From assembly GCF_001889005.1 (NCBI RefSeq), contig NZ_CP018153.1:2452501-2516500 (forward strand): a stretch of DNA of 64,000 nucleotides, read 5' to 3'. The translations under genes were made by a program, and so were the position numbers. The first letter of the stretch is position 1; every line of letters starts with the position of its first letter. Under the pieces are notes generated by a model. It worked only from the letters and a program-made list of their open reading frames with translations. It made no database searches and was not told where the DNA came from. Origin of the DNA: Christiangramia salexigens (GTDB lineage Bacteria > Bacteroidota > Bacteroidia > Flavobacteriales > Flavobacteriaceae). This document shows, piece after piece, positions 1 to 64,000 of this stretch.

Positions 1-924
1 TTTGTGGCTGTTTCTACAAATTTGGAAGAAGTTGAATCTTTCGGAATTGCCCGTGAAAATATCTTCCCGATGTGGGATTGGGTTGGAGGTCGTTTCTCTC
101 TATGGAGTGCTGTTGGGCTTTCTATAAGTTTGGCTATAGGTTACGAGAACTTTCAGTCTTTGTTGCAAGGCGCTCATAAAATGGATGTTCATTTTAGGGA
201 CTCAGAATTCGAGAATAATTTACCTGTACAATTAGCAATGCTAAGTATTTGGTATAATAACTTTTTTAGAGCAGAAAGTGAAGCTGTGATCCCTTATACC
301 CAATATCTGGATAAATTTCCATCTTACCTTCAGCAGGCGATAATGGAAAGTAATGGTAAAAGTATAGACAGAAATGGTGATAAGGTGAATTATGAAACTG
401 GTACTATTATCTGGGGGGAGCCCGGAACTAATTCACAGCATGCATTTTTCCAACTAATTCATCAGGGAACTAAACTTATTCCAGCCGATTTCATTGGTTT
501 TAAAAAGTCCCTGTTTGGAGATAAGGATCATCATGATAAGTTAATGGCCAATTATTTTGCACAAACCGAAGCTTTGTTGAATGGAAAGAGCGAAGCCGAG
601 GTGGAGGAAGATCTCAAAAATAAGGGGCTTAGCCAGGAGGAAATCGATAAGATAAAAGCATTTAAAGTATTTGAAGGTAATAAACCTACAAATACAATTT
701 TAGTAGATAAATTAACTCCGGAGAGTATGGGGAAGCTTATCGCTTTATATGAGCATAAGATCTTTGTTCAGGGAGTAATCTGGAATATTTTTAGTTATGA
801 TCAATGGGGTGTGGAATTAGGAAAGCAACTTGCTAACAAAATACTTGAGGAATTCGCAACGAAAGAGGTGGTTAACCATGATTCTTCTACTAAAAAACTA
901 TTAAAATTTTACATTCAGAATTAA
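1..924 (+). CDS. pgi: Glucose-6-phosphate isomerase, C-terminal part (5' end outside window)
   Basis: Interconverts glucose-6-phosphate and fructose-6-phosphate in the cytoplasm (glycolysis and gluconeogenesis). The reading frame is open from the first base, so about 307 residues are visible of a family usually near 550; the start lies upstream of the window. Seen: the [11 protein letters not shown] sugar-phosphate-binding motif near visible residue 30, [13 protein letters not shown] with the catalytic His near 145-152, and the C-terminal signature DQWGVELGK containing the catalytic Lys near 270. A strong terminator follows the stop, so this is the last gene of its transcript. Identity is secure from the family signatures; only the N-terminal half cannot be judged. 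Confidence 0.96.
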
Positions 925-957
925 TTAACAGATTGTTAAAAACCTGTTAGTAGTTTT

Positions 958-988
958 AAAGTGCCTGAAATCAGGCACTTTCTTTTTT
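958..988 (+). terminator. Rho-independent terminator of pgi
   Basis: An 11-bp stem, AAAGTGCCTGA paired with TCAGGCACTTT around a very short AA centre, is followed by CTTTTTT. It lies 34 bp behind the pgi stop and separates pgi from the receptor gene downstream. Confidence 0.85.
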
Positions 989-1109
989 GTCGTAGTTTTG
1001 GCGTGGCAGAATGTTAAAGTTAAAAACCTTAACGCTCCGATAATCTTGGAAGCCGAGGAATTTGCTTTTTTTGCTGCGAACCTTTAATCAAAACAAACTT
1101 TTTTAAAAA

Positions 1110-3647
1110 ATGAGGAAATTATTACTGCTAGCAATGCTATTGGCATCTGCTACAATTTTTGCTCAAGGAACAGTTACCGGTACGGTAATGGATTCTGACA
1201 TGAATGGGCCACTACCCGGAGCTACTGTTATGGTACCCGGCACTAACGTAGGGACTACCACAGACTTTGACGGGAAATTTTCATTGAAAGTTGACCGTGC
1301 TTCGGGAAAGATCGAAGTAAGCTTTGTAGGTTATGAATCGAAAACATTAAACTTTGCAGTTCCAACCGGTGGAACTCAGGATTTGGGTGAAATCGTACTT
1401 TCTCCAGATGCAGATGCTTTAGATGAGATCGTAATTACTACTTTCTCCCTTGCTATAGATCGTAAGACACCTGTAGCAGTTTCTAACATTAGTGCAGCAG
1501 AGATCGAAACTAAGATCGGTAACCAGGAATTTCCTGAAGTTTTAAAATCTACACCGGGGGTTTATGCCAACAAAGCCGGAGGTGGTTTTGGTGATGCAGA
1601 GCTTCGTATGAGAGGTTTTGAAGGTGAGAACATTGCAGTAATGATCAATGGTGTTCCTGTTAACGACATGGAAAATGGACGTGTATACTGGAGTAACTGG
1701 GCTGGTCTTTCTGATGTTACAAAAAGAATGCAGACGCAAAGAGGACTTGGTGCAGCTAAAGTTGCAGTGCCTTCCATAGGTGGAACCGTTAATATCGTAA
1801 CAAAATCTACCGATGCTAAAAAAGGTGGTAACATATATGCTGCTACCGGAAATGACGGTTATACCAAGTTTGGTGCTACCGTTTCTACCGGACTAAGCGA
1901 AAATGGTCTTGCTGCTACTGTTTCTGCTTCAAAAACAACCGGAGACGGATATGTAAATGGAACAGAATTTACAGGATACAGCTACTTCGTGAATGTTGCT
2001 AAAAAACTTGGTGAAGATCACGAACTTTCATTTACTGCTTTTGGTGCTCCACAAAGACATGGTCAGCGTCAAAACAGGCATCTAATAGAGACTTACCGCG
2101 AAAGTGAAAGCGGAATCAAATTTAACAGTGACTGGGGTTACCTTGATGGACAGGTTACTCATATTGAAGATAACTTCTACCACAAACCTCAAATGTCATT
2201 GAACCACTACTGGGATATCAATGAAAAGACTCAATTATCTACAGCACTTTATGCCTCTTTTGGTACAGGTGGTGGAGGCGGATGGGCCGGAACCAACAAA
2301 TTTGGACTAGATTCAAAATATCGTGATGGATATCTGCAGCCGGTTAATCTTGACCTTATCGTAGATGAAAATATTGAAAGAGGAGCTCAGGGTTCTGAGA
2401 CTATTCTACGAGCTTCAAGAAATGATCATAACTGGTATGGAGGACTGTCTACTTTGTCTACAGATCTTACGGATGACATCGAATTACTAGCCGGTGTAGA
2501 TCTAAGATACTACAAAGGAAAGCACTTCCAGGAAGTAACAGATCTTTTAGGAGGTCAGTACTATTATGACGATTCTAATGAAAATGATCCTGTTAATCTT
2601 GCTCAGGTTGGAGATAAGATCAGTTATTATAATGATGGTATCGTTCTTTGGGAAGGTGGATTCCTTCAGGCTGAATATGCTAAAAATGATTTGGATGTAT
2701 TTATCTCGGTTGCAGCTTCAAATACATCATACAAGAGAATTGATTATTTTAATTATCTTGATTCAGATCCAAATCAAGAAACTGATTTCTATAATTTCTT
2801 TGGATATTCTGCAAAAGGTGGAGCGAACTATAACTTCTCAAATACAAGTGGTGTATTTGCAAATATTGGATACTTCGAAAAAGCTCCTTTCTTCGATGCG
2901 GTTTTCCTAAATTTCGTAAACGACGTTAACCCTGATGCTGAAAATCAAAAGATCTTTAGTACTGAACTTGGATATACATTTAGAAACTCTGTATTAAGCG
3001 CTAATTTTAATGCTTATAGAACAGTATGGAGTGACAGATCACTTATCTATTCTTATAACAATCCTGATGGTTCTCTTGGTGTTGCAAACATTCTTGGAGT
3101 GGCTGCACTTCACCAGGGTCTGGAATTCGATTTTGAATACCGTCCAATAGATAAATTAAGTATTACAGGTTTTGCATCTTTAGGGGATTATACCTGGAAA
3201 GATGATGTTACAGGTGTACAGATCTTTGATGAAGAGCAGGAACTTGTAGAAGAAATTAATCTTTATATTGGAGATACTAAAGTTGGTGGTACTCCTCAAA
3301 CTACTGCTGGTTTAGGTTTTGATTACGAATTCCTTGCAGATATGAGATTAAGAGCAAACTATAACTATTTTGCTGACTTCTATTCAGATTTTGATCCTGT
3401 TAGCAGAACAAGTCCTGATACTCCTGAAGTATGGGAACTACCTGATTTTGGAACTTTAGATGTAGGTTTAACTTATAAGTTCGCTGTAGCTGGATTTGAC
3501 ACTACATTGAACGCTAACGTTTATAACCTTACAAATACAGAATATATTGCTAATGCACAGAATGGTCTTGGAAACAATGCGCGTACCGCACGTGTATGGT
3601 ACGGTTTCGAAAGAACATATACTGTAGGAGCAAAACTTAATTTCTAA
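1110..3647 (+). CDS. TonB-dependent outer-membrane receptor with carboxypeptidase-like N-terminal domain
   Basis: An 845-residue outer-membrane receptor that should import a bound ligand using TonB energy. It has a signal peptide ending near FAQ (residue 19), then a carboxypeptidase-regulatory-like beta domain (about 20-105, with PGATV and TDFDGKFSL), a plug domain (about 115-235, with RMRGFEGENIAVMINGVPV) and a beta barrel ending in the aromatic terminus KLNF. No SusD-type gene follows; instead a repeat lipoprotein starts 10 bp downstream and is probably its surface partner. It shares unusual plug and barrel motifs with the second receptor at 8812, for example YWSNWAGLSDV here versus QWSMWGGLNDV there. 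The substrate is unknown; the neighbouring nucleases suggest a nucleic-acid product. Confidence 0.93.
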   Translation: MRKLLLLAMLLASATIFAQGTVTGTVMDSDMNGPLPGATVMVPGTNVGTTTDFDGKFSLKVDRASGKIEVSFVGYESKTLNFAVPTGGTQDLGEIVLSPDADALDEIVITTFSLAIDRKTPVAVSNISAAEIETKIGNQEFPEVLKSTPGVYANKAGGGFGDAELRMRGFEGENIAVMINGVPVNDMENGRVYWSNWAGLSDVTKRMQTQRGLGAAKVAVPSIGGTVNIVTKSTDAKKGGNIYAATGNDGYTKFGATVSTGLSENGLAATVSASKTTGDGYVNGTEFTGYSYFVNVAKKLGEDHELSFTAFGAPQRHGQRQNRHLIETYRESESGIKFNSDWGYLDGQVTHIEDNFYHKPQMSLNHYWDINEKTQLSTALYASFGTGGGGGWAGTNKFGLDSKYRDGYLQPVNLDLIVDENIERGAQGSETILRASRNDHNWYGGLSTLSTDLTDDIELLAGVDLRYYKGKHFQEVTDLLGGQYYYDDSNENDPVNLAQVGDKISYYNDGIVLWEGGFLQAEYAKNDLDVFISVAASNTSYKRIDYFNYLDSDPNQETDFYNFFGYSAKGGANYNFSNTSGVFANIGYFEKAPFFDAVFLNFVNDVNPDAENQKIFSTELGYTFRNSVLSANFNAYRTVWSDRSLIYSYNNPDGSLGVANILGVAALHQGLEFDFEYRPIDKLSITGFASLGDYTWKDDVTGVQIFDEEQELVEEINLYIGDTKVGGTPQTTAGLGFDYEFLADMRLRANYNYFADFYSDFDPVSRTSPDTPEVWELPDFGTLDVGLTYKFAVAGFDTTLNANVYNLTNTEYIANAQNGLGNNARTARVWYGFERTYTVGAKLNF

Positions 3648-3657
3648 AAAAATAATA

Positions 3658-5373
3658 ATGAAAAAGTCTTTTTACCTTTTAATGATGTTATTAGGGCTGG
3701 TTGTAGTTAGTTGTACACCCCTAGATGACATTCATGACGAAATTGACAATGAGCTTGATAGCAAGCTTGCTGTAGCTCAGGCTGACTATGTGCTGACTGA
3801 AGATGATTATGATGATCTGGATCAAAGTTTCCCGAACTTCTCATCTTTAGATGATGCGAAAACCCTTATTCCTATTTTACTTTCAGATCTGTATCCAACT
3901 TACGGAGCAGGATCTATCATCAATGTAGGTTTTGACCTTTATAACCCATTAAGAGTAAACTCTTATGAAGTAACATCATCAGATTATGCAATGATCGATC
4001 TTTCGGTAGAGTATTTCTCTGGAAATGGAGAGATCATGGATTTTCTTGAAGCTAAGTATCCTCAGGCTAAAGAGGGAGAGTATGTGAAACTTACTTATAA
4101 TATACTTGCCGAAGAGATTGCCTACACATTATCTGACGATGATTTTGATTTTATTGGTGATGAATTGGCAAGTGAATACCCAACTCCGGCTTCAAGTGCT
4201 GCCCAGTATGGTAACTTTGACAGAAGAGATGATAGAGATGCTTATTGGAATAACACAATGATCCTGGAAGCATTAGGAGCTGTGATTTCTGAAGAATTTG
4301 GAGATGTAAAAGGTCAGAAGTATAATGTGACTTATGATATTTACGATGGTAGCCCTGGAACAGAAAGCATGACCATCCAATTTGACGGAAATGCTTATAT
4401 CGAAGTTGGTGGTACTGCTTACGAACTAACAAATGACGATTTTGACGCCATAGGTGTAGAGTTCGCTACTGCATACCCAGGTCCTGCTTCAAATGCTGCT
4501 CAGTATAATTCATTCGATGTTAGGTCAACAAGTGATAATTACTGGAGTGATGACATGCTTTTAGAAGCATTCAACTTCATTCTTAAGCAGGAATTTTCTG
4601 CTGCAGCTGATGGTGATAAATTCATTTTAACTTATGATATCTATTCAGGAACCCCTGGTACAGCTGTTGTAAACCTTATTAAGGATGGTGACGATTATGT
4701 GATAGACACTGAAGCTTCTGTTTCTACTATTCAGGAATCTAAAGTTTACGCTTACACCAATGATGATTGGGATGAGCCTTATATGTTGCCAGAGAACAGT
4801 TATACTGAAGAATTTGGTCAGCGTTATTCAAACTTTGATGATGAGGAAGAAGCTCTTATGAAAATAGGGATCTTTTTAGGGAGAGAATTCCCTTATGCTC
4901 AGGAAGGTGAATATAAAGCTGTAGGATATAAGTTTTACGATGGTGAAGGTACTGATACTGAATATGTAAATTATGTATTTAAAAACGGTAAGTGGATGGC
5001 TATCCCAAGTGTAACTTCAGAAACACTTCAATTTGGTTATGAGAACGGAGTTTGGGTTCCGGATAATACCATAAAGTATAAACTTGTAAAGGCTGATTAT
5101 GGGATTATTGCTGATGCCCTTAGCGGGATGACAGGTTTCGAAACTCAGATCGCAAGTATGGAGCGTTATTCAAACTTCGATCGTAGACCGGGGGCAAGTG
5201 CATACTGGAGTGATGAGATGATCTTCACTGCTATGACAGCTTTCCTTAATGAGATTGTTCCTGGAGCAGCTGAAGGACAGAAATATGTACTTACATTCGA
5301 TATTTATAACGGATCTAACACTACCGAAGAGATCAAATTGATCAAAGAGAACGGAGAGTGGGTACGATTCTAA
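3658..5373 (+). CDS. Lipoprotein made of six repeats, probable receptor partner; unknown family
   Basis: I do not recognise a named family. The 571-residue protein has a lipoprotein signal (VVVSC, Cys19), so it is probably outer-membrane anchored. The mature part consists of six related units starting near residues 44, 103, 166, 255, 364 and 474. Each opens with a pattern like Y-x-L-T-x-D-D-[YF]-D and closes with a strand like G-x-K-Y-x-L-T-Y-D-I-Y. Units 3, 4 and 6 also share Q-Y-x-N-F-D-x-R followed by Y-W-x-x-x-M. Units 1 and 2 are compact and unit 5 is divergent. It starts 10 bp after the receptor gene and is surely cotranscribed; a terminator follows. A ligand-capturing role replacing SusD is inferred from position only. 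Confidence 0.85.
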   Translation: MKKSFYLLMMLLGLVVVSCTPLDDIHDEIDNELDSKLAVAQADYVLTEDDYDDLDQSFPNFSSLDDAKTLIPILLSDLYPTYGAGSIINVGFDLYNPLRVNSYEVTSSDYAMIDLSVEYFSGNGEIMDFLEAKYPQAKEGEYVKLTYNILAEEIAYTLSDDDFDFIGDELASEYPTPASSAAQYGNFDRRDDRDAYWNNTMILEALGAVISEEFGDVKGQKYNVTYDIYDGSPGTESMTIQFDGNAYIEVGGTAYELTNDDFDAIGVEFATAYPGPASNAAQYNSFDVRSTSDNYWSDDMLLEAFNFILKQEFSAAADGDKFILTYDIYSGTPGTAVVNLIKDGDDYVIDTEASVSTIQESKVYAYTNDDWDEPYMLPENSYTEEFGQRYSNFDDEEEALMKIGIFLGREFPYAQEGEYKAVGYKFYDGEGTDTEYVNYVFKNGKWMAIPSVTSETLQFGYENGVWVPDNTIKYKLVKADYGIIADALSGMTGFETQIASMERYSNFDRRPGASAYWSDEMIFTAMTAFLNEIVPGAAEGQKYVLTFDIYNGSNTTEEIKLIKENGEWVRF

Positions 5374-5401
5374 TGAACATTATATAGTTTTAGAAATTCT
5401 T

Positions 5402-5437
5402 AAACCTCTTATCCTCTGGGTAAGAGGTTTATTATTT
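5402..5437 (+). terminator. Rho-independent terminator after the repeat lipoprotein
   Basis: A perfect 10-bp stem (AAACCTCTTA with TAAGAGGTTT) and 9-nt loop precede an AT-rich ATTATTT tail. It ends or attenuates the receptor-lipoprotein transcript 41 bp before the nuclease gene; the tail is weaker than a pure T run, so partial read-through is possible. Confidence 0.75.
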
Positions 5438-5477
5438 AAATTATAGGATATTTGTTATCCTTAAAACAAAATCTACT

Positions 5478-7109
5478 ATGAAAAAAATTATTTATCTGGT
5501 GTCGTGTTTGGCTATGTTTGGCTGTAGTTCAGAAGAAACTCCGGAGCCAAAGCCTAATCCAGAGCCAACTGAAAAAAATCCTTCAGCAGTAGATGATTCC
5601 TTTACAGCTGTAGAGAATGAAAATAAAATCATTAGCGCAGAAGATATTCTTCAGAATGATACCAGAGTAGATAATGCCATCATTACCGATTTTGATACTG
5701 AAACAACTAAAGGCGGTTCGGTTGAGGATAACAGAGATGGAACTTATACCTATACACCTCCCTCAGATTTTATTGGAGAGGATAGTTTTGACTACAAATT
5801 ATGTGTTCCGGGAGACTCCGACAGATGTTCTACGGCTAGTGTAAAAATTCAGGTATCGGATGCGGGTTCCCCTGTGGCAGTGGATGACTTCTACGAAACT
5901 TCCGAAAACACCTCTTATAACATCAACAACTATCTGGATAATGATAAATTGGTAGATGGAGCAAGCCTTTTAGAAATAGATACAAACGGCACCAGTGGTA
6001 GCGTAGAAATTAAGGAAGACGGGACTCTGAGATATTCAGCAACTAATGGTTTTTCTGGAGAGGATAGCTTTACGTATACTATTTGTGATGAAGATGAAAC
6101 ACCAAGTTGTTCAACTGCTACGATCACTATAACAGTTTTAGACGAAGGGAATCCAGTGGCCGCTGATGATGAAGTCGTTGTGGAAAAGAATGCTTCCAAT
6201 GTTGTTCTGGCAAATCTGTTATCAAACGATGATCTAACCGATGATGCAGTACTAACCTCTGTAGATGCAAGTAGCTCAAATGCAACCATTACCTTAAGTA
6301 ATGACGGAACCATCACTTATTCGCCTGCTTCAGGTTATACGGGATCAGATAGTTTTACATATACCATTTGTGATGATGATAATACTTGCTCAGAAGCAAC
6401 TGTAAGTGTAACAATCATTGATCCTGTCAGTTTTAATCTGCCTGCTTCAGTAGAAGATTATTATGCCGATGTAACATTTTCTGTAGATCCGGGCCTTTTA
6501 TATTCTGAACTTTCTAATCATACGAATACACAACATACCAATCGTCTGGAATATTTTGAGAGACACGATTATCTGTACGATGCAGATGCGGATCTAGATG
6601 ACGATACTATGGTTGTGTTGATGTATTCTGGGGAACTTAGGCCAGATGATGAATATCAATTAGGTGATCTGGATGATGGAGAGACTTTTAATACAGAGCA
6701 TATCTATCCGCAATCTAAATTGAATACTGAAGAGTCTAAAAACGATATGCACTTATTAAGAGTGGTAGACGTAGATGTTAACTCAGAAAGACTCAATTAC
6801 CCGTTTACCGATGGAAGTGGTGAATATAAGCTTGTAAATGGGGATTCCTGGTATCCTGGAGATGACTGGAGAGGAGATGTTGCCCGAATGGTAATGTATG
6901 TAAACCTTAGCTATGGTGATTCTTTTGATGAAGTAGGTTCTTTAGAGTTATTTTTAAGATGGAATCGGGAAGACCCTGTTTCAGCCTTCGAATTACAACG
7001 TAATAATGTGATTGAAGGAGCACAGGGTAACCGAAACCCATTTATCGATAATCCATATTTGGCTACCATGATCTGGGGCGGCGATGCTGCGGAAAATCGT
7101 TGGGAATAA
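5478..7109 (+). CDS. Secreted endonuclease I family protein with three Ig-like domains, probable lipoprotein
   Basis: A probable surface-bound or secreted nonspecific DNase. The 543 residues start with a short signal and a Cys at 16 (MFGCSS), followed by a Pro/Glu-rich linker. Three tandem cadherin/Ig-like domains (about 37-127, 132-220 and 226-314) each carry a VDD opening and a GxDSFxY strand. The endonuclease I domain occupies about 320-543, with NTEHIYPQS (405-413; the His is the expected catalytic residue), DMHLLR, RGDVARM (465-471) and QGNRNPFIDNP (516-526). Characterised members (EndA, Dns) cleave DNA outside the cytoplasm. The lipobox is not ideal, so secretion without lipid is possible. 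Its place behind a TonB receptor pair suggests it feeds cleaved nucleic acid to the receptor. Confidence 0.9.
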   Translation: MKKIIYLVSCLAMFGCSSEETPEPKPNPEPTEKNPSAVDDSFTAVENENKIISAEDILQNDTRVDNAIITDFDTETTKGGSVEDNRDGTYTYTPPSDFIGEDSFDYKLCVPGDSDRCSTASVKIQVSDAGSPVAVDDFYETSENTSYNINNYLDNDKLVDGASLLEIDTNGTSGSVEIKEDGTLRYSATNGFSGEDSFTYTICDEDETPSCSTATITITVLDEGNPVAADDEVVVEKNASNVVLANLLSNDDLTDDAVLTSVDASSSNATITLSNDGTITYSPASGYTGSDSFTYTICDDDNTCSEATVSVTIIDPVSFNLPASVEDYYADVTFSVDPGLLYSELSNHTNTQHTNRLEYFERHDYLYDADADLDDDTMVVLMYSGELRPDDEYQLGDLDDGETFNTEHIYPQSKLNTEESKNDMHLLRVVDVDVNSERLNYPFTDGSGEYKLVNGDSWYPGDDWRGDVARMVMYVNLSYGDSFDEVGSLELFLRWNREDPVSAFELQRNNVIEGAQGNRNPFIDNPYLATMIWGGDAAENRWE

Positions 7110-7157
7110 TTCGGATTGCTTTTAGTATTTTAGCCTTAAATTAAATTTTAGATTCTT

Positions 7158-7595
7158 ATGTACGAAACGGTTCAGTTTATTCATTCATGGTGGGCCTATC
7201 TGGTTCTTATTATGCTGCTTATAGCAAGTTTTAATGCTATCATTGGCTTTGCCGCAAATAAGGAATATTCAGCAACTAATTTCAGAATAGCCTTATTCAC
7301 ACTTATTGTATCCCATATTCAGTTCCTGATTGGGATCATACTATACTTTGCAGCGCCTTATTTCAAGATGTGGGCAGAAGAAGGTATGGGTGGTGTAATG
7401 GCTGATTCTACCCTGAGATTATACAATGTAGAACATCCTTTAATGATGCTTATAGCCATTGCGCTTATCACCATTGGGTATTCTAAACATAAAAAGAAAC
7501 TCACTTCCAGACCAAAATTTAAAATGCTGGCCATTTTTTACGGGATCGCTCTTGTAGTGGTGCTATCCAGAATTCCCTGGGCAGCCTGGTTATAA
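7158..7595 (+). CDS. Small integral membrane protein, four predicted helices, function unknown
   Basis: A 145-residue protein with four hydrophobic segments (about 11-31, 43-65, 92-108 and 122-140) and conserved-looking His residues at or near helix ends (IHSWW, SHIQF, VEHPL). The His pattern recalls small haem-binding cytochrome b-type membrane proteins, but I cannot assign a family. It lies 48 bp behind the endonuclease gene on the same strand, with no terminator between, so it may be cotranscribed. A bidirectional terminator follows. No link to nucleic-acid use can be shown from its own sequence. Confidence 0.7.
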   Translation: MYETVQFIHSWWAYLVLIMLLIASFNAIIGFAANKEYSATNFRIALFTLIVSHIQFLIGIILYFAAPYFKMWAEEGMGGVMADSTLRLYNVEHPLMMLIAIALITIGYSKHKKKLTSRPKFKMLAIFYGIALVVVLSRIPWAAWL

Positions 7596-7614
7596 GTTAA
7601 TAAAATGAATTCAC

Positions 7615-7644
7615 AAAAAAAGCCCGGCATTGCCGGGCTTTTTT
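7615..7644. terminator. Bidirectional terminator between convergent genes
   Basis: A perfect GC-rich hairpin (GCCCGGCA with TGCCGGGC) is flanked by seven A on the left and six T on the right, so it works on either strand. It closes the small membrane protein gene and the minus-strand EEP gene, which converge here. Confidence 0.92.
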
Positions 7645-7653
7645 ATTGCTATA

Positions 7654-8721
7654 TTATTTTTCCCTGATAAGATAGATATAAACTGGAAAATGATCGCTGT
7701 AACCGCCTTCATATCCCGAGTATCCGTAGGTTCTTAAGGGATATCCTTTAAACTGACCTGATTGAGTAATTAAATAGGCTTTGTTAAATATACCCGCGTG
7801 ATAGAATTGATAACCTTCATGGTTATAATTCACCAGATTTCCGGTCATATAAAACTGGTCGAACAAATTCCAGGAGTCCCGGTAAGCAAGGCTTCCGGCA
7901 CCTTTTTTCATCATGTTCTCCATGGGATTATATAATTCTGATGCAAGAATATCTTTAGTACTGCTCTTGGTCTTTAATATTTTTTTGAAACTGTTATTTG
8001 TAGGATCATCGTTGAAGTCACCCATGCTTATTATCTTAGTCTCCGGGTTAATTTTGAATAAGGAATCTATAATTCGCTTATTCAAGATAGCTGCTTTCTC
8101 CCGTTTATAAGCGCTTCGGGCCTCGCCACCACCTCGTGAGGGCCAGTGATTAACTATAAAAGATATTTCTTCATTGTTCAAAAGCCCGGTTACTACAAGT
8201 TGATCACGGGTATAGTCTCTTTTTGAAGGATTGTCTTTTTCATATAAGATCAGTCTGCGGGGTTGTGAATTCAGAGGTGTAAAATATTTTGCCCGGTAGA
8301 GCAATGCGACATCTATGCCTCGTTCATCTGGAGAGTCAAAATGAACTATTTTATAACTATATGGTGCCAGTGCAGGTTCTTTAATCAGATCTTCCAGGAC
8401 AGCCCGATTTTCGATTTCACATAAGCCGATTATTGAAGGTGGTTCCGGATTAACGTCTCTGCCAATTTCAGATAAAACCTTGCCTATACCAGAGAGCTTC
8501 CGGGAATACTTATCCTGGTTCCATACGTCTTTTCCGGATGGGGTGCGATCATCATCAAAGGTTTCCGGATTATCAAAGATGTCAAAAAGATTTTCCACAT
8601 TATAAAAAGCAATGCTCTGGACTTCGTAGTCTTTTTTTATCTGGCCACTGGCTAAAATGAAGACTAACTGAAAGCTAACAATGGTTAAAAATCTGCCAAT
8701 AGATCTAATCCGATAATTCAA
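7654..8721 (-). CDS. Exported endonuclease/exonuclease/phosphatase (EEP) family enzyme
   Basis: A 355-residue Mg-dependent phosphodiesterase or nuclease of the DNase I-like EEP superfamily. The N-terminus is a signal peptide (hydrophobic stretch about 12-26, ending near ASG). The EEP motifs occur in order: FYNVENLFD (about 39-47), a metal-binding Glu in CEIEN, NHWPSRGGG, GDFNDDP (about 233-239) and the terminal SDHFPVY (about 344-350), so the active site looks intact. Family members cut DNA, RNA, phospholipids or sugar phosphates; the endonuclease I gene and two receptors beside it favour extracellular nucleic acid. It is divergent from the second receptor, and the region between holds an inverted repeat that could coordinate both. 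Confidence 0.9.
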   Translation of the reverse strand: MNYRIRSIGRFLTIVSFQLVFILASGQIKKDYEVQSIAFYNVENLFDIFDNPETFDDDRTPSGKDVWNQDKYSRKLSGIGKVLSEIGRDVNPEPPSIIGLCEIENRAVLEDLIKEPALAPYSYKIVHFDSPDERGIDVALLYRAKYFTPLNSQPRRLILYEKDNPSKRDYTRDQLVVTGLLNNEEISFIVNHWPSRGGGEARSAYKREKAAILNKRIIDSLFKINPETKIISMGDFNDDPTNNSFKKILKTKSSTKDILASELYNPMENMMKKGAGSLAYRDSWNLFDQFYMTGNLVNYNHEGYQFYHAGIFNKAYLITQSGQFKGYPLRTYGYSGYEGGYSDHFPVYIYLIREK

Positions 8722-8754
8722 TTTCTTATAATTTATTATATTTAAAGTACTGAA

Positions 8755-8780
8755 AATAAGATTTTTAAATATATCTTATT
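8755..8780. promoter_or_regulatory. Inverted repeat in the EEP/receptor divergent region
   Basis: AATAAGAT and ATCTTATT form perfect 8-bp arms around a 10-bp AT-rich centre, 31 bp before the receptor start and 33 bp before the EEP start. Position and symmetry fit an operator shared by both genes, but AT-rich DNA makes chance symmetry easy, so this is a candidate only. Confidence 0.35.
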
Positions 8781-8811
8781 CTGAATTCATAAATTATTTT
8801 GGGGCAATTAA

Positions 8812-11637
8812 ATGAAAATAAAGGTAACGATGGCATTCGTGCTTATGCTTATTGGTATAAGTATGAATTCCCAGAAGACTAGCATTACGGGTCGTTTTGC
8901 TGATGCCTTTACCGAAGTGCCCTTACCACAGGTAAAAGTTTCAATCGAAGGTCAGTTTCTCGAAGTTTATTCAGAATCCTCCGGTGATTTCCGGCTGGAC
9001 CTGGATGATTTTATATCCGAGGACGTTATACTTAGGATTGAGAAACCGGGATATATTTTAAAGCGAATTCCCATTCATATTGAAACTGGACAAGAAAAGG
9101 ATCTATTGGTCATTTTGTTGGAACCCGATCTGGCTTTTGAGCAAACCCATCAAAATACTATTAGTTTATCTGAAGCAGAATTGCTCTCTGAGGATTCTGA
9201 ATTCGACAATATTTCAGGAGTTCTTCAAAGCAGTAGGGATGTCTTTCAAAATGCCGCGGCCTTCGATTTTAGTCAGACCTTTTTTCGTCCGCGTGGTCTA
9301 AGTTCAGATTACGGCAAAATACTCATCAATGGCATCGAAATGAACAGCTTTTATGATGGTAAACCGCAATGGAGTATGTGGGGAGGTTTGAACGACGTTC
9401 AGAGAAACCAGGTGTTCTCTGTAGGTCTTTCTTCTAATGATTATCAATTTGGAGGAATAGGAGGGACGACAAATATTATAATGCGAGCTTCAAAATACCA
9501 AAGGGGAGGAAGGATTTCGATCGCGGGTTCAAACAGGAGTTATAAAGGCAGACTTATGGCCACCTATGCCTCGGGGGAAGAAGATCATAATTGGTTTTAT
9601 GCAGTTTCAGTTGGGAGAAGATATGCCGATGAGGCCTATATTGATGGATCTGTATATGATGCAAATTCAATATTTATTGCTGTGGAAAAGCTCATCTCCA
9701 ATGAGCACTCCCTGAACTTTTCAGCCTTCTATACACCTAATTTCCGAGGAAAATCGGCTCCCCTGACTCAGGAGGTTTTTAATTTAAAGGGTAGAACATA
9801 TAATCCGTACTGGGGAGCGCAGGATGGGAAGATTAGGAACTCCAGACTTCGTGAGATCAGGATGCCGGTTTTTATGCTAAATCATAATTGGGAGCTATCA
9901 AAAGCCCTCAATTTGAATACAAATCTCGGCTTTCAATTTGGGGAAATATCAAATTCGCGAATTGACTACGGCGGCACAAGTCTGGAAACTGTAAATGGGC
10001 AGAGTTTTTACCAGGGTGGAGGAGCCAACCCCGATCCTGTTTATTATCAGAAATTGCCATCTTATTTTTTAAGGTTTGAAGATAACAGGAACTATGAGGC
10101 AGCTTTTCTGGCACAAACCGATATTAGTCAAAATGGCCAGATAGATTGGGAGAAATTATATGCTTCTAATTTAATTGCTAAAACGAGTGGTCTTAATAGT
10201 GTCTATATACTAGCAAAAGATGTAAATAAAGAACGGCAGATCTCGGTAAATTCCATTTTGGATTGGAAACTGAATAATAACATGACCGTAAATTCAGCTG
10301 TAAAATATACTCAACTTCAGAATCAAAATTTTGCCCGGGTGGGAGACTTATTGGGAGGAGAGAAGTTTTTGGATATAGATGTTTTTGCTTTGGAATTAGG
10401 AGAAACTCCGGGTGTTGCTGTACAAAATGATCTCCGGAATTTTAATCGCCTGGTGGAGGTGGATGATAGCTTCAAATATAATTATGAGATCCTTGCCAAA
10501 GAGGCTGAAGTATTTAGTCAGCTTTTATGGACCAGGAGGAGTTGGGAAACTTATTTGGCTGCAAATTTGGAATGGGTTTCTTATCAACGCAATGGGCTTT
10601 ATCAAAATGGCATCTTTGCAGAGAATTCATGGGGGAAAAGTAAACCTGCAGAATTTCTTAATCTGGGTTTCAAGATTGGCGGGATCTATAAGTTTTCAGG
10701 CAAACACAATCTCGAGGTCAATCTGGGTTATCTGGAAAAAGCACCCGGCATTAGAAATTCATTCATAAACCCCAGGCAGAACAACCTGCTTGTTACAGAT
10801 CTTCAATCTGAAAAGATAAGTACCGCAGATATCTCCTATAGATATCGTTCCCCTGCGATCAATTTTCGGGTAAGTACTTATTGTACCGTGATCAATGATG
10901 CTACAGAAGTCTCTTATTATTTTTCTGATGGACTCTCGGGATTGGAGCAGGGAAATACAGCAGCGTTTGTTCAGGAGGTTTTGGCAGATATTGATAAAAA
11001 GTACTACGGATTCGAGCTTGGTGCTTTCTCGCAAGTTACTCCAACCATCCGCGTAAAGGCTGCATTAGGACTCGGACAATATATCTACTCAAATAACCCT
11101 GATCTTAGCCTCACTTCTGCAAATTTTGAAACAAAACTGAATTATGAAAAAGCTTTTCTAAAAAATTATCATTTACCAGGAGGTCCTCAAACGGCTGGGC
11201 AAATTGGTTTTGAGTATCGGGATCCACAATTCTGGTGGTTTGGAACCACCTTAAATTATTTCTCCCGCTCTTTTATCGATATAAATCCGCTATCCAGAAC
11301 AAAAAATTTCAGGCTTGATTCAGATGGCTTGCCCCTTTTAGATTTTGATGAGAATGCGGCCAGAGAATTATTGAAACAGGAAGAATTCCAGGACTATTTT
11401 TTAGTAAACCTGATTGGAGGGAAGTCCTGGAGAATAAAGGATAAATATCTCGGCACTTTTGTAAGCCTCAATAATATTTTTAATACGCTTTATAAGTCTG
11501 GAGGTTTTGAACAGGCTCGTAACTCGAATTACAGAAACCTTAAGCTTGATTTGGATAGGGACCTTCCTCTTTTTGGTCCCAAATACTGGTTTGGAGCAGG
11601 AAGCAGCTTTTTTGCAAATCTGTCTTTAAGGTTTTAA
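8812..11637 (+). CDS. Second TonB-dependent outer-membrane receptor
   Basis: A 941-residue receptor with a signal peptide (to about NSQ, residue 21), a carboxypeptidase-like domain (about 23-110), a plug (about 120-235, with RPRGLSSDYGKILINGIEM) and a long barrel ending in the aromatic terminus SLRF. It is a diverged relative of the receptor at 1110: both share the W-x-x-W-x-G-L-x-D-V segment in the plug, the GGPQT/GGTPQT barrel motif followed by a D-[FI]-[DN]-P-[VL]-S-R-T segment, and a late xxYWFG/RVWYG segment. No SusD gene is present; a DUF5689 lipoprotein starts 4 bp downstream as the likely partner. The ligand is unknown; the divergent nuclease gene suggests nucleotides, oligonucleotides or a phosphate-containing product. 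Confidence 0.92.
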   Translation: MKIKVTMAFVLMLIGISMNSQKTSITGRFADAFTEVPLPQVKVSIEGQFLEVYSESSGDFRLDLDDFISEDVILRIEKPGYILKRIPIHIETGQEKDLLVILLEPDLAFEQTHQNTISLSEAELLSEDSEFDNISGVLQSSRDVFQNAAAFDFSQTFFRPRGLSSDYGKILINGIEMNSFYDGKPQWSMWGGLNDVQRNQVFSVGLSSNDYQFGGIGGTTNIIMRASKYQRGGRISIAGSNRSYKGRLMATYASGEEDHNWFYAVSVGRRYADEAYIDGSVYDANSIFIAVEKLISNEHSLNFSAFYTPNFRGKSAPLTQEVFNLKGRTYNPYWGAQDGKIRNSRLREIRMPVFMLNHNWELSKALNLNTNLGFQFGEISNSRIDYGGTSLETVNGQSFYQGGGANPDPVYYQKLPSYFLRFEDNRNYEAAFLAQTDISQNGQIDWEKLYASNLIAKTSGLNSVYILAKDVNKERQISVNSILDWKLNNNMTVNSAVKYTQLQNQNFARVGDLLGGEKFLDIDVFALELGETPGVAVQNDLRNFNRLVEVDDSFKYNYEILAKEAEVFSQLLWTRRSWETYLAANLEWVSYQRNGLYQNGIFAENSWGKSKPAEFLNLGFKIGGIYKFSGKHNLEVNLGYLEKAPGIRNSFINPRQNNLLVTDLQSEKISTADISYRYRSPAINFRVSTYCTVINDATEVSYYFSDGLSGLEQGNTAAFVQEVLADIDKKYYGFELGAFSQVTPTIRVKAALGLGQYIYSNNPDLSLTSANFETKLNYEKAFLKNYHLPGGPQTAGQIGFEYRDPQFWWFGTTLNYFSRSFIDINPLSRTKNFRLDSDGLPLLDFDENAARELLKQEEFQDYFLVNLIGGKSWRIKDKYLGTFVSLNNIFNTLYKSGGFEQARNSNYRNLKLDLDRDLPLFGPKYWFGAGSSFFANLSLRF

Positions 11638-11641
11638 AAAA

Positions 11642-13027
11642 ATGAAGATCATGAGGAGAATTAAATTATACAGTTTGATAATTTTAAGTTTCTGGAGTTG
11701 TGTCGCTACAGACGAATACGATATTCCTAAAGTAGATCCGGTTCCTGTAGAAATTGAGGGAGACATCACAAATATTAGTGCTGTAAAGGGGAATTATAAT
11801 TTTTCTAGCGGAGAGATCTATACCTTCAATGATAGTAATACCTGGCTCGAAGGATTTGTGATATCCAGCGATGCAGGAGGTAATTTCTATAAAAAGCTGA
11901 TACTTCAGGATAAAACTGCCCAACCAACTTCGGGTATTCAAATTTTGATAGATGATAACGCTCTGTTCCAAACCTATAATTTTGGCAGAAAGCTATATGT
12001 TAAGTTGGACGGTCTAAGTTTATGGTATAACAATGGGAGTCTACAATTAGGGAAACAAAACAGGGGAGATGTTGTAGCAATCCCGGCTCCTATTATTGAT
12101 GAACATATCATCAGGTCTGAAGTAACATCAGATATCACTCCTTTGCCCGTGGAAATTTCAGATTTTGGGTCGGACTTAAAGAACCTATACGTTCAAATAG
12201 AGGATCTACAGTTTAACCGGAATCTTGTGAAGGAAGACCAGGTTTATTCTTTTGCTTCTAATGCTGTAGATCGCTATGATGGACAACGGCAATTGGAAAA
12301 TTGTGACACGGGAGAAACGGTTTTGTTGAGTACAAGTACGTTTTCTAATTTCAAATCACTGCTTTTACCCATAGGATCGGGTTCTGTTGAAGGAGTGCTT
12401 GCCAGAGATTTTTTTGACGATCATTATGTGATCCTTCTAAATGAACCCGATAAACTAGATATGAATGGAGAACGATGTGATCCTGAATATTTGAATTGTG
12501 AGTCTTCGCCTTCCGGAAACAATGAGATTCTTTTTGAGGAAAACTTCGGTGGAATTACTTCAAATACTACTTTAAGTTCACGTGGCTGGACGAACATTAA
12601 CCTAACAGGCGGGGAAAAAAAGTTTACGCCTACTTTGCTGAACGGAAACAGGTTTTTAAGAATATCGGCCTATAATACTCAGGAAAGTCCATTAGAGGTG
12701 TGGCTGGTAAGCCCGGCGATAGATCTTGCCGGCAGCGAAAATGCCACTTTGATGTTTGATATTTTGTCTTCTTTTGATAATGGACTTCTTCTCGAGGTAT
12801 ATATTACCAGGGATTATAACGGTAAACCAAGGGAAGCTGATTGGATCCCACTGGATGCGAGAATTCCGCTGGGGCCGTCGGGAAGTTATTCGAACATCTT
12901 TAAAGAATCTAAAGTAAACATCTCCTGCATTGAGGGTAGGGTTTGGATCGGCTTCAGATATTTAGGCTCGGCGCCAGATAAAACAACCACCTACGACCTG
13001 GATAATATCCGCATCATAGGTGACTAA
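11642..13027 (+). CDS. DUF5689 lipoprotein with C-terminal choice-of-anchor-J-like domain
   Basis: A 461-residue exported protein. The N-terminus has a hydrophobic stretch ending in FWSC (Cys20), a weak lipobox, so lipidation is likely but not certain. Residues about 40-270 match the DUF5689 type, an OB-fold-like module seen in Bacteroidota surface proteins, with the pattern GFVISSDAGGNFYKKLILQD. Residues about 290-461 look like a choice-of-anchor J (MAM-like jelly-roll) domain (EENFGG, RGWTNI, VWLVSPAIDL, WIGFRYLG). It follows the receptor by 4 bp and must be cotranscribed. OB folds often bind nucleic acids, which fits the neighbouring nucleases, but binding here is inferred. A second Met at residue 4 is an alternative start. 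Confidence 0.82.
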   Translation: MKIMRRIKLYSLIILSFWSCVATDEYDIPKVDPVPVEIEGDITNISAVKGNYNFSSGEIYTFNDSNTWLEGFVISSDAGGNFYKKLILQDKTAQPTSGIQILIDDNALFQTYNFGRKLYVKLDGLSLWYNNGSLQLGKQNRGDVVAIPAPIIDEHIIRSEVTSDITPLPVEISDFGSDLKNLYVQIEDLQFNRNLVKEDQVYSFASNAVDRYDGQRQLENCDTGETVLLSTSTFSNFKSLLLPIGSGSVEGVLARDFFDDHYVILLNEPDKLDMNGERCDPEYLNCESSPSGNNEILFEENFGGITSNTTLSSRGWTNINLTGGEKKFTPTLLNGNRFLRISAYNTQESPLEVWLVSPAIDLAGSENATLMFDILSSFDNGLLLEVYITRDYNGKPREADWIPLDARIPLGPSGSYSNIFKESKVNISCIEGRVWIGFRYLGSAPDKTTTYDLDNIRIIGD

Positions 13028-13031
13028 ATTA

Positions 13032-16000
13032 TTAGTTGCTCTGGCTTACCTCAACTTCTGCTTTTTCTCTGAAATCCAAAGGTTGCAAGACCTTAAGCGC
13101 TTTGTCTATAGAATTTATCTTTTCAAACGTAAGCAATAGCCTGAGGCCATTTCTGGTTTCCTTTTCTTTCATCTTGCAGGTCTGCGGATGTCTTTGGACA
13201 TACTGCAGGATCTTTGTGAAATTAGAAGTCTGGTAAAATCTGGATTTTTGGTCGGCGATAAAGTAACCCACGAATTTTCCTTTTTTCATGATCACCCTTT
13301 CCAGGCCAATATGGGAAGCAACCCATTTGATCCTTACCGAATTTAAAAGATCCACCGCCTGAGTTGGCAATTCCCCGAATCGGTCTACTAATTCATCTTC
13401 GAACTTCTGAAGTTCTTCTTCATTTTTAAGCTCATTCAGCTTGGTGTAAAGATTAAGACGTTCTGTGATGTTATTGATATAATCATCCGGGAATAACAGC
13501 TCAAAATCGGTATCGATCTGCGTATCCTTTACAAAATCCTTGTGCTCCAGATCTTCAGTTTCGGCATACAGATCGCGGAATTCATTTTCTTTTAATTCCT
13601 CGATGGCTTCATTCAGGATCTTCTGATAAGTATCAAAACCAATGTCGTTGATGAAACCACTCTGTTCTCCCCCCAGCAGGTCACCAGCACCTCTAATTTC
13701 AAGATCTTTCATGGCGATATTAAAGCCGCTTCCAAGTTCAGAGAACTGCTCAAGAGCCGTTATCCTTTTCCTGGCATCTTCTGTCATTACAGCATATGGT
13801 GGCGTTATGAAGTAACAAAAAGCCTTCTTGTTGCTTCGTCCAACGCGTCCTCTCATCTGGTGCAGATCAGAAAGACCAAAGTTATTGGCATTATTGATAA
13901 AGATCGTATTCGCATCGCTTACATCAAGACCGCTTTCTACAATGGTTGTGGAAACCAGCACATCAAATTCTCCATTAATGAAGCTCAGCATTAGTTTTTC
14001 CAGTTTCTTCCCTTCCATCTGTCCGTGACCAACCCCTATCTTTGCATCTGGCACAAGACGCTGAATCATTCCGGCAACCTCCTTGATGTTCTCTACTCTG
14101 TTATGTATGAAGAAGATCTGACCTCCACGTTGAATTTCATAGGAGATCGCATCTCTGATGGTCTCTTCTGAAAAACGGATCACATTGGTTTCTATCGGAT
14201 ATCTGTTTGGTGGCGGAGTAGTAATGGTAGAAAGGTCTCTCGCCGCCATAAGGCTAAACTGAAGTGTTCTTGGAATTGGAGTGGCAGTTAGGGTAAGGGT
14301 ATCCACATTCTCCCTGATCGTTTTCAATTTATCCTTAACGGCAACCCCAAATTTTTGTTCCTCATCTACGATGAGTAGGCCAAGATCTTTAAATTTCACA
14401 GTTTTATTTACTAATTGATGGGTTCCTATGATGATATCCACTTTCCCATCTTCAAGATCTTTAAGGGTTTCTTTACGTTCCTTCGCAGTTCTAAATCGGT
14501 TTAAGTAATCAATACGTACCGGGAAATCTTTAAGTCTTTCTGAAAATGTTTGATGATGCTGGAAAGCCAGAATAGTTGTTGGCACCAATACAGCGACCTG
14601 CTTATTATTATCCACAGCTTTAAAGGCAGCACGAATGGCAACTTCCGTTTTTCCGAAACCTACATCCCCGCATACCAGCCTGTCCATAGGCCGTTCATTC
14701 TCCATATCTTCTTTTACCGCAGCGGTAGCCGAACTTTGATCTGGAGTGTCTTCATACATAAAAGAAGCTTCCAGCTCATGTTGCAAATAGGAGTCAGGGT
14801 CAAATTTAAAGCCCTTTTCAAGCCTTCTTTTAGCATACAGCTTTATCAAATCGTAGGCAATATGCTTAACCCGGGCTTTGGTTTTCTTTTTAAGGTTTTT
14901 CCATGCATTGCTACCCAGCTTATAGATCTTTGGGGGTTTCCCATCCTTTCCATTGAATTTGGAGATCTTATGCAGCGAATGTATACTTAGGTAAAGAATA
15001 TCCCGTTCGCCGTAAATTAGCTTTATGGCTTCCTGTTTCTTGCCTTCTACATCTATTTTCTGAAGTCCGCCGAATTTTCCAATTCCGTGATCTATATGAG
15101 TTACATAATCCCCGATCTCCAGATTGGTCAATTCCTTTAATGTTATTGCCTGTTTCTTAGCGTACCCATTCTTTAAATTGAATTTATGGTAACGCTCAAA
15201 TATTTGGTGGTCGGTATAGCAAACCGTTTTGGAGTCTTCGTCTATAAACCCCTGAAACATTGAAAAGACCGGAGTTTGGTATTTTACCTGTTTCTCCTGA
15301 TCGTCAAAGATATCGTGAAAACGTTTGGCCTGTTGTTGGCTAACGCAACTAATGAAATTGCTGTATCCTGCTTCCTGATTTTCTATCAGATTTTCAATTA
15401 ACAGCTCAAACTGTTTGTTGAAGGATGGTTGAGGCTTGGTATGAAACTCGATCTGCTTCTTTGGATTCAGATAGGCCTGATTGCTCAATTCTATTGCAGA
15501 ATAATCCAGCAATTGTTTTTTGATGAGTTCACCGTTACAGAATAATTCTTTTGGGGCACTATGTTTAACTTCCTCAGAAAGTTCCTTAAAAGCTTCCTCA
15601 GCCTTTTTGAACAGCTTGTCGGCCTGAGCCGAAAGCAGATCAAGATTCTTAATAAAAACAATGGTCTTGGCTGAGATATATTTTAGAAAACTTTCCCTGA
15701 CCTCGTCTAAATGCTTGTTTTCCACATTCGGCATTACCGAGATCTTCTTTTTCTTATCTGTAGAAAGCTGAGTTTCTACATCAAAGGTCCGGATGCTGTC
15801 TACCTCATCACCAAAAAACTCGATCCTGTAAGGTTCATCATGACTAAAGGAAAAGACATCGATGATACCACCACGAACGGAGAACTCTCCCGGTTCGGTA
15901 ACAAAATCAACTCTTTTGAACTGATATTCAAAGAGTACTTCATTTACAAAGTCTATAGATAACTCATCGCCAACAGAGATCTTAAGAGTACTTTTATCAA

Positions 16001-16421
16001 GTTCTTTTCTTGTGACCACTTTTTCAAAAAGCGCATCCGGATAGGTGACAATGATTGCCGGTTTTTTACGCGAGTTTATTCTGTTGAGTACTTCAGCTCG
16101 TAGTAAAACATTAGCATTGTCTGTTTCTTCAATTTGATATGGCCTACGGTAACTTCCTGGATAGAAAAGCACATTTTTTTCTCCAACAAGTTGTTCCAGG
16201 TCATTCAGGTAGTAAGCAGCCTCTTCCTTATCATTAAAAATAAGCAGGTAGGGGCGATCTGTCTCCTTGAAGGCATTTGCAACAACGAAAGACAGGGCAG
16301 AACCTACCAGGCCTTTTAAATGTAATTTATCAGTTTTATTTTCAGAATTGGATATAGCATTTTGCAATTCCTGCTGTTGCGGGGATTGTGCAAAATTTTG
16401 GGCGATAAGATTTGTACTCAT
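13032..16421 (-). CDS. mfd: Transcription-repair coupling factor Mfd
   Basis: A DNA translocase that removes stalled RNA polymerase and recruits UvrA to template-strand lesions. All 1129 residues look intact. Domains: UvrB-like N-terminal modules (1 to about 340), the RNA-polymerase-interacting domain near 430-490 (LEIGDYVTHIDHGIGKFGG), the helicase core with Walker A GDVGFGKTE near 584, DEEQ near 683 and TATPIPRTLQFSLM, then the C-terminal TRCF domain from about 970. The 3' end is 4 bp from the convergent DUF5689 gene. A near-consensus promoter ends only 5 nt before the start codon, which suggests a leaderless or nearly leaderless mRNA. Confidence 0.97.
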   Translation of the reverse strand: MSTNLIAQNFAQSPQQQELQNAISNSENKTDKLHLKGLVGSALSFVVANAFKETDRPYLLIFNDKEEAAYYLNDLEQLVGEKNVLFYPGSYRRPYQIEETDNANVLLRAEVLNRINSRKKPAIIVTYPDALFEKVVTRKELDKSTLKISVGDELSIDFVNEVLFEYQFKRVDFVTEPGEFSVRGGIIDVFSFSHDEPYRIEFFGDEVDSIRTFDVETQLSTDKKKKISVMPNVENKHLDEVRESFLKYISAKTIVFIKNLDLLSAQADKLFKKAEEAFKELSEEVKHSAPKELFCNGELIKKQLLDYSAIELSNQAYLNPKKQIEFHTKPQPSFNKQFELLIENLIENQEAGYSNFISCVSQQQAKRFHDIFDDQEKQVKYQTPVFSMFQGFIDEDSKTVCYTDHQIFERYHKFNLKNGYAKKQAITLKELTNLEIGDYVTHIDHGIGKFGGLQKIDVEGKKQEAIKLIYGERDILYLSIHSLHKISKFNGKDGKPPKIYKLGSNAWKNLKKKTKARVKHIAYDLIKLYAKRRLEKGFKFDPDSYLQHELEASFMYEDTPDQSSATAAVKEDMENERPMDRLVCGDVGFGKTEVAIRAAFKAVDNNKQVAVLVPTTILAFQHHQTFSERLKDFPVRIDYLNRFRTAKERKETLKDLEDGKVDIIIGTHQLVNKTVKFKDLGLLIVDEEQKFGVAVKDKLKTIRENVDTLTLTATPIPRTLQFSLMAARDLSTITTPPPNRYPIETNVIRFSEETIRDAISYEIQRGGQIFFIHNRVENIKEVAGMIQRLVPDAKIGVGHGQMEGKKLEKLMLSFINGEFDVLVSTTIVESGLDVSDANTIFINNANNFGLSDLHQMRGRVGRSNKKAFCYFITPPYAVMTEDARKRITALEQFSELGSGFNIAMKDLEIRGAGDLLGGEQSGFINDIGFDTYQKILNEAIEELKENEFRDLYAETEDLEHKDFVKDTQIDTDFELLFPDDYINNITERLNLYTKLNELKNEEELQKFEDELVDRFGELPTQAVDLLNSVRIKWVASHIGLERVIMKKGKFVGYFIADQKSRFYQTSNFTKILQYVQRHPQTCKMKEKETRNGLRLLLTFEKINSIDKALKVLQPLDFREKAEVEVSQSN

Positions 16422-16426
16422 TAACG

Positions 16427-16457
16427 CAAAGATAATTTCATACTCAGAGCCTTACAA
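16427..16457 (-). promoter_or_regulatory. Bacteroidota-type promoter of mfd
   Basis: On the minus strand TTG (16455-16457) is followed after 20 bp by TATCTTTG (16427-16434), an exact match to TAnnTTTG with the expected spacing. The -7 element ends 5 nt before the mfd ATG, so transcription probably starts at or within a few bases of the start codon. Confidence 0.6.
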
Positions 16458-16562
16458 CCCGAAAATGGATTTTTAACGATTAAATAGCATTTAAGATTAT
16501 TTATAATTTCTCTAACGCATAAAGCCTGTATGGTTGCTTAATTTCACGGAAAAAGAACCTCT

Positions 16563-17918
16563 ATGGGAATTGAAAGTTTTGACGTTTTTGTAATTGGAAC
16601 CGGAACGGCAGGTAAGAGTGTAGCCAAGGAGTGTGTTGCTGAAGGGCTTAGGGTGGCAATTGCAGACAACAGAGAGTATGGGGGAACCTGTGCGAACCGG
16701 GGTTGTGATCCCAAAAAAGTTCTTGTTGGACTAACCGAGATCCTGGATAGAGCCGAAAAGATGAAAGGTAAAGGGATCACTAAAAATCCTGAAGTTAGCT
16801 GGCAGGATCTTATGAAGTTCAAAAACACCTTTACCACTGCTGTTCCTGCAGCTACCGAAAAAAATCTGGAAGCGCTTGGAATAAAAATGTATCACCAAAC
16901 GCCTAAATTCCTTGATGAAAATACTCTTTCAGTAGAAGGGAAGACCGTGAATGCAAAAAAAATCGTTATTGCCAGTGGTAATAAACCTATGGAGTTAAAG
17001 ATCCCAGGAAGGGAATATCCGCTAATTAGCGATGATTTTCTCGAGCTGGAGAATTTACCCGAAAGCATGCTTTTTATTGGAGCAGGATACATAGGGATGG
17101 AATTTGCTCATATTGCCGCTCGTTTTGGAGTTGATGTGACCGTAATGGATATTGCGCCCAGGCCTTTGACTAATTTCGATGAAGATATGGTGGCCCACAT
17201 AATAAAGGCTTCCGAAGAAATTGGGATTAAATTCATCTTCAATGCAGAGGTAAGCGAGGTTGAAAAGCTTCAGAAAAACTATAGGGTTAAAGCAAAACAG
17301 GATGGAACCGAAATCTCTGTTAAAGCTGAACTGGTGTTCAATACGGCCGGAAGAGTTCCATCAATTGATGACATGGATCTTGAAAAGGGAAATGTGGAAT
17401 ATTCGAAAAGGGGAATTAGTGTTAATGAGCGGTTGCAAAATCCCGGTAATAAAAATGTTTATGCCTGCGGTGATGTTTCGGCTAGTGAAGGTTTGCCTCT
17501 TACTCCTATAGCTTCTCAGGAAGCCAGAGTTGTTGCCGGGAATATTCTGAATAAGAACAGAGATAAAAAAGTAAATTTTCCTCCACAACCTTCAGTGGTA
17601 TTTACTTTGCCTAACCTTGCTTCGGTAGGATTGAATGAGAAACAGGCCAGAGATAAAGACTATGATTTTAGGGTAGAGCAGAAGCACGCGCCCAAATGGT
17701 TTAATGCCAAAAGGATAAATGATGACTATTATGCCTTTAAGGTATTAATTGATAATAAAACCGGACTTATCCTGGGTGCTCACCTGGTCGGTCCCGATGC
17801 CGGAGAAATGATTAATATGTTCGTTATGGCTATGTGCGGAAAACTTGATTATAAAACGCTGAAGGGAATGATATTTTCTTATCCTAGCTGGGCTGGCGAT
17901 ATTAAATTTATGGTATAG
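16563..17918 (+). CDS. FAD-dependent disulfide-reductase-family oxidoreductase lacking the C-terminal His-Glu
   Basis: A 451-residue class I flavoprotein disulfide reductase relative (glutathione reductase, lipoamide dehydrogenase and mercuric reductase family). Seen: FAD-binding GTGTAGKSVA (about 11-20), the redox-active CANRGC pair in GGTCANRGCDPKKVL (about 39-53), the NAD(P)-binding GAGYIGMEFA (about 176-185) and the FAD motif NVYACGDV (about 298-305). The dimerisation domain ends SYPSWAGDI where typical members have a His-x4-Glu acid-base pair (HPTxxE), so the usual thiol-reducing mechanism cannot work in its standard form. The substrate is unknown. It stands alone, divergent from mfd and convergent with the TspO-like gene. 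Confidence 0.85.
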   Translation: MGIESFDVFVIGTGTAGKSVAKECVAEGLRVAIADNREYGGTCANRGCDPKKVLVGLTEILDRAEKMKGKGITKNPEVSWQDLMKFKNTFTTAVPAATEKNLEALGIKMYHQTPKFLDENTLSVEGKTVNAKKIVIASGNKPMELKIPGREYPLISDDFLELENLPESMLFIGAGYIGMEFAHIAARFGVDVTVMDIAPRPLTNFDEDMVAHIIKASEEIGIKFIFNAEVSEVEKLQKNYRVKAKQDGTEISVKAELVFNTAGRVPSIDDMDLEKGNVEYSKRGISVNERLQNPGNKNVYACGDVSASEGLPLTPIASQEARVVAGNILNKNRDKKVNFPPQPSVVFTLPNLASVGLNEKQARDKDYDFRVEQKHAPKWFNAKRINDDYYAFKVLIDNKTGLILGAHLVGPDAGEMINMFVMAMCGKLDYKTLKGMIFSYPSWAGDIKFMV

Positions 17919-17920
17919 TA

Positions 17921-18712
17921 TTAATTTGAAGTGATATATCTGTAAATGGGATTTGTCTTACGGTTGATGTAACCGTGGTAGGCAATATTCAGGATCAAAA
18001 GAACTGCTGCCGCAAGAGCTGTTTTGGCAATAATATCGATATTTTCAGAATGTCTAATATAGATCGCGAAAAGTGCCCATACACCTATGGCGGCAAATTC
18101 CCTCATATTTCTTAGGTAGATCATTAGGAGGTTTACGATAGTGGCTACGCCAATCATAATAAGGGTCCATTCTACTTCGGTAAATATATTGCCATCCCAG
18201 CCGGTTTGTTTTAGAAAAGAGGCCATATTTGCGATAACGGCCACACTTATCCAGCCGGAATACAGGCAGATTGGCCACCAGTAAAATGCGATGACCTTAA
18301 ATGGAGCATCCCATTTCTCCATATCATTATTCAAAATGATCTTTAGGAGTTTCAACAGTATTAAGAACATTAGAATAACCGAAAATGCAAGGTATTCATT
18401 TACCCACGCGATCACCCATAAGCAGGTTCCAATATTGGCAATTATGAACCAGAATGAGGTTTTTTTAATAAAATCGGTGTGTAATTTTTGAGTGTATGCC
18501 TGAAAGATCATATATCCCGAAAATACAAGCAGGCCCAGATAGATGAGCCCCCAGATTGAAAATGCATAATCGGCCGGAGTGAATAGGTTGGAATACTTGG
18601 CGCTTACTTCACCAATACTCATTGAACTTAACTGCCTTGTTTGCGCCAGAGAATTAATGAGCAGGCTTAATATTACCGATAGGAAATTAAAAATTGCTAG
18701 TCTCTTAATCAT
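17921..18712 (-). CDS. TspO/MBR-like (tryptophan-rich sensory protein-type) membrane protein
   Basis: A 263-residue polytopic membrane protein with about eight hydrophobic segments. The segment FTPADYAFSIWGLIYLGL (about 45-62) resembles the first-loop signature of TspO/MBR-like proteins, and aromatic residues cluster in later helices (FYWWPICLYSGW). Classical TspO is about 160 residues with five helices, so this longer form belongs to an extended subgroup and need not bind porphyrin. It is the last gene of a likely minus-strand operon with pdeM (11-bp gap) and the aminotransferase. The relationship looks good; the function is uncertain. Confidence 0.7.
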   Translation of the reverse strand: MIKRLAIFNFLSVILSLLINSLAQTRQLSSMSIGEVSAKYSNLFTPADYAFSIWGLIYLGLLVFSGYMIFQAYTQKLHTDFIKKTSFWFIIANIGTCLWVIAWVNEYLAFSVILMFLILLKLLKIILNNDMEKWDAPFKVIAFYWWPICLYSGWISVAVIANMASFLKQTGWDGNIFTEVEWTLIMIGVATIVNLLMIYLRNMREFAAIGVWALFAIYIRHSENIDIIAKTALAAAVLLILNIAYHGYINRKTNPIYRYITSN

Positions 18713-18723
18713 GGTGTAGGGAT

Positions 18724-19359
18724 TTAATTAACTAATATGACCTCGTTTCCGGTAACTGCGTAAACCCGGTCGGTTTCTTCAGGCTTTAAGTAATAATTAC
18801 CCGTAAACTCTCCGAATGCAGGCAGTATAAATTGATTTGGTTTTAAAAAGAAACAGGGTAGCTTTAATAACTGTCTAGCTTGCCCAATGAATTTATATCC
18901 TGGATGAATATGTCCGCAAATATTAAAAAATTCATCATGTTCTTCGGGATGATGGGTCAACAGGAATTCTCCGATCTTCAATTCTGAAAAAATGGAGATT
19001 CCTAGTTCTTTATATTTAATAGGAGAGATAATATCATGGTTTCCCACGATGAGGTGCACCTGATTATCTATAGTTTGGTACCATTGTGCAAAGAGATCCC
19101 ATTCCATATTTAATGAGCTGTGAAACAGATCTCCAAGAAAGACAAGGTGTTCGGGATCGAACTCTTTGAGGAGCTGATCTAAATTCGAAAAATTTTGATT
19201 GATGGCTTCTAATGGAACCGCACTGCCAAATTTGCGGAAATGGGAGATTTTTCCCAGATGAACATCGGCAATAAGAAGTATTTCCTGTTCCGGCCAATAA
19301 GTAGCTCCGGAAGGATGTAAGACAAAGTCCTGGTTGCGGATCTTTATATTTAAGTTCAT
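18724..19359 (-). CDS. pdeM: Metallophosphoesterase PdeM (ligase-associated DNA damage response type)
   Basis: A 211-residue calcineurin-like phosphoesterase. Metal-binding motifs run in order: IADVHLG (about 30-36), FLGDLFHSS (about 74-82), VGNHD (about 105-109), LLTHHPEE and ICGHIHPGY. The early HFRKFGSAVP following the DVH motif is typical of the PdeM group, which in many bacteria sits beside an Lhr-like helicase, ATP-dependent ligase and nuclease. None of those partners is next to it here; it lies 1 bp behind the aminotransferase gene and 11 bp before the TspO-like gene. The activity is probably a nuclease or phosphodiesterase on DNA ends. Confidence 0.85.
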   Translation of the reverse strand: MNLNIKIRNQDFVLHPSGATYWPEQEILLIADVHLGKISHFRKFGSAVPLEAINQNFSNLDQLLKEFDPEHLVFLGDLFHSSLNMEWDLFAQWYQTIDNQVHLIVGNHDIISPIKYKELGISIFSELKIGEFLLTHHPEEHDEFFNICGHIHPGYKFIGQARQLLKLPCFFLKPNQFILPAFGEFTGNYYLKPEETDRVYAVTGNEVILVN

Positions 19360-19360
19360 C

Positions 19361-20515
19361 TTATAATTTGCATAATATCTCTGCCGCCTTTTCTAATGTT
19401 TCGTCGGTTTTGGCAAAACAGAATCGCAATTGTTTATGGTCTTTGTTATTGATGTTGAAAACAGATACCGGAATAGCGGCAAGCCCCTTTTCTTTGACCA
19501 GTCTTTCGGCGAATTCTACATCATTTTCATCTGTAATATCGGAATAATTCAACAATTGGAAATAAGTTCCTGAGGAAGCTTTGCATTTAAACCTTGAGGA
19601 AGAGATCAAATTGAGGAACAGATCCCTTTTTTTCTGATAGAATTTTGATAATTCCAAATATGGCTCGGGTGTTTTTAAATACTCGGCATAGGCTTTCTGC
19701 ATTGGATGATTTACCGAGAATACGGTGATCTCATGCACCTTCCATATTTCTTTCATCAGTGGTTTAGGAGCAACGCAATAACCGGTTTTCCAGCCCGTAT
19801 TATGAAAGGTCTTTCCAAAGCTGGCGCATATGATAGCCCTCTCGGCTAAACCGGGAAATCTTGCTGCACTTTGGTGCTGCAGCCCATCGAAAATGAGATG
19901 TTCATAGACCTCGTCACTTAAAAGGATAATATTGGTCCCTTTGAGAATATCTTCAAGTTTCTGCATATCCTCTTGGGACAAAACGGTACCGGTTGGATTA
20001 TGCGGGGTATTGATGATAAGCATTTTTGTACGGTCGCTAATTTTCGATCTTACTTCATCCCAGTCTGCTTCATAATTTTCGCCTTTTAACTGAACCAAAA
20101 CTGGTTTACCTCCGTTTAATCGGATGGTTGGTTCGTAGCTATCATAGGCAGGTTTAAGGACGATCACTTCATCACCGGGAAGTACAAATGCCGTAATTGC
20201 AGAATATAATGCCTGTGTGGCGCCGGCGGTCACGCAGATCTCTGTCTCTGGATCGTAGGTGTGATTATATAGATTTTTGATCTTCTTCGAGATCTCCTCT
20301 CTCAGTTCTTTGACGCCAAGAGCTGGAGGATATTGATTGTAACCCTCTTTCATGGCGCGGGTCACTAATTTTTTTAATTTCTTATCGGTCTCAAAATTTG
20401 GAAAACCTTGTGATAGATTTATGGCCTTATGTTGATTTGCCATTTTACTCATCACCGAAAAGATGCTTGTCTTATTTTCAGGTAATTTTGAAGACTGATT
20501 AAGGAAATCCTTCAT
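19361..20515 (-). CDS. Methionine aminotransferase-type PLP enzyme
   Basis: A 384-residue fold-type I aminotransferase (class I/II). Seen: INLSQGFPNFETD (about 34-46), NTPHNPTG (about 165-172), the Asp-Tyr pair in LSDEVYEHL and the PLP lysine in SFGKTFHNTGWKTGY (about 231-245). The overall pattern resembles the YbdL/kynurenine aminotransferase I branch, which transaminates methionine and aromatic amino acids; Bacteroidota members are usually called methionine aminotransferase. It heads a likely operon with pdeM and the TspO-like gene. The substrate is by family only. Confidence 0.85.
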   Translation of the reverse strand: MKDFLNQSSKLPENKTSIFSVMSKMANQHKAINLSQGFPNFETDKKLKKLVTRAMKEGYNQYPPALGVKELREEISKKIKNLYNHTYDPETEICVTAGATQALYSAITAFVLPGDEVIVLKPAYDSYEPTIRLNGGKPVLVQLKGENYEADWDEVRSKISDRTKMLIINTPHNPTGTVLSQEDMQKLEDILKGTNIILLSDEVYEHLIFDGLQHQSAARFPGLAERAIICASFGKTFHNTGWKTGYCVAPKPLMKEIWKVHEITVFSVNHPMQKAYAEYLKTPEPYLELSKFYQKKRDLFLNLISSSRFKCKASSGTYFQLLNYSDITDENDVEFAERLVKEKGLAAIPVSVFNINNKDHKQLRFCFAKTDETLEKAAEILCKL

Positions 20516-20541
20516 TTTATCAAATTTTCAATAAAATGCAT

Positions 20542-20570
20542 AAAAAATCCCGGACTGCAAAGTCCGGGAT
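20542..20570 (-). terminator. Terminator of the sdhCAB operon
   Basis: A perfect 10-bp GC-rich stem (ATCCCGGACT with AGTCCGGGAT) and TTGC loop are followed on the minus strand by a run of six T. It lies 27 bp beyond the sdhB stop and insulates the aminotransferase operon. Confidence 0.92.
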
Positions 20571-20596
20571 CATCTATAATATAAAATTGAATCGTC

Positions 20597-21340
20597 TTAT
20601 TTAGTTGAAGCTTTCAGATACTCTCTGTTCATTCTTGCGATATTTTCAAGAGAGATACCTTTTGGACATTCAATTTCACAGGCTCCTGTATTACTACAGT
20701 TACCAAATCCTTCTTCGTCCATCTGTCTTACCATTGCCATAACACGCTCTGTAGCTTCTACACGACCTTGAGGTAATAAGGCATATTGAGATACTTTAGC
20801 AGAAGTGAATAGCATAGCACTTGCATTTTTACAAGCTGCTACACAAGCTCCACAACCTATACAGGTAGCTGCATTAAAAGATTCATCTGCCTTTTCCTTT
20901 TCTACAGGAATAGAGTTAGCGTCTATAGTATTTCCAGAAGTGTTTACAGATACATAACCCCAGGCTTGTTGAATCCTGTCAAAAGCTGAACGATCTACGA
21001 TCAAATCTTTTACTACCGGGAAAGCTTTAGCGCGGAATGGTTCTATCACGATGGTGTCTCCATCTTTGAAAGAACGCATGTGCAGCTGGCAGGTTGCGAT
21101 AAGCTTATCAGGACCATGAGGCTCTCCATTGATCTGTAGAGAACATGAGCCGCAAATCCCTTCACGACAATCATGATCAAACTGAACGGTATCCTCACCC
21201 TTAGCAACGAGTTCTTCGTTTAGGATGTCCAGCATTTCAAGAAAAGACATATCACCGTCTATTCCATCTATCTGGTAGTCTACCATTTTTCCTTTAGCTT
21301 CGGCACTTTCCTGACGCCATATTTTTAAGTTAAGCTTCAT
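20597..21340 (-). CDS. sdhB: Succinate dehydrogenase iron-sulfur subunit
   Basis: Transfers electrons from the SdhA flavin to quinone through three Fe-S clusters at the inner membrane (TCA cycle and respiratory complex II). The 247-residue protein shows the [2Fe-2S] loop CREGICGSC, then [11 protein letters not shown] and [14 protein letters not shown] for the [4Fe-4S] and [3Fe-4S] clusters. I chose the ATG at 21340 ([10 protein letters not shown]); an in-frame start 20 codons upstream would add a non-homologous tail reaching into the sdhA-sdhB spacer. Last gene of sdhCAB, followed by a strong terminator. Confidence 0.96.
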
Positions 21341-21409
21341 AATATCAATTTGAAGAATTAAAGGTTTGAAAGATCGGGGAGGCAAACCTGCCCGGTTCAA
21401 AACTTCAAT

Positions 21410-23413
21410 TTATTTATAACTTCTAGTTTTTAATTCTATGTTTTCGAAAATTAGGTCTTCCTTATGAAGGATCGCTTCACGTGGGTTTCCTGTATATTCC
21501 CAGGCAGCCACATATTTAAAGTTCTCATCATCCCTTAAAGCTTCACCTTCTGGGGTTTGATACTCTTCTCTAAAGTGACCTCCACAAGATTCGTTTCTGT
21601 GTAATGCATCTTTTGCAAATAGCTCTCCAAGTTCAAGGAAATCGGCTACTCTACCTGCTTTCTCAAGTTCTGCATTTTTAGAATTTGCAGTACCTGGAAC
21701 TTTTACGTTTTTCCAGAAATCTTCTCTTAATTCCGCGATCTCTTCAATCGCTTCTTTAAGGCCTTCAGCATTACGTGCCATTCCACATTTATCCCACATG
21801 ATCTTACCTAATTTCTTGTGGTAAGAATCTACAGAATGTTTTCCGCCGGCATTCAACAGCTTATTGATTCGGTCCTTAACTGACTTTTCAGCTTCATCGA
21901 ATTCAGGAGTATCAGGAGAGATCTTCCCGGTACGGATGTCTTTAGACAGGTAATCTCCAATTGTATATGGAAGTACAAAATAACCATCTGCAAGACCCTG
22001 CATTAGAGCAGAAGCCCCTAATCTGTTAGCACCGTGATCTGAGAAGTTTGCTTCTCCAGCAGCGTAGCAACCAGGAATTGTAGTCTGTAAATTGTAGTCT
22101 ACCCATAATCCACCCATGGTATAGTGAACCGCAGGATAGATCATCATCGGAGTTTCATACGGATTCTGGTCTACGATCTTCATATACATATCGAAGAGGT
22201 TTCCGTACTTAGATTCCACTACTTCTTTACCAAGTCTGGTGATCTCTTCCTTACTTGGATTTTTCTGTCCTGAGGTAAAGGCTTTTTCCTTTCCATAACG
22301 TTCAATCGCGCTGGCGAAATCAAGATATACTGCCTGTCCTGTTTTATTTACACCGAAGCCTGCATCACAACGCTCTTTAGCTGCTCTGGAAGCCACATCA
22401 CGTGGAACCAGGTTACCAAAGGCCGGATAACGACGCTCCAGATAATAATCTCTTTCTTCTTCAGATAATTCTGTTGGTTTCTTCTTCCCGGCTCTTATCG
22501 CCTCTGCATCTTCTTTCTTCTTTGGAACCCAGATCCTACCATCGTTACGTAGGGACTCAGACATCAGAGTTAGTTTTGACTGATGATCACCTGAAACCGG
22601 AATACAGGTTGGGTGAATTTGAGTATAACAAGGATTGGCAAAATATGCTCCTCTTCTGTGAGCTCTCCAGGCTGCCATAACATTACTTCCCATGGCATTG
22701 GTAGATAGGAAGAATACGTTTCCGTAACCTCCCGAAGCCAATACAACAGCATGCGCTGCGTGACGTTCTATCTTACCTGTTACCATGTCTCTGGCAATAA
22801 TACCTCTGGCTTTGCCATCTACAAGTACAAGGTCCATCATTTCATGACGGTTAAACGGCTGAATCTTTCCACGGTTAATCTGGCGATTCATCGCAGAATA
22901 GGCTCCAAGCAATAATTGCTGCCCTGTTTGTCCTTTAGCGTAGAATGTACGTGATACAAGTACTCCTCCAAAAGAACGGTTATCCAGTAACCCACCGTAT
23001 TCACGTGCAAAAGGAACTCCCTGAGCAACACACTGGTCGATGATGTTTCCCGAAACTTCGGCTAATCTGTAAACGTTAGCCTCACGAGAACGGTAATCCC
23101 CACCTTTTATAGTATCGTAGAAAAGACGGTAGTCTGAATCTCCGTCTCCCTGGTAATTTTTTGAAGCATTGATCCCTCCCTGCGCTGCAATTGAGTGAGC
23201 ACGTCTAGGAGAATCCTGGTAGCAAAAGGTCTTTACATTATAACCTAATTCTGCAAGTGTCGCTGCCGCACTACCACCGGCTAGTCCTGTCCCAATTACA
23301 ATAACGTCTATATTACGTTTGTTTGCCGGGTTTACAAGATTAATATTGTTCTTATGGTTGACCCACTTTTCAGATAATGGCCCTTCAGGTATTTTTGAAT
23401 CTAAAACTGACAT
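21410..23413 (-). CDS. sdhA: Succinate dehydrogenase flavoprotein subunit
   Basis: Catalytic subunit of complex II, oxidising succinate to fumarate on covalently bound FAD. 667 residues. Seen: the dinucleotide fold [18 protein letters not shown] (about 42-59), the FAD-linking His in [12 protein letters not shown], the substrate-site region [13 protein letters not shown] and the late [18 protein letters not shown]. This long form is normal for the Bacteroidota-type complex with a single five-helix cytochrome b subunit. It lies 12 bp behind sdhC; sdhB follows after 69 bp. Confidence 0.97.
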
Positions 23414-23425
23414 AAATCTTACGTA

Positions 23426-24088
23426 TTAAAGGTTATTAATATAGTGAAAAAGGGCTATAAAAATAAATCCTAATGGTATGATGATCGCATAGGCTTGGGT
23501 GAAACCTCTTAGGCCTTTTGCATATTTATTCCTCCATCCAATAGATTGAAATGAAGATGAGAAGCCGTGGTAAAGGTGAAGTGCCAGGAATACAAAAGAA
23601 AGAACGTAAAGTCCGGTTCTTACAGGGCTTTCAAATTTAACCACTAATTCATTATAGTATCTTGCAGCATCCTCTGGGTGAGATTCTACATATTTGTGAA
23701 CCATTTCCGGAAACCAAAAATCATAGAAGTGTAGTCCTAAAAATGCAAGCACTACTAATCCTGAATAGATCATGTTTCTGGACATCCAGCTCGAATTGGA
23801 ATTTCCATTATACTTTACATACTTTACATCTCTCGCGCCTCTGTTCTTAGCTTCCAGAATGAAACCCATTACAAAATGAAAGATCACTCCAAAGATCAAT
23901 ACCGGTTGTAAAAGAGCCTGCACAAAGAAGTTTGTTCCCATAAAATGAGAAAGCTCATTAAAAACGTCTTTACTAAAGACCGAAGTTAAATTGATTGTAA
24001 AATGCTGAGCTAAAAACAAGACGAGGAAAAGTCCTGATAAGGCCATAGCAAATTTTCTTGCTATAGTAGAATTAAGAAATCCACCCAT
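23426..24088 (-). CDS. sdhC: Succinate dehydrogenase cytochrome b subunit
   Basis: Membrane anchor of complex II, binding haem and quinone. 220 residues with five hydrophobic helices and several helix-embedded His (AQHFTINL, FHFVMGF, LHFYDFW, LHLYHGF), as expected for the two-haem single-subunit type. I start at the ATG at 24088 (MGGFLNSTIARK); a TTG 11 codons upstream is open but has no support. First gene of sdhCAB. No sdhD is needed in this type. The 270 bp upstream to cbpA hold the promoters of both; I found no exact TAnnTTTG there. Confidence 0.93.
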   Translation of the reverse strand: MGGFLNSTIARKFAMALSGLFLVLFLAQHFTINLTSVFSKDVFNELSHFMGTNFFVQALLQPVLIFGVIFHFVMGFILEAKNRGARDVKYVKYNGNSNSSWMSRNMIYSGLVVLAFLGLHFYDFWFPEMVHKYVESHPEDAARYYNELVVKFESPVRTGLYVLSFVFLALHLYHGFSSSFQSIGWRNKYAKGLRGFTQAYAIIIPLGFIFIALFHYINNL

Positions 24089-24358
24089 TGGTTTGATTAT
24101 TTTATAGAAATTTAACAGCAAAAATACATTCCTAGATAGTTACTCGCAAACTTTAGCTAGTATTTTAGGTGCTATTTAGAACTAATTCAAAGAAGTTTAA
24201 TATTTGTTGAAACTTTGAAATTGAGAGGCTTGAGTGTTTTCTTTCTAAGAACTGAGGATTACCTACTTAGCTGCTAGAAATCGGAATTGGGAAAAACTTA
24301 ACGAGGCTTAAAAAGCAATTTTTGTAATTTCAGATAGACAATATTCCCGAAAAGTTCT

Positions 24359-25276
24359 ATGGAATTTATAGACTACTACAAATTACTTGAATTAGATAAA
24401 TCTGCAAGCGCTGCTGAGATCAAAAAAGCTTACCGCAAACTTGCGCGCAAGTACCATCCAGATCTAAATCCAAATGATAAAGCGGCACAGGCTAAATTTC
24501 AGCAGATAAACGAGGCTAATGAAGTCCTTAGCGATCCCGAAAAGAGAAAGAAATACGATCAATATGGCAAGGATTGGAAACATGCCGATCAGTTTGAAGA
24601 AGCCAGAAAACAGCAATCCGGCTCCGGTGGCTATGCTGGTGGATTTAATACGGGAAGAGGGCAAAGCTATAGCGGCAACTTTGATGATGATACATTTTCA
24701 GACTTTTTTGAACAAATGTTCGGTGGTGGTGCCAGATCGCGAGGTTCAGCGCGGGGAGCTCATTTTAAAGGGCAGGATTTTAATGCCGAACTTCAGTTAA
24801 AACTCAGTGAAGTATATAAGAGTCATAAAAGGACATTAACCGTAAATGGGAAGAACATCCGGCTTACAATTCCTGCTGGCGTAGAAAATGGCCAGACCAT
24901 AAGAATTAAAGGGCATGGAGGGCCCGGAATTCAGGGAGGGCCAAAAGGCGATCTGCTAATAACCTTCATTATATTAAACGATACAAGTTTTCGCAGGGAG
25001 AAGGAAAATCTCTATTCTACACAGGAGATCGATCTTACTACGGCAATACTTGGGGGAGAAATCGAAACGAAATCCTTTGATGGAAAGTTGAAATTAAAAG
25101 TGAAACCGGGGACCCAGAATGGTACTAAGGTAAGATTGAAAGGAAAAGGTTTTCCTAAATATAAAAAGCATGAGCTTCACGGCGATCTGTTCGTAACCTA
25201 TCAGGTTAAGATTCCGGAAGACTTAACAAGTCGTCAAAAAGAATTATTTCAGGAACTACAAAAAACAGGATTATGA
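24359..25276 (+). CDS. cbpA: DnaJ-family co-chaperone CbpA
   Basis: Stimulates DnaK ATPase and may bind DNA as in the E. coli curved-DNA-binding protein. 305 residues: J domain (1-70) with the essential HPD in KYHPDLNPND, a Gly/Phe-rich linker (about 83-120), then two C-terminal substrate-binding beta domains (IPAGVENGQTIRIKGHG and VKPGTQNGTKVRLKGKGFP). No CxxCxGxG zinc-finger repeats, which separates it from DnaJ proper. The stop overlaps the start of a CbpM-type gene by 4 bp, which confirms the CbpA assignment. Confidence 0.93.
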   Translation: MEFIDYYKLLELDKSASAAEIKKAYRKLARKYHPDLNPNDKAAQAKFQQINEANEVLSDPEKRKKYDQYGKDWKHADQFEEARKQQSGSGGYAGGFNTGRGQSYSGNFDDDTFSDFFEQMFGGGARSRGSARGAHFKGQDFNAELQLKLSEVYKSHKRTLTVNGKNIRLTIPAGVENGQTIRIKGHGGPGIQGGPKGDLLITFIILNDTSFRREKENLYSTQEIDLTTAILGGEIETKSFDGKLKLKVKPGTQNGTKVRLKGKGFPKYKKHELHGDLFVTYQVKIPEDLTSRQKELFQELQKTGL

Positions 25277-25563
25277 AAGAAGAAAACCTGATTCCTGCAG
25301 AAGAAATTTGTGTGAGATATAAGGTGGAGCATCAGTTTTTAATTTCACTTTACGAAAGTGGGATCATTGATGTGATCACCATCGAAAAGACCCAATATAT
25401 TCCTTTAGATCATCTTCATGAATTTGAAAAAATGATAAGATTATACCGTGATCTGGATATAAATGTTGAAGGTTTGGAGGCAGTACATCATTTATTAAAA
25501 CAAATTGAAAGTCTGCAAAAAGAAAACAGGCGGTTAAGAAACCGCCTGAATTTGTTTGAATGA
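25273..25563 (+). CDS. cbpM: Chaperone modulator CbpM
   Basis: A 96-residue MerR-like protein that binds and inhibits the J domain of CbpA in characterised systems. It begins MKEENLIPAEEICVRYKVEH, a helix-turn-helix-like start typical of the family, has a core with YIPLDHLHEFEKMIRLYRDL, and ends in a coiled-coil helix (about 70-96). Its start codon lies inside the cbpA stop (ATGA overlap), so the two are translationally coupled. The stop abuts that of the convergent VPS10-like gene with no spacer. Confidence 0.88.
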   Translation: MKEENLIPAEEICVRYKVEHQFLISLYESGIIDVITIEKTQYIPLDHLHEFEKMIRLYRDLDINVEGLEAVHHLLKQIESLQKENRRLRNRLNLFE

Positions 25564-28416
25564 TTATTTAACTTCGAAAACTGTCTCTGCCGAGCCGTTG
25601 TCCATCTTAACCTTTAGTTTGTATCTTCCTTTTGGAATATAAAGCTTTTCATTACTGGCTTTTTCGATCTCCAGTTTAGAATCCTTTTCTTTCAACTTCT
25701 TAAAACCGGTTTCGGAGATCGTAAGATCATAATTAAAACTATTGAAACCTTTTTCGGCTTCTTTATTTATAGATTGAACTTCTATTCCGTTTTCAGAAAC
25801 CACAGAAATATAAACTTTCCCTGCCTTTGGGCTATAATAGGTTACAGGTAATTCCGGCTGATAAGGATCCATCCATTTGCTATAAGAATTACCCCAGCGA
25901 GATGAAAAACGAATACTTGCATTGGTGCTTACCATCATCTCGTTTTTCAGGGCTTTGTTATCCATATTAGAGATCGCAGCAATATTTGTGATATAAATAG
26001 ATCTTCCGTGAGTTCCCACGACTAGATCTTTTTCGCCGGGGTGAACTCTCAGATCGTGGACCGCCACATTTGGCAGATTGTTATCAAATGCTTCCCAGCT
26101 GGCTCCCTGGTCTAACGAAACGTACAATCCGTTGTCACTTCCCAGGTATAAAACATTTTCGTTATTTGGATCTTCCCTTATTACATTAACCGGGGATAGT
26201 GGCAGGTTTGAACTAATGTTTTTCCAGGACTGCCCGAAGTCTTCTGAAACATAAACATAAGGGGTGAAATCGTCTGATCTGTATCCATTTAGAGTTGCGT
26301 AAACTCTGGATTCTTTATGTTGAGAAGCAATAAGTCTGGATACCCATAGATCTTGCGGAAGATCTTTGCCGATATTGGTCCAGCTACTTCCTGAATTTTT
26401 AGTGATATGAATTTTACCGTCATCACTTCCTGTATAGATCAATCCGAATTGAAATGGCGATTCACTTATGCTGGCAAGCGTTCCATATGGTACATCGCCT
26501 TTCTTTCCTCCGCCCGTGAGGTCTTCAGAAATGGCGGTCCAGGTATTTCCCTGATCCATACTTCGCATAAGTTTGTTGCCGCCCAGATATAAAATATCCT
26601 GATTATGGGAGGATAATAGGATAGGAGTTTGCCAGTTAAATCTATAAGGGTTTTCCCCTAATTCGTGTTTAGGTTGAATATAGACCTGTTCACCAGTTTT
26701 TCGGTTGATCCTGAAGTAATTACCAAACTGAAATCCTGTATACACAATATTCGGATCTCTGGAATCGATTTCTACCTGCATCCCGTCGCCACCCATAAGT
26801 CTTTCAAAACTATAATCTCCTGAAGTTGTCCAGCCAGAATTTTCTTCATTGGTATGAGGTCCTGTCCAAACCCCATTATCCTGTAAACCTCCATAAACAT
26901 TATAGGGTTCCTGGTTGTCTATGTTAATTGCGTAAAACTGTCCAACAGAAGGGGAGTTGCTTATTTGCCAGTTTTCGCCATCATCGTATGAGATGTTTAC
27001 ACCACCATCATTACCATCTATGAGATGTCCGCTTCTGTTTGGGTTGATCCAAAGGGCATGGTGATCTGAATGTACATTTTCGGCAACTATGGATTTAAAG
27101 GTTTTTCCACCGTCTTTGGATTTCAGGATTGGAACGCCGTAAACATAGATCGCGTCCTTGTTGCTTGGATCCACATGGACCATTCCGAAGTAATAGCCGT
27201 AACTATAATAGAGATCGTCCAGATAGTCATCATGAGTTCGTTTCCAGGTCTTTCCGCCGTCTGAACTTTTGTAAACTTCTGCTCCTATTACAGGAGTGTC
27301 AAAAAGTAAAGAATTCGCATCTTCGAGATAAGAGGCCAGGTCTGAGGCCTGAATCCTGTTTTCTCTGATCATTTTCTTTACGCTCTCTGAAGTGTATTTT
27401 TTCTGAAAATCATTGTCCCTGAGGTATTTTTCAAGTTTTTCATCTTCCAGCTTCAGAACTTCCGAATTTTTCATCTTTTTGAAATCGTCCTTTTGCAGAC
27501 CTTTCTTTTCAGTCTTTTTTTCTTCAGGTCTTCTGGACTGATTGTCTACGATCGCATAAACCGTATTGTCATCATATACACTAAGTCCAATTCTACCTAC
27601 ACCTTCACCTGTTGGGAAGCCTGAATCTGCTGTGGAAACTTTGGACCAGGTAGCGCCTGCATCTGTGCTTTTATAGATACCACTGTTTTCACCGCTTTCC
27701 CTGAAATTCCAGGCTTTTCTATCTTTGTCCCAGGCAGCGGCATACATTTGATTATAGTCATTTGGGTTGACCGCAATGTCTATTATGCCTGTCTCATCAT
27801 TGATAAATAAAGTTTTATTCCAGGTTTTACCGCCATCGGTAGTTCTGTAAACTCCTCTTTCTGAATTGGAAGAATATAAGTGCCCGGTAACACCAACAAC
27901 TAATTCCTGAGAGTTTTCGGGATTGATCAGGATTCTGCTTATATGATGGGAATCGGGTAGCCCCATGAATTTCCAGGTTTCACCCTTGTCATCAGACTTT
28001 AATAAACCTATCCCTGCGTAAGAAGATCTGGAAGCATTAACCTCTCCGGTGCCAACCCAGATTGTTCCGGTTTTCCAGTCTACGGCAATATCTCCAATAT
28101 TTTGAGTAGGACTATTGTCCATTACAGGCTTAAAGCTGGTTCCGTTGTTGTTGGTATACCATAATCCTCCCGAAGCGTAAGCCACATAGAATTCGGTGGG
28201 ATCTTGTGGGTTTACCGCAAAATCTGTCACCCGACCACTCATAACCGTCGGGCCAATATTTTTTAATGGTAAATTTCTTACGATAGAGTTTTTTGTGAGC
28301 TGTTCCTTTTTCTCAAGACTTTCCTGTAAAGCGGAGCCTGAAGTGGCTGTATTTTGAGCGAAAATTGGGGAAACAGAGAGTAGAAGAAGACTGAATAATC
28401 TGTAACTGTGTTTCAT
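25564..28416 (-). CDS. Secreted VPS10/sortilin-like BNR propeller protein
   Basis: A 950-residue exported protein of unknown substrate. It has a signal peptide to about FAQ (residue 21), then many beta-propeller blades with BNR/Asp-box-type motifs (S-x-D-x-G-x-T-W), for example SDDKGETWKF, TTDGGKTWNK, STDAGATWSK, SSDGGKTWKR and SMDQGNTWTA. Two ten-bladed-type propeller lobes, as in VPS10/sortilin proteins, fit the length. A charged Lys/Glu-rich insertion (about 295-360) interrupts the blades, and the last ~130 residues form a beta domain resembling a sorting or adhesion module. Single gene, convergent with cbpM. Similar Bacteroidota proteins are annotated as glycosyl hydrolase or VPS10 proteins without tested activity. 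Confidence 0.85.
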   Translation of the reverse strand: MKHSYRLFSLLLLSVSPIFAQNTATSGSALQESLEKKEQLTKNSIVRNLPLKNIGPTVMSGRVTDFAVNPQDPTEFYVAYASGGLWYTNNNGTSFKPVMDNSPTQNIGDIAVDWKTGTIWVGTGEVNASRSSYAGIGLLKSDDKGETWKFMGLPDSHHISRILINPENSQELVVGVTGHLYSSNSERGVYRTTDGGKTWNKTLFINDETGIIDIAVNPNDYNQMYAAAWDKDRKAWNFRESGENSGIYKSTDAGATWSKVSTADSGFPTGEGVGRIGLSVYDDNTVYAIVDNQSRRPEEKKTEKKGLQKDDFKKMKNSEVLKLEDEKLEKYLRDNDFQKKYTSESVKKMIRENRIQASDLASYLEDANSLLFDTPVIGAEVYKSSDGGKTWKRTHDDYLDDLYYSYGYYFGMVHVDPSNKDAIYVYGVPILKSKDGGKTFKSIVAENVHSDHHALWINPNRSGHLIDGNDGGVNISYDDGENWQISNSPSVGQFYAINIDNQEPYNVYGGLQDNGVWTGPHTNEENSGWTTSGDYSFERLMGGDGMQVEIDSRDPNIVYTGFQFGNYFRINRKTGEQVYIQPKHELGENPYRFNWQTPILLSSHNQDILYLGGNKLMRSMDQGNTWTAISEDLTGGGKKGDVPYGTLASISESPFQFGLIYTGSDDGKIHITKNSGSSWTNIGKDLPQDLWVSRLIASQHKESRVYATLNGYRSDDFTPYVYVSEDFGQSWKNISSNLPLSPVNVIREDPNNENVLYLGSDNGLYVSLDQGASWEAFDNNLPNVAVHDLRVHPGEKDLVVGTHGRSIYITNIAAISNMDNKALKNEMMVSTNASIRFSSRWGNSYSKWMDPYQPELPVTYYSPKAGKVYISVVSENGIEVQSINKEAEKGFNSFNYDLTISETGFKKLKEKDSKLEIEKASNEKLYIPKGRYKLKVKMDNGSAETVFEVK

Positions 28417-28505
28417 AATTAAGTTTAGTGAATGTCTAAAAATAGTAAATGCTTCCTTTACTTAAAATTTTAAATTGCTTTTCTAGCTATTGCAACTAAA
28501 TCCTT

Positions 28506-28513
28506 TAATTTTG
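28506..28513 (+). promoter_or_regulatory. Candidate -7 element of pepP
   Basis: TAATTTTG matches TAnnTTTG exactly, 22 nt before the pepP ATG. The nearest upstream TTG triplets are at 13 and 28 bp, neither at the usual spacing, so the call rests on the -7 box alone. Confidence 0.35.
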
Positions 28514-28535
28514 AAAAAATTGAAAAATTCGATCC

Positions 28536-29828
28536 ATGAAATACGACAGAATTGATTCTAGTCTTTTTATAAAAAACCGTAAAAACTTCATGAAAGAGAT
28601 GAAGTCTAATAGTCTTGCGGTTTTTAATTCTAACGATGTTTACCCTATTGGGGCAGATAGTACCATGCCATTTCAACAAAATCGTGATATTTTCTATTTA
28701 AGTGGTGTAGATCAGGAAGAAAGCATACTTGTGTTATTTCCTGATGCGCCAGATCCAAAGCATCGTGAGATTCTTTTTCTAACCGAAACCAATGAGCATA
28801 TCGCTGTTTGGGAAGGAGCCAAGCTTACTAAGGATGATGCCTATGATGTGAGCGGAATAAAAACCGTTTACTGGATAAAGGATTTTGAAAAAGTATTTTT
28901 CGAGATCATGACGCAGTGTGAAACTGTTTATCTAAATACCAATGAGCATTACAGGGCTAACCATCAGACGGAGACCAGAGATGCAAGATTTATAAAATGG
29001 TGTAAGGATAAGTATCCTGCACATTCAGTAGCAAAGGCTAATCCTATTCTTCAGAGGTTAAGATCTGTTAAGGACCCTATCGAGCTTGATCTTATGCAGA
29101 AGGCTTGTGATATTACCAACAAGGCTTTCAGAAGAACTTTAAAATTCGTGAAGCCTGGAGTTTGGGAATATGAAATAGAAGCAGAATATTACCATGAAAT
29201 GATTAGGAACCGTTCCAGAGGTTTCGCTTATACTCCTATTATAGCGAGTGGTAATAATGCTAATGTATTGCATTATACCGAAAATAGACATCAGTGTAAA
29301 GAGGGAGATCTTATTCTGCTTGACACCGGTGCCGAATATGCAAATTATTCGAGTGATCTTAGCAGAACCATTCCTGTTTCGGGTAGGTATACTGACAGGC
29401 AAAAGCAGATATATAATGCTGTGAACAAGGTTAAAAAAGAAGCGACGAAATTACTTGTTCCGGGAACTCTTTGGAAGGAATACCATGTTGAGGTTGGTAA
29501 AATGATGACATCTGAACTGCTTGATTTGGGCTTACTGGATAAAGCAGATGTCCAAAACGAAGATCCGGACTGGCCAGCATATAAAAAATATTTCATGCAC
29601 GGTACATCTCATCATATAGGTTTGGATACCCATGATTATGGGATTCTTACGGAGCCAATGCAGGCTAATCAGGTGTTTACTGTTGAGCCGGGAATCTATT
29701 TGCCAGATGAAGGATTCGGAATCAGACTGGAAGATGATGTGGTGATTCAGGAAAAAGGAGAGCCTTTTAATCTAATGCGCGATATCCCTATCGAAATCGA
29801 AGAGATTGAGGACATTATGAATTCATAA
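28536..29828 (+). CDS. pepP: Xaa-Pro aminopeptidase (aminopeptidase P)
   Basis: Cleaves N-terminal residues preceding proline; a dinuclear-metal M24B peptidase of the cytoplasm. 430 residues: the aminopeptidase-P N-terminal domain (1 to about 150), then the pita-bread domain with all five metal ligands in place: both Asp in DTGAEYANYSSD (about 261-272), His in HGTSHHIGLDTHD (about 354-366), Glu in TVEPGIY (about 383-389) and Glu in RLEDDVV (about 397-403). No signal peptide. Transcribed alone; two hairpins and a T run follow. Confidence 0.94.
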   Translation: MKYDRIDSSLFIKNRKNFMKEMKSNSLAVFNSNDVYPIGADSTMPFQQNRDIFYLSGVDQEESILVLFPDAPDPKHREILFLTETNEHIAVWEGAKLTKDDAYDVSGIKTVYWIKDFEKVFFEIMTQCETVYLNTNEHYRANHQTETRDARFIKWCKDKYPAHSVAKANPILQRLRSVKDPIELDLMQKACDITNKAFRRTLKFVKPGVWEYEIEAEYYHEMIRNRSRGFAYTPIIASGNNANVLHYTENRHQCKEGDLILLDTGAEYANYSSDLSRTIPVSGRYTDRQKQIYNAVNKVKKEATKLLVPGTLWKEYHVEVGKMMTSELLDLGLLDKADVQNEDPDWPAYKKYFMHGTSHHIGLDTHDYGILTEPMQANQVFTVEPGIYLPDEGFGIRLEDDVVIQEKGEPFNLMRDIPIEIEEIEDIMNS

Positions 29829-29851
29829 ATTTAGATTCTTAATCTAAATTT
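29827..29851 (+). repeat. AT-rich perfect hairpin overlapping the pepP stop
   Basis: AAATTTAGATT and AATCTAAATTT form a perfect 11-bp stem around a CTT loop, beginning on the last bases of the pepP stop codon. No T run follows directly, so it is not itself a terminator; it may protect the mRNA 3' end ahead of the terminator at 29866. Confidence 0.6.
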
Positions 29852-29865
29852 AAAGCTAAATACTT

Positions 29866-29909
29866 GCCACGAAGTCCGGAATTATTATTCTAGATTTCGT
29901 GGCTTTTTT
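29866..29909 (+). terminator. Rho-independent terminator of pepP
   Basis: GCCACGAA pairs with TTCGTGGC (8 bp plus a G-T pair) around a 22-nt loop and is followed by TTTTTT. It lies 37 bp beyond the pepP stop and 12 bp before the hydrolase start. Confidence 0.8.
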
Positions 29910-29920
29910 ATTGTAAAAAA

Positions 29921-30700
29921 ATGGATAATATAAAATTCAAAGGAGCGAATATATATTTTGAGGTAACCGGCGAGGGGCATAAAACACCTTTGGTCCTGCT
30001 TCATGGGTTTCTAGAAGACCTTAGTATCTGGAGAAATATTATACCGGAATTGGCGGACACGAGACAGATTATTTCTATTGACCTGCCCGGACATGGCAAG
30101 TCTGAGGCTTATGGAGATGTTCATAATATGGGAGACATGGCAGAAGTGGTTCGGGATGTCCTGGAAGAACTGGGGTTAGAGAAAATTAGTATTGCCGGAC
30201 ATAGTATGGGCGGGTATGTAGGTTTGGAATTTTTAAACAAATTTCCTATGCTATTGGAGAGCATTATGCTCATCAATTCTACGCCCCAAAATGATTCGGC
30301 GGAAAGAATAAGAATTAGAGAAAGATCTGTTGAACTTGTTCATCAAAATAAGGAGGCGTATTTATCTATGGCGATAGGTAATTTATTTACTAAAGAAAAT
30401 CGCAAAAGATTCTCTAAAGAAATTGAAGAATTGAAAACCAGAGCTAACGAGATGAGTGCCGAAAGCATAAGCGCCGCTTTGACTGGTATGAAAATTCGTA
30501 CAAATTTAAGTTATAACTTAAAAAAATTTGATGGGCAGAAGATGGTATTGGGTGGAAGATTGGACCCGATTCTGGATTTCAGTGAGTTAAAGAGCCTTTG
30601 CCGGGATATTCAGGCTGAATTTTATGCACTGGAAAACGGTCATATGGCCTATCTTGAAGATGTGAAAAAATTAACAAAGATTATGCATTTTATCGATTAA
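29921..30700 (+). CDS. Alpha/beta hydrolase
   Basis: A 259-residue cytoplasmic hydrolase of unknown substrate. The fold signature is complete: oxyanion segment LLHGFLEDLSIW (about 26-37), DLPGHGKSE (about 54-62), nucleophile elbow GHSMGGYVG (Ser about 92), acid in RLDPILDF and catalytic His in NGHMAYLED (about 241). A helical lid lies between about 120 and 200. The pattern resembles the MenH/BioH-like esterase and lyase group, but no pathway partner is adjacent, so I do not narrow it further. Confidence 0.85.
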   Translation: MDNIKFKGANIYFEVTGEGHKTPLVLLHGFLEDLSIWRNIIPELADTRQIISIDLPGHGKSEAYGDVHNMGDMAEVVRDVLEELGLEKISIAGHSMGGYVGLEFLNKFPMLLESIMLINSTPQNDSAERIRIRERSVELVHQNKEAYLSMAIGNLFTKENRKRFSKEIEELKTRANEMSAESISAALTGMKIRTNLSYNLKKFDGQKMVLGGRLDPILDFSELKSLCRDIQAEFYALENGHMAYLEDVKKLTKIMHFID

Positions 30701-30772
30701 TAGTATCGTTTTGTCGATTTATTAACTTTTTATTATATTTTAGTGAACTCAAAATCAAATAATTAACCTTTT

Positions 30773-31042
30773 ATGAAAGAAACTAAGCCTACCCTAACTC
30801 CATTAGCTAAAGTTTCCTGCAAATTTTTTGGTCATAAATTAAAGGTTACCAGAAATATCACGAATCACGTGCATGAATATAAATGTTGCAAATGTGGGGT
30901 GGAACTAACCGATACCGCAGATGGCCTATTGGCAAGACTTACCCCGAAGTTTAAAGAAACAAACGCTTATCTGGCAAAGATCCATAGAAAGCGAAAAAAA
31001 GTATTTTCATCAGGATATAAAGAAGTTTCCTTGGAGGGTTAA
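30773..31042 (+). CDS. Small Cys/His zinc-ribbon-like protein, tandem paralogue 1
   Basis: An 89-residue cytoplasmic protein I do not recognise in detail. A CKFFGH motif near residue 17 and an EYKCCKCGVE pair near 43-52 give a likely four-ligand metal site (C-x4-H ... C-x2-C), similar in layout to DUF1660-type short zinc proteins. The C-terminal LTPKFKETN and KIHRKRKK are shared almost exactly with the next gene, and the last ~20 residues are strongly basic. The DNA before it (TTAACTTTTT, 51 bp from the start) matches that before the next gene, so promoter and gene were duplicated together. Confidence 0.72.
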   Translation: MKETKPTLTPLAKVSCKFFGHKLKVTRNITNHVHEYKCCKCGVELTDTADGLLARLTPKFKETNAYLAKIHRKRKKVFSSGYKEVSLEG

Positions 31043-31177
31043 GTGTAAAATCTCTTGGAAAATTTCATAAATACCTGATTTAAAAATACTTGTAAGAAAA
31101 TATTTAACTTTAAAGTTGATTAATTTAACTTTTTGTTATAACTTATATAATTATTACTCTTTAAAAATCAGCGTATT

Positions 31178-31429
31178 ATGAAAATTGAAAACCCTACTTC
31201 ATTTTCGTTTGCAATGCTTCGCTGTAAACTCTTTGGTCATTACTTTAAGGTCTCCAAAGATGTTACTGATCATTTACACGAATATAAATGCGAACACTGT
31301 GGTCTTGAAATGACCGATACTGCCAACGGATTCTGGGCTCGTTTGACCCCAAAATTCAAGGAGACTAACGAATTTATCGCTAAGATCCACCAAAGACGTA
31401 AAAGGCGTCTTCTTAATAAAGTTTCGTAA
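31178..31429 (+). CDS. Small Cys/His zinc-ribbon-like protein, tandem paralogue 2
   Basis: 83 residues, aligned with the preceding protein nearly end to end: CKLFGH, HEYKCEHCGLEMTDTANG, ARLTPKFKETN and a basic tail (QRRKRR). The four putative metal ligands are kept while the N-terminus differs. It has its own upstream TTAACTTTTT box 53 bp before the start, matching the position in the first copy. Its stop is 3 bp from that of convergent thiL. Function unknown; nucleic-acid or protein binding is possible from the basic tail. Confidence 0.72.
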   Translation: MKIENPTSFSFAMLRCKLFGHYFKVSKDVTDHLHEYKCEHCGLEMTDTANGFWARLTPKFKETNEFIAKIHQRRKRRLLNKVS

Positions 31430-31432
31430 AGT

Positions 31433-32485
31433 TTACTGTTTGTCTTCCATGGAATTCCAACCTCTTGCGATTAGTGGAAGTTTTTGATTGGCCCGGGTAA
31501 TTAAATGCATGCCTTCTTTTTCTTCGGTCATATGACCAATAACAGTTAAGTGTGGATTTCCTTTTATTTTATCATAATCGTCCTGTGAGATTGTGAATAA
31601 AAGTTCGTAATCCTCACCGCCGCTTAATGCGATCATGGTGCTGTCTATTTCAAATTCTTCGCATACTGATATTACCGCAGGATCTAGAGGGATTTTTTCC
31701 TCAAAAATATTTGCTCCTACTTTAGAGCTCTTACATAAGTGAATTGCTTCAGAGGAGAGTCCGTCGCTAATATCTATCATAGATGTAGGTCTCACATTCA
31801 GTTGTTTTAATAATGGAGCGATGTCTTTTCTGGCTTCCGGTTTTAACTGCCTTTCTATCAGGTAAGTGTATTCATCAAGGTCTGGCTGAGCATTAGGATT
31901 AGCCTTAAAAACCTCCTTTTCTCTTTCCAGTACCTGAAGTCCCATGTATGCAGCTCCCAGATCGCCGGTTAGTACCATAAGATCATTAGGTTTTGCTCCA
32001 TCGCGGTATACTATTTCATCTTCTTCTGCTATACCAAGAGCGGTTACACTTATCATTAATCCAGAAGTAGAGGATGTGGTATCACCGCCAATAACATCTA
32101 CATTATATATTTTTGATGCCAGCTGGATCCCTGCATATAATTCCTCCAGTGCTTCAACAGGAAATCTATTAGAAACCGCAATAGAAACAGTAACCTGTGT
32201 TGCCTTGGCATTCATCGCGTAAATATCCGATAGATTCACCATTACGGCTTTATAACCTAAGTGTTTGAGAGGTGTGTAAGAAAGGTCAAAATGAACACCT
32301 TCTACTAAAAGATCGGTACTAACCAGGGTGCGTTTATTTTCGAAATTTAGCACGGCCGCGTCATCACCAATCGCCTTAACAGTGGATTCCAGTTTAGGGC
32401 TGAAATTTTTGGTAAGATGATCTATTAATCCAAATTCACCTAATTCTGAAAGGTTTGTTCTGCTTTCCTGACTATTCTCAAACAT
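31433..32485 (-). CDS. thiL: Thiamine-monophosphate kinase
   Basis: Phosphorylates thiamine monophosphate to the cofactor thiamine diphosphate. 350 residues with the PurM-like fold signatures: ELGEFGLIDHL (about 12-22), GDDAAVL (about 40-46), VNLSDIYAMNA with the metal-binding Asp, GGDTTS, LTGDLGAAYMGL, DISDGLSSEA and SGGEDYELLFT. I chose the ATG at 32485 because it starts the conserved region and because a TAnnTTTG box lies 19 nt upstream of it; the open frame reaches 43 codons further, but that leader would lie upstream of the predicted transcript start. Confidence 0.93.
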   Translation of the reverse strand: MFENSQESRTNLSELGEFGLIDHLTKNFSPKLESTVKAIGDDAAVLNFENKRTLVSTDLLVEGVHFDLSYTPLKHLGYKAVMVNLSDIYAMNAKATQVTVSIAVSNRFPVEALEELYAGIQLASKIYNVDVIGGDTTSSTSGLMISVTALGIAEEDEIVYRDGAKPNDLMVLTGDLGAAYMGLQVLEREKEVFKANPNAQPDLDEYTYLIERQLKPEARKDIAPLLKQLNVRPTSMIDISDGLSSEAIHLCKSSKVGANIFEEKIPLDPAVISVCEEFEIDSTMIALSGGEDYELLFTISQDDYDKIKGNPHLTVIGHMTEEKEGMHLITRANQKLPLIARGWNSMEDKQ

Positions 32486-32503
32486 AATATTCAATTTAAA
32501 ATG

Positions 32504-32511
32504 CAAAAGTA
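32504..32511 (-). promoter_or_regulatory. Candidate -7 element of thiL
   Basis: On the minus strand the sequence reads TACTTTTG, an exact TAnnTTTG match 18 nt upstream of the chosen ATG. No well-spaced TTG is seen. It supports the shorter thiL start. Confidence 0.4.
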
Positions 32512-32660
32512 AGCATATAAATTGCAAAGAAGAATAAACTATAGAAAGCTTTGTGCTGAGTGAAATTGAGAAAAGAGTAGCGAGGATTTTCCATTGAAGA
32601 CCTCTATGAATCAATTCTTAAAACATATGCAAGCTCTATGGTTAAACGCATGCTTTGTAG

Positions 32661-32668
32661 TATATTTG
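32661..32668 (+). promoter_or_regulatory. Candidate -7 element of the suf operon
   Basis: TATATTTG matches TAnnTTTG exactly, 30 nt before the sufA start. A clear -33 TTG is missing, which could mean activator dependence or a different start site. I see no obvious Fur- or IscR-like palindrome beside it. Confidence 0.42.
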
Positions 32669-32698
32669 TGCCCAATTTAGAATTAATCTTTGTAGTCT

Positions 32699-33028
32699 AT
32701 GATAAAAGTTAGCGAAGAGGCTAAAAGGAAGATTTCCACTCTTATGAGCGAAGAGGGTTTCCAGGTGGGGACAGACTATGTTCGCGTTGGAGTAAAGAGT
32801 GGTGGTTGTTCTGGTCTGTCTTATGAATTGAAATTCGATAAGTCAATGGCCGAAGACGATAAAGTCTTTGAAGACAATGATGTTAAAATTATTGTAGATA
32901 AACGCAGTGTGTTGTACCTGGCCGGAACTATCCTGGAATTTTCCGGAGGTTTAAACGGAAAAGGTTTTGTGTTTAATAACCCAAATGCGCAACGTACCTG
33001 TGGATGTGGTGAAAGTTTTTCACTATAA
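32699..33028 (+). CDS. sufA: A-type iron-sulfur carrier (SufA/IscA/HesB family)
   Basis: Carries Fe-S clusters from the SufBCD scaffold to target proteins. 109 residues with the three conserved cysteines in GGCSGL (about 36-41) and the C-terminal CGCGESF (about 101-107), and a normal family length. It heads the SUF cluster with a -7 promoter box upstream; sufB starts 52 bp downstream. Members of the family are hard to tell apart by sequence, so SufA is assigned by neighbourhood. Confidence 0.88.
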   Translation: MIKVSEEAKRKISTLMSEEGFQVGTDYVRVGVKSGGCSGLSYELKFDKSMAEDDKVFEDNDVKIIVDKRSVLYLAGTILEFSGGLNGKGFVFNNPNAQRTCGCGESFSL

Positions 33029-33080
33029 AAAAATATTGACGTCTTAATTACGGCGTTGCTTTAAATTAGAATTAGAAAGA

Positions 33081-34526
33081 ATGGCATATACTGAAGACGA
33101 TTTAAAGAAGGAGCTCGAGACTAAAGAGTATGAGTATGGATTTTATACGGATATAGAATCTGATACTTTTCCCGTTGGTCTAAACGAAGATATTGTAAGA
33201 GCTATTTCTAAAAAGAAAGAAGAACCGGAGTGGATGACCGAATGGAGGCTTGAAGCCTTCCGCGCATGGGAAGAAATGATAGAGCCGGAATGGGCTAATG
33301 TACATTATCCAAAACCGGATTTTCAGAATATTTCCTATTATTCTGCTCCAAACAAGAAGCCTAAATACGAAAGTTTGGATGAGGTAGATCCTGAATTACT
33401 GGATACCTTTAAAAAGCTGGGAATCTCCTTGGATGAGCAGAAAAAACTTGCAGGAGTAGCTGTAGATGTGGTAATGGATTCAGTTTCCGTAACCACAACT
33501 TTTAAGAAGACTCTTGCTGAAAAAGGAATTATTTTCTGTTCTATTTCTGAAGCTATTCAGGAGCATCCTGAACTGGTGAAGAAATATCTGGGAACCGTAG
33601 TTCCAAAAAAGGACAATTTCTATGCTGCGCTTAACTCTGCAGTATTTAGTGATGGTTCTTTCTGTTATATTCCTAAGGGTGTAAGATGTCCAATGGAGTT
33701 ATCTACTTATTTCAGAATTAATCAGGCGGGAACCGGACAGTTCGAAAGAACTCTTGTGATTGCAGATGAGGATAGCTACGTAAGTTATCTTGAAGGTTGT
33801 ACTGCGCCAACTCGTGATGAAAATCAGCTTCACGCGGCGGTAGTGGAACTAATTGCGTTGGATGGTTCCGAGATTAAATATAGTACTGTTCAAAACTGGT
33901 ATCCCGGAAATAAAGAAGGTAAAGGTGGGGTGTTCAACTTTGTGACCAAGCGTGGTCTATGTGAGAAGAACGCTAAGATTTCCTGGACTCAGGTTGAGAC
34001 AGGTTCTGCTGTAACCTGGAAGTATCCTAGCTGTATCCTTAAAGGTGATAATTCAGTTGGAGAATTCTACTCAATTGCGGTAACCAATAATTATCAGCAG
34101 GCAGATACCGGAACTAAGATGATACACCTTGGTAAGAACACTAAGAGTACTATTATTTCCAAAGGTATTTCTGCAGGTAAGTCACAGAATTCATATCGTG
34201 GTCTTGTACAGATAAATGGTAGGGCGCAAAATGCGAGAAACTTTTCACAGTGTGATTCCCTCTTGATGGGTAACGAATGTGGAGCGCATACTTTCCCTTA
34301 CATCGAGGTGAAGAACAAGAGTGCGAAGGTAGAACATGAGGCTACTACAAGTAAGATTGGAGAAGATCAGATCTTCTACTGTAACCAGAGAGGTATTGAT
34401 ACCGAAAAAGCGATCGCTTTGATCGTTAATGGATTCAGTAAGGAAGTATTGAATAAGCTTCCAATGGAATTCGCTGTGGAGGCTCAAAAATTACTGGAAA
34501 TTTCACTTGAAGGATCTGTAGGATAA
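33081..34526 (+). CDS. sufB: Fe-S cluster assembly scaffold SufB
   Basis: Core scaffold of the SufBCD complex on which clusters are built in the cytoplasm. 481 residues, the full family length. Seen: [20 protein letters not shown] (about 190-209), [18 protein letters not shown] (about 242-259), the region around [20 protein letters not shown], and the late [15 protein letters not shown] with the Cys and His used for cluster and SufD-interface chemistry. An uncharacterised lipoprotein gene, not sufC, follows after 22 bp. Confidence 0.97.
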
Positions 34527-34548
34527 TAAAGCTGCAGGTGAAATTGCT

Positions 34549-34938
34549 ATGAAGAAGTTATTTGGAATATTTATTATCGCATTATCTCTTTTCGCTTGTC
34601 AGGATGAAGACAGGAAGGAGTTAATGTCCCAGCCGGAAGTTGAAAAAGTACCGGATAGTATTCAGGTACTAAAGGGAGACTTTGTTTACGGCACCGATGC
34701 TGCGGTTATAAGGGGTGGAAATTTTGTATATGGTGTTAGCATGGATTCCATGGCTAAGGTTCTTGCAAAAAAAGTTGCTCCCCTAAAATCAAATGATTTT
34801 CAGATGATCCCGGTAACTGTTAAAGCTAAGGTCATTCCTAATTTGGACCGAGATGGTTGGGAAGAGGTAATAGAGATTAGGGAAATAATAGAAGTTCCTG
34901 AAACGGGTAAAGTTTCAGATACGATTAATAAAAAATAA
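34549..34938 (+). CDS. Uncharacterised small lipoprotein inside the suf operon
   Basis: A 129-residue exported protein of no family known to me, with a lipoprotein signal (LSLFAC, Cys17) and a mature domain of about 110 residues. Short repeat-like strands GDFVYGTDAAV and GNFVYGVSMDS (about 44-66) suggest a small beta hairpin, and the C-terminal part is rich in Val, Ile and Glu. It sits between sufB (22 bp) and sufC (43 bp) on the same strand. A periplasmic or outer-membrane lipoprotein is out of place among cytoplasmic SUF enzymes; it may simply have been captured by the operon or may serve in metal sensing. Function unknown. Confidence 0.75.
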   Translation: MKKLFGIFIIALSLFACQDEDRKELMSQPEVEKVPDSIQVLKGDFVYGTDAAVIRGGNFVYGVSMDSMAKVLAKKVAPLKSNDFQMIPVTVKAKVIPNLDRDGWEEVIEIREIIEVPETGKVSDTINKK

Positions 34939-34950
34939 AAATTAAATCCA

Positions 34951-34965
34951 TCTGCCACAGGCAGA
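34951..34965 (+). repeat. Short perfect hairpin before sufC
   Basis: TCTGCC and GGCAGA pair around an ACA loop, 16 bp before the sufC start. No T run follows, so it is not a terminator. It could be an mRNA processing or translation-tuning element in the operon, or chance. Confidence 0.35.
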
Positions 34966-34981
34966 TTCAGAATTGATAGAT

Positions 34982-35734
34982 ATGCTTACAATTAAGAATT
35001 TACACGCCAGCATAGAAGATAAGGAGATCCTTAAAGGGATAAATCTTGAGATTAAACCGGGAGAAGTTCATGCGATCATGGGCCCTAACGGATCAGGGAA
35101 ATCTACTTTATCTTCTGTAATTGCAGGGAGGGAAGAATATGAAATGACCGATGGAGAAATGAGCTTTGAAGGTGAGGACCTAAGCGAAATGGATCCGGAA
35201 GAAAGAGCTCATAAAGGAGTTTTTCTTTCTTTCCAGTATCCGGTAGAGATTCCTGGAGTTTCTGTAACCAACTTTATCAAAACCGCTATCAATGCGCAAC
35301 GAAAAGCTCATGGTAAGGAAGATATGCCGGCTAATGAAATGTTGAAGCTTATCCGTGAAAAATCGGAAATGCTGGAGATGGACCGTAAGTTCTTATCGCG
35401 TTCACTTAACCAGGGTTTTTCAGGAGGAGAGAAAAAGCGTAATGAGATCTTCCAGATGGCAATGTTGAATCCAAAATTATCTATTCTGGATGAGACGGAT
35501 TCTGGTTTAGATATCGATGCTCTTAAAGTTGTAGCAAATGGTGTTAACAAACTAAGAAGCGAGGATAATGCAGTTCTTCTTATTACTCACTACCAGAGAT
35601 TATTGGATTATATCGTACCAGATGTGGTTCACGTAATGGTAGATGGTAAGATCGTAAAATCTGGAGGCAAAGAACTAGCATACGAACTTGAAGAAAGAGG
35701 ATACGACTGGGTTAAGCCGGAAAAAGCAGTCTAA
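34982..35734 (+). CDS. sufC: Fe-S cluster assembly ATPase SufC
   Basis: The ABC-type ATPase that drives conformational change in SufBCD. 250 residues: Walker [10 protein letters not shown] (about 34-42), Q-loop [12 protein letters not shown], signature [10 protein letters not shown] (about 146-155) and Walker [12 protein letters not shown], with the LDExDSGLD form typical of SufC. I start at the ATG at 34982 ([10 protein letters not shown]); a TTG three codons upstream is unlikely. sufD follows after 110 bp, the widest gap in the first half of the cluster. Confidence 0.97.
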
Positions 35735-35844
35735 TTAATTGTAGGATTAAAGATTCAACAATTTAAGATTGAATTAAAAGCGAAATTTTTTGGGATTTGA
35801 TGATGCACGACAATCTAAAAATTGAGCTTTAAACTTTAAAAGTT

Positions 35845-37158
35845 ATGGAATTAAAAGATAAACTCATCTCATCATTTTTTGCCTTCGAAGAAGGCCTGGA
35901 ACCCGATAATGCCATTGATAGCTTAAGAAATGAAGCTATTAAGGAATTTGAAAATTTAGGTTTCCCGGATAAAAAGGATGAGAACTGGAAATATACTTCG
36001 CTTAACTCTGTTCTTAAACATGATTATAGCGTATTTCCTAAGAAGGAGGATACTATAGATTATCGTGATATCAAGAAATATCTTATCCACGATATAGATA
36101 CTTATGATCTTGTTTTTATAGATGGGATCTTTTCATCGCATCTTTCTCAAACCACTCACGATAAGATCGACGTGTGTTTAATGTCATCTGCTTTGAATAA
36201 AAGTAAGTATCGTCCTGTGATAGATAATTACTTCAATAAGGTGGCGCCAAAATCAGGATTAAATTCACTTAATACTGCTTTTGCAAGAGAAGGAGCATTC
36301 ATTCATATCCACAAGAACAAACTTGCAGATAAACCGATCCAGATCATCAATTTTGCGACCGGAAATGAGTCATCGCTGCTTCTGCAGCCAAGAAACCTGG
36401 TTGTGGTTGAAGAAAATTCTCAGGTTCAGATCATAGAAAGACATCAAAGTCTTACAGATCATCCTGTTTTGACCAATTCTGTTACCGAGATCTTTGCAGA
36501 TAAAAGAGCTATCGTGGACTATTATAAGATACAGAACGATAATGCTTCGGCTTCCCTTATAGATAATACATTCATCGATCAAAAAGGTGAAAGCAATGTA
36601 TCTGTTCATACCTTCTCATTTGGTGGAAAACTTACGCGTAATAACCTGAACTTTTATCAGAATGGTGAGCGTATAGATTCAACCATGAAGGGAGTTACCA
36701 TTATTGAGGATAAACAACATGTAGATCACAATACGCTTGTTCACCATATTGAGCCAAATTGCGAAAGTCACCAGGATTACAAAGGTATTTTTGGAGATAG
36801 TTCTACTGGTGTATTTAATGGTAAGGTGGTAGTTGAGAAAGAAGCTCAAAAAACAAACGCTTATCAGGCTAATAATAATATCCTTGCCAATGATAAAGCG
36901 ACTATAAACTCTAAGCCTCAGTTGGAGATCTTTGCAGATGATGTGAGATGTAGCCACGGTTGTACCATAGGTCAGCTGGACGAAGAAGCTCTTTTTTATC
37001 TTCAGTCCCGTGGTATTCCGCGCAAAGAAGCCCGCGGATTATTGATGTATGCTTTCGCCAATAATGTATTGGAAAGTGTTAAGATCCCGGAGGTTAAAAA
37101 GAGAATCAATAAACTTATCGCTTCTAAACTGGAGGTAGAGCTAGGATTCAATTTATAA
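35845..37158 (+). CDS. sufD: Fe-S cluster assembly protein SufD
   Basis: SufB paralogue that completes the SufBCD scaffold and aids iron entry. 437 residues. An N-terminal helical domain (ENWKYTSLNSVLKHDYSVF, about 47-65) precedes the parallel beta-helix core. The C-terminal signature with the functional His and Cys is present: KPQLEIFADDVRCSHGCTIG (about 353-372) and LFYLQSRGIPRKEARGLLMY. sufS starts 27 bp downstream. Confidence 0.96.
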   Translation: MELKDKLISSFFAFEEGLEPDNAIDSLRNEAIKEFENLGFPDKKDENWKYTSLNSVLKHDYSVFPKKEDTIDYRDIKKYLIHDIDTYDLVFIDGIFSSHLSQTTHDKIDVCLMSSALNKSKYRPVIDNYFNKVAPKSGLNSLNTAFAREGAFIHIHKNKLADKPIQIINFATGNESSLLLQPRNLVVVEENSQVQIIERHQSLTDHPVLTNSVTEIFADKRAIVDYYKIQNDNASASLIDNTFIDQKGESNVSVHTFSFGGKLTRNNLNFYQNGERIDSTMKGVTIIEDKQHVDHNTLVHHIEPNCESHQDYKGIFGDSSTGVFNGKVVVEKEAQKTNAYQANNNILANDKATINSKPQLEIFADDVRCSHGCTIGQLDEEALFYLQSRGIPRKEARGLLMYAFANNVLESVKIPEVKKRINKLIASKLEVELGFNL

Positions 37159-37185
37159 TCACAAATTTTACAAAAAACTAAAAGG

Positions 37186-38424
37186 ATGAGCCAGCAAACT
37201 CAAACTACGACTTTTGAGGTTGAAAAGATCCGTAAGGATTTTCCAATACTTAGCCGAAAGGTGAATGGTTATCCTTTGGTTTATTTTGATAATGCGGCAA
37301 CGGCACAAACGCCTATACAGGTAATAGATGTGATCGTTGACTATTATTCCAATTATAACGCGAACATTCATCGCGGGGTACATTCTTTATCTCAGGAAGC
37401 TACAGATAAATATGAGCAGGCCAGGTTAAAGATCCAAAAGCATTTTAATGCTGAAAAATCTCACGAGATCATTTTTACATCCGGTACCACACATGGTATA
37501 AATCTGGTTGCAAATGGTTTTTCGGCTTTGCTGAAGGAGGGCGATGAGATCCTGGTTTCAGCTATGGAGCATCACTCCAATATTGTGCCTTGGCAAATGC
37601 TATGTGAAAAGACTGGAGCAAAGCTTAGGGTGATCCCAATGGATGAAAAAGGGGAATTGATCTATTCAGAATTTGAATCCCTGATTTCGGAAAAGACTAA
37701 ACTGGTCTTTTTAAACCATGTGTCTAATGCCCTGGGAACTGTTAACCCAATAAAAAAGATCATAGATAAGGCGCACTCGTTCGGAGCTGCTGTTTTAATT
37801 GATGGGGCTCAGGCAGCACCTCATATTAAAGCGGATGTACAGGAACTTGATGTGGATTTTTATGTTGTTTCCGCTCATAAGATGTTTGGGCCTACAGGAG
37901 TGGGAGTTTTATATGGAAAAGAAGAGTGGTTGGAAAAGCTTCCTCCATATCAGGGAGGTGGCGAGATGATCGCTACTGTTTCTTTTGAAAAGACGACTTA
38001 CGCTGGTTTGCCCCATAAATTCGAGGCCGGGACGCCTAATATTTGTGGAGGTATCGCCTTTGGCGCTGCGATAGATTATATGAATAGCATTGGCTTTACT
38101 GAAATTGCAGCTTACGAGCACGAATTGCTTATTTATGCCACCGAAAAACTGAAGGAGATCGAAGGAATGAAGATCTATGGGGAGGCAAGTGAAAAAACCG
38201 CTGTGATCAGCTTTAATATTGAAGGTTTGCATCCCTATGATATAGGAACCCTGGTAGATAAAATGGGTATAGCCGTTAGAACAGGACATCATTGTGCACA
38301 ACCCATCATGGATTTCTTTAAGATCCCGGGAACCGTTAGAGCATCTTTTGCTTTTTATAATACCTTTCATGAAATTGATCTTTTTATCGAAGCTGTTAAA
38401 AAGGCTAAGATGATGCTTCAATAA
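37186..38424 (+). CDS. sufS: Cysteine desulfurase SufS
   Basis: PLP enzyme that removes sulfur from cysteine and passes it through SufE. 412 residues, class V aminotransferase fold. Seen: YFDNAATAQTP (about 28-38), TSGTTHGINLVANG, SAMEHHSNIVPWQ, the PLP lysine in SAHKMFGPTGVG (about 227-238), and the persulfide cysteine in RTGHHCAQP (about 365-373). The R-x-G-H-H-C form and short active-site loop mark the group II (SufS/CsdA) type. The first SUF block ends here, before a palindrome and a probable internal promoter. Confidence 0.96.
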   Translation: MSQQTQTTTFEVEKIRKDFPILSRKVNGYPLVYFDNAATAQTPIQVIDVIVDYYSNYNANIHRGVHSLSQEATDKYEQARLKIQKHFNAEKSHEIIFTSGTTHGINLVANGFSALLKEGDEILVSAMEHHSNIVPWQMLCEKTGAKLRVIPMDEKGELIYSEFESLISEKTKLVFLNHVSNALGTVNPIKKIIDKAHSFGAAVLIDGAQAAPHIKADVQELDVDFYVVSAHKMFGPTGVGVLYGKEEWLEKLPPYQGGGEMIATVSFEKTTYAGLPHKFEAGTPNICGGIAFGAAIDYMNSIGFTEIAAYEHELLIYATEKLKEIEGMKIYGEASEKTAVISFNIEGLHPYDIGTLVDKMGIAVRTGHHCAQPIMDFFKIPGTVRASFAFYNTFHEIDLFIEAVKKAKMMLQ

Positions 38425-38455
38425 ACTTCTAAAGGTTAAACTCCCTTGGTGACTG

Positions 38456-38471
38456 ACTTTCGATCGAAAGT
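38456..38471. promoter_or_regulatory. 16-bp perfect palindrome between sufS and sufE
   Basis: ACTTTCGATCGAAAGT is a perfect inverted repeat without spacer. It lies 26 bp upstream of the -33 element of the candidate sufE promoter, a suitable place for a dimeric regulator. No T run follows, so it is not a standard terminator. The binding protein is unknown. Confidence 0.45.
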
Positions 38472-38497
38472 GGTTATCCTATGATTATCAGAAAATG

Positions 38498-38528
38498 TTG
38501 AATAGCAGTAGTTCTTATTGTACTTTTG
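38498..38528 (+). promoter_or_regulatory. Candidate internal promoter of sufE
   Basis: TTG (38498-38500), a 20-bp spacer and TACTTTTG (38521-38528) match the Bacteroidota promoter at both elements with normal spacing. The -7 box ends 14 nt before the sufE start, so the second half of the SUF cluster can probably be transcribed separately. Confidence 0.6.
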
Positions 38529-38542
38529 CTTAAAATTGAGGT

Positions 38543-38965
38543 ATGACGATACAGGAAAAACAACAGGAAGTAGTCGATGAGTTTTCAATGTTCGACGACT
38601 GGATGCAACGCTACGAATACATGATCGAGCTGGGTAAATCCTTGCCTTTGATCGATGATAAGTATAAGATTGATGAAAACCTTATAAAAGGTTGCCAGAG
38701 CAAGGTATGGGTACATGCCGAACTGGAAGGGGATCAACTCGTATTTACAGCCGACAGTGATGCTATTATCACTAAAGGAATCGTAGCAATTTTAATAAGG
38801 GTATTTTCCAATCAGCATCCTTCTCAGATCATAGAAGCTGATACAAAGTTTATCGACGACATTGGTTTAAAGGAGCATCTATCTCCAACCAGAGCCAATG
38901 GGTTGGTAAGTATGATCAAACAACTAAAAATGTATGCGGTGGCATATCAAACCCAATTGAATTAA
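38543..38965 (+). CDS. sufE: Sulfur-transfer protein SufE
   Basis: Takes sulfur from the SufS persulfide and passes it to SufB. 140 residues, the usual family length. Seen: MFDDWMQRYEYMIELGKSLP (about 16-35), and the acceptor cysteine in IKGCQSKVWV (about 48-57). It is followed 1 bp later by the SufT-like gene. A promoter and palindrome of its own lie directly upstream. Confidence 0.94.
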   Translation: MTIQEKQQEVVDEFSMFDDWMQRYEYMIELGKSLPLIDDKYKIDENLIKGCQSKVWVHAELEGDQLVFTADSDAIITKGIVAILIRVFSNQHPSQIIEADTKFIDDIGLKEHLSPTRANGLVSMIKQLKMYAVAYQTQLN

Positions 38966-38966
38966 G

Positions 38967-39290
38967 ATGGAAGAGGAAATAAACACTCAGGAAATGGGAG
39001 AAAAGATCGTTAAGGTTTTAAAAACTATTTACGATCCTGAGATCCCGGTAGATATCTATGAATTAGGTCTTATTTATGATGTTATGGTAAGTACAGACCA
39101 TGATGTTAAGATCCTGATGACCTTAACAACTCCAAACTGTCCTGTGGCAGAAACCTTGCCTTTAGAGGTTGAGGAAAGAGTGAAAAGCCTGGATTCGGTT
39201 AAGGACTGTGAGGTAGAGATCACTTTTGATCCACCATGGAGTCAGGATCTGATGAGTGAAGGAGCAAAATTAGAACTCGGACTTTTATAA
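38967..39290 (+). CDS. SufT-like Fe-S assembly/maturation protein (DUF59/MIP18 family)
   Basis: A 107-residue MIP18/DUF59 protein that helps deliver Fe-S clusters to apo-proteins in other bacteria. Seen: TIYDPEIPVDIYELGLIYDV (about 21-40), TTPNCPVAETLP with the conserved Cys (about 55-66) and the terminal FDPPWSQDLMS. The spacing of 1 bp from sufE and 14 bp to the DUF2480 gene shows one transcript. Confidence 0.9.
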   Translation: MEEEINTQEMGEKIVKVLKTIYDPEIPVDIYELGLIYDVMVSTDHDVKILMTLTTPNCPVAETLPLEVEERVKSLDSVKDCEVEITFDPPWSQDLMSEGAKLELGLL

Positions 39291-39304
39291 TTAAAAAAAG
39301 GAAG

Positions 39305-39817
39305 ATGGCTGAAGAAATTGTAAATCGCGTAGCCCAGAGTAAACTCGTAACTTTTAATCTTGAGGATTATTATCCAAAAGGAGAGCGGATCTCCTTCGAT
39401 TTAAGTCACTGGTTGCTTGAGGGTTTTGTTTTACGTGAAAAGGATTTCAGAGAGCAGGCTAAAGCACATGACTGGTCACAATACAGGGATGCTTATGTGG
39501 CGCTATATTGTTCTACGGACGCTATAATTCCTGCATGGGCCTATATGCTCATTACCAGTCACCTTCAGGAATACGCAAAAAAAGTAATTGCAGGTAGTTT
39601 AGAGGATCTTGAAAGTCATTTATATCAAGACGTGATAGAAGAGCTTGATGTTTCAGATCTTAAAGATAAGCCGGTGATAATCAAAGGCTGTTCAAATAAG
39701 CCTGTCCCAAAAAATGCTTATCTTTTCATTATCAACAAACTACAACCCATTGTAAAGAGTTTGATGTATGGCGAAGCCTGCTCATCGGTGCCTCTTTACA
39801 AACAACCAAAAAAATAA
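39305..39817 (+). CDS. DUF2480 family protein of the SUF cluster
   Basis: A 170-residue cytoplasmic protein of the DUF2480 family, which in Bacteroidota is repeatedly found behind SUF genes; its biochemical role is not known. Seen: VTFNLEDYYPKGERISFDLS (about 15-34), a conserved-looking WSQYRDAYVALYCSTDAIIP stretch, and VIIKGCSNKPVPKNAYLF containing a Cys (about 135-152) that could be a cluster or sulfur contact. One base separates its stop from the start of the DUF3078 gene. Confidence 0.85.
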   Translation: MAEEIVNRVAQSKLVTFNLEDYYPKGERISFDLSHWLLEGFVLREKDFREQAKAHDWSQYRDAYVALYCSTDAIIPAWAYMLITSHLQEYAKKVIAGSLEDLESHLYQDVIEELDVSDLKDKPVIIKGCSNKPVPKNAYLFIINKLQPIVKSLMYGEACSSVPLYKQPKK

Positions 39818-39818
39818 T

Positions 39819-40721
39819 ATGAAAAAATTATTACTAATTGCGCTATGTCTCGGTATTACAGGCGTAGGCTATTCTCAACAGGAAAAAAAGAAAGATTCTG
39901 TACCGCCTAACGGTTGGAAAACAGAAGGGAATGTTCAATTGTTATTCAACCAGTCTGCCTTTAACGAGGAATGGACGGGTGGAGGAACTTCCAGCATTGC
40001 GGCGAACCTTACTTTGAATTATCAGTTTAATTATCGAAAAGACGATTTTACCTGGGATAACAGAATTCTTGCTAACTATGGTCTTACTAAAGTTAAGGAT
40101 GATGATTACGCGAGAAAGACCAGCGACAGGCTTGAGCTTAATTCCATTGCGGGTAAGGAGATAGATGAATCCAATTTCTATTATTCCTGGTTTCTGAACT
40201 TCAGAACTCAGTTTGACAAAGGTTATAAATTTAGCGAGGATCCGGATACAGGTGAAACGATTAGAACCGAAACCACGCATTTTCTATCACCGGCCTACTT
40301 ACAAACCGGCCCGGGGATCATGTGGAAGAAAAATGACAATTTCGTATTTAACCTTGCTCCGGCAACGGCGCGAATGATCTTTGTTGACGATAAGTTTACA
40401 TCTGGTTTGAATTATCAGGATGGGCAATATTTTGGCGTGGATGCCGGGAAATCTATGAGATTCGAATTTGGTGCTTCTTTGAGCGCACTTGCCAGTTTTG
40501 AGATCCTAGAAAATGTAAATATGGAAAACTCACTTAATCTATATTCAAACTACCTGGACAAACCGGGAAATGTTGATATAGATTATTTGATGAACCTGGA
40601 AATGGGTATAAATAAATACCTTTCTGCTAACCTGCTATTCCAGGCGATCTATGATGATAATGCCGTAGCTGCATTTCAGATTCGTGAAGTATTTGGAGTT
40701 GGGATCAACTACGGATTCTAA
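39819..40721 (+). CDS. DUF3078 family outer-membrane/exported protein
   Basis: A 300-residue exported protein. I start at the ATG at 39819 (MKKLLLIALC), which gives a clean signal peptide ending near GYSQ; an in-frame ATG 17 codons upstream lies inside the DUF2480 gene and would spoil it. The mature part is rich in aromatic-flanked amphipathic strands (NGWKTEGNVQLLFNQSAFN, NYQFNYRKDD, FYYSWFLNFRTQFDKGY) and ends in GINYGF, the pattern of an outer-membrane beta barrel. DUF3078 proteins have no settled function. It closes the SUF transcript; a strong terminator follows. Confidence 0.82.
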   Translation: MKKLLLIALCLGITGVGYSQQEKKKDSVPPNGWKTEGNVQLLFNQSAFNEEWTGGGTSSIAANLTLNYQFNYRKDDFTWDNRILANYGLTKVKDDDYARKTSDRLELNSIAGKEIDESNFYYSWFLNFRTQFDKGYKFSEDPDTGETIRTETTHFLSPAYLQTGPGIMWKKNDNFVFNLAPATARMIFVDDKFTSGLNYQDGQYFGVDAGKSMRFEFGASLSALASFEILENVNMENSLNLYSNYLDKPGNVDIDYLMNLEMGINKYLSANLLFQAIYDDNAVAAFQIREVFGVGINYGF

Positions 40722-40745
40722 AAACCAACATCTAATTGATACAGA

Positions 40746-40787
40746 AAGCTGCCTGCATATTGTTATAATCTGCAGGCAGCTTCTTTT
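40746..40787 (+). terminator. Terminator of the suf cluster
   Basis: A perfect 12-bp stem (AAGCTGCCTGCA with TGCAGGCAGCTT) around a 13-nt AT-rich loop is followed by CTTTT. It lies 24 bp beyond the DUF3078 stop. Confidence 0.85.
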
Positions 40788-40842
40788 CAGTTAAAATTTT
40801 GTTGAAGTATTAGCACTCATAACACAATAGCATTCTAATGAT

Positions 40843-40850
40843 TACCTTTG
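40843..40850 (+). promoter_or_regulatory. Candidate -7 element of hflX, start-proximal
   Basis: TACCTTTG matches TAnnTTTG exactly and ends 4 nt before the hflX ATG, so transcription would begin at about the start codon. No TTG is at the usual -33 spacing. With mfd this is the second gene here with a -7 box touching the start. Confidence 0.45.
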
Positions 40851-40854
40851 TAGC

Positions 40855-42078
40855 ATGATTGAAAAAACAGACCTATCCTTTGAAAAAGCTGTTCTGATTG
40901 GTATAGTTACCAAAGAACAAAATGAAGAAAAACTTGAAGAATATCTGGATGAACTTGAGTTTCTAACCTACACCGCAGGTGGAGAGGTTATAAAACGATT
41001 CACCCAGAGAATGGATATGCCCAATCCCAAAACCTTTATTGGTACCGGGAAGATGGAAGATGTAAGGGAGTTCGTTAAAGAACATGAAATAGGCGCTGTA
41101 ATTTTTGATGATGAATTATCACCGGCACAACAAAAGAATATCGAGAAGATCCTTAAGTGCAAGATCCTTGATCGTACCAACCTGATATTGGATATTTTTG
41201 CTCAAAGAGCTAAGACTAGTTATGCGCGTACTCAGGTAGAACTTGCTCAATACGAATATTTGCTTCCCAGACTTGCCGGAATGTGGACTCACCTCGAAAG
41301 ACAACGTGGGGGTATTGGTATGAGAGGTCCCGGGGAAACCGAGATCGAAACCGACCGTAGGATCGTTAGGGATAAAATTTCCCTGCTAAAGAAAAAGCTT
41401 GAGACCATAGATAAGCAAATGGAGATTCAGCGTGGAAACAGGGGGCAGCTTGTTAGGGTTGCGCTTGTTGGTTATACCAACGTTGGAAAATCCACTTTGA
41501 TGAACGTGATAAGTAAGAGCGAGGTATTTGCAGAGAATAAATTATTTGCAACCCTGGATACGACCGTAAGAAAGGTGGTTATACGCAATCTTCCGTTTTT
41601 ATTGACCGATACGGTTGGATTTATCCGAAAGCTTCCTACACAGCTTGTAGAGTCCTTTAAATCGACTCTTGATGAGGTGAGAGAAGCCGATCTTTTATTA
41701 CACGTGGTAGATATTTCTCATCCTAACTTTGAAGATCATATAGATTCGGTTAATAAGATACTTACCGAGATTGAAACTATTGGAAAACCAACTATTATGG
41801 TGTTCAATAAGATAGATGCCTATGAGCCTGAGCAAATTGAGGAGGATGACCTTATAACCGAAAAGACTTCAGCTCATTACTCATTAAAGGAATGGAAAAA
41901 GACCTGGATGAACAGGATGGGAGACAGAGTCTTATTCATTTCGGCATTGGAGAAAGAGAATATGGAGCATTTCCGAAAAAAGGTTTATGAGGCGGTAAGG
42001 GAAATACATATTACCAGATTCCCTTATAACAACTTCCTTTATCCAGAATATGATGCTTATGGTGATGAAAACCAATAG
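40855..42078 (+). CDS. hflX: Ribosome-associated GTPase HflX
   Basis: Binds the ribosome and splits stalled or stress-hibernating 70S particles in characterised bacteria. 407 residues: N-terminal HflX domain (1 to about 190, with AGGEVIKRFTQRMDMPNPKT and GKMEDV), then the GTPase domain with G1 GYTNVGKST (about 204-212), G3 DTVGFI (about 251-256), G4 NKID (about 318-321) and G5 SALE (about 363-366). The glycine-rich linker GGIGMRGPGETEIETDRR is intact. Transcribed alone from a start-proximal promoter box. Confidence 0.96.
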   Translation: MIEKTDLSFEKAVLIGIVTKEQNEEKLEEYLDELEFLTYTAGGEVIKRFTQRMDMPNPKTFIGTGKMEDVREFVKEHEIGAVIFDDELSPAQQKNIEKILKCKILDRTNLILDIFAQRAKTSYARTQVELAQYEYLLPRLAGMWTHLERQRGGIGMRGPGETEIETDRRIVRDKISLLKKKLETIDKQMEIQRGNRGQLVRVALVGYTNVGKSTLMNVISKSEVFAENKLFATLDTTVRKVVIRNLPFLLTDTVGFIRKLPTQLVESFKSTLDEVREADLLLHVVDISHPNFEDHIDSVNKILTEIETIGKPTIMVFNKIDAYEPEQIEEDDLITEKTSAHYSLKEWKKTWMNRMGDRVLFISALEKENMEHFRKKVYEAVREIHITRFPYNNFLYPEYDAYGDENQ

Positions 42079-42146
42079 CTTAGTAAAGTTTTAACTCATA
42101 TTCGTAAAGAACTTTTTAAATTTATATGAATCAATAACATATAGAT

Positions 42147-42878
42147 ATGAAAAGTTTTTTCACTTTCATCTGTTTGCTTTTTTCCTTTGGGATCATGGCG
42201 CAAAGTCTTGCGGGTTCCTGGAAACTAACAGAGCTTAATGGTGCACCGATTACAGATAAGGAAATCATTCGAATTTATCAGGATAATTATTTCGCTGAAG
42301 GCGCTAAAGACATAAAGACCAATGAATTTCTTTGGGCACAGGGAGGTAAATATAATGACGTTGATTATTCTACCATTCTGGATTTTCATACTAAATATCC
42401 AAAACTGATAGGTCAGGAAAATGACCCGAAACTTGAATTCGTAAACGAAGATCAAATACAGATCAATAATGTCAAAGAAGTTGAGGTCTGGAAAAGGATC
42501 TCAGATGAGGAGAATGAACTTTCGGGAAATTGGGTGATCACAGGTAGGAAAAGAGACGGAGAAATGGACAACATAACTCCCGGAGATCGCAGAACAATAA
42601 AGATCTTAGCAGGCGATAGGTTTCAATGGATTGCATTTAATTCTGCTACAGGAGAATTCTTTGGAACCGGGGGAGGGACTTATACGACCGAAGATGGTAA
42701 ATATGTAGAGAATATCGATTTCTTTTCCAGAGATAATAATCGCGTAGGAGCCAGCCTTGAATTCAAATTTGAAGTAAGGAACGGGGAGTGGCATCATTCC
42801 GGTAAAAGTTCTAAGGGAGATCCCATCTATGAGATCTGGTCGCCTTATAGTGACGCTTATAAGATCGAAGAAAAATAA
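42147..42878 (+). CDS. Exported protein with two lipocalin-like domains
   Basis: 243 residues with a signal peptide to about IMAQ (residue 18). Two related halves follow: about 20-118 begins LAGSWKLTELNGAPI and ends VEVWKRI, and about 122-235 begins LSGNWVITGRKRDGE and ends PIYEIWSPY. Each opens with G-x-W and holds a glycine-rich strand (WAQGGKY; FGTGGGTY), the pattern of lipocalin-like or DUF4488-like periplasmic barrels. The ligand is unknown. Single-gene unit between hflX and a terminator. Confidence 0.75.
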   Translation: MKSFFTFICLLFSFGIMAQSLAGSWKLTELNGAPITDKEIIRIYQDNYFAEGAKDIKTNEFLWAQGGKYNDVDYSTILDFHTKYPKLIGQENDPKLEFVNEDQIQINNVKEVEVWKRISDEENELSGNWVITGRKRDGEMDNITPGDRRTIKILAGDRFQWIAFNSATGEFFGTGGGTYTTEDGKYVENIDFFSRDNNRVGASLEFKFEVRNGEWHHSGKSSKGDPIYEIWSPYSDAYKIEEK

Positions 42879-42910
42879 TTAAGCTATACGTAAAATCATA
42901 CCAATAAATA

Positions 42911-42938
42911 AATCAGTCCGGGAAAGGGCTGATTTTTT
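42911..42938 (+). terminator. Terminator after the two-domain exported protein
   Basis: AATCAGTCC pairs with GGGCTGATT (one G-T pair) around a short GGGAAA loop region and is followed by a T run, 32 bp beyond the stop. Confidence 0.82.
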
Positions 42939-43042
42939 CATGCTTACATCGAAAACTTACTGATAATCAATGTATTAGGCGTTAAAATGTTTAAATTGAG
43001 GTAATTAGACCCTACTCTTTTTATAATTGTAAATGTAGGGTT

Positions 43043-43582
43043 ATGTATTTTTTTTCGAAATTATTTTTGGTGTGTATGATCGTGCTGGCTGGATGCCAGG
43101 ACGATTATTCTGAGGAAATGTCTGTAGAGGAATTTATGGACTATGAGGAACTGGAATATTTTACTGCTGTTATCGGTAATTCTGAATTCACCGTAGACGA
43201 TCCGGAATTTATTCGTGGTGAAATAGTTAAAGGTCCCGATGAAGAATATAATATTCTTTCATTTTGGGCTTTCAGAGGTGAATTGAATTCGAAGCTCGAA
43301 CCATATGAGGAATTGCTGGCCTTTCTGTGTTACTATGTTGGGCCGGGGACTTATACAACGGGTGTGAAATACAACCAGAATTTCTGCCAGTATTGGAAAG
43401 ACTCTCTGGCTTGGTCCTCAGATGAAGATATTGGCGAAACCGGTGATGTTCATATTTCCAAGGCTTCTGATAAATTTGTAGAAGGGACGTTCAGGTTTCG
43501 TGCCTATAATAAGGATAAACCAAACCAATCGATAGTAATATATGGTGAATTTGGGGTCGCTATAGACAAGATCAATCCATGA
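43043..43582 (+). CDS. Uncharacterised lipoprotein
   Basis: 179 residues with a clear lipobox (VLAGC, Cys18) followed by an acidic linker (DDYSEEMSVEEF). The mature domain, with strands FTAVIGNSEFTVDDPEF and VEGTFRFRAYN, resembles the short Bacteroidota lipoproteins that carry a single calycin-like or Ig-like beta domain (such as DUF6252), but I cannot assign it. The 3' end overlaps the convergent epimerase-like gene by 11 bp. Function unknown. Confidence 0.75.
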   Translation: MYFFSKLFLVCMIVLAGCQDDYSEEMSVEEFMDYEELEYFTAVIGNSEFTVDDPEFIRGEIVKGPDEEYNILSFWAFRGELNSKLEPYEELLAFLCYYVGPGTYTTGVKYNQNFCQYWKDSLAWSSDEDIGETGDVHISKASDKFVEGTFRFRAYNKDKPNQSIVIYGEFGVAIDKINP

Positions 43583-44384
43583 ATATCGAGGCAGAAAATT
43601 TAAAACTCAGTTCTTTCTTTATTTTTTCTGAACTGATCCTTTTCCCGATTGAAACACCGGATTTATCGAATTCCGGTAACTGCATATTTCTTGAACTAGC
43701 GACTTTCGTATAATATTCTTCTTTTGAAGGATGCTCAGGATATACCAGATTCCATACGGAATTATCATCCTCTTTTTCAATTAACTTATGTATAGCGGCT
43801 ATACAATCTTTTTGATGAACAAGGTTTACAGGAGCATCAGGATTTTTGATGTCCTTTCGCCCCGATAGGAATTTTACAGGATGCCGGTTCTTACCTATTA
43901 ATCCCCCAAATCTTAGTATTGAAGTTTTAAAATTTTGATTGTTCAAGAGTAATAATTCCGCGTTTCTTAATTGAACGGCAGTATCATTTGAATTGTCGGT
44001 GCCTGCCTCTTCAGTATAAACTGGAAAATCCTCTGAATCGGCATAGACAGAAGTTGAACTAATAAAAATCACCTTGGAAAGGTGGGAGTTTTCAATATGG
44101 GGAATAAGATTCTTTATTTTCTTAACAAAATTGATTTCTGGGTTCTTTCTCAGCCCTGGCGGAATATCAATGATAAGAGTCTGAGTTCTGGAGAGAAAAG
44201 ACCTTATATCACCTTGTATCCCTTTTTCAAATAGTTTTATCGAATAAGGAACGATGCCTGCAGAACGGAGCTCGCCCATTTTCTCCATTCGGGTAACCGA
44301 ACCACGAACCTCGTGATTTATCTCTACCAAACTTTTTCCTAATTCCAGTCCGAGCCATCCACATCCAAGTATTGATATCTTCAT
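43572..44384 (-). CDS. NAD(P)-binding epimerase/dehydratase-like protein
   Basis: A 270-residue atypical short-chain dehydrogenase. It opens with the Rossmann motif ISILGCGWLGLELGKSL, a GxGWLG variant seen in the YeeZ-like group, and has FISSTSVYAD (about 107-116) and later LRFGGLIG. The usual catalytic Tyr-x3-Lys is not evident, so it may bind nucleotide without standard epimerase chemistry. It starts 1 bp behind the M28 peptidase gene on the same strand and is surely cotranscribed with it; its 3' end overlaps the lipoprotein gene. Confidence 0.82.
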   Translation of the reverse strand: MKISILGCGWLGLELGKSLVEINHEVRGSVTRMEKMGELRSAGIVPYSIKLFEKGIQGDIRSFLSRTQTLIIDIPPGLRKNPEINFVKKIKNLIPHIENSHLSKVIFISSTSVYADSEDFPVYTEEAGTDNSNDTAVQLRNAELLLLNNQNFKTSILRFGGLIGKNRHPVKFLSGRKDIKNPDAPVNLVHQKDCIAAIHKLIEKEDDNSVWNLVYPEHPSKEEYYTKVASSRNMQLPEFDKSGVSIGKRISSEKIKKELSFKFSASIFMD

Positions 44385-44385
44385 T

Positions 44386-46707
44386 TTATTCCTTGATTCT
44401 TATAGTTTTCTTTAAAATAATCGCATCATTCAGCACAAAAGGTCTCGGGATCATATCTGCTGGCCTAGCCTTAATGTTGAGTTCCTTGTTTTCTAAAAGG
44501 TCATAAGCCGATTCATAGATCACAAATTCCGGTTTATCACCCTCTTCAATTTTGAATTCGATCCTAAGCGTATCCTGATTGGAAGCATAATAGGTTAATA
44601 AACGTTCTTTCCAGCGCCTTGTGAACATGTGGAATTTGTTACTGCCAAGATAAACATCTCCGGCCACAAGTCCATTAACTTTAAACTCTTCAAAATCCAC
44701 ATCATTATGTTCAAATATCTCAATTCTGTGAACAGGTCGGTTAGGTGCTATCTTCAATGAATAGGTATTCGTATTAAGACTGTCTTTTTTAATTTTTTTC
44801 AGTATTACCGAAGGCTCAGCAATAGGGACCAGAGGTGCTGTTTTTTGAAATGTAAATCGGCTACCATACTTGCTGCTGAATGTAGATTCGGGACTGGACA
44901 TGTCTACAGGTTCTTTCCCAAAAATTTCAGAGGTCCAATCATCAACCACTTTGTCATAGGATAGCCATTTTGCTGAATCATTATCAAGATCCTTCAGGTA
45001 GATAAGACTATTTGGTTTTGGTCTGTCTTCATTAAAATTTGAATAAAAATGTGCAACAAAAATGAAGATATTGAACATGAAAAAGCAAACGATCCCAAAA
45101 GATTTTAACCTTTTAAAATATGCAAATACCGGAAGCAGTAGTAAGAACAACAACGAGGTTAGAATTCCGCTTACAAATAATATTTTTAGTCCTAAAGCCA
45201 CCGGTAAGGTCCAAACAAATGGAAGCACTACGAATAGGGCGGGATAGGATAATAGTGCCATCAGGATACGGTTTGGTGTTTCCTGGCGTATCATGATGAA
45301 GAGCTGGAGCAATCCAAAGAATACCGGAATTATGAAGTATGAAGCACCTTTTAGATATAAAGATACTAAACCGCAAATCGCTAACCAGATAAATAAAGGT
45401 GCGATAAATGCCGACGGTGCTTTAGATTTTTTTCTGAAAGCATGGTAGATAAAAAAGCAAATACTTAACGACAGAATAATGGCAGTGGTCATGTACCAAT
45501 ACCCGTTATAGGTAAAGCCTTGTTCCATTTCAGAATATCCGGGATATATGAAAAGGAAGAATTTCCAGAATAACCAAACGCCCAAACCTGAAAGTACCAG
45601 GCTTAAGATCATTGGCAAAAACCCTGTAATTATACCATTAAAGCTTAATCTCTCGTGTCTAAATCCATAGACGATCAGGATAATAAAGATCACCGAAGCA
45701 AGAATAAGCATAGGGAATATCCAATCGAACGGATAACTTATAAATTCTCCAAATGGCAAACTAAAATAGATAAGATCCCGGTCACTGTTTAATTTGGTAA
45801 GATCTGCATCGCTGAAATAGGTAAGCAGAGGCATTAAATAAGTGCCCTGATGAGCCAGTGTTTCTTTATCAAGATTTTCAGGGGTGTCGTTAGCCGTATG
45901 ATAATCAAAATGATCATCTATGAAAGCAAAATTATAACCGTTAATATCAGCATCTTCCCTTAAAACGGTTAGGTCTGTATCATTAGGTAGCATTTTATAG
46001 ATACTGTAGGCAAGTGAATTTGCTACCGGATATTCCGGGTCTGCTTCTTTGAATGCTTCAATCAGGCGAGCATTCTTACCATTGGTCTCAAGCAGCATAA
46101 ATGGATTACCTCCACTACCTCTGGCCTCAAAATTTAAGGCGAGTTTAGCCTGTTTAGCCCATGGATGGTCTTTTATGAAAAGAGAAGCACCATTCAGCCC
46201 CAATTCTTCAGCATCTGTAAAAAGCAGGATAATGTCATTTTTAGGTTCAGGATCTTTTGCCAGATACGCTCTCACTCCTTCAAGAATAGTGGCAATCCCA
46301 CTGCCGGCATCGCTGGCACCATAAGAGGAATGCGAAGCACTGTCATAATGAGTCATTAAAATGAGTGCATTCCCATCTCCCGAGCCTTCTATTTTAGCCA
46401 GAATATTTTGTGGTTTTACGAGAATCGCTTGAGCATTGAGATCATATGCCTCCTGAGTTTGCACTTCTAACCCCATAGTCTGTAGCTGATCTACAATATA
46501 ATTCCTCACTTTGCTATGAGATGAGCTACCCACAAAATGAGGTTCCTGAGCAAGGGCTTCTACGTGTTCAAAAGCCTTTTGAGTGGAAAATTCTGCTGGT
46601 GAATTCTTATCGTCTGTATCATAATCCGGTTGGTCGAAGGTAAAGTTGATCCATATTCCAAGAATAATTAGAATGAAAGCTATAAGTCCGGAAAATCTGT
46701 TGTTCAT
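44386..46707 (-). CDS. Membrane-anchored M28 family metallopeptidase
   Basis: A 773-residue zinc aminopeptidase-like protein. A single N-terminal helix (about 8-24) precedes the M28 domain, with ligands THYDSAS (His about 120), GASDAGSG (Asp about 133), catalytic DAEELG (about 166-171), NFEARGSGG and DDHFDYHTANDTPENLD (late His). From about 325 to 570 there are some eight or nine transmembrane helices, then a C-terminal periplasmic beta domain (about 580-773). This peptidase plus multi-helix plan recalls eukaryotic Fxna-type ER peptidases and related Bacteroidota proteins. The peptidase domain should face the periplasm. First gene of a two-gene operon. Confidence 0.9.
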   Translation of the reverse strand: MNNRFSGLIAFILIILGIWINFTFDQPDYDTDDKNSPAEFSTQKAFEHVEALAQEPHFVGSSSHSKVRNYIVDQLQTMGLEVQTQEAYDLNAQAILVKPQNILAKIEGSGDGNALILMTHYDSASHSSYGASDAGSGIATILEGVRAYLAKDPEPKNDIILLFTDAEELGLNGASLFIKDHPWAKQAKLALNFEARGSGGNPFMLLETNGKNARLIEAFKEADPEYPVANSLAYSIYKMLPNDTDLTVLREDADINGYNFAFIDDHFDYHTANDTPENLDKETLAHQGTYLMPLLTYFSDADLTKLNSDRDLIYFSLPFGEFISYPFDWIFPMLILASVIFIILIVYGFRHERLSFNGIITGFLPMILSLVLSGLGVWLFWKFFLFIYPGYSEMEQGFTYNGYWYMTTAIILSLSICFFIYHAFRKKSKAPSAFIAPLFIWLAICGLVSLYLKGASYFIIPVFFGLLQLFIMIRQETPNRILMALLSYPALFVVLPFVWTLPVALGLKILFVSGILTSLLFLLLLPVFAYFKRLKSFGIVCFFMFNIFIFVAHFYSNFNEDRPKPNSLIYLKDLDNDSAKWLSYDKVVDDWTSEIFGKEPVDMSSPESTFSSKYGSRFTFQKTAPLVPIAEPSVILKKIKKDSLNTNTYSLKIAPNRPVHRIEIFEHNDVDFEEFKVNGLVAGDVYLGSNKFHMFTRRWKERLLTYYASNQDTLRIEFKIEEGDKPEFVIYESAYDLLENKELNIKARPADMIPRPFVLNDAIILKKTIRIKE

Positions 46708-46832
46708 GAATTTGATTTGAAAAATCTTAAAGTTAAATAAGTTTTTGATTTATAAGTAAAGAATTTCGGTCAGTAATTCAAAAGCTAAAAAATCCTTATA
46801 TTTAAGTAATTAAGAATCAAAAACTTGTAGTT

Positions 46833-47300
46833 ATGGGTATTAAAAGTTTCATGGGAAAAAGAGCAGAGCCGGAAAAAGCGGCAGACGTGCCGATGTTGGT
46901 TAGAGATTATATGGTAACGCATCTTATTACCTTCAAGGAGCATGAGAACATTCTGGACGTAATGGAAAAACTTATAAAACATGGAATTTCGGGTGGCTGC
47001 GTGGTGAATGATAGAAATGAACTCCTGGGAATAATCTCTGAAGGGGATTGCATGAAACAAATATCTGATAGCCGATATTATAATATGCCAATGGCAGACC
47101 TAACCGTGGGTAAGCGCATGAAAACCAATGTGGAAACCATTGAGGCGAATATGAATGTACTCGATGCCGCCAAAAAATTCATCGAATTAAAGTTCCGAAG
47201 ATTTCCTATTGTAGAGAATGGTGTGCTTATAGGGCAGATTAGTCAGCGGGATGTACTTTTGGCTGCTCTGAGGTTGAAAGGTCAAAGCTGGCATGTTTAG
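46833..47300 (+). CDS. CBS-domain protein
   Basis: 155 residues with two CBS motifs filling almost the whole protein: VRDYMVTHLITFKEHENIL with GISGGCVVNDRNELLGIIS (about 23-82), and MKTNVETIEANMNVLDAA with RRFPIVENGVLIGQISQRDV (about 88-147). CBS pairs bind adenine nucleotides and regulate partner proteins; here no enzyme or transport domain is fused. Its stop is 1 bp from that of the convergent zinc-ribbon gene. The regulated partner is unknown. Confidence 0.88.
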   Translation: MGIKSFMGKRAEPEKAADVPMLVRDYMVTHLITFKEHENILDVMEKLIKHGISGGCVVNDRNELLGIISEGDCMKQISDSRYYNMPMADLTVGKRMKTNVETIEANMNVLDAAKKFIELKFRRFPIVENGVLIGQISQRDVLLAALRLKGQSWHV

Positions 47301-47301
47301 T

Positions 47302-47649
47302 TCAGGTTCTTTTCACCAGCGCATAAATGTCGTTTTCCAGCCTTAAATAGCCCTGATCATAAACGAAAAAATACTGATTCCCCGATTTCGTGTTATAAAT
47401 GCTCGTAAAATATTCAAAATTGAATCCTTTAGATAGCAGTTTATTTCTGGAGGTTGTGGTTTTATCTCCGGGATTTAATTCCTGCAAAATACGATGATTC
47501 CTTCTTAAAAGGTTATTGGTATTGCGAATCAGATTTGTGGTGTCCTGATTGACCTTATTATGATAGGCGTTGCGGCAATAGTCGCTGCAGAATTTTTTAT
47601 CTATTCTGCCTTTGATATTTTCCCCGCATTCCAAACAAGATTTCTCCAT
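47302..47649 (-). CDS. Zinc-ribbon protein of unknown function
   Basis: 115 residues beginning with a four-cysteine zinc ribbon, CLECG ... FCSDYCRNAYHN (about 5-31), the layout used by DUF2116-type and related small DNA- or RNA-linked proteins. A helical middle (about 33-60) and a beta-rich C-terminal domain (about 70-115, FNFEYFTSIYNT and YFFVYDQGYLRL) follow. It is a single-gene unit, 85 bp beyond the methyltransferase stop on the same strand. I cannot name a function. Confidence 0.75.
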   Translation of the reverse strand: MEKSCLECGENIKGRIDKKFCSDYCRNAYHNKVNQDTTNLIRNTNNLLRRNHRILQELNPGDKTTTSRNKLLSKGFNFEYFTSIYNTKSGNQYFFVYDQGYLRLENDIYALVKRT

Positions 47650-47734
47650 ATTTAATTGTGTTTTGAACTTGTAGGGAAGCGTACCGTATTTTAAATATAG
47701 GGGTAAAATCTGAAAAATGGAAAACCGACATTTC

Positions 47735-48379
47735 CTAAGTCTGGTCTGAAGCCTTCGGTTTTTGGAAAAGAAAGCTTATTAATCTTGGTGGATGCTCCGG
47801 ATCATCTTCTTCAAAGAATTCATTTAGTTCTGATAACAAAAAGCCTGCGTCTTTGGCTGCATGAATAAATTCTGAAATATGATGGGTAAAGGCTTTAAGT
47901 TCAATTAGGCCAATTTCGGTATCAAATCTTGCTTTTGTACCCTTGTATTGTTTGAAAGGATGTAGTTCTGAAATGAAAAAATAACCATCCTCCTTCAGAC
48001 AGGAATAGGCGCTGCTGAAAATAAAGCTAAGATCTTCAATATGTTCAAGGATGAGGTTGCAGGTAATGAGGTCCGGTTTTAGAGAAATAAAATCCCAGTC
48101 TTTTGTGATATCAGCTATAACGAAGCTTACGTTCTCTCGGTTTATTTTGGTTTTTGCGATTTGAAGCATTTCGCTAGAAAAGTCCACCGCCAGAATTTCA
48201 TCTGCCTTAAGACTTAACCACTGAGTGTTTTTTCCCGTTCCACATCCAAGTTCCAGAACTTTACTGAAACGGATCTCCTTTAATATCTTTTGCGTAATTA
48301 ACTTATCAAGATCCCTGGTCTTGTTTTTATTGGTGTCGTATTGGGAAGACCATAGGTCGTAAGCCTTATCTATTTTCAT
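47735..48379 (-). CDS. Class I SAM-dependent methyltransferase
   Basis: 214 residues with the class I methyltransferase core: motif I VLELGCGTGKNTQWL (about 40-54), the acidic LAVDFSSEML (about 63-72), VIADITKDW and LILEHIEDLSF. The start AYDLWSSQYDTNKNKTRDLD resembles the small-molecule UbiE/BioC-like type, but no biotin or quinone gene is adjacent, so the substrate is open. 85 bp separate it from the zinc-ribbon gene downstream. Confidence 0.85.
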   Translation of the reverse strand: MKIDKAYDLWSSQYDTNKNKTRDLDKLITQKILKEIRFSKVLELGCGTGKNTQWLSLKADEILAVDFSSEMLQIAKTKINRENVSFVIADITKDWDFISLKPDLITCNLILEHIEDLSFIFSSAYSCLKEDGYFFISELHPFKQYKGTKARFDTEIGLIELKAFTHHISEFIHAAKDAGFLLSELNEFFEEDDPEHPPRLISFLFQKPKASDQT

Positions 48380-48465
48380 TAATATGAAGATTTTCGGGTT
48401 TCAAATTAAGCATTTTTGGGATATTATGGTACAGCGTTTTGGGGCGTTATAACAGTGACTATCCA

Positions 48466-48495
48466 TTTACAAACGTTTACAAACGAAAGTAAACG
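48466..48495. promoter_or_regulatory. 10-bp direct repeats with internal inverted repeat upstream of ssb
   Basis: Two exact copies of TTTACAAACG stand head to tail (48466-48475, 48476-48485), followed by a looser third unit, AAAGTAAACG. The second and third units also create the inverted repeat CGTTTAC-N8-GTAAACG. A 10-bp period equals one helical turn, which suits a regulator binding one face of the DNA. It lies 100 bp before the ssb start, in a 215-bp gap divergent from the methyltransferase gene. Confidence 0.45.
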
Positions 48496-48594
48496 CAAAC
48501 AAATATTTTACAGACGAATCTAATTAGGTAGCTGTCGCACTTTTGAACCGTTGAATTGAACTAATGATTTTCAACTGCAATAAATTCTATAGTT

Positions 48595-48933
48595 ATGAGC
48601 ACTTTAAGAAACACAGTACAATTAATCGGACATGTAGGTAATGATCCTGAGATCCTTAATCTTGAATCAGGTAAAAAACTGGCAAAATTCTCCATTGCCA
48701 CAAATGAGAGTTATAAAAATGCAAAGGGCGAAAAGATCACCGATACACAATGGCATAATATAGTGGCCTGGGGTAAGACCGCAGAACTGGTTGAGAATTA
48801 TGTTCCTAAGGGTAAAGAAGTTGGGATTGAAGGAAAATTAACCAGCAGAAGTTATGAGGATAAGGAAGGCGTAAAGCGATATATCACAGAGGTGGTTTGT
48901 AACGAATTATTGCTTCTGGGAGGTAATAAGTAA
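48595..48933 (+). CDS. ssb: Short single-stranded DNA-binding protein
   Basis: 112 residues forming one OB fold: LRNTVQLIGHVGNDPEI (about 3-19), KLAKFSIATNESY and WHNIVAWGKTAELVENYVPKG (about 52-72). It ends right after the fold (NELLLLGGNK), so the acidic, Phe-ending tail that standard bacterial SSB uses to recruit repair and replication proteins is absent. It is therefore probably a second, specialised SSB and not the housekeeping copy. A repeat cluster lies upstream and a very strong terminator, built from a duplicated piece of the histone-deacetylase gene, lies downstream. Confidence 0.88.
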   Translation: MSTLRNTVQLIGHVGNDPEILNLESGKKLAKFSIATNESYKNAKGEKITDTQWHNIVAWGKTAELVENYVPKGKEVGIEGKLTSRSYEDKEGVKRYITEVVCNELLLLGGNK

Positions 48934-48939
48934 TCAGAT

Positions 48940-49087
48940 TCAAAAATAAATCTCCTGAGCGAGTCTGTAGGTATTGGCGTGAGCTTCAATAATGAGTTTG
49001 ATGTCTTTTGAATAGCCACCGCCCATACTACATTGTACAGGAATGGTTAGATCACGACAGGTTTGCAGAACGAACCTGTCGTGATCT
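48940..49087 (-). pseudogene. Duplicated 3' fragment of the histone-deacetylase-family gene
   Basis: On the minus strand this stretch encodes the same final residues as the intact gene at 50483-51385, from about DRFVLQTCRDL to AQEIYF, and ends in TGA (the intact gene ends in TAA). It has no start or catalytic part, so it is a gene fragment of some 47 codons. The one internal difference (GCT versus GCA for Ala) is silent. It lies 6 bp behind the ssb stop. Confidence 0.88.
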
Positions 49088-49089
49088 TT
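48942..49089. repeat. Direct repeat, copy 1 (148 bp), behind ssb
   Basis: Matches 50485-50632 in the same orientation at a constant offset of 1543 bp with 145 of 148 identical positions; differences are at 48958, 49082 and 49084. The last two make the terminal palindrome perfect. The repeats bracket the TSP3 lipoprotein gene. Confidence 0.93.
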
Positions 49090-49091
49090 TT
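49049..49091 (+). terminator. Strong terminator of ssb at the end of repeat copy 1
   Basis: AGATCACGACAGGTT pairs perfectly with AACCTGTCGTGATCT (15 bp) around the 9-nt loop TGCAGAACG and is followed by TTTT. The same sequence in copy 2 is coding and has two mismatches in the stem. Confidence 0.88.
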
Positions 49092-49234
49092 CTATTAAAA
49101 TAGAAAAATGTGAGGCTCATAACTTCTATGTTAAAATTGATTAAAAAGTAGGGTTTTCCTCTATAACATGTAGTTGTGCTCATATTTAAATTTAACTATT
49201 CAATTTTAGCAGTTTTTCTATCTGCTTAAATGAG

Positions 49235-49286
49235 ATTCCCTACAATAATTCCCTACAATAATTCCCTGCAATAATTCCCTGCAAAA
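49235..49286 (+). repeat. Four tandem 13-bp repeats upstream of the TSP3 lipoprotein gene
   Basis: Units ATTCCCTACAATA (twice), ATTCCCTGCAATA and ATTCCCTGCAAAA lie head to tail, 79 bp before the gene start. Tandem repeats here could shift promoter spacing by slippage. The remainder of the 431-bp gap between ssb and the lipoprotein gene holds repeat copy 1 with its terminator; in 49092-49234 I see nothing recognisable. Confidence 0.9.
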
Positions 49287-49364
49287 TGCACTTTGTTCAT
49301 TTAAGATAATGGCTTGGGCAGACTTAAACTAATGATTTATTTACTAATCTTTATACCAATTATT

Positions 49365-50480
49365 ATGAAAACAATTAAATTTTTGAGTGTAGTATTTTTT
49401 ACAGGGATTTTGTTAGGTAGCTGTGAAAAAGAAAATTTAGCCGGAGTTGAGAGCGAACTAGATGAAACATTGCAGATAAAATCTAAATTGGAACTGTTTA
49501 GGGAACAGTATAGTCCAAACTATAACAAATCTCATAGTACAGATTTAAACTATTTAGATGGATTATGTGATGGAGCACCTAAAACCCATTTAACATCAGG
49601 AAGTATATTCGATAGTGGACACTGGGACTATTATACCTTTTCAGGTAATGCAGGAGATGTTGTTAGTATTCAGGTAAATAGACTCACGGATGAAATGGAT
49701 CCAGCTTTTACTCTTTTCTTTGGTACTTCAAATTCTACGGTAGGTCTAAATGATTCTTCTTCATCAAATGCTGACTTAACATTTTTAGAATTCCGCGATG
49801 ACGAAATATATCCTCTTAGTTGTCATGGAGATCCTTTATTAGAAAATTACGTTTTACCCTCTACAGGAGACTATACCCTTGCGATTTATGATTTTATTAG
49901 CTGTGGCCCTGCACCTTATGGATATGAGATATTTGTCTCAGGAATTGATATTGCAAATTGCAATACTATATCAGATTCTGATGGAGATGGAATTGAAGAT
50001 ACTTTAGATAATTGTCCTAATATAGCAAATCCAGATCAAGCTAATAATGATGGAGACTCAGAAGGTGATGTTTGTGATGATGATGACGATAATGATGGAA
50101 TTGAAGACACTTTGGATAATTGTCCTTTTACTGCCAATCCAGGTCAGGAAAATTATGACGGCGACTCAGAAGGGGATGCTTGCGATAATGATGATGATAA
50201 TGATGGGTGTCCAGATGATGTAGATCCTAATTTATCCAATATAGAACCTACAGTCATTATTGATGGTTGTGATACCGGAGTAGAAAATAGAACTACATTG
50301 GAATGCGGTATTATGTTTTCTGATAAAATGGATGATTTAGAGGTGGGTAACTATAGAAACCATGGAGCTTTTGTAAGAACCGTTGCTAAGATGGTAAATT
50401 CCTGGTACAAGGATGGACTTGTTACCTTAGCTGAAAAGGATGCTCTTATGACGTGTGCAGGACAAGCAAATATTCCATAA
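49365..50480 (+). CDS. Lipoprotein with PPC-like domain and thrombospondin type 3 repeats
   Basis: 371 residues from the ATG at 49365, which gives a clean lipoprotein signal (ILLGSC, Cys20); an in-frame ATG 17 codons upstream would add a second hydrophobic stretch. Residues about 65-195 resemble a pre-peptidase C-terminal (PPC) beta domain ([30 protein letters not shown]). Two calcium-binding thrombospondin type 3 repeats follow (about 205-275; [28 protein letters not shown]). The C-terminal ~60 residues hold [16 protein letters not shown] and a Cys pair, a module seen behind TSP3 repeats. No enzyme domain is visible; a surface binding role is likely. The gene lies between two direct repeats. 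Confidence 0.85.
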
Positions 50481-50482
50481 AA

Positions 50483-51385
50483 TTAAAAATAAATCTCCTG
50501 TGCGAGTCTGTAGGTATTGGCGTGAGCTTCAATAATGAGTTTGATGTCTTTTGAATAGCCACCGCCCATACTACATTGTACAGGAATGGTTAGATCACGA
50601 CAGGTTTGCAGAACGAACCTGTCGCGTTCTTTACAGGCCTCAATAGAACAGGATAACCTTCCCAGTTTGTCGGTATCCAGAATATCCACCCCAGAGAGAT
50701 AGAATATAAAGTCCGGATTTACTTTTTCAATTAATTCCGGTAGTACATTTTTAAGTTTATCGAGATAAACTTTATCACTTGTGCCATCCTCGAGTGCGAT
50801 GTCAAGATCTGACTTTTCTTTTTTAAATGGATAATTGCCTTTCCCGTGCATAGAAAAGGTATAAACACTCGGGTCATTTTGAAATATCTCTGCCGTTCCA
50901 TTGCCTTGATGGACGTCGAGATCTACGATAAGGATCTGTTTGGCAAATCCTTTATTTTGAAGATACCGGGCTCCAATTGCCTGGTCGTTCAAAAGGCAAA
51001 AAGCCTCAGCTCTGTTGCTGTAGGCATGATGAGTCCCTCCAGCAATATTCATGGCGATTCCATTCTCGATAGCAAATTCGCTGGCTTTAACGGTTCCATC
51101 GGCAATTATTTGTTCCCTGTCTACTAATTGTTGAGATAATGGAAATCCTGACTTTCTGATTTCTTTTTTGTCTAATTCCAGATTGATGAGGCGTTCAAAA
51201 TAATTAGCCTCATGTACCTCTAATACGTGAGCAGAATCAATAAAACCTGGTTCAAAAAAATTGCTCTCCTCACATGTGCCTTCATGAATTAATTGTTCTG
51301 GAAGAAGCTCATATTTTTCCATGGGGAAACGATGCCTTTCCGGTAAAGGATGTTTGTAGATGGGATGATAAGCAATCTTGAGCAT
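50483..51385 (-). CDS. Histone deacetylase family protein
   Basis: 300 residues of the zinc-dependent HDAC/acetylpolyamine amidohydrolase family. Active-site motifs are intact: GGTHHAYSNRAEAFCLLND (about 116-134), the metal-binding DLDVHQGNGT (about 159-168), the middle FSMHGKGNYPF and the late YLSGVDILDTDKLGRL. Bacterial members remove acetyl groups from small molecules or proteins; the substrate here is unknown. The stop is 2 bp from the convergent TSP3 lipoprotein stop. Its last 148 bp are duplicated behind ssb. It lies downstream of metG on the same strand but behind a terminator. Confidence 0.9.
   Translation of the reverse strand: MLKIAYHPIYKHPLPERHRFPMEKYELLPEQLIHEGTCEESNFFEPGFIDSAHVLEVHEANYFERLINLELDKKEIRKSGFPLSQQLVDREQIIADGTVKASEFAIENGIAMNIAGGTHHAYSNRAEAFCLLNDQAIGARYLQNKGFAKQILIVDLDVHQGNGTAEIFQNDPSVYTFSMHGKGNYPFKKEKSDLDIALEDGTSDKVYLDKLKNVLPELIEKVNPDFIFYLSGVDILDTDKLGRLSCSIEACKERDRFVLQTCRDLTIPVQCSMGGGYSKDIKLIIEAHANTYRLAQEIYF
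50485..50632. repeat. Direct repeat, copy 2 (148 bp), 3' end of the histone-deacetylase gene
   Basis: The original copy, since it is the in-frame end of a complete gene. The palindrome inside it (50592-50606 with 50616-50630) has two mismatched pairs, whereas copy 1 has none. Confidence 0.93.
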
Positions 51386-51416
51386 TTTGAGGTTTGGATT
51401 TTCCTGATCATTTATT

Positions 51417-51452
51417 CAAAAAAGCCTCCCGCGATAAGGTTCGGGGAGGCTT
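51417..51452 (-). terminator. Terminator of metG
   Basis: A perfect 9-bp stem (AAGCCTCCC with GGGAGGCTT) around a 13-nt loop is followed on the minus strand by a T run. It lies 24 bp beyond the metG stop and before the histone-deacetylase gene start. Confidence 0.88.
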
Positions 51453-51475
51453 CTTAAATATATTCCTTGAAAGAA

Positions 51476-53551
51476 CTATGAAATAATAGTTCCGTTGTTT
51501 ACTCCTTCTTCATCAGGATTCATAAAAACAAGTTTACCTTCTGCATTCTCTGTCATAAGGATCATACCTTCACTCTCAACTCCGCGTAATTTGCGTGGAG
51601 CCAGATTTACAAGTACGGTTACTTTTTTCCCGATTATATCTTCAGCCTTGAAATGTTCTGCAATACCAGATACAACTGTACGCTTATCCAATCCTGTATC
51701 CACCTTTAGAACCATTAATTTCTTGGTCTTTGGCATTTTTTGAGCATCCACAATAGTACCTACTCTTAGGTCCATCTTGGTGAAATCATCAAAAGTAGCG
51801 GTCTCTTTTTGAGGTTCAGCTTTCTGATTCTCCATTTCGTTTGCAGTTTTTGTAGCCTTTAATTTTTCCAATTGTTTTTCAATCTGTTCATCTTCTATTT
51901 TGCTAAACAATAATTCGGCTTTTCCAATCTGATGTCCTCCAGGAATAAGCGCCTCTTTAGTGGCGATAATATCCCAATCTGGAATATCAGACCTTTCAAC
52001 TTCAGATTGATTCAGCATCTTTTTGAGCTTTGCCGAAGTGAAAGGTAAAAAGGGTTCACTAATAGTGGCAAGGGCAGATGCGATTTGAAGGGCTACATAC
52101 ATAATGGTTTTCACCCTGTCTTCATCTGTTTTTATTTTTTTCCATGGCTCCTCGTCTGCAAGATACTTGTTACCAAGTCTGGCTAGATTCATCAATTCTC
52201 CCTGAGCTTCTCTGAATCTGTATTTTTCGATAGAACTTGCGATCACAGATGGATACGCCTTTAATTCGGCGATGGTCTTTTCATCTACTTCATTATAGCT
52301 TCCCGGTTGAGGCACCTCACCACCGTAATATTTGTTGGTAAGAACCACCACGCGGTTTATAAAATTTCCGAAGATTGCAACCAGTTCATTGTTGTTACGA
52401 GCCTGGAAATCTTTCCAGGTGAAATCGTTATCCTTGGTCTCAGGTGCATTCGCAGTAAGAACATACCTAAGAACATCCTGCTGATCAGGGAAATCCTCCA
52501 GATATTCATGTAACCAGACTGCCCAGTTCTTAGAGGTAGATAATTTCTTTCCTTCAAGATTTAAAAATTCATTCGCTGGTACATTTTCAGGTAAAATATA
52601 ATCACCGTGTGCCTTTAGCATTACCGGGAAGATTATACAGTGAAATACTATATTATCCTTGCCGATAAAATGGATCAATTTTGTGTTTTCATCTTTCCAG
52701 TAAGGCTCCCAGTCTTTACCTTCTCTTTCTGCCCACTCCTTTGTGGAAGAAATATAACCTATTGGAGCATCAAACCATACATAAAGTACTTTGCCGTCTC
52801 CTCCTTCTACCGGTACTGGAATTCCCCATTCAAGATCCCGGGTTACCGCTCTGGCTCTTAATCCGTCATCTATCCAGGATTTCACCTGCCCATAAACATT
52901 GCTTTTCCAGTCTGCTTTATGGCCTTTAAGTATCCATTCTTTTAACCAGTCTTCATATTGATCCAGTGGCAGGAACCAGTGTCTTGTTTCCCTTAAGCTT
53001 GGAACGGCACCTGTGATCGCAGATTTTGGATTGATGAGGTCTGTTGCATTTAAAGAAGAGCCACAGCTTTCACATTGGTCACCGTATGCCTCTTCATTTC
53101 CGCATTTAGGACAGGTTCCGGTCACAAATCGATCGGCCAGAAACTGACCCGCCTCCTCATCATATAATTGTTTCGTAGTTTCTTCAATGAACTTCCCATC
53201 TTCATGCATTTTTTTGAAAAAATCTGAAGCGGTATCATGATGGGTTTTTCCTGAAGTCCTGGAGTAATTATCAAAACTAACTCCGAATTCTTCAAAGGAT
53301 TTTTTAATGATATCATTGTATTTATCCACAACATCCTGAGGAGTCACACCTTCTTTTTTTGCCTTTATGGTGATAGGGACTCCATGCTCATCGCTTCCGC
53401 AAACGAATGCAACATCATGCCCCTGCATGCGTAGAAAGCGTGAATAGATATCTGCAGGAACATAAACTCCCGCTAAATGTCCAATATGAATGGGTCCGTT
53501 AGTATACGGCAAAGCCGCTGTAATCGTATATCTCTGAGGATTTTTACTCAT
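51476..53551 (-). CDS. metG: Methionine-tRNA ligase
   Basis: Charges tRNA-Met for initiation and elongation. 691 residues from the ATG at 53551 ([19 protein letters not shown]); 13 further open codons upstream are unlikely coding. Seen: HIGH motif in [10 protein letters not shown] (about 18-27), the zinc knuckle CPKCG ... CESCG (about 143-161), the KMSKS-equivalent KLSTSKNW (about 335-342), the anticodon-binding helical domain and a C-terminal tRNA-binding OB domain (about 590-691, [17 protein letters not shown]) that dimerises the enzyme in other bacteria. Between them is a Glu/Lys-rich linker (about 560-585). Confidence 0.97.
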
Positions 53552-53675
53552 TATTCTATATCCTTTTTTAGAAGCCGTAAAGTTAAGCAAAGGCGTTCGA
53601 TTACGCGTTAAATTCTTGTAAAAGCCCGTAGAGGTGAAGATTTACTTTCTACTTTTACTTTAAATAATCTTTATT

Positions 53676-54257
53676 ATGCGTAAAATATTAGCCCTCAGCC
53701 TTGTTATTATCATGGCATCTTGTAATTCTGCAAAAAAAGGAACTTCCGCTACCAATGCAAAGTATACTTTGGAAAATCTTGAAAAGCTTGATTCTAAAAG
53801 TCTCCGGTCACAATATCCCAATGCGAACATCAAAGAAGGGACAGATCTTTTTGAGGAAGGAACTGAAAAAAGAGCTTTTAGCATACTTTATCCGGGAACA
53901 CCTGATGAGCTAAGTATTACCTGGCAGGATGAAGAAAGAACAAAGATCCATGATATCAGATATTCCGGAAATGGGAAGTGGAAATCTGAAACTGGTATTG
54001 ATATAGGAACCAGTTATGAAGCGCTTAATAAAATAAACGCTAAGAAGATCTCATTCTATGGATTTGGATGGGACTACAGTGGAGCAGTGCTCTGGAATGG
54101 AGGTAAAATGGAAGATAGTAAACTCAGAGTATTTCTTGCTCCTCAAAATGAGCACTCTAATAAGTTTTATGGGGACCAGATCATTAAAGCCAGCGATGCC
54201 GAAATTGAAGCATTGGACCTTAAGGTTTCGTCGATCATAATTAACTACGCGATCTAA
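53676..54257 (+). CDS. Uncharacterised lipoprotein
   Basis: 193 residues with a lipobox (IIMASC, Cys16). The mature protein begins with a Lys/Ser/Thr-rich linker, then ENLEKLDSKSLRSQYPNANI and a mixed alpha/beta domain including SITWQDEERTKIHDIRYSG and FYGFGWDYSGAVLWNGGKM. I know no family for it. It is divergent from metG and lies 11 bp before the YraN-family gene, so the two are probably cotranscribed, though a shared role is not evident. Confidence 0.75.
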   Translation: MRKILALSLVIIMASCNSAKKGTSATNAKYTLENLEKLDSKSLRSQYPNANIKEGTDLFEEGTEKRAFSILYPGTPDELSITWQDEERTKIHDIRYSGNGKWKSETGIDIGTSYEALNKINAKKISFYGFGWDYSGAVLWNGGKMEDSKLRVFLAPQNEHSNKFYGDQIIKASDAEIEALDLKVSSIIINYAI

Positions 54258-54268
54258 AATAATTTTTA

Positions 54269-54628
54269 ATGGCAGAGCATAATCAATTAGGAAAAAAAGG
54301 TGAGGAGCTTGCTGCCGAATATTTACAGCTCAAGGAATATGAAATCCTGGCCCGAAATTACAGGTTTAATAAAGCTGAAATAGATCTGATTGCCAGAAGA
54401 GGGGATACTCTTATCGCTGCAGAAGTAAAGACCAGAAGTACCCACGAATTTGGAGATCCGCAGGATTTTGTTAAACCTAAACAAATTCAACAATTGGTAA
54501 AAGCCATGAATCATTTTATTGAGGAGGAAGGTCTGGACCTGGAGGTGAGATTTGACATTATTGCCATTATAAAGAACAATAGTGGAACTAGAATAGAACA
54601 TATTCAGGATGCCTTCCTATACTTTTGA
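54269..54628 (+). CDS. YraN/UPF0102 family nuclease-fold protein
   Basis: 119 residues of the UPF0102 family. The PD-(D/E)xK-type core is visible: GEELAAEYL (about 10-18), NYRFNKAEIDLIARRGDTLI (about 31-50) and AAEVKTRS (about 52-59), giving E, D and E-x-K in the usual positions. The family is widespread and often linked to DNA processing or competence, without a settled role. It is 11 bp behind the lipoprotein gene; its stop lies 1 bp from that of the convergent DUF6265-like gene. Confidence 0.88.
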   Translation: MAEHNQLGKKGEELAAEYLQLKEYEILARNYRFNKAEIDLIARRGDTLIAAEVKTRSTHEFGDPQDFVKPKQIQQLVKAMNHFIEEEGLDLEVRFDIIAIIKNNSGTRIEHIQDAFLYF

Positions 54629-54629
54629 A

Positions 54630-55085
54630 TTACTGAGCGCTTCTCGAAAATTCAAAAATGATACTTCGATTATTATCTGATATCGTAGCCTTAAGCGATT
54701 TTTCATTGTAAGTGTATTGTATCTTCTTTGGAAAATCATTAGAAGAATTCTCTAGTGTAAATTCATTATTTCCGGATGAGGTCATTCTGAATTCTGTAGG
54801 TTGTTCATTCACACCCGAAACTTCATAAACCCAGAAATCTTTATTTTTATATAATCGTATGCTTTCTTTGAAACTGGTATCATTCGCTTTTAGGTTATAA
54901 CCCAGTCCCATGTATTCTGTTTCGGAAAGCTTCTTCCAGTTCTCGCCGGTAGTAATATTCTGAGCTCCATTGGTTCTTATCCAATTACCCAGTAACCAAT
55001 CGAAATTGTGTGTTGAATCGGAATTCTGCGATCCTTTACAGGAGAAGAGAAATATAAACAGGACGAGACTTAACTTGGCTAACAT
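54630..55085 (-). CDS. DUF6265-like small lipoprotein
   Basis: 151 residues with a lipoprotein signal (IFLFSC, Cys16). The mature domain starts FDWLLGNWIRTNGAQN, then ENWKKLSETEYMGLGY, a pattern of the lipocalin-like DUF6265 family of small exported barrels, and continues as strands to the end (NRSIIFEFSRS). Ligand unknown. Single-gene unit, convergent with the YraN gene. Confidence 0.72.
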   Translation of the reverse strand: MLAKLSLVLFIFLFSCKGSQNSDSTHNFDWLLGNWIRTNGAQNITTGENWKKLSETEYMGLGYNLKANDTSFKESIRLYKNKDFWVYEVSGVNEQPTEFRMTSSGNNEFTLENSSNDFPKKIQYTYNEKSLKATISDNNRSIIFEFSRSAQ

Positions 55086-55135
55086 GATTTTGCTGTTTTG
55101 ACAATAAACAAATTACAAAAAACTCAAAGTAAAAT

Positions 55136-55162
55136 AAAAAAAGCCGGTCATCGACCGGCTTT
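55136..55162 (-). terminator. Terminator of the M13 peptidase gene
   Basis: GCCGGTC and GACCGGC pair around ATC, extended by A-T pairs, with seven A on the left that read as a T run on the minus strand. It lies 22 bp beyond the peptidase stop. Confidence 0.88.
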
Positions 55163-55184
55163 AACTTTCCTCAAATTAGATCTA

Positions 55185-57254
55185 TTACCAGATCCTTACT
55201 CTTTCTTCTGGCTTAACATACATTGCATCACCTTCTTCAATAGTAAATGCATCATACCATGCATCGATATTTTGAAGCGGTACATATGCCCTGTACATTC
55301 CTGGTGAATGTGGATCTGTTTTTATTCTGTTCTTTAAAGCTTCGTCACGCATTTTGGTACGCCAAACTGTAGCCCAGGATAAGAAGAATCTCTGCTCCGG
55401 GGTAAAGCCATCAATTTTCCCAGGATTTCCATTTTCTTTTAAGTGTATCTGTAAACCATCATAAGCCGCATTTACACCTCCAAGATCTCCAATGTTCTCC
55501 CCAAGGGTGAATTTTCCATTGATGTATACGCTATCAAGAACCTCGATTCTGCTGTATTGTTCCGCAAGATCGTTACCCAGTTCTTCAAATTGCTCAAGAT
55601 CGCTGTCTGTCCACCAGTTATTAAGATTTCCTTCGGCATCGAAACGTGAACCGCTATCATCAAAGCCATGAGAGATTTCATGTCCTATAACAGCTCCAAT
55701 GCCTCCGTAATTCACAGCAGCATCTGCTTTGTAATCATAGAAAGGTGGCTGAAGAATTGCCGCAGGGAACACGATCTCATTAAAGCTTGGGTTGTAATAT
55801 GCATTCACGGTTTGTGGAGGCATATACCATTTGGTCTTATCAACAGGCTGTCCAAGTTCGGCCATATTTTCAGCGACTCTCCATTTTTGAGCATTCAACA
55901 TATTCTGGAAATAGGATCCTCCGGCATCTGGACCTTTAACCTCAAGAGAACTGTAATCTTTCCACTCGTCAGGATACCCAACTTTTACGGTGAAGGTGCC
56001 CAACTTCTCAAGTGCCTTTTTCTTGGTGTCCTCGCTCATCCAGCTTAAATTATTGATTCTTGTCTCGTATGCCTTAACGATATTCGAGATCATTTCCTGT
56101 GCTTTTTGCTTCGCTTCAGCCGGGAAATGTTCATCTACGTAAAGTTTTCCAAGAGCCTCACCAATAGTTCTGTTTACTGTTTCAAGAGCTCTTTCATTTC
56201 TTGGTCTTTGTTCCTGTGCACCTCTAAGGGTCTTATCATAAAATTCCCAGTTCTTTCTTTCAAGTTCTGTAGTTAAAGCCGGAGCAGCATCATTGAACAG
56301 ATTCCATTTTAGGTAAGCTTTCCAGTCTTCAACCGAATTTTTGGCGACGATATTCTGGAAGGCTTTCATGAATTTTGGTTGGGATACGATCACGGTATCC
56401 AGATCCTTAGCGCCTATGCCTTCAAAGTAAGCATTCCACTTCATTGAAGGGACTACCTTTTGAAGTTCTTCAACCGTCATAGGATTATAGGTCTTTCTAG
56501 CATCACGTCGCTCCACTTTATCTAGTTGAGGCTGTGCCAGACTGGTTTCGAAAGCAAGGATCTTTTCAGCTTCTTTTTTGGCATCTTCAGCTGAGTAGTC
56601 CAGATACTGAAGCATATCGGCGATATAGGCTTTATACTTCTCTCTTTTTTCCTTTGAATCTGAATCGTCTGCAACATAATAATCCCTGTCCGGCAGCCCT
56701 AATCCCGAAGGATAAATGTATGCGGCATTCATATTGCTGTCTTTACGGTCTGCCTGGACTCCGAAAGCGAAAAATCCTGCACTCCCATATTCGCTCATTT
56801 CCACAAGGAAGTTTTGAAGATCTTCTTTGTTTTTAATAGCATCTATTTTAGATAAATAAGGCTTAACCGGATCTATACCCTGACTATTTCTGGTCACGGT
56901 GTCCATGATGCTTTTAAAAAGGTAAACAGCTTTGGCCTGATCGCTAGTGCTGTCCAGACTATCGCTGTTAGAAGCTCCTTCCAAAAGAGCTAAAGCATCT
57001 TCGTCGGTTCTTTGTCTTAATTCCTGAAAACTTCCCCAAGTCGTTCTGTCTCCCGGAATTTCGGTTGAATCCAGCCATTTTCCGTTAACATATCTGAAGA
57101 AATCCTGTTTAGGACTTGTTGTGGTATCCATATAGGCAAGATTTATCCCATGGATCTCCTTTTCTTTCTCTGTCTTCGTCTCTTTATCGTCACAGGAAGT
57201 AAATATTCCCAGACCTAAGAATGATAAAAACAGAATACTGTTTATTTTTTTCAT
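55185..57254 (-). CDS. M13 family metallopeptidase (neprilysin/PepO type), lipoprotein
   Basis: 689 residues. A lipoprotein signal (FTSC, Cys21) means it acts in the periplasm or on the outer membrane. The N-terminal helical M13 domain (about 50-430) precedes the catalytic part, with the zinc motif VIGHEISHGFDD (about 518-529, HExxH) and the third ligand in ENIGDLGG (about 584-591); NAYYNPSFNEIVFPA supplies the substrate-binding Asn. The protein ends RVRIW, the family-typical terminus. It degrades short peptides in characterised members. 43 bp upstream on the same strand is a large S9 peptidase gene, so the two form a secreted-peptidase group. Confidence 0.94.
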   Translation of the reverse strand: MKKINSILFLSFLGLGIFTSCDDKETKTEKEKEIHGINLAYMDTTTSPKQDFFRYVNGKWLDSTEIPGDRTTWGSFQELRQRTDEDALALLEGASNSDSLDSTSDQAKAVYLFKSIMDTVTRNSQGIDPVKPYLSKIDAIKNKEDLQNFLVEMSEYGSAGFFAFGVQADRKDSNMNAAYIYPSGLGLPDRDYYVADDSDSKEKREKYKAYIADMLQYLDYSAEDAKKEAEKILAFETSLAQPQLDKVERRDARKTYNPMTVEELQKVVPSMKWNAYFEGIGAKDLDTVIVSQPKFMKAFQNIVAKNSVEDWKAYLKWNLFNDAAPALTTELERKNWEFYDKTLRGAQEQRPRNERALETVNRTIGEALGKLYVDEHFPAEAKQKAQEMISNIVKAYETRINNLSWMSEDTKKKALEKLGTFTVKVGYPDEWKDYSSLEVKGPDAGGSYFQNMLNAQKWRVAENMAELGQPVDKTKWYMPPQTVNAYYNPSFNEIVFPAAILQPPFYDYKADAAVNYGGIGAVIGHEISHGFDDSGSRFDAEGNLNNWWTDSDLEQFEELGNDLAEQYSRIEVLDSVYINGKFTLGENIGDLGGVNAAYDGLQIHLKENGNPGKIDGFTPEQRFFLSWATVWRTKMRDEALKNRIKTDPHSPGMYRAYVPLQNIDAWYDAFTIEEGDAMYVKPEERVRIW

Positions 57255-57297
57255 CGGTGGTTAAAAGTATTTGAAATATTAATTTAATATTACAATT

Positions 57298-60114
57298 CTA
57301 ATTATCGTCAAGATCATATTGCAGATCTTTTCCTTTCATCACGGCAGGAAGACCTTCGGTCATCCATAAAGGCGCAGGCTCTTCTTTGAGGTAATGATCA
57401 AAGAACTGCATCATTCGTATAGAAAGATCCTGACGGTTTTTCATCTTTCTAAGGTTATGTGCCTCGTCGTTATAAACCAGCAACCATGACGGTTTGTTAA
57501 GTCTTCTCATACCCATGAACATTTCTATCCCCTGGTAGTATGGCACAGCGCCATCTTCATCATTATGCATCATAAGCAGAGGTGTCTCAATTTGAGGGAT
57601 ACCAAAAAGAGGAGAATTTTCAAGGTAAAGGTCCAGGCCTTCCCAAAGGTTCTTACCTATACGACTTTGGGTTTTTTCATACTGGAAAGCACGGCTTAAT
57701 CCGCTTCCCCATCTAATTCCACCATAGGCAGAGGTCATATTGCTTACCGGAGCACCGGCCATCGCTGCTGCGAATTTATTGGTTTTGGTAACCAGATAGG
57801 CGACCTGATAACCACCCCAGCTTTGGCCTTGTATGGCAAGATTTTCAGGATCTACATATCCAAGTTTCTCAACGGCTTCAACACCAGATACGATACAGTT
57901 ATAGGCGCTTTCACCGGGTTTTCCTTCCTTGTAAACAATGTCCGGAACAAAGACCACATAATCATTGCTCACCAGGTAAGACATGTTTACAATCGAGGCG
58001 CTGGGTTGCGGAGAATAATAGCTATTAAGGTTATCGCTTCTTTTTTCATAGAAGTAAGCGATCATTGGATATTTCTTCTTTGGGTCAAAATTTTCAGGTT
58101 TGTAAATTATGCCTTCAAGCTCTGTTCCGTCATAGGCCTTCCATTTGAAAGCTTCTGAAATTCCCCATTTGTAATCCTTTTGCTGCGGATTAGCCTCTGT
58201 TAATTTGATGGAACTTTTTGTTTTTGCGTTATATAAATAGAGATCCGGGTAGGTATTAAAGTCTTCCTTCCGGTATAATAAGCTCTCGTTTTCTTCTGCC
58301 AGAACAAAATCGTCAAGCAGCATTGACTCCGGCTGTAAAATAGCTTCCATTTTGGCCCGACCGGGTTTTAAAAGAAATAAACTTCCGCTTTTGTCTTTTT
58401 TATCAAATGCGTTGATCAAAAGCTTCTTTTTAAGATATGAAGCTGCATCCCTGTTTTCCGGATCTAATCTTAGGCTACGGTAAACTATCTGTTCTTTTCG
58501 TCCATTCCCTGTAATATTGGTCGGTTCTTCATCGCCTGCAAGGTTTAAACTCCAGATGTCAAATTGATCATATACAAGAGCTTTCCCCTCACTTGTAAAT
58601 CCGCCAAATCCATAAGCACCGGGAGCAGCCGGCACATCATTTTCAACATCATGGAAGGCTATATCGATATTTTTAGTAAGGTTTTGCTTGGTATTGTTCT
58701 TAAGATCTAAACTCCACCAATCCTGAGTTTCGGTATCAAAATAGAGCGCAAATTTACCATCAGGAGATAATCTGGGTCTTGCAGAGGTTTCCTTTAAAGC
58801 CAGTCTTTTATTCCCTGTTTTAGTGTCTACAATATAAAAATCCTGATACCATGGGTATTGCCAGGATCGTGAAACATCATACGGCGAACTTGTATAACCC
58901 AGCACATAGCGTTGCTCTGCGTTATCGTCCAACATGATATGCTCAAGATCTTCATCATGTAGATGGGTAACATTGGAGGACTCTGTGTCTAAGTATGATA
59001 GAAAGGCTCTGCTTTCAAGTTCCTCTAGTTTCACCTTCTGTTCAGGCTGGATCAGTTTATCCTTGTAGGTCCATACATCAACATCCGGGATCTCTTCTTT
59101 AAGAAGTGTGGTATCTATTTCAAAATTTCTTTCGGGTCTCGAATAAAAATAAAGTCTTTTAGAGTTTTCTGAAAAGTAAGGACTCTGTGAAGCACTAAGT
59201 TTCCAGTTCTTTCTAAGTTTATTGCCAAGGGAATCGGTGATCTGAGTTAGCCCATTTTCATTGAAATAAAATAAGTTGTAATTAAGGCTATCGGTTTCCG
59301 TAGAATCTTTTGCGGCTAGATATGCCAATTTTTGCCCATTCTTGTTTACGCTAAGCTTTTGGTAGGAATAGCTGCCGGTATCGATGATCTTTTCGGAAGC
59401 ATTTGCCAGATCGTATTGATAAATTCCGATATCCGGCTTCTTTTCACCTTTGGTTTTTGAGAAATAAAGACCAGCATCTTCCTTTGCAAGAGCGATCTCC
59501 TTGATCTGAAAGATAGTATCGGTACTGTTATTTTTTAAGTTATATACCAGAGCATAATCTCCTTCCAGAGCCAGATTTTTATTCTTCTTAGTAATTGTAT
59601 CCTGTTTTATTGCGGCTGAATCTTTTTTCTTTTCAGGTTTAAGATCTTTAAACTTTTCAATTACCACATAACCGGTATAATCTTCCGGAGCCTTGAATCC
59701 TTTAACCCTGATAATACTGTCTGTAAGTTGATTCTCTTTTACATTATAAACAAAGAAGTCATCTTTAGACTGTTTTTCTTTTTCTACTTCATCCTTTTTT
59801 TCCTGACGGGTTAGCTGATAATCGGGTTTGCGGAGAAAAAATATATAATTTTCGTCTGAAGAAATTTGGGCATTACGTCCGTTGTGGAATTCTTTGCTTT
59901 TGCCGGTTTTACTGTTGTAGACCTTTAAATAGCCATCTCCTCTTCCGGTAGTGGTGGTAACTTCGGTAATAACAAGATCTCCCGATTTGGAGATCTGCGA
60001 ATTTTTAAGGCTTTTCCAAAGATCATAGTCATCGTGGGTAAGCGCTCTTTTTTCCTGTGAATAGCCTATTAAGCCGATTAGCAAAAATAGACTCAGGGCA
60101 ATACGGTTATGCAT
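57298..60114 (-). CDS. Exported S9 (prolyl oligopeptidase) family peptidase
   Basis: 938 residues with a signal peptide to about GYSQ (residue 20). Residues about 40-680 form a beta-propeller gate with many S-x-D/W-type blades; a Lys/Glu-rich insertion lies around 165-180. The C-terminal alpha/beta hydrolase holds the catalytic triad: Ser in GQSWGGYQVA (about 762-771), Asp in HNDEDGAVPYYQG (about 848-860) and His in NDEAHNLRK (about 882-890). It is likely an acylaminoacyl- or dipeptidyl-peptidase acting on peptides in the periplasm. 43 bp before the M13 gene. Confidence 0.92.
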   Translation of the reverse strand: MHNRIALSLFLLIGLIGYSQEKRALTHDDYDLWKSLKNSQISKSGDLVITEVTTTTGRGDGYLKVYNSKTGKSKEFHNGRNAQISSDENYIFFLRKPDYQLTRQEKKDEVEKEKQSKDDFFVYNVKENQLTDSIIRVKGFKAPEDYTGYVVIEKFKDLKPEKKKDSAAIKQDTITKKNKNLALEGDYALVYNLKNNSTDTIFQIKEIALAKEDAGLYFSKTKGEKKPDIGIYQYDLANASEKIIDTGSYSYQKLSVNKNGQKLAYLAAKDSTETDSLNYNLFYFNENGLTQITDSLGNKLRKNWKLSASQSPYFSENSKRLYFYSRPERNFEIDTTLLKEEIPDVDVWTYKDKLIQPEQKVKLEELESRAFLSYLDTESSNVTHLHDEDLEHIMLDDNAEQRYVLGYTSSPYDVSRSWQYPWYQDFYIVDTKTGNKRLALKETSARPRLSPDGKFALYFDTETQDWWSLDLKNNTKQNLTKNIDIAFHDVENDVPAAPGAYGFGGFTSEGKALVYDQFDIWSLNLAGDEEPTNITGNGRKEQIVYRSLRLDPENRDAASYLKKKLLINAFDKKDKSGSLFLLKPGRAKMEAILQPESMLLDDFVLAEENESLLYRKEDFNTYPDLYLYNAKTKSSIKLTEANPQQKDYKWGISEAFKWKAYDGTELEGIIYKPENFDPKKKYPMIAYFYEKRSDNLNSYYSPQPSASIVNMSYLVSNDYVVFVPDIVYKEGKPGESAYNCIVSGVEAVEKLGYVDPENLAIQGQSWGGYQVAYLVTKTNKFAAAMAGAPVSNMTSAYGGIRWGSGLSRAFQYEKTQSRIGKNLWEGLDLYLENSPLFGIPQIETPLLMMHNDEDGAVPYYQGIEMFMGMRRLNKPSWLLVYNDEAHNLRKMKNRQDLSIRMMQFFDHYLKEEPAPLWMTEGLPAVMKGKDLQYDLDDN

Positions 60115-60162
60115 ATGGAATAGATTTCGTTTGATAGTTTGATAAATAAAAACCTAAAAGGT

Positions 60163-60690
60163 TTAATTTTCCTTTAGTTTGGAAATGAGTTTTTTATCAA
60201 AATCTTTTTTGATCTGTGTTATCTCATCCACATTGTCGTTAGGAATAGCGATGGACAGTACATAATGTTGCACTTTCCATTTTCCATTTTCCTTGCGCAT
60301 CACTCCGGAACCTCTGCAAATACCCATATGTGTATCCAGTAATTCATCAAACCAGGCGAAACGTCTATTTTCTATGAGATAGATATTTCGTTCAATAGCT
60401 GTGAAATCCCACGCTTTACCGGCATCAAAATAAGGCTTGGAGAACTGTTTGAATTCCGATATTTTCCAGTTTTCGGTAGCATCAGTGCCAATAAAAACCG
60501 CGTCATCTGTCATCAGACTAAAATATTCTTCAAAGTTTGCTTCACCGGCTGCTTTATGCCAGCTCTTAAGTGATTTGTCAATCCTTTTCTTGATAGACAG
60601 AATATTCTGCTCAGAATCTTTTACCTGAGCACTAACAGGGGATAGGCTGAATCCGAGGACCAGCAGAAACGAAATTAGTACTTTTTTCAT
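60163..60690 (-). CDS. Exported NTF2/SnoaL-like protein
   Basis: 175 residues with a signal peptide to about VSAQ (residue 22) and a single NTF2-like cone fold: WHKAAGEANFEEYFSLMTDD (about 44-63), VFIGTDATENWKISEFKQF and the late SGVMRKENGKWKVQHYVLSI (about 130-149). The fold can bind small ligands or act as an enzyme; nothing here chooses. It lies 48 bp upstream of the S9 peptidase gene on the same strand and may be part of the same transcript. Confidence 0.82.
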   Translation of the reverse strand: MKKVLISFLLVLGFSLSPVSAQVKDSEQNILSIKKRIDKSLKSWHKAAGEANFEEYFSLMTDDAVFIGTDATENWKISEFKQFSKPYFDAGKAWDFTAIERNIYLIENRRFAWFDELLDTHMGICRGSGVMRKENGKWKVQHYVLSIAIPNDNVDEITQIKKDFDKKLISKLKEN

Positions 60691-60726
60691 GTTCTAAATT
60701 TCAGGTAATTTACGCTTTTTTTATAG

Positions 60727-61293
60727 CTAATTTTCAGATTTAATGCTGTCCGCTTCCCTGGCTAATCTTTCCTGTTCTTCAAATTCATCGAGTTCCTTTT
60801 CAAAATCTTCTAAAGACTTCAGGAAGATCTCGTTCATCTGCAGTTTGAGGTTGTTGAATTCTGTATGCAGTTCATTGGCTGTTTGCGTGATATCCTTTTT
60901 TACCGGTTCCCTTTTAGTGGAATATTGTTTTAATAGCTGAGCTTTGGTATTTACTACGTTCAACCTTGCTTCAACGGCTACAGACTTTAAGCTGTCCGGA
61001 ACCGAATTTTTTAGCGATTGGGTGATCTGTGCTATGGCATCTGCATTATTCATTACCTCATTCACCGTATAGGACTCAAGCTTATTAATTTCATTCTGAG
61101 CGGTGATATATTCAACCCAGGTTAATGCGTATTTTCGGGCGTCGTCATTAAGCTTGAGCTGTTTTTCACTAAATTCTACTTTCTGCTTAAAATCTACCGT
61201 ATCTATCGAGGCTTTTGAAGAGTCTTCGTTATTATTATTGTTTTTGCAGGCCAGCAGTGAAAGTGCGAATATAGCAAGGCAGATCTTTTTCAT
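60727..61293 (-). CDS. Coiled-coil lipoprotein, function unknown
   Basis: 188 residues from the ATG at 61293, giving a lipoprotein signal with LLAC (Cys15) followed by an Asn-rich linker. The rest is almost entirely helical with heptad-like patterns (about 35-185, for example KQKVEFSEKQLKLND and FLKSLEDFEKELDEFEEQERL), ending in an acidic coiled coil. I recognise no family. The frame is open eight codons further upstream, but a promoter -7 box sits at 61315-61322, 21 nt before the chosen start. 36 bp upstream of the NTF2-like gene, so possibly the first gene of this peptidase-containing transcript. Confidence 0.78.
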   Translation of the reverse strand: MKKICLAIFALSLLACKNNNNNEDSSKASIDTVDFKQKVEFSEKQLKLNDDARKYALTWVEYITAQNEINKLESYTVNEVMNNADAIAQITQSLKNSVPDSLKSVAVEARLNVVNTKAQLLKQYSTKREPVKKDITQTANELHTEFNNLKLQMNEIFLKSLEDFEKELDEFEEQERLAREADSIKSEN

Positions 61294-61314
61294 ATCGTGA
61301 ATTTCGTAGTGATA

Positions 61315-61347
61315 CAAAGTTATTCATATTTTACAGATATTCTCCAA
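61315..61347 (-). promoter_or_regulatory. Candidate promoter of the coiled-coil lipoprotein
   Basis: On the minus strand TTG (61345-61347) and TAACTTTG (61315-61322) lie 22 bp apart, with both elements matching the Bacteroidota consensus at slightly long spacing. The position supports the ATG at 61293. Confidence 0.48.
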
Positions 61348-61423
61348 CAGGAATTTTTTGAAAGATTCACAATATATAAACTCAAGAAAAAGCCAAGTTT
61401 CCGAATTCCTCTATATAATTAAA

Positions 61424-61431
61424 TATATTTG
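61424..61431 (+). promoter_or_regulatory. Candidate -7 element of the threonine dehydrogenase gene
   Basis: TATATTTG matches TAnnTTTG exactly, 14 nt before the start. Upstream at 23 bp is TTTC, a one-mismatch form of the -33 TTTG. Confidence 0.45.
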
Positions 61432-61445
61432 CAAAAAAATAATTT

Positions 61446-62408
61446 ATGGCCGGAAGGATTTTGATTATTGGTGCCTGCGGACAAATAGGTACTGAGCTTA
61501 CATTAAAATTAAGAGAGATTCACGGAAACGATCAAGTTATCGCCAGTGATATAAGAGAAGGAGCACAGGAATTAATGGAATCTGGTCCTTTTGAATTATT
61601 GAATGCTACAGATGAACCTCACATAAGGGAAGTCATTGCAAAATATGAAGTTAAGGAGGTATACCTGATGGCGGCTATGCTTAGTGCCACAGGTGAAAAG
61701 GCTCCTATGAAAGCCTGGAATCTTAACATGGACTCGTTGTTCCACATACTACATCTGGGTAAGGAAGGAATCATAGATAAGATTTTCTGGCCTTCCAGTA
61801 TTGCAGTTTTTGGACCTACAACCCCAAAAAATGATACTCCACAGATCACAGCGATGGAGCCTACTACGGTTTACGGCATAAGTAAACAAACCGGAGAAAG
61901 ATGGTGTGAATATTTCCATCGTAAGTTTGGTGTGGATGTACGTAGTATTCGTTATCCCGGAATCATTAGTTATAAAACATTGCCGGGTGGAGGGACTACA
62001 GATTATGCGATCGAGATCTTTCACGAGGCATTAAAGAATTCGGAATACACTAGTTTTCTTGCCAAGGATGCCGCATTGCCAATGATGTATATGGATGATG
62101 CTATTAAGGCTACCGTAGATATTATGGAGGCTCCCGCCGAAAAAGTGAAGGTTAGGTCTTCATATAACCTTTCTGCGATTAGTTTTACCCCGGAAATTCT
62201 TGCAGAAGAAATCAAGAAACATATCTCAGACTTTAAGATCTACTATGATCCCGACTTTAGGCAAAGTATTGCTGAATCATGGCCATCTAGTATAGATGAT
62301 TCGGCTGCACGTGAAGACTGGGGCTGGAAACATGAATTTGATCTGGAAAAAATGACCAGCACGATGCTTGAAGGAGTTGAGAAAACTCTTAAAGAGAACG
62401 CTAAATAA
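61446..62408 (+). CDS. L-threonine 3-dehydrogenase, short-chain (SDR) type
   Basis: Oxidises threonine to 2-amino-3-ketobutyrate with NAD, the first step of threonine breakdown to glycine and acetyl-CoA. 320 residues of the extended SDR/epimerase fold: IIGACGQIGTELTLKL (about 7-22), the Ser-Tyr-Lys set in WPSSIAVFG and TVYGISKQTGERW (about 143-155), and RSIRYPGIISYKTLPGGGTT (about 166-185), which is typical of the threonine dehydrogenase branch and not of sugar epimerases. Single-gene unit ending in a bidirectional terminator. No adjacent ketobutyrate ligase gene. Confidence 0.88.
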   Translation: MAGRILIIGACGQIGTELTLKLREIHGNDQVIASDIREGAQELMESGPFELLNATDEPHIREVIAKYEVKEVYLMAAMLSATGEKAPMKAWNLNMDSLFHILHLGKEGIIDKIFWPSSIAVFGPTTPKNDTPQITAMEPTTVYGISKQTGERWCEYFHRKFGVDVRSIRYPGIISYKTLPGGGTTDYAIEIFHEALKNSEYTSFLAKDAALPMMYMDDAIKATVDIMEAPAEKVKVRSSYNLSAISFTPEILAEEIKKHISDFKIYYDPDFRQSIAESWPSSIDDSAAREDWGWKHEFDLEKMTSTMLEGVEKTLKENAK

Positions 62409-62409
62409 T

Positions 62410-62439
62410 AAAAAAAGCCGCTTTTAAAGCGGCTTTTTT
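62410..62439. terminator. Bidirectional terminator between threonine dehydrogenase and csp genes
   Basis: AAAAAAGCCGCTTT and AAAGCGGCTTTTTT form a symmetric hairpin with A and T runs on both sides, serving the convergent genes on each strand. Confidence 0.9.
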
Positions 62440-62462
62440 AATCGATAATCAGAAAAAATATA

Positions 62463-62657
62463 TTATTCGATCACGCGTACTTCTGTAGCGTTCACTCCTT
62501 TTCTTCCTTCTGTTTCTTCGTACTCAACTCTATCACCTTCCTGGATAGTTTCACCGTTTAAACCAGTGATGTGCACAAAGATGTCTCTTTTTGTGTCGTC
62601 GTTGGTAATGAATCCATAACCTTTAGATTCATTGAAAAATTTAACTGTACCTTGCAT
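62463..62657 (-). CDS. Cold-shock domain protein
   Basis: A 64-residue RNA/ssDNA-binding protein, essentially one cold-shock OB fold. Both RNP motifs are seen: KGYGFI (about 12-17) and DIFVHI (about 25-30), with aromatic contacts in VKFFNESKGYGF. It likely melts RNA structure or prevents termination in stress or growth. A near-consensus promoter lies 22 bp upstream and a bidirectional terminator downstream, so it is a single-gene unit; the leader seems short, unlike the long thermosensing leader of E. coli cspA. Confidence 0.95.
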   Translation of the reverse strand: MQGTVKFFNESKGYGFITNDDTKRDIFVHITGLNGETIQEGDRVEYEETEGRKGVNATEVRVIE

Positions 62658-62679
62658 AAAAATAATAATTAATAAAAGA

Positions 62680-62708
62680 CAAACATACTAGATTAAATTT
62701 AGAATCAA
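62680..62708 (-). promoter_or_regulatory. Promoter of the cold-shock gene
   Basis: On the minus strand TTG (62706-62708), an 18-bp spacer and TATGTTTG (62680-62687) match both Bacteroidota elements. The -7 box ends 22 nt before the ATG. Confidence 0.62.
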
Positions 62709-62751
62709 CTGAAAATCAGTTTTTTTTGTAAAAATTTTTGCACCTCAAAAT

Positions 62752-62991
62752 CTAGTCTATTCCCCTGTCTTTCATTTTCTTCAGGTTCTCATCAGAGAGG
62801 GTATAGTCCTGAAGTCTTTTACCTTTCCAACGAACATAAAGGAATATTGGCATCAATATAAAAGCACTGGCCAGAACCGAAATTCCAATTATTCTGTCGC
62901 CTGTTATGATATCGTCATTTAGCCTAAAATAGAATCCTACACCTATGGCTATTAAAATTGCAATTGCGAGGATTTTCATAAATATTTTCAT
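62752..62991 (-). CDS. Small two-helix membrane protein
   Basis: 79 residues with two hydrophobic helices (about 3-21 and 34-52), a short polar loop (NDDIITGDR) between them and a charged C-terminal tail (KGKRLQDYTLSDENLKKMKD). The family is unknown to me. Its start is 2 bp behind the ClC gene stop, so it is translationally linked to the channel and might be an accessory subunit, but no such partner is established. Confidence 0.75.
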   Translation of the reverse strand: MKIFMKILAIAILIAIGVGFYFRLNDDIITGDRIIGISVLASAFILMPIFLYVRWKGKRLQDYTLSDENLKKMKDRGID

Positions 62992-62993
62992 TA

Positions 62994-64000
62994 CTATACG
63001 GTTACTTCTATTAATTTTTGTCTGTATGCGGTTAACAGCTTGGATTTGGAAATAAACCCAACATATTTTCCTTCTTTTACAACCGGAAGATTCCAGGCTT
63101 TGCTTTCCTGAAATTTCGCCATGATCTCCTTCATGCGGTCGTTATCTATATCAATAATTTCCGGCGCCTGCTGCATTATATCCCGAACTTTTACTTCGTC
63201 ATATAATTTCTGATCGAACATGATCGGGCGGATATCATCCAGTAGGATAATACCCATAAAATTTTGATTTTCATCTATCACCGGAAAGATATTTCTGGAA
63301 GATTTTACCACGCCATTGTGGATCACATCCCCCAGATTCATGTTTATATCCAGTGAAATAAAATTTTTCTCGATCACCCGGCTAATATTCATAAGTGTAA
63401 GTACGGTATGATCCTTATCGTGGGTAAGCAGATCCCCTCGTTGTGCCAGTTCCATGGTATAAACAGAATGTGGCTGAAATTTACTGGTAATCAAATAGGA
63501 TATGGCGGCTGTGATCATTAATGGAATAAATAATTCATAGCCGTGGGTCAGTTCAGCAATTAAAAATATAGCGGTAAGCGGAGCGTGCAAAACTCCCGCC
63601 ATTAGGCCGGCCATCCCTACAAGGGTGAAATTACTAACTGAAATATGAGAATTAAATATTCCCATATTGTTAAGCAGCAATGCAAAGCCGTGACCCATGG
63701 CACTTCCCATGAACATTACAGGAGCAAAAATACCACCAACACCACCGGCGCTCAGGGTTAGTGATGTAGCAATAATCTTAAACAATACGAGACCCGTTAA
63801 CAAAATGATCACCACCCAAATATTTTCCAGATATGCATTGAAAAGGTTAGTGCCCAAGGCTTCAAGGTAATTCTCCTGTAAAAGATTGTTAACCACACTA
63901 TAGCCTTCACCATAAAGCGGTGGAATAAAATAAATAATCAACCCCAGTAAGAGGCCAGAGGTTACAAGACGAAGGATACCAGATTTAATCCTTCCCATTA
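62994..64000 (-). CDS. ClC-type chloride channel/antiporter with CBS domains, C-terminal part
   Basis: The frame stays open to the window edge, so the N-terminal half is missing. About 335 residues are visible: the later ClC helices with GGIFAPVMFMGSAMGHGFAL (about 85-104, the selectivity region called GxFxP), GLMAGVLHAPLTAIFLIAEL (about 130-149, a ClC signature), then a soluble tail with two CBS motifs (about 205-330; VIHNGVVKSSRNIFPVIDE and KAWNLPVVKEGKYVGFISKS). Bacterial members are H+/Cl- exchangers or channels in the inner membrane; the CBS pair can sense nucleotides. A small membrane protein gene follows by 2 bp. Confidence 0.93.
   Translation of the reverse strand, partial: MGRIKSGILRLVTSGLLLGLIIYFIPPLYGEGYSVVNNLLQENYLEALGTNLFNAYLENIWVVIILLTGLVLFKIIATSLTLSAGGVGGIFAPVMFMGSAMGHGFALLLNNMGIFNSHISVSNFTLVGMAGLMAGVLHAPLTAIFLIAELTHGYELFIPLMITAAISYLITSKFQPHSVYTMELAQRGDLLTHDKDHTVLTLMNISRVIEKNFISLDINMNLGDVIHNGVVKSSRNIFPVIDENQNFMGIILLDDIRPIMFDQKLYDEVKVRDIMQQAPEIIDIDNDRMKEIMAKFQESKAWNLPVVKEGKYVGFISKSKLLTAYRQKLIEVTV

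Follow-up and report, generated by a model that had tools for sequence, protein, structure and literature searches.

Terminators that lie inside the coding sequence of a convergent neighbour are already known from Escherichia coli. That survey counts 58 convergent overlaps, in 19 of which one gene uses a putative rho-independent terminator, and describes the stretches involved as having dual coding and regulatory sequence (PMC2174442). Template switching can both create and repair hairpin stems, as set out for RNA genes in a second study (PMC8794818). A third report treats overlapping 3' UTRs of convergent genes, including the excludon (PMC7154746).

Here we describe a locus within a window of 64,000 nucleotides (64 kb) of the Christiangramia salexigens genome, where the 3' end of a histone-deacetylase-family gene is present on both sides of a lipoprotein gene. 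As in the E. coli overlaps, a putative terminator lies within the coding sequence of the opposing gene; unlike the cases in the cited portion of that survey (PMC2174442), the apparently dual-use stretch has been duplicated upon gene addition and the free copy has changed. The locus resembles the products of template switching in that one stem carries multi-base changes that restore pairs and a block has given way to a reverse-complement copy, and would differ from the RNA genes of that study (PMC8794818) in that the putative switch took place at a terminator and was tied to gene insertion. Any ssb or lipoprotein transcript extending as far as the hairpin would run antisense to the deacetylase mRNA, as with overlapping convergent 3' UTRs. 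In contrast to the excludon, as far as the cited part describes it (PMC7154746), regulation is not in evidence here, and the ssb 3' UTR would, since the duplication, be a separate antisense copy. In the literature searched, mostly short of full text, we found no description of a shared terminator or gene end duplicated around an inserted gene.

A direct repeat of the deacetylase 3' end flanks a lipoprotein gene

The genes and larger features of the locus are as follows.

48595..48933, + strand: ssb, single-strand binding protein, 112 aa (ORF list; Pfam SSB PF00436, E 7.5e-34)
48942..49089, + strand: deacetylase 3' end, ssb-side copy; now the ssb 3' UTR and putative terminator (direct repeat)
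49106..50484, + strand: unique insert, GC 0.34 vs 0.39 for the window; full-length match within the genus only to itself
49235..49284, + strand: 13-bp tandem repeats of the ATTCCCTRCAATA type, upstream of the lipoprotein gene
49359..50480, + strand: lipoprotein, 373 aa, with a weak PPC domain and TSP3 repeats (Pfam, alignment)
50483..51385, - strand: histone-deacetylase-family gene, 300 aa (ORF list, Pfam); stop codon 50483-50485
50485..50632, + strand: in-gene copy of the repeat, which is the deacetylase 3' end in antisense (direct repeat)

The initial annotation had reported a same-orientation duplicate of 148 bp behind ssb and a lipoprotein segment bracketed by the gene end on both sides, and both are present in the window. 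The two copies (48942-49089 and 50485-50632) have a spacing of 1543 and are identical at 145 of 148 positions. A search of the whole genome (2,978,889 bp, one contig) returned these as the only full copies, with E values of 9e-73 and 1.5e-68; a third, weak match proved to be the hairpin of the repeat aligned with its own reverse complement. Additionally, the pair is the sole direct repeat of at least 60 nt reported within the window. Relatives whose genomes are at least 99% complete span 3.2-4.6 Mb, and three incomplete ones (G012, G019 and G020) are smaller than the window genome.

The three mismatches fall at 0-based positions 16, 140 and 142 of the repeat. The initial annotation had held that the only internal difference was silent. 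This is correct for position 16, but positions 140 and 142 fall within the hairpin described below and would alter the protein, from KERDRF to KDHDRF when translated by eye. Past the end of the repeat, a differing block of 9 bases is followed by 7 identical bases in register (49099-49105 = 50642-50648), a match with a chance probability of 9e-5. Since identity resumes in register beyond the block, the stretch originally duplicated may have measured about 164 bp.

The mechanical open reading frame of the lipoprotein opens at TTG 49314; the ATG at 49359 yields a lipobox and agrees with the start of the nearest relative, which is 86% identical and lies on a 1932-base JGI contig. Alignment revealed that the C-terminus is native, having the same ending as those of its relatives, and 2 bp separate the lipoprotein stop from that of the deacetylase gene. 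Thus, the lipoprotein gene now presumably occupies the place where ssb once stood. Over its full length the insert DNA had no other match in the 24 genomes of the genus, the remaining partial matches being mostly to TSP3 repeats, and the 13-bp tandem repeats were absent from the other 23 genomes with 2 mismatches allowed. Rfam gave one sub-threshold match, located elsewhere. Named Christiangramia loci are among the best matches of the window deacetylase.

ssb and the deacetylase gene abut in a third of the relatives

The deacetylase gene is present in 22 of the 24 genus genomes, the window included, and the distance between the ssb and deacetylase stops was measured in the 21 relatives. In 7 of these (G008, G023, G021, G017, G022, G012 and G014) the genes stand tail to tail with a gap of 1-10 bp, and in two named Salegentibacter loci they overlap by 10 bp. 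The proposal that ssb and the deacetylase gene were formerly convergent neighbours is supported by these junctions, which also represent the empty site. Gaps in the remaining 14 relatives are 66-69 bp (n=3), 167-188 bp (n=2), 794 bp (n=1) and 2.2-5.2 kb (n=8); in the inspected loci of the last group a sodium symporter, an M16-type peptidase or both lie between, on the deacetylase strand (names assigned by eye).

In a tree of the deacetylase gene, the window is nearest to G008, with a gap of 1, and to G010 and G004, with gaps of 2206 and 2214 (clade support 96/91). As its nearest relatives are mixed in gap size, the tree alone leaves the ancestral state of the junction unsettled. The ssb-side copy itself preserves the former junction. 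TCA at 48940-48942 is a minus-strand TGA located 6 bp behind ssb, and inspection by eye places the start of the copy inside this TGA; the deacetylase gene proper now terminates in TAA (50483-50485, also by eye). Because the ssb-side copy retains the old deacetylase stop codon so close behind ssb, the two genes appear to have abutted in the window lineage before the lipoprotein gene came between them.

No duplicate of the deacetylase end was detected at any of 101 other loci, some of them from genomes present twice, when as much as 6 kb was searched on one side with blastn-short (E 1e-3).

The junction is variable within the genus: its spacing is of seven kinds and extends from 1 bp to 5.2 kb. 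Two Salinimicrobium loci (L101 and L106) carry two tandem ssb genes near the deacetylase gene.

The deacetylase 3' end contains a hairpin where ssb abuts

Three smaller features lie at the ends of the two copies.

50592..50630, + strand: hairpin embedded within the deacetylase coding region, 13/15 pairs, -19.3 kcal/mol, tail TTTACA
49049..49087, + strand: perfect 15-bp hairpin followed by a T-run (49087-49091), putative ssb terminator, d-score 29.7, -25.9 kcal/mol
49090..49105, + strand: replaced block of 9 bases (49090-49098), then the in-register remnant AATAGAA of 7 bases (49099-49105)

The repeat extends from the deacetylase stop codon to the far side of the hairpin, where it ends. In the deacetylase gene, the + strand palindrome sits 109-147 bases inside the stop and is followed by TTTACA; with its tail CGTTCTTTAC the in-gene copy is listed by a simple terminator scan, whereas a stricter score does not pick it. 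A stem of at least 12 of 15 pairs occurs in 7/7 abutting and 0/14 non-abutting relatives of the genus, the in-gene copy of the window having 13. Thus abutting gene ends and a hairpin within the opposing coding sequence, the combination expected of an embedded terminator, coincide in all seven abutting relatives; there the hairpin is on the reverse strand of the deacetylase gene, 115-124 nt past the ssb stop, and is the best one behind ssb.

Comparison with 1000 synonymous recodings gave p values of 0.001-0.007 in these seven relatives, as selection at synonymous sites would produce, relatedness being only partly controlled, and 0.001 for the in-gene copy of the window; among the 14 non-abutting relatives one (G001) fell below 0.01. 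Across 53 Flavobacteriaceae rows, from which the window, duplicates and loci without ssb in reach were omitted, z was -2.5 or lower in 9/9 abutting vs 5/44 non-abutting rows (Fisher p 4.5e-7, kinship ignored; rows L077 and L099 have a shifted deacetylase register). When any hairpin with a T-rich tail within the final 252 bases was counted, p <= 0.05 was reached by 10 of 13 ssb-abutting rows and by the window, compared with 4 of 55 rows with a codirectional neighbour and 3 of 18 with a spaced convergent one. This test used 60 recodings, for which the smallest possible p is 0.016. Some of the loci compared here represent one genome in two collections. Furthermore, the arginine whose codon forms part of the stem is encoded by AGG in 12 of 13 ssb-abutting rows, as it is in the window; elsewhere AGG occurs there in 8 of 95 (codirectional 4/55, spaced convergent 3/18, other abutting neighbours 1/22), some of these with a different residue. 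In an alignment of 11 sequences, 90.3% of stem cells pair, vs 36-52% with slid partners.

Relatives in which the genes do not abut generally have a hairpin nearer to ssb: in 13 of the 14, a terminator-like hairpin of positive d-score lies 13-39 nt behind the gene, the exception being G006, where none was found. Given the strong embedded hairpin in the seven abutting relatives and the weaker one in the other 14, 13 of them with their own ssb-proximal hairpin, the deacetylase 3' end probably doubles as the ssb terminator. One strand would supply sense codons and the other would end the convergent ssb transcript in vivo.

An alternative is that the hairpin belongs to the deacetylase mRNA, or is a codon-level accident inherited in two genera, and has no part in ssb termination. 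Several observations favour this or count against an ssb terminator. The embedded hairpins have poor U-tracts, with d-scores of -29 to +8 in the abutting relatives; these scores are low because coding keeps the tail poor in T. Phylogenetically independent pairs are few: four on the DNA tree, of which 3.8 on average go the same way (p 0.125), and three on the protein tree, of which 1.9 do so (p 0.5), numbers too small for significance, with none in the opposite direction. Covariation among the 11 sequences is weak, two-sided change being seen in 2/15 pairs, a value reached in 16/500 shuffles, while 9/15 pairs are invariant. Additionally, the hairpin is found without a close ssb. In the Salegentibacter group (14 loci) all six loci with a gap of -10 or -4 have 12 pairs, and 3/8 loci without a close ssb have at least 12: L147 and L150, with 12 pairs and ssb outside the 1.5-kb flank, and L157 (gap 91), with 14. 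In the Zunongwangia group, with no ssb in the flank, 5/6 loci have 12-13 pairs. Such hairpins may be relics, may serve other neighbours or may not be terminators at all. Against this alternative stand the division of the genus into 7/7 and 0/14, and the fact that the ssb-side copy lies outside the deacetylase gene and has nonetheless been bettered in stem and T-run. We therefore judge it improbable, though a reading to be taken seriously.

A general rule by which any gene abutting the deacetylase gene would use an embedded terminator was unsupported, 3 of 22 loci reaching p <= 0.05.

The ssb-side copy resembles a freed terminator

The ssb-side copy possesses the hairpin of an intrinsic terminator, stable, G+C-containing and paired at 15/15 positions, and a U-tract, the TTTTTCTATT tail, directly after the stem (d = 29.7). 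The bases of the in-gene copy are those of the relatives at the two hairpin differences and across the 9-base block; thus, the ssb-side copy is the one that has changed. Both of its hairpin changes restore pairs, bringing the stem to 15/15, a gain of two pairs that 45 of 400,000 randomly drawn triple substitutions achieved. The block at 49090-49098 became the reverse complement of the bases that follow it, by which the tail gains Ts and an inverted repeat with 9-bp arms is formed; 8 of 5000 shuffles have such a repeat at this place. This second inverted repeat (49090-49105) reads TTTTCTATT-AA-AATAGAAAA and is a possible template-switch scar.

We consider it likely that the shared 3' end was in dual use, was copied as the lipoprotein gene entered, and was then improved in its ssb-side copy. 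Entry of the lipoprotein gene would have been viable only with the shared end present twice, ssb keeping its terminator and the deacetylase its C-terminus, and selection would have kept both copies. That the repeat ends in the hairpin and T-run, which the initial annotation had not remarked, supplies a reason for the retention of the gene end in duplicate. The ssb-side copy, released from coding, would later have gained its perfect stem and longer T-run, the in-gene copy remaining similar to those of relatives. The embedded hairpin would be the former terminator of ssb and now, at best, that of the lipoprotein gene.

This history gives a concrete reason for a gene end to occur twice around an insert: two functions on one stretch of DNA, separated by copying. 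It would constitute a testable case in which a conflict between coding and termination is relieved by duplication, the unduplicated state surviving in seven related genomes. It also cautions that gene-end duplications flanking an insert need not signal a mobile element.

Origin of the second copy

Template switching at the palindrome is the favoured origin of the copy. If replication switched template at the palindrome, ran on into foreign DNA and came back where the shared end starts, the arrangement would arise in one step, with fold-back scars such as those seen. Selection on the freed terminator could, alternatively, be the source of the pair-restoring changes.

The main rival to template switching is integration by homologous recombination, in which a single crossover would have brought in a circle or transformed DNA with the deacetylase end already on it. 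The hairpin at the repeat end would then be there by chance and the repeat would be uninformative on terminators. One cassette between two direct repeats, with the old flanks outside, is the expected product of such an event, which moreover requires no recombinase. A donor in which the lipoprotein gene and the deacetylase end are adjacent is required, however, and none was present in the 24 genus genomes; viral contigs contained just two weak, partial relatives of the lipoprotein. Neither does a crossover predict that the repeat should extend from stop codon to hairpin. We regard this route as rather unlikely.

The gene end on both sides, the cargo gene inside and the lower GC of the insert had suggested a mobile unit, whether an integrase element, an insertion sequence or a cassette, that regenerates a gene 3' end upon integration. 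As the initial annotation had noted, there is no recombinase nearby: neither recombinase nor transposase was identified among 13 proteins scanned with Pfam (10 flanking proteins plus ssb, lipoprotein and deacetylase; two without a family). Nor was an inverted pair reported at the insert ends (49090 and 50484), and a duplication of at least 148 bp is not a short target duplication. With the insert found once in this genome and unmatched in the genus set, and the 101 other loci free of such a duplication, the mobile-unit interpretation is highly improbable and we do not retain it. An assembly artefact is scarcely credible for a one-contig genome in which a repeat of just 148 bp has unique flanks and copies that differ at three sites.

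Returning to template switching, a broader proposal can be offered speculatively, with a greater chance of being wrong than right: that shared terminator palindromes both block and drive gene insertion. Replication would stall at the palindrome, fold back, switch template and return upstream, and only insertions furnished with the shared end in duplicate would survive, the extra copy then evolving into a better terminator, an escape from the conflict between coding and termination. Were the process general, new genes would enter at convergent gene ends that are tightly packed, each arriving with a copied gene end.

Other convergent junctions

Between 11642 and 55085 of the window, 7 of 10 convergent pairs of open reading frames (at least 90 aa each) have stops no more than 4 bp apart or overlapping. 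In 18 stretches from relatives, 23 of 54 convergent pairs are equally tight (<=4 bp or overlapping); these stretches cover the same locus, and junctions repeat among them. A second candidate for an embedded terminator lies at 25273-28416 of the window, where a minus-strand gene at 25564 has a strong, terminator-like hairpin with d = 31.5 inside the coding sequence of its convergent neighbour, at a gap of 0.
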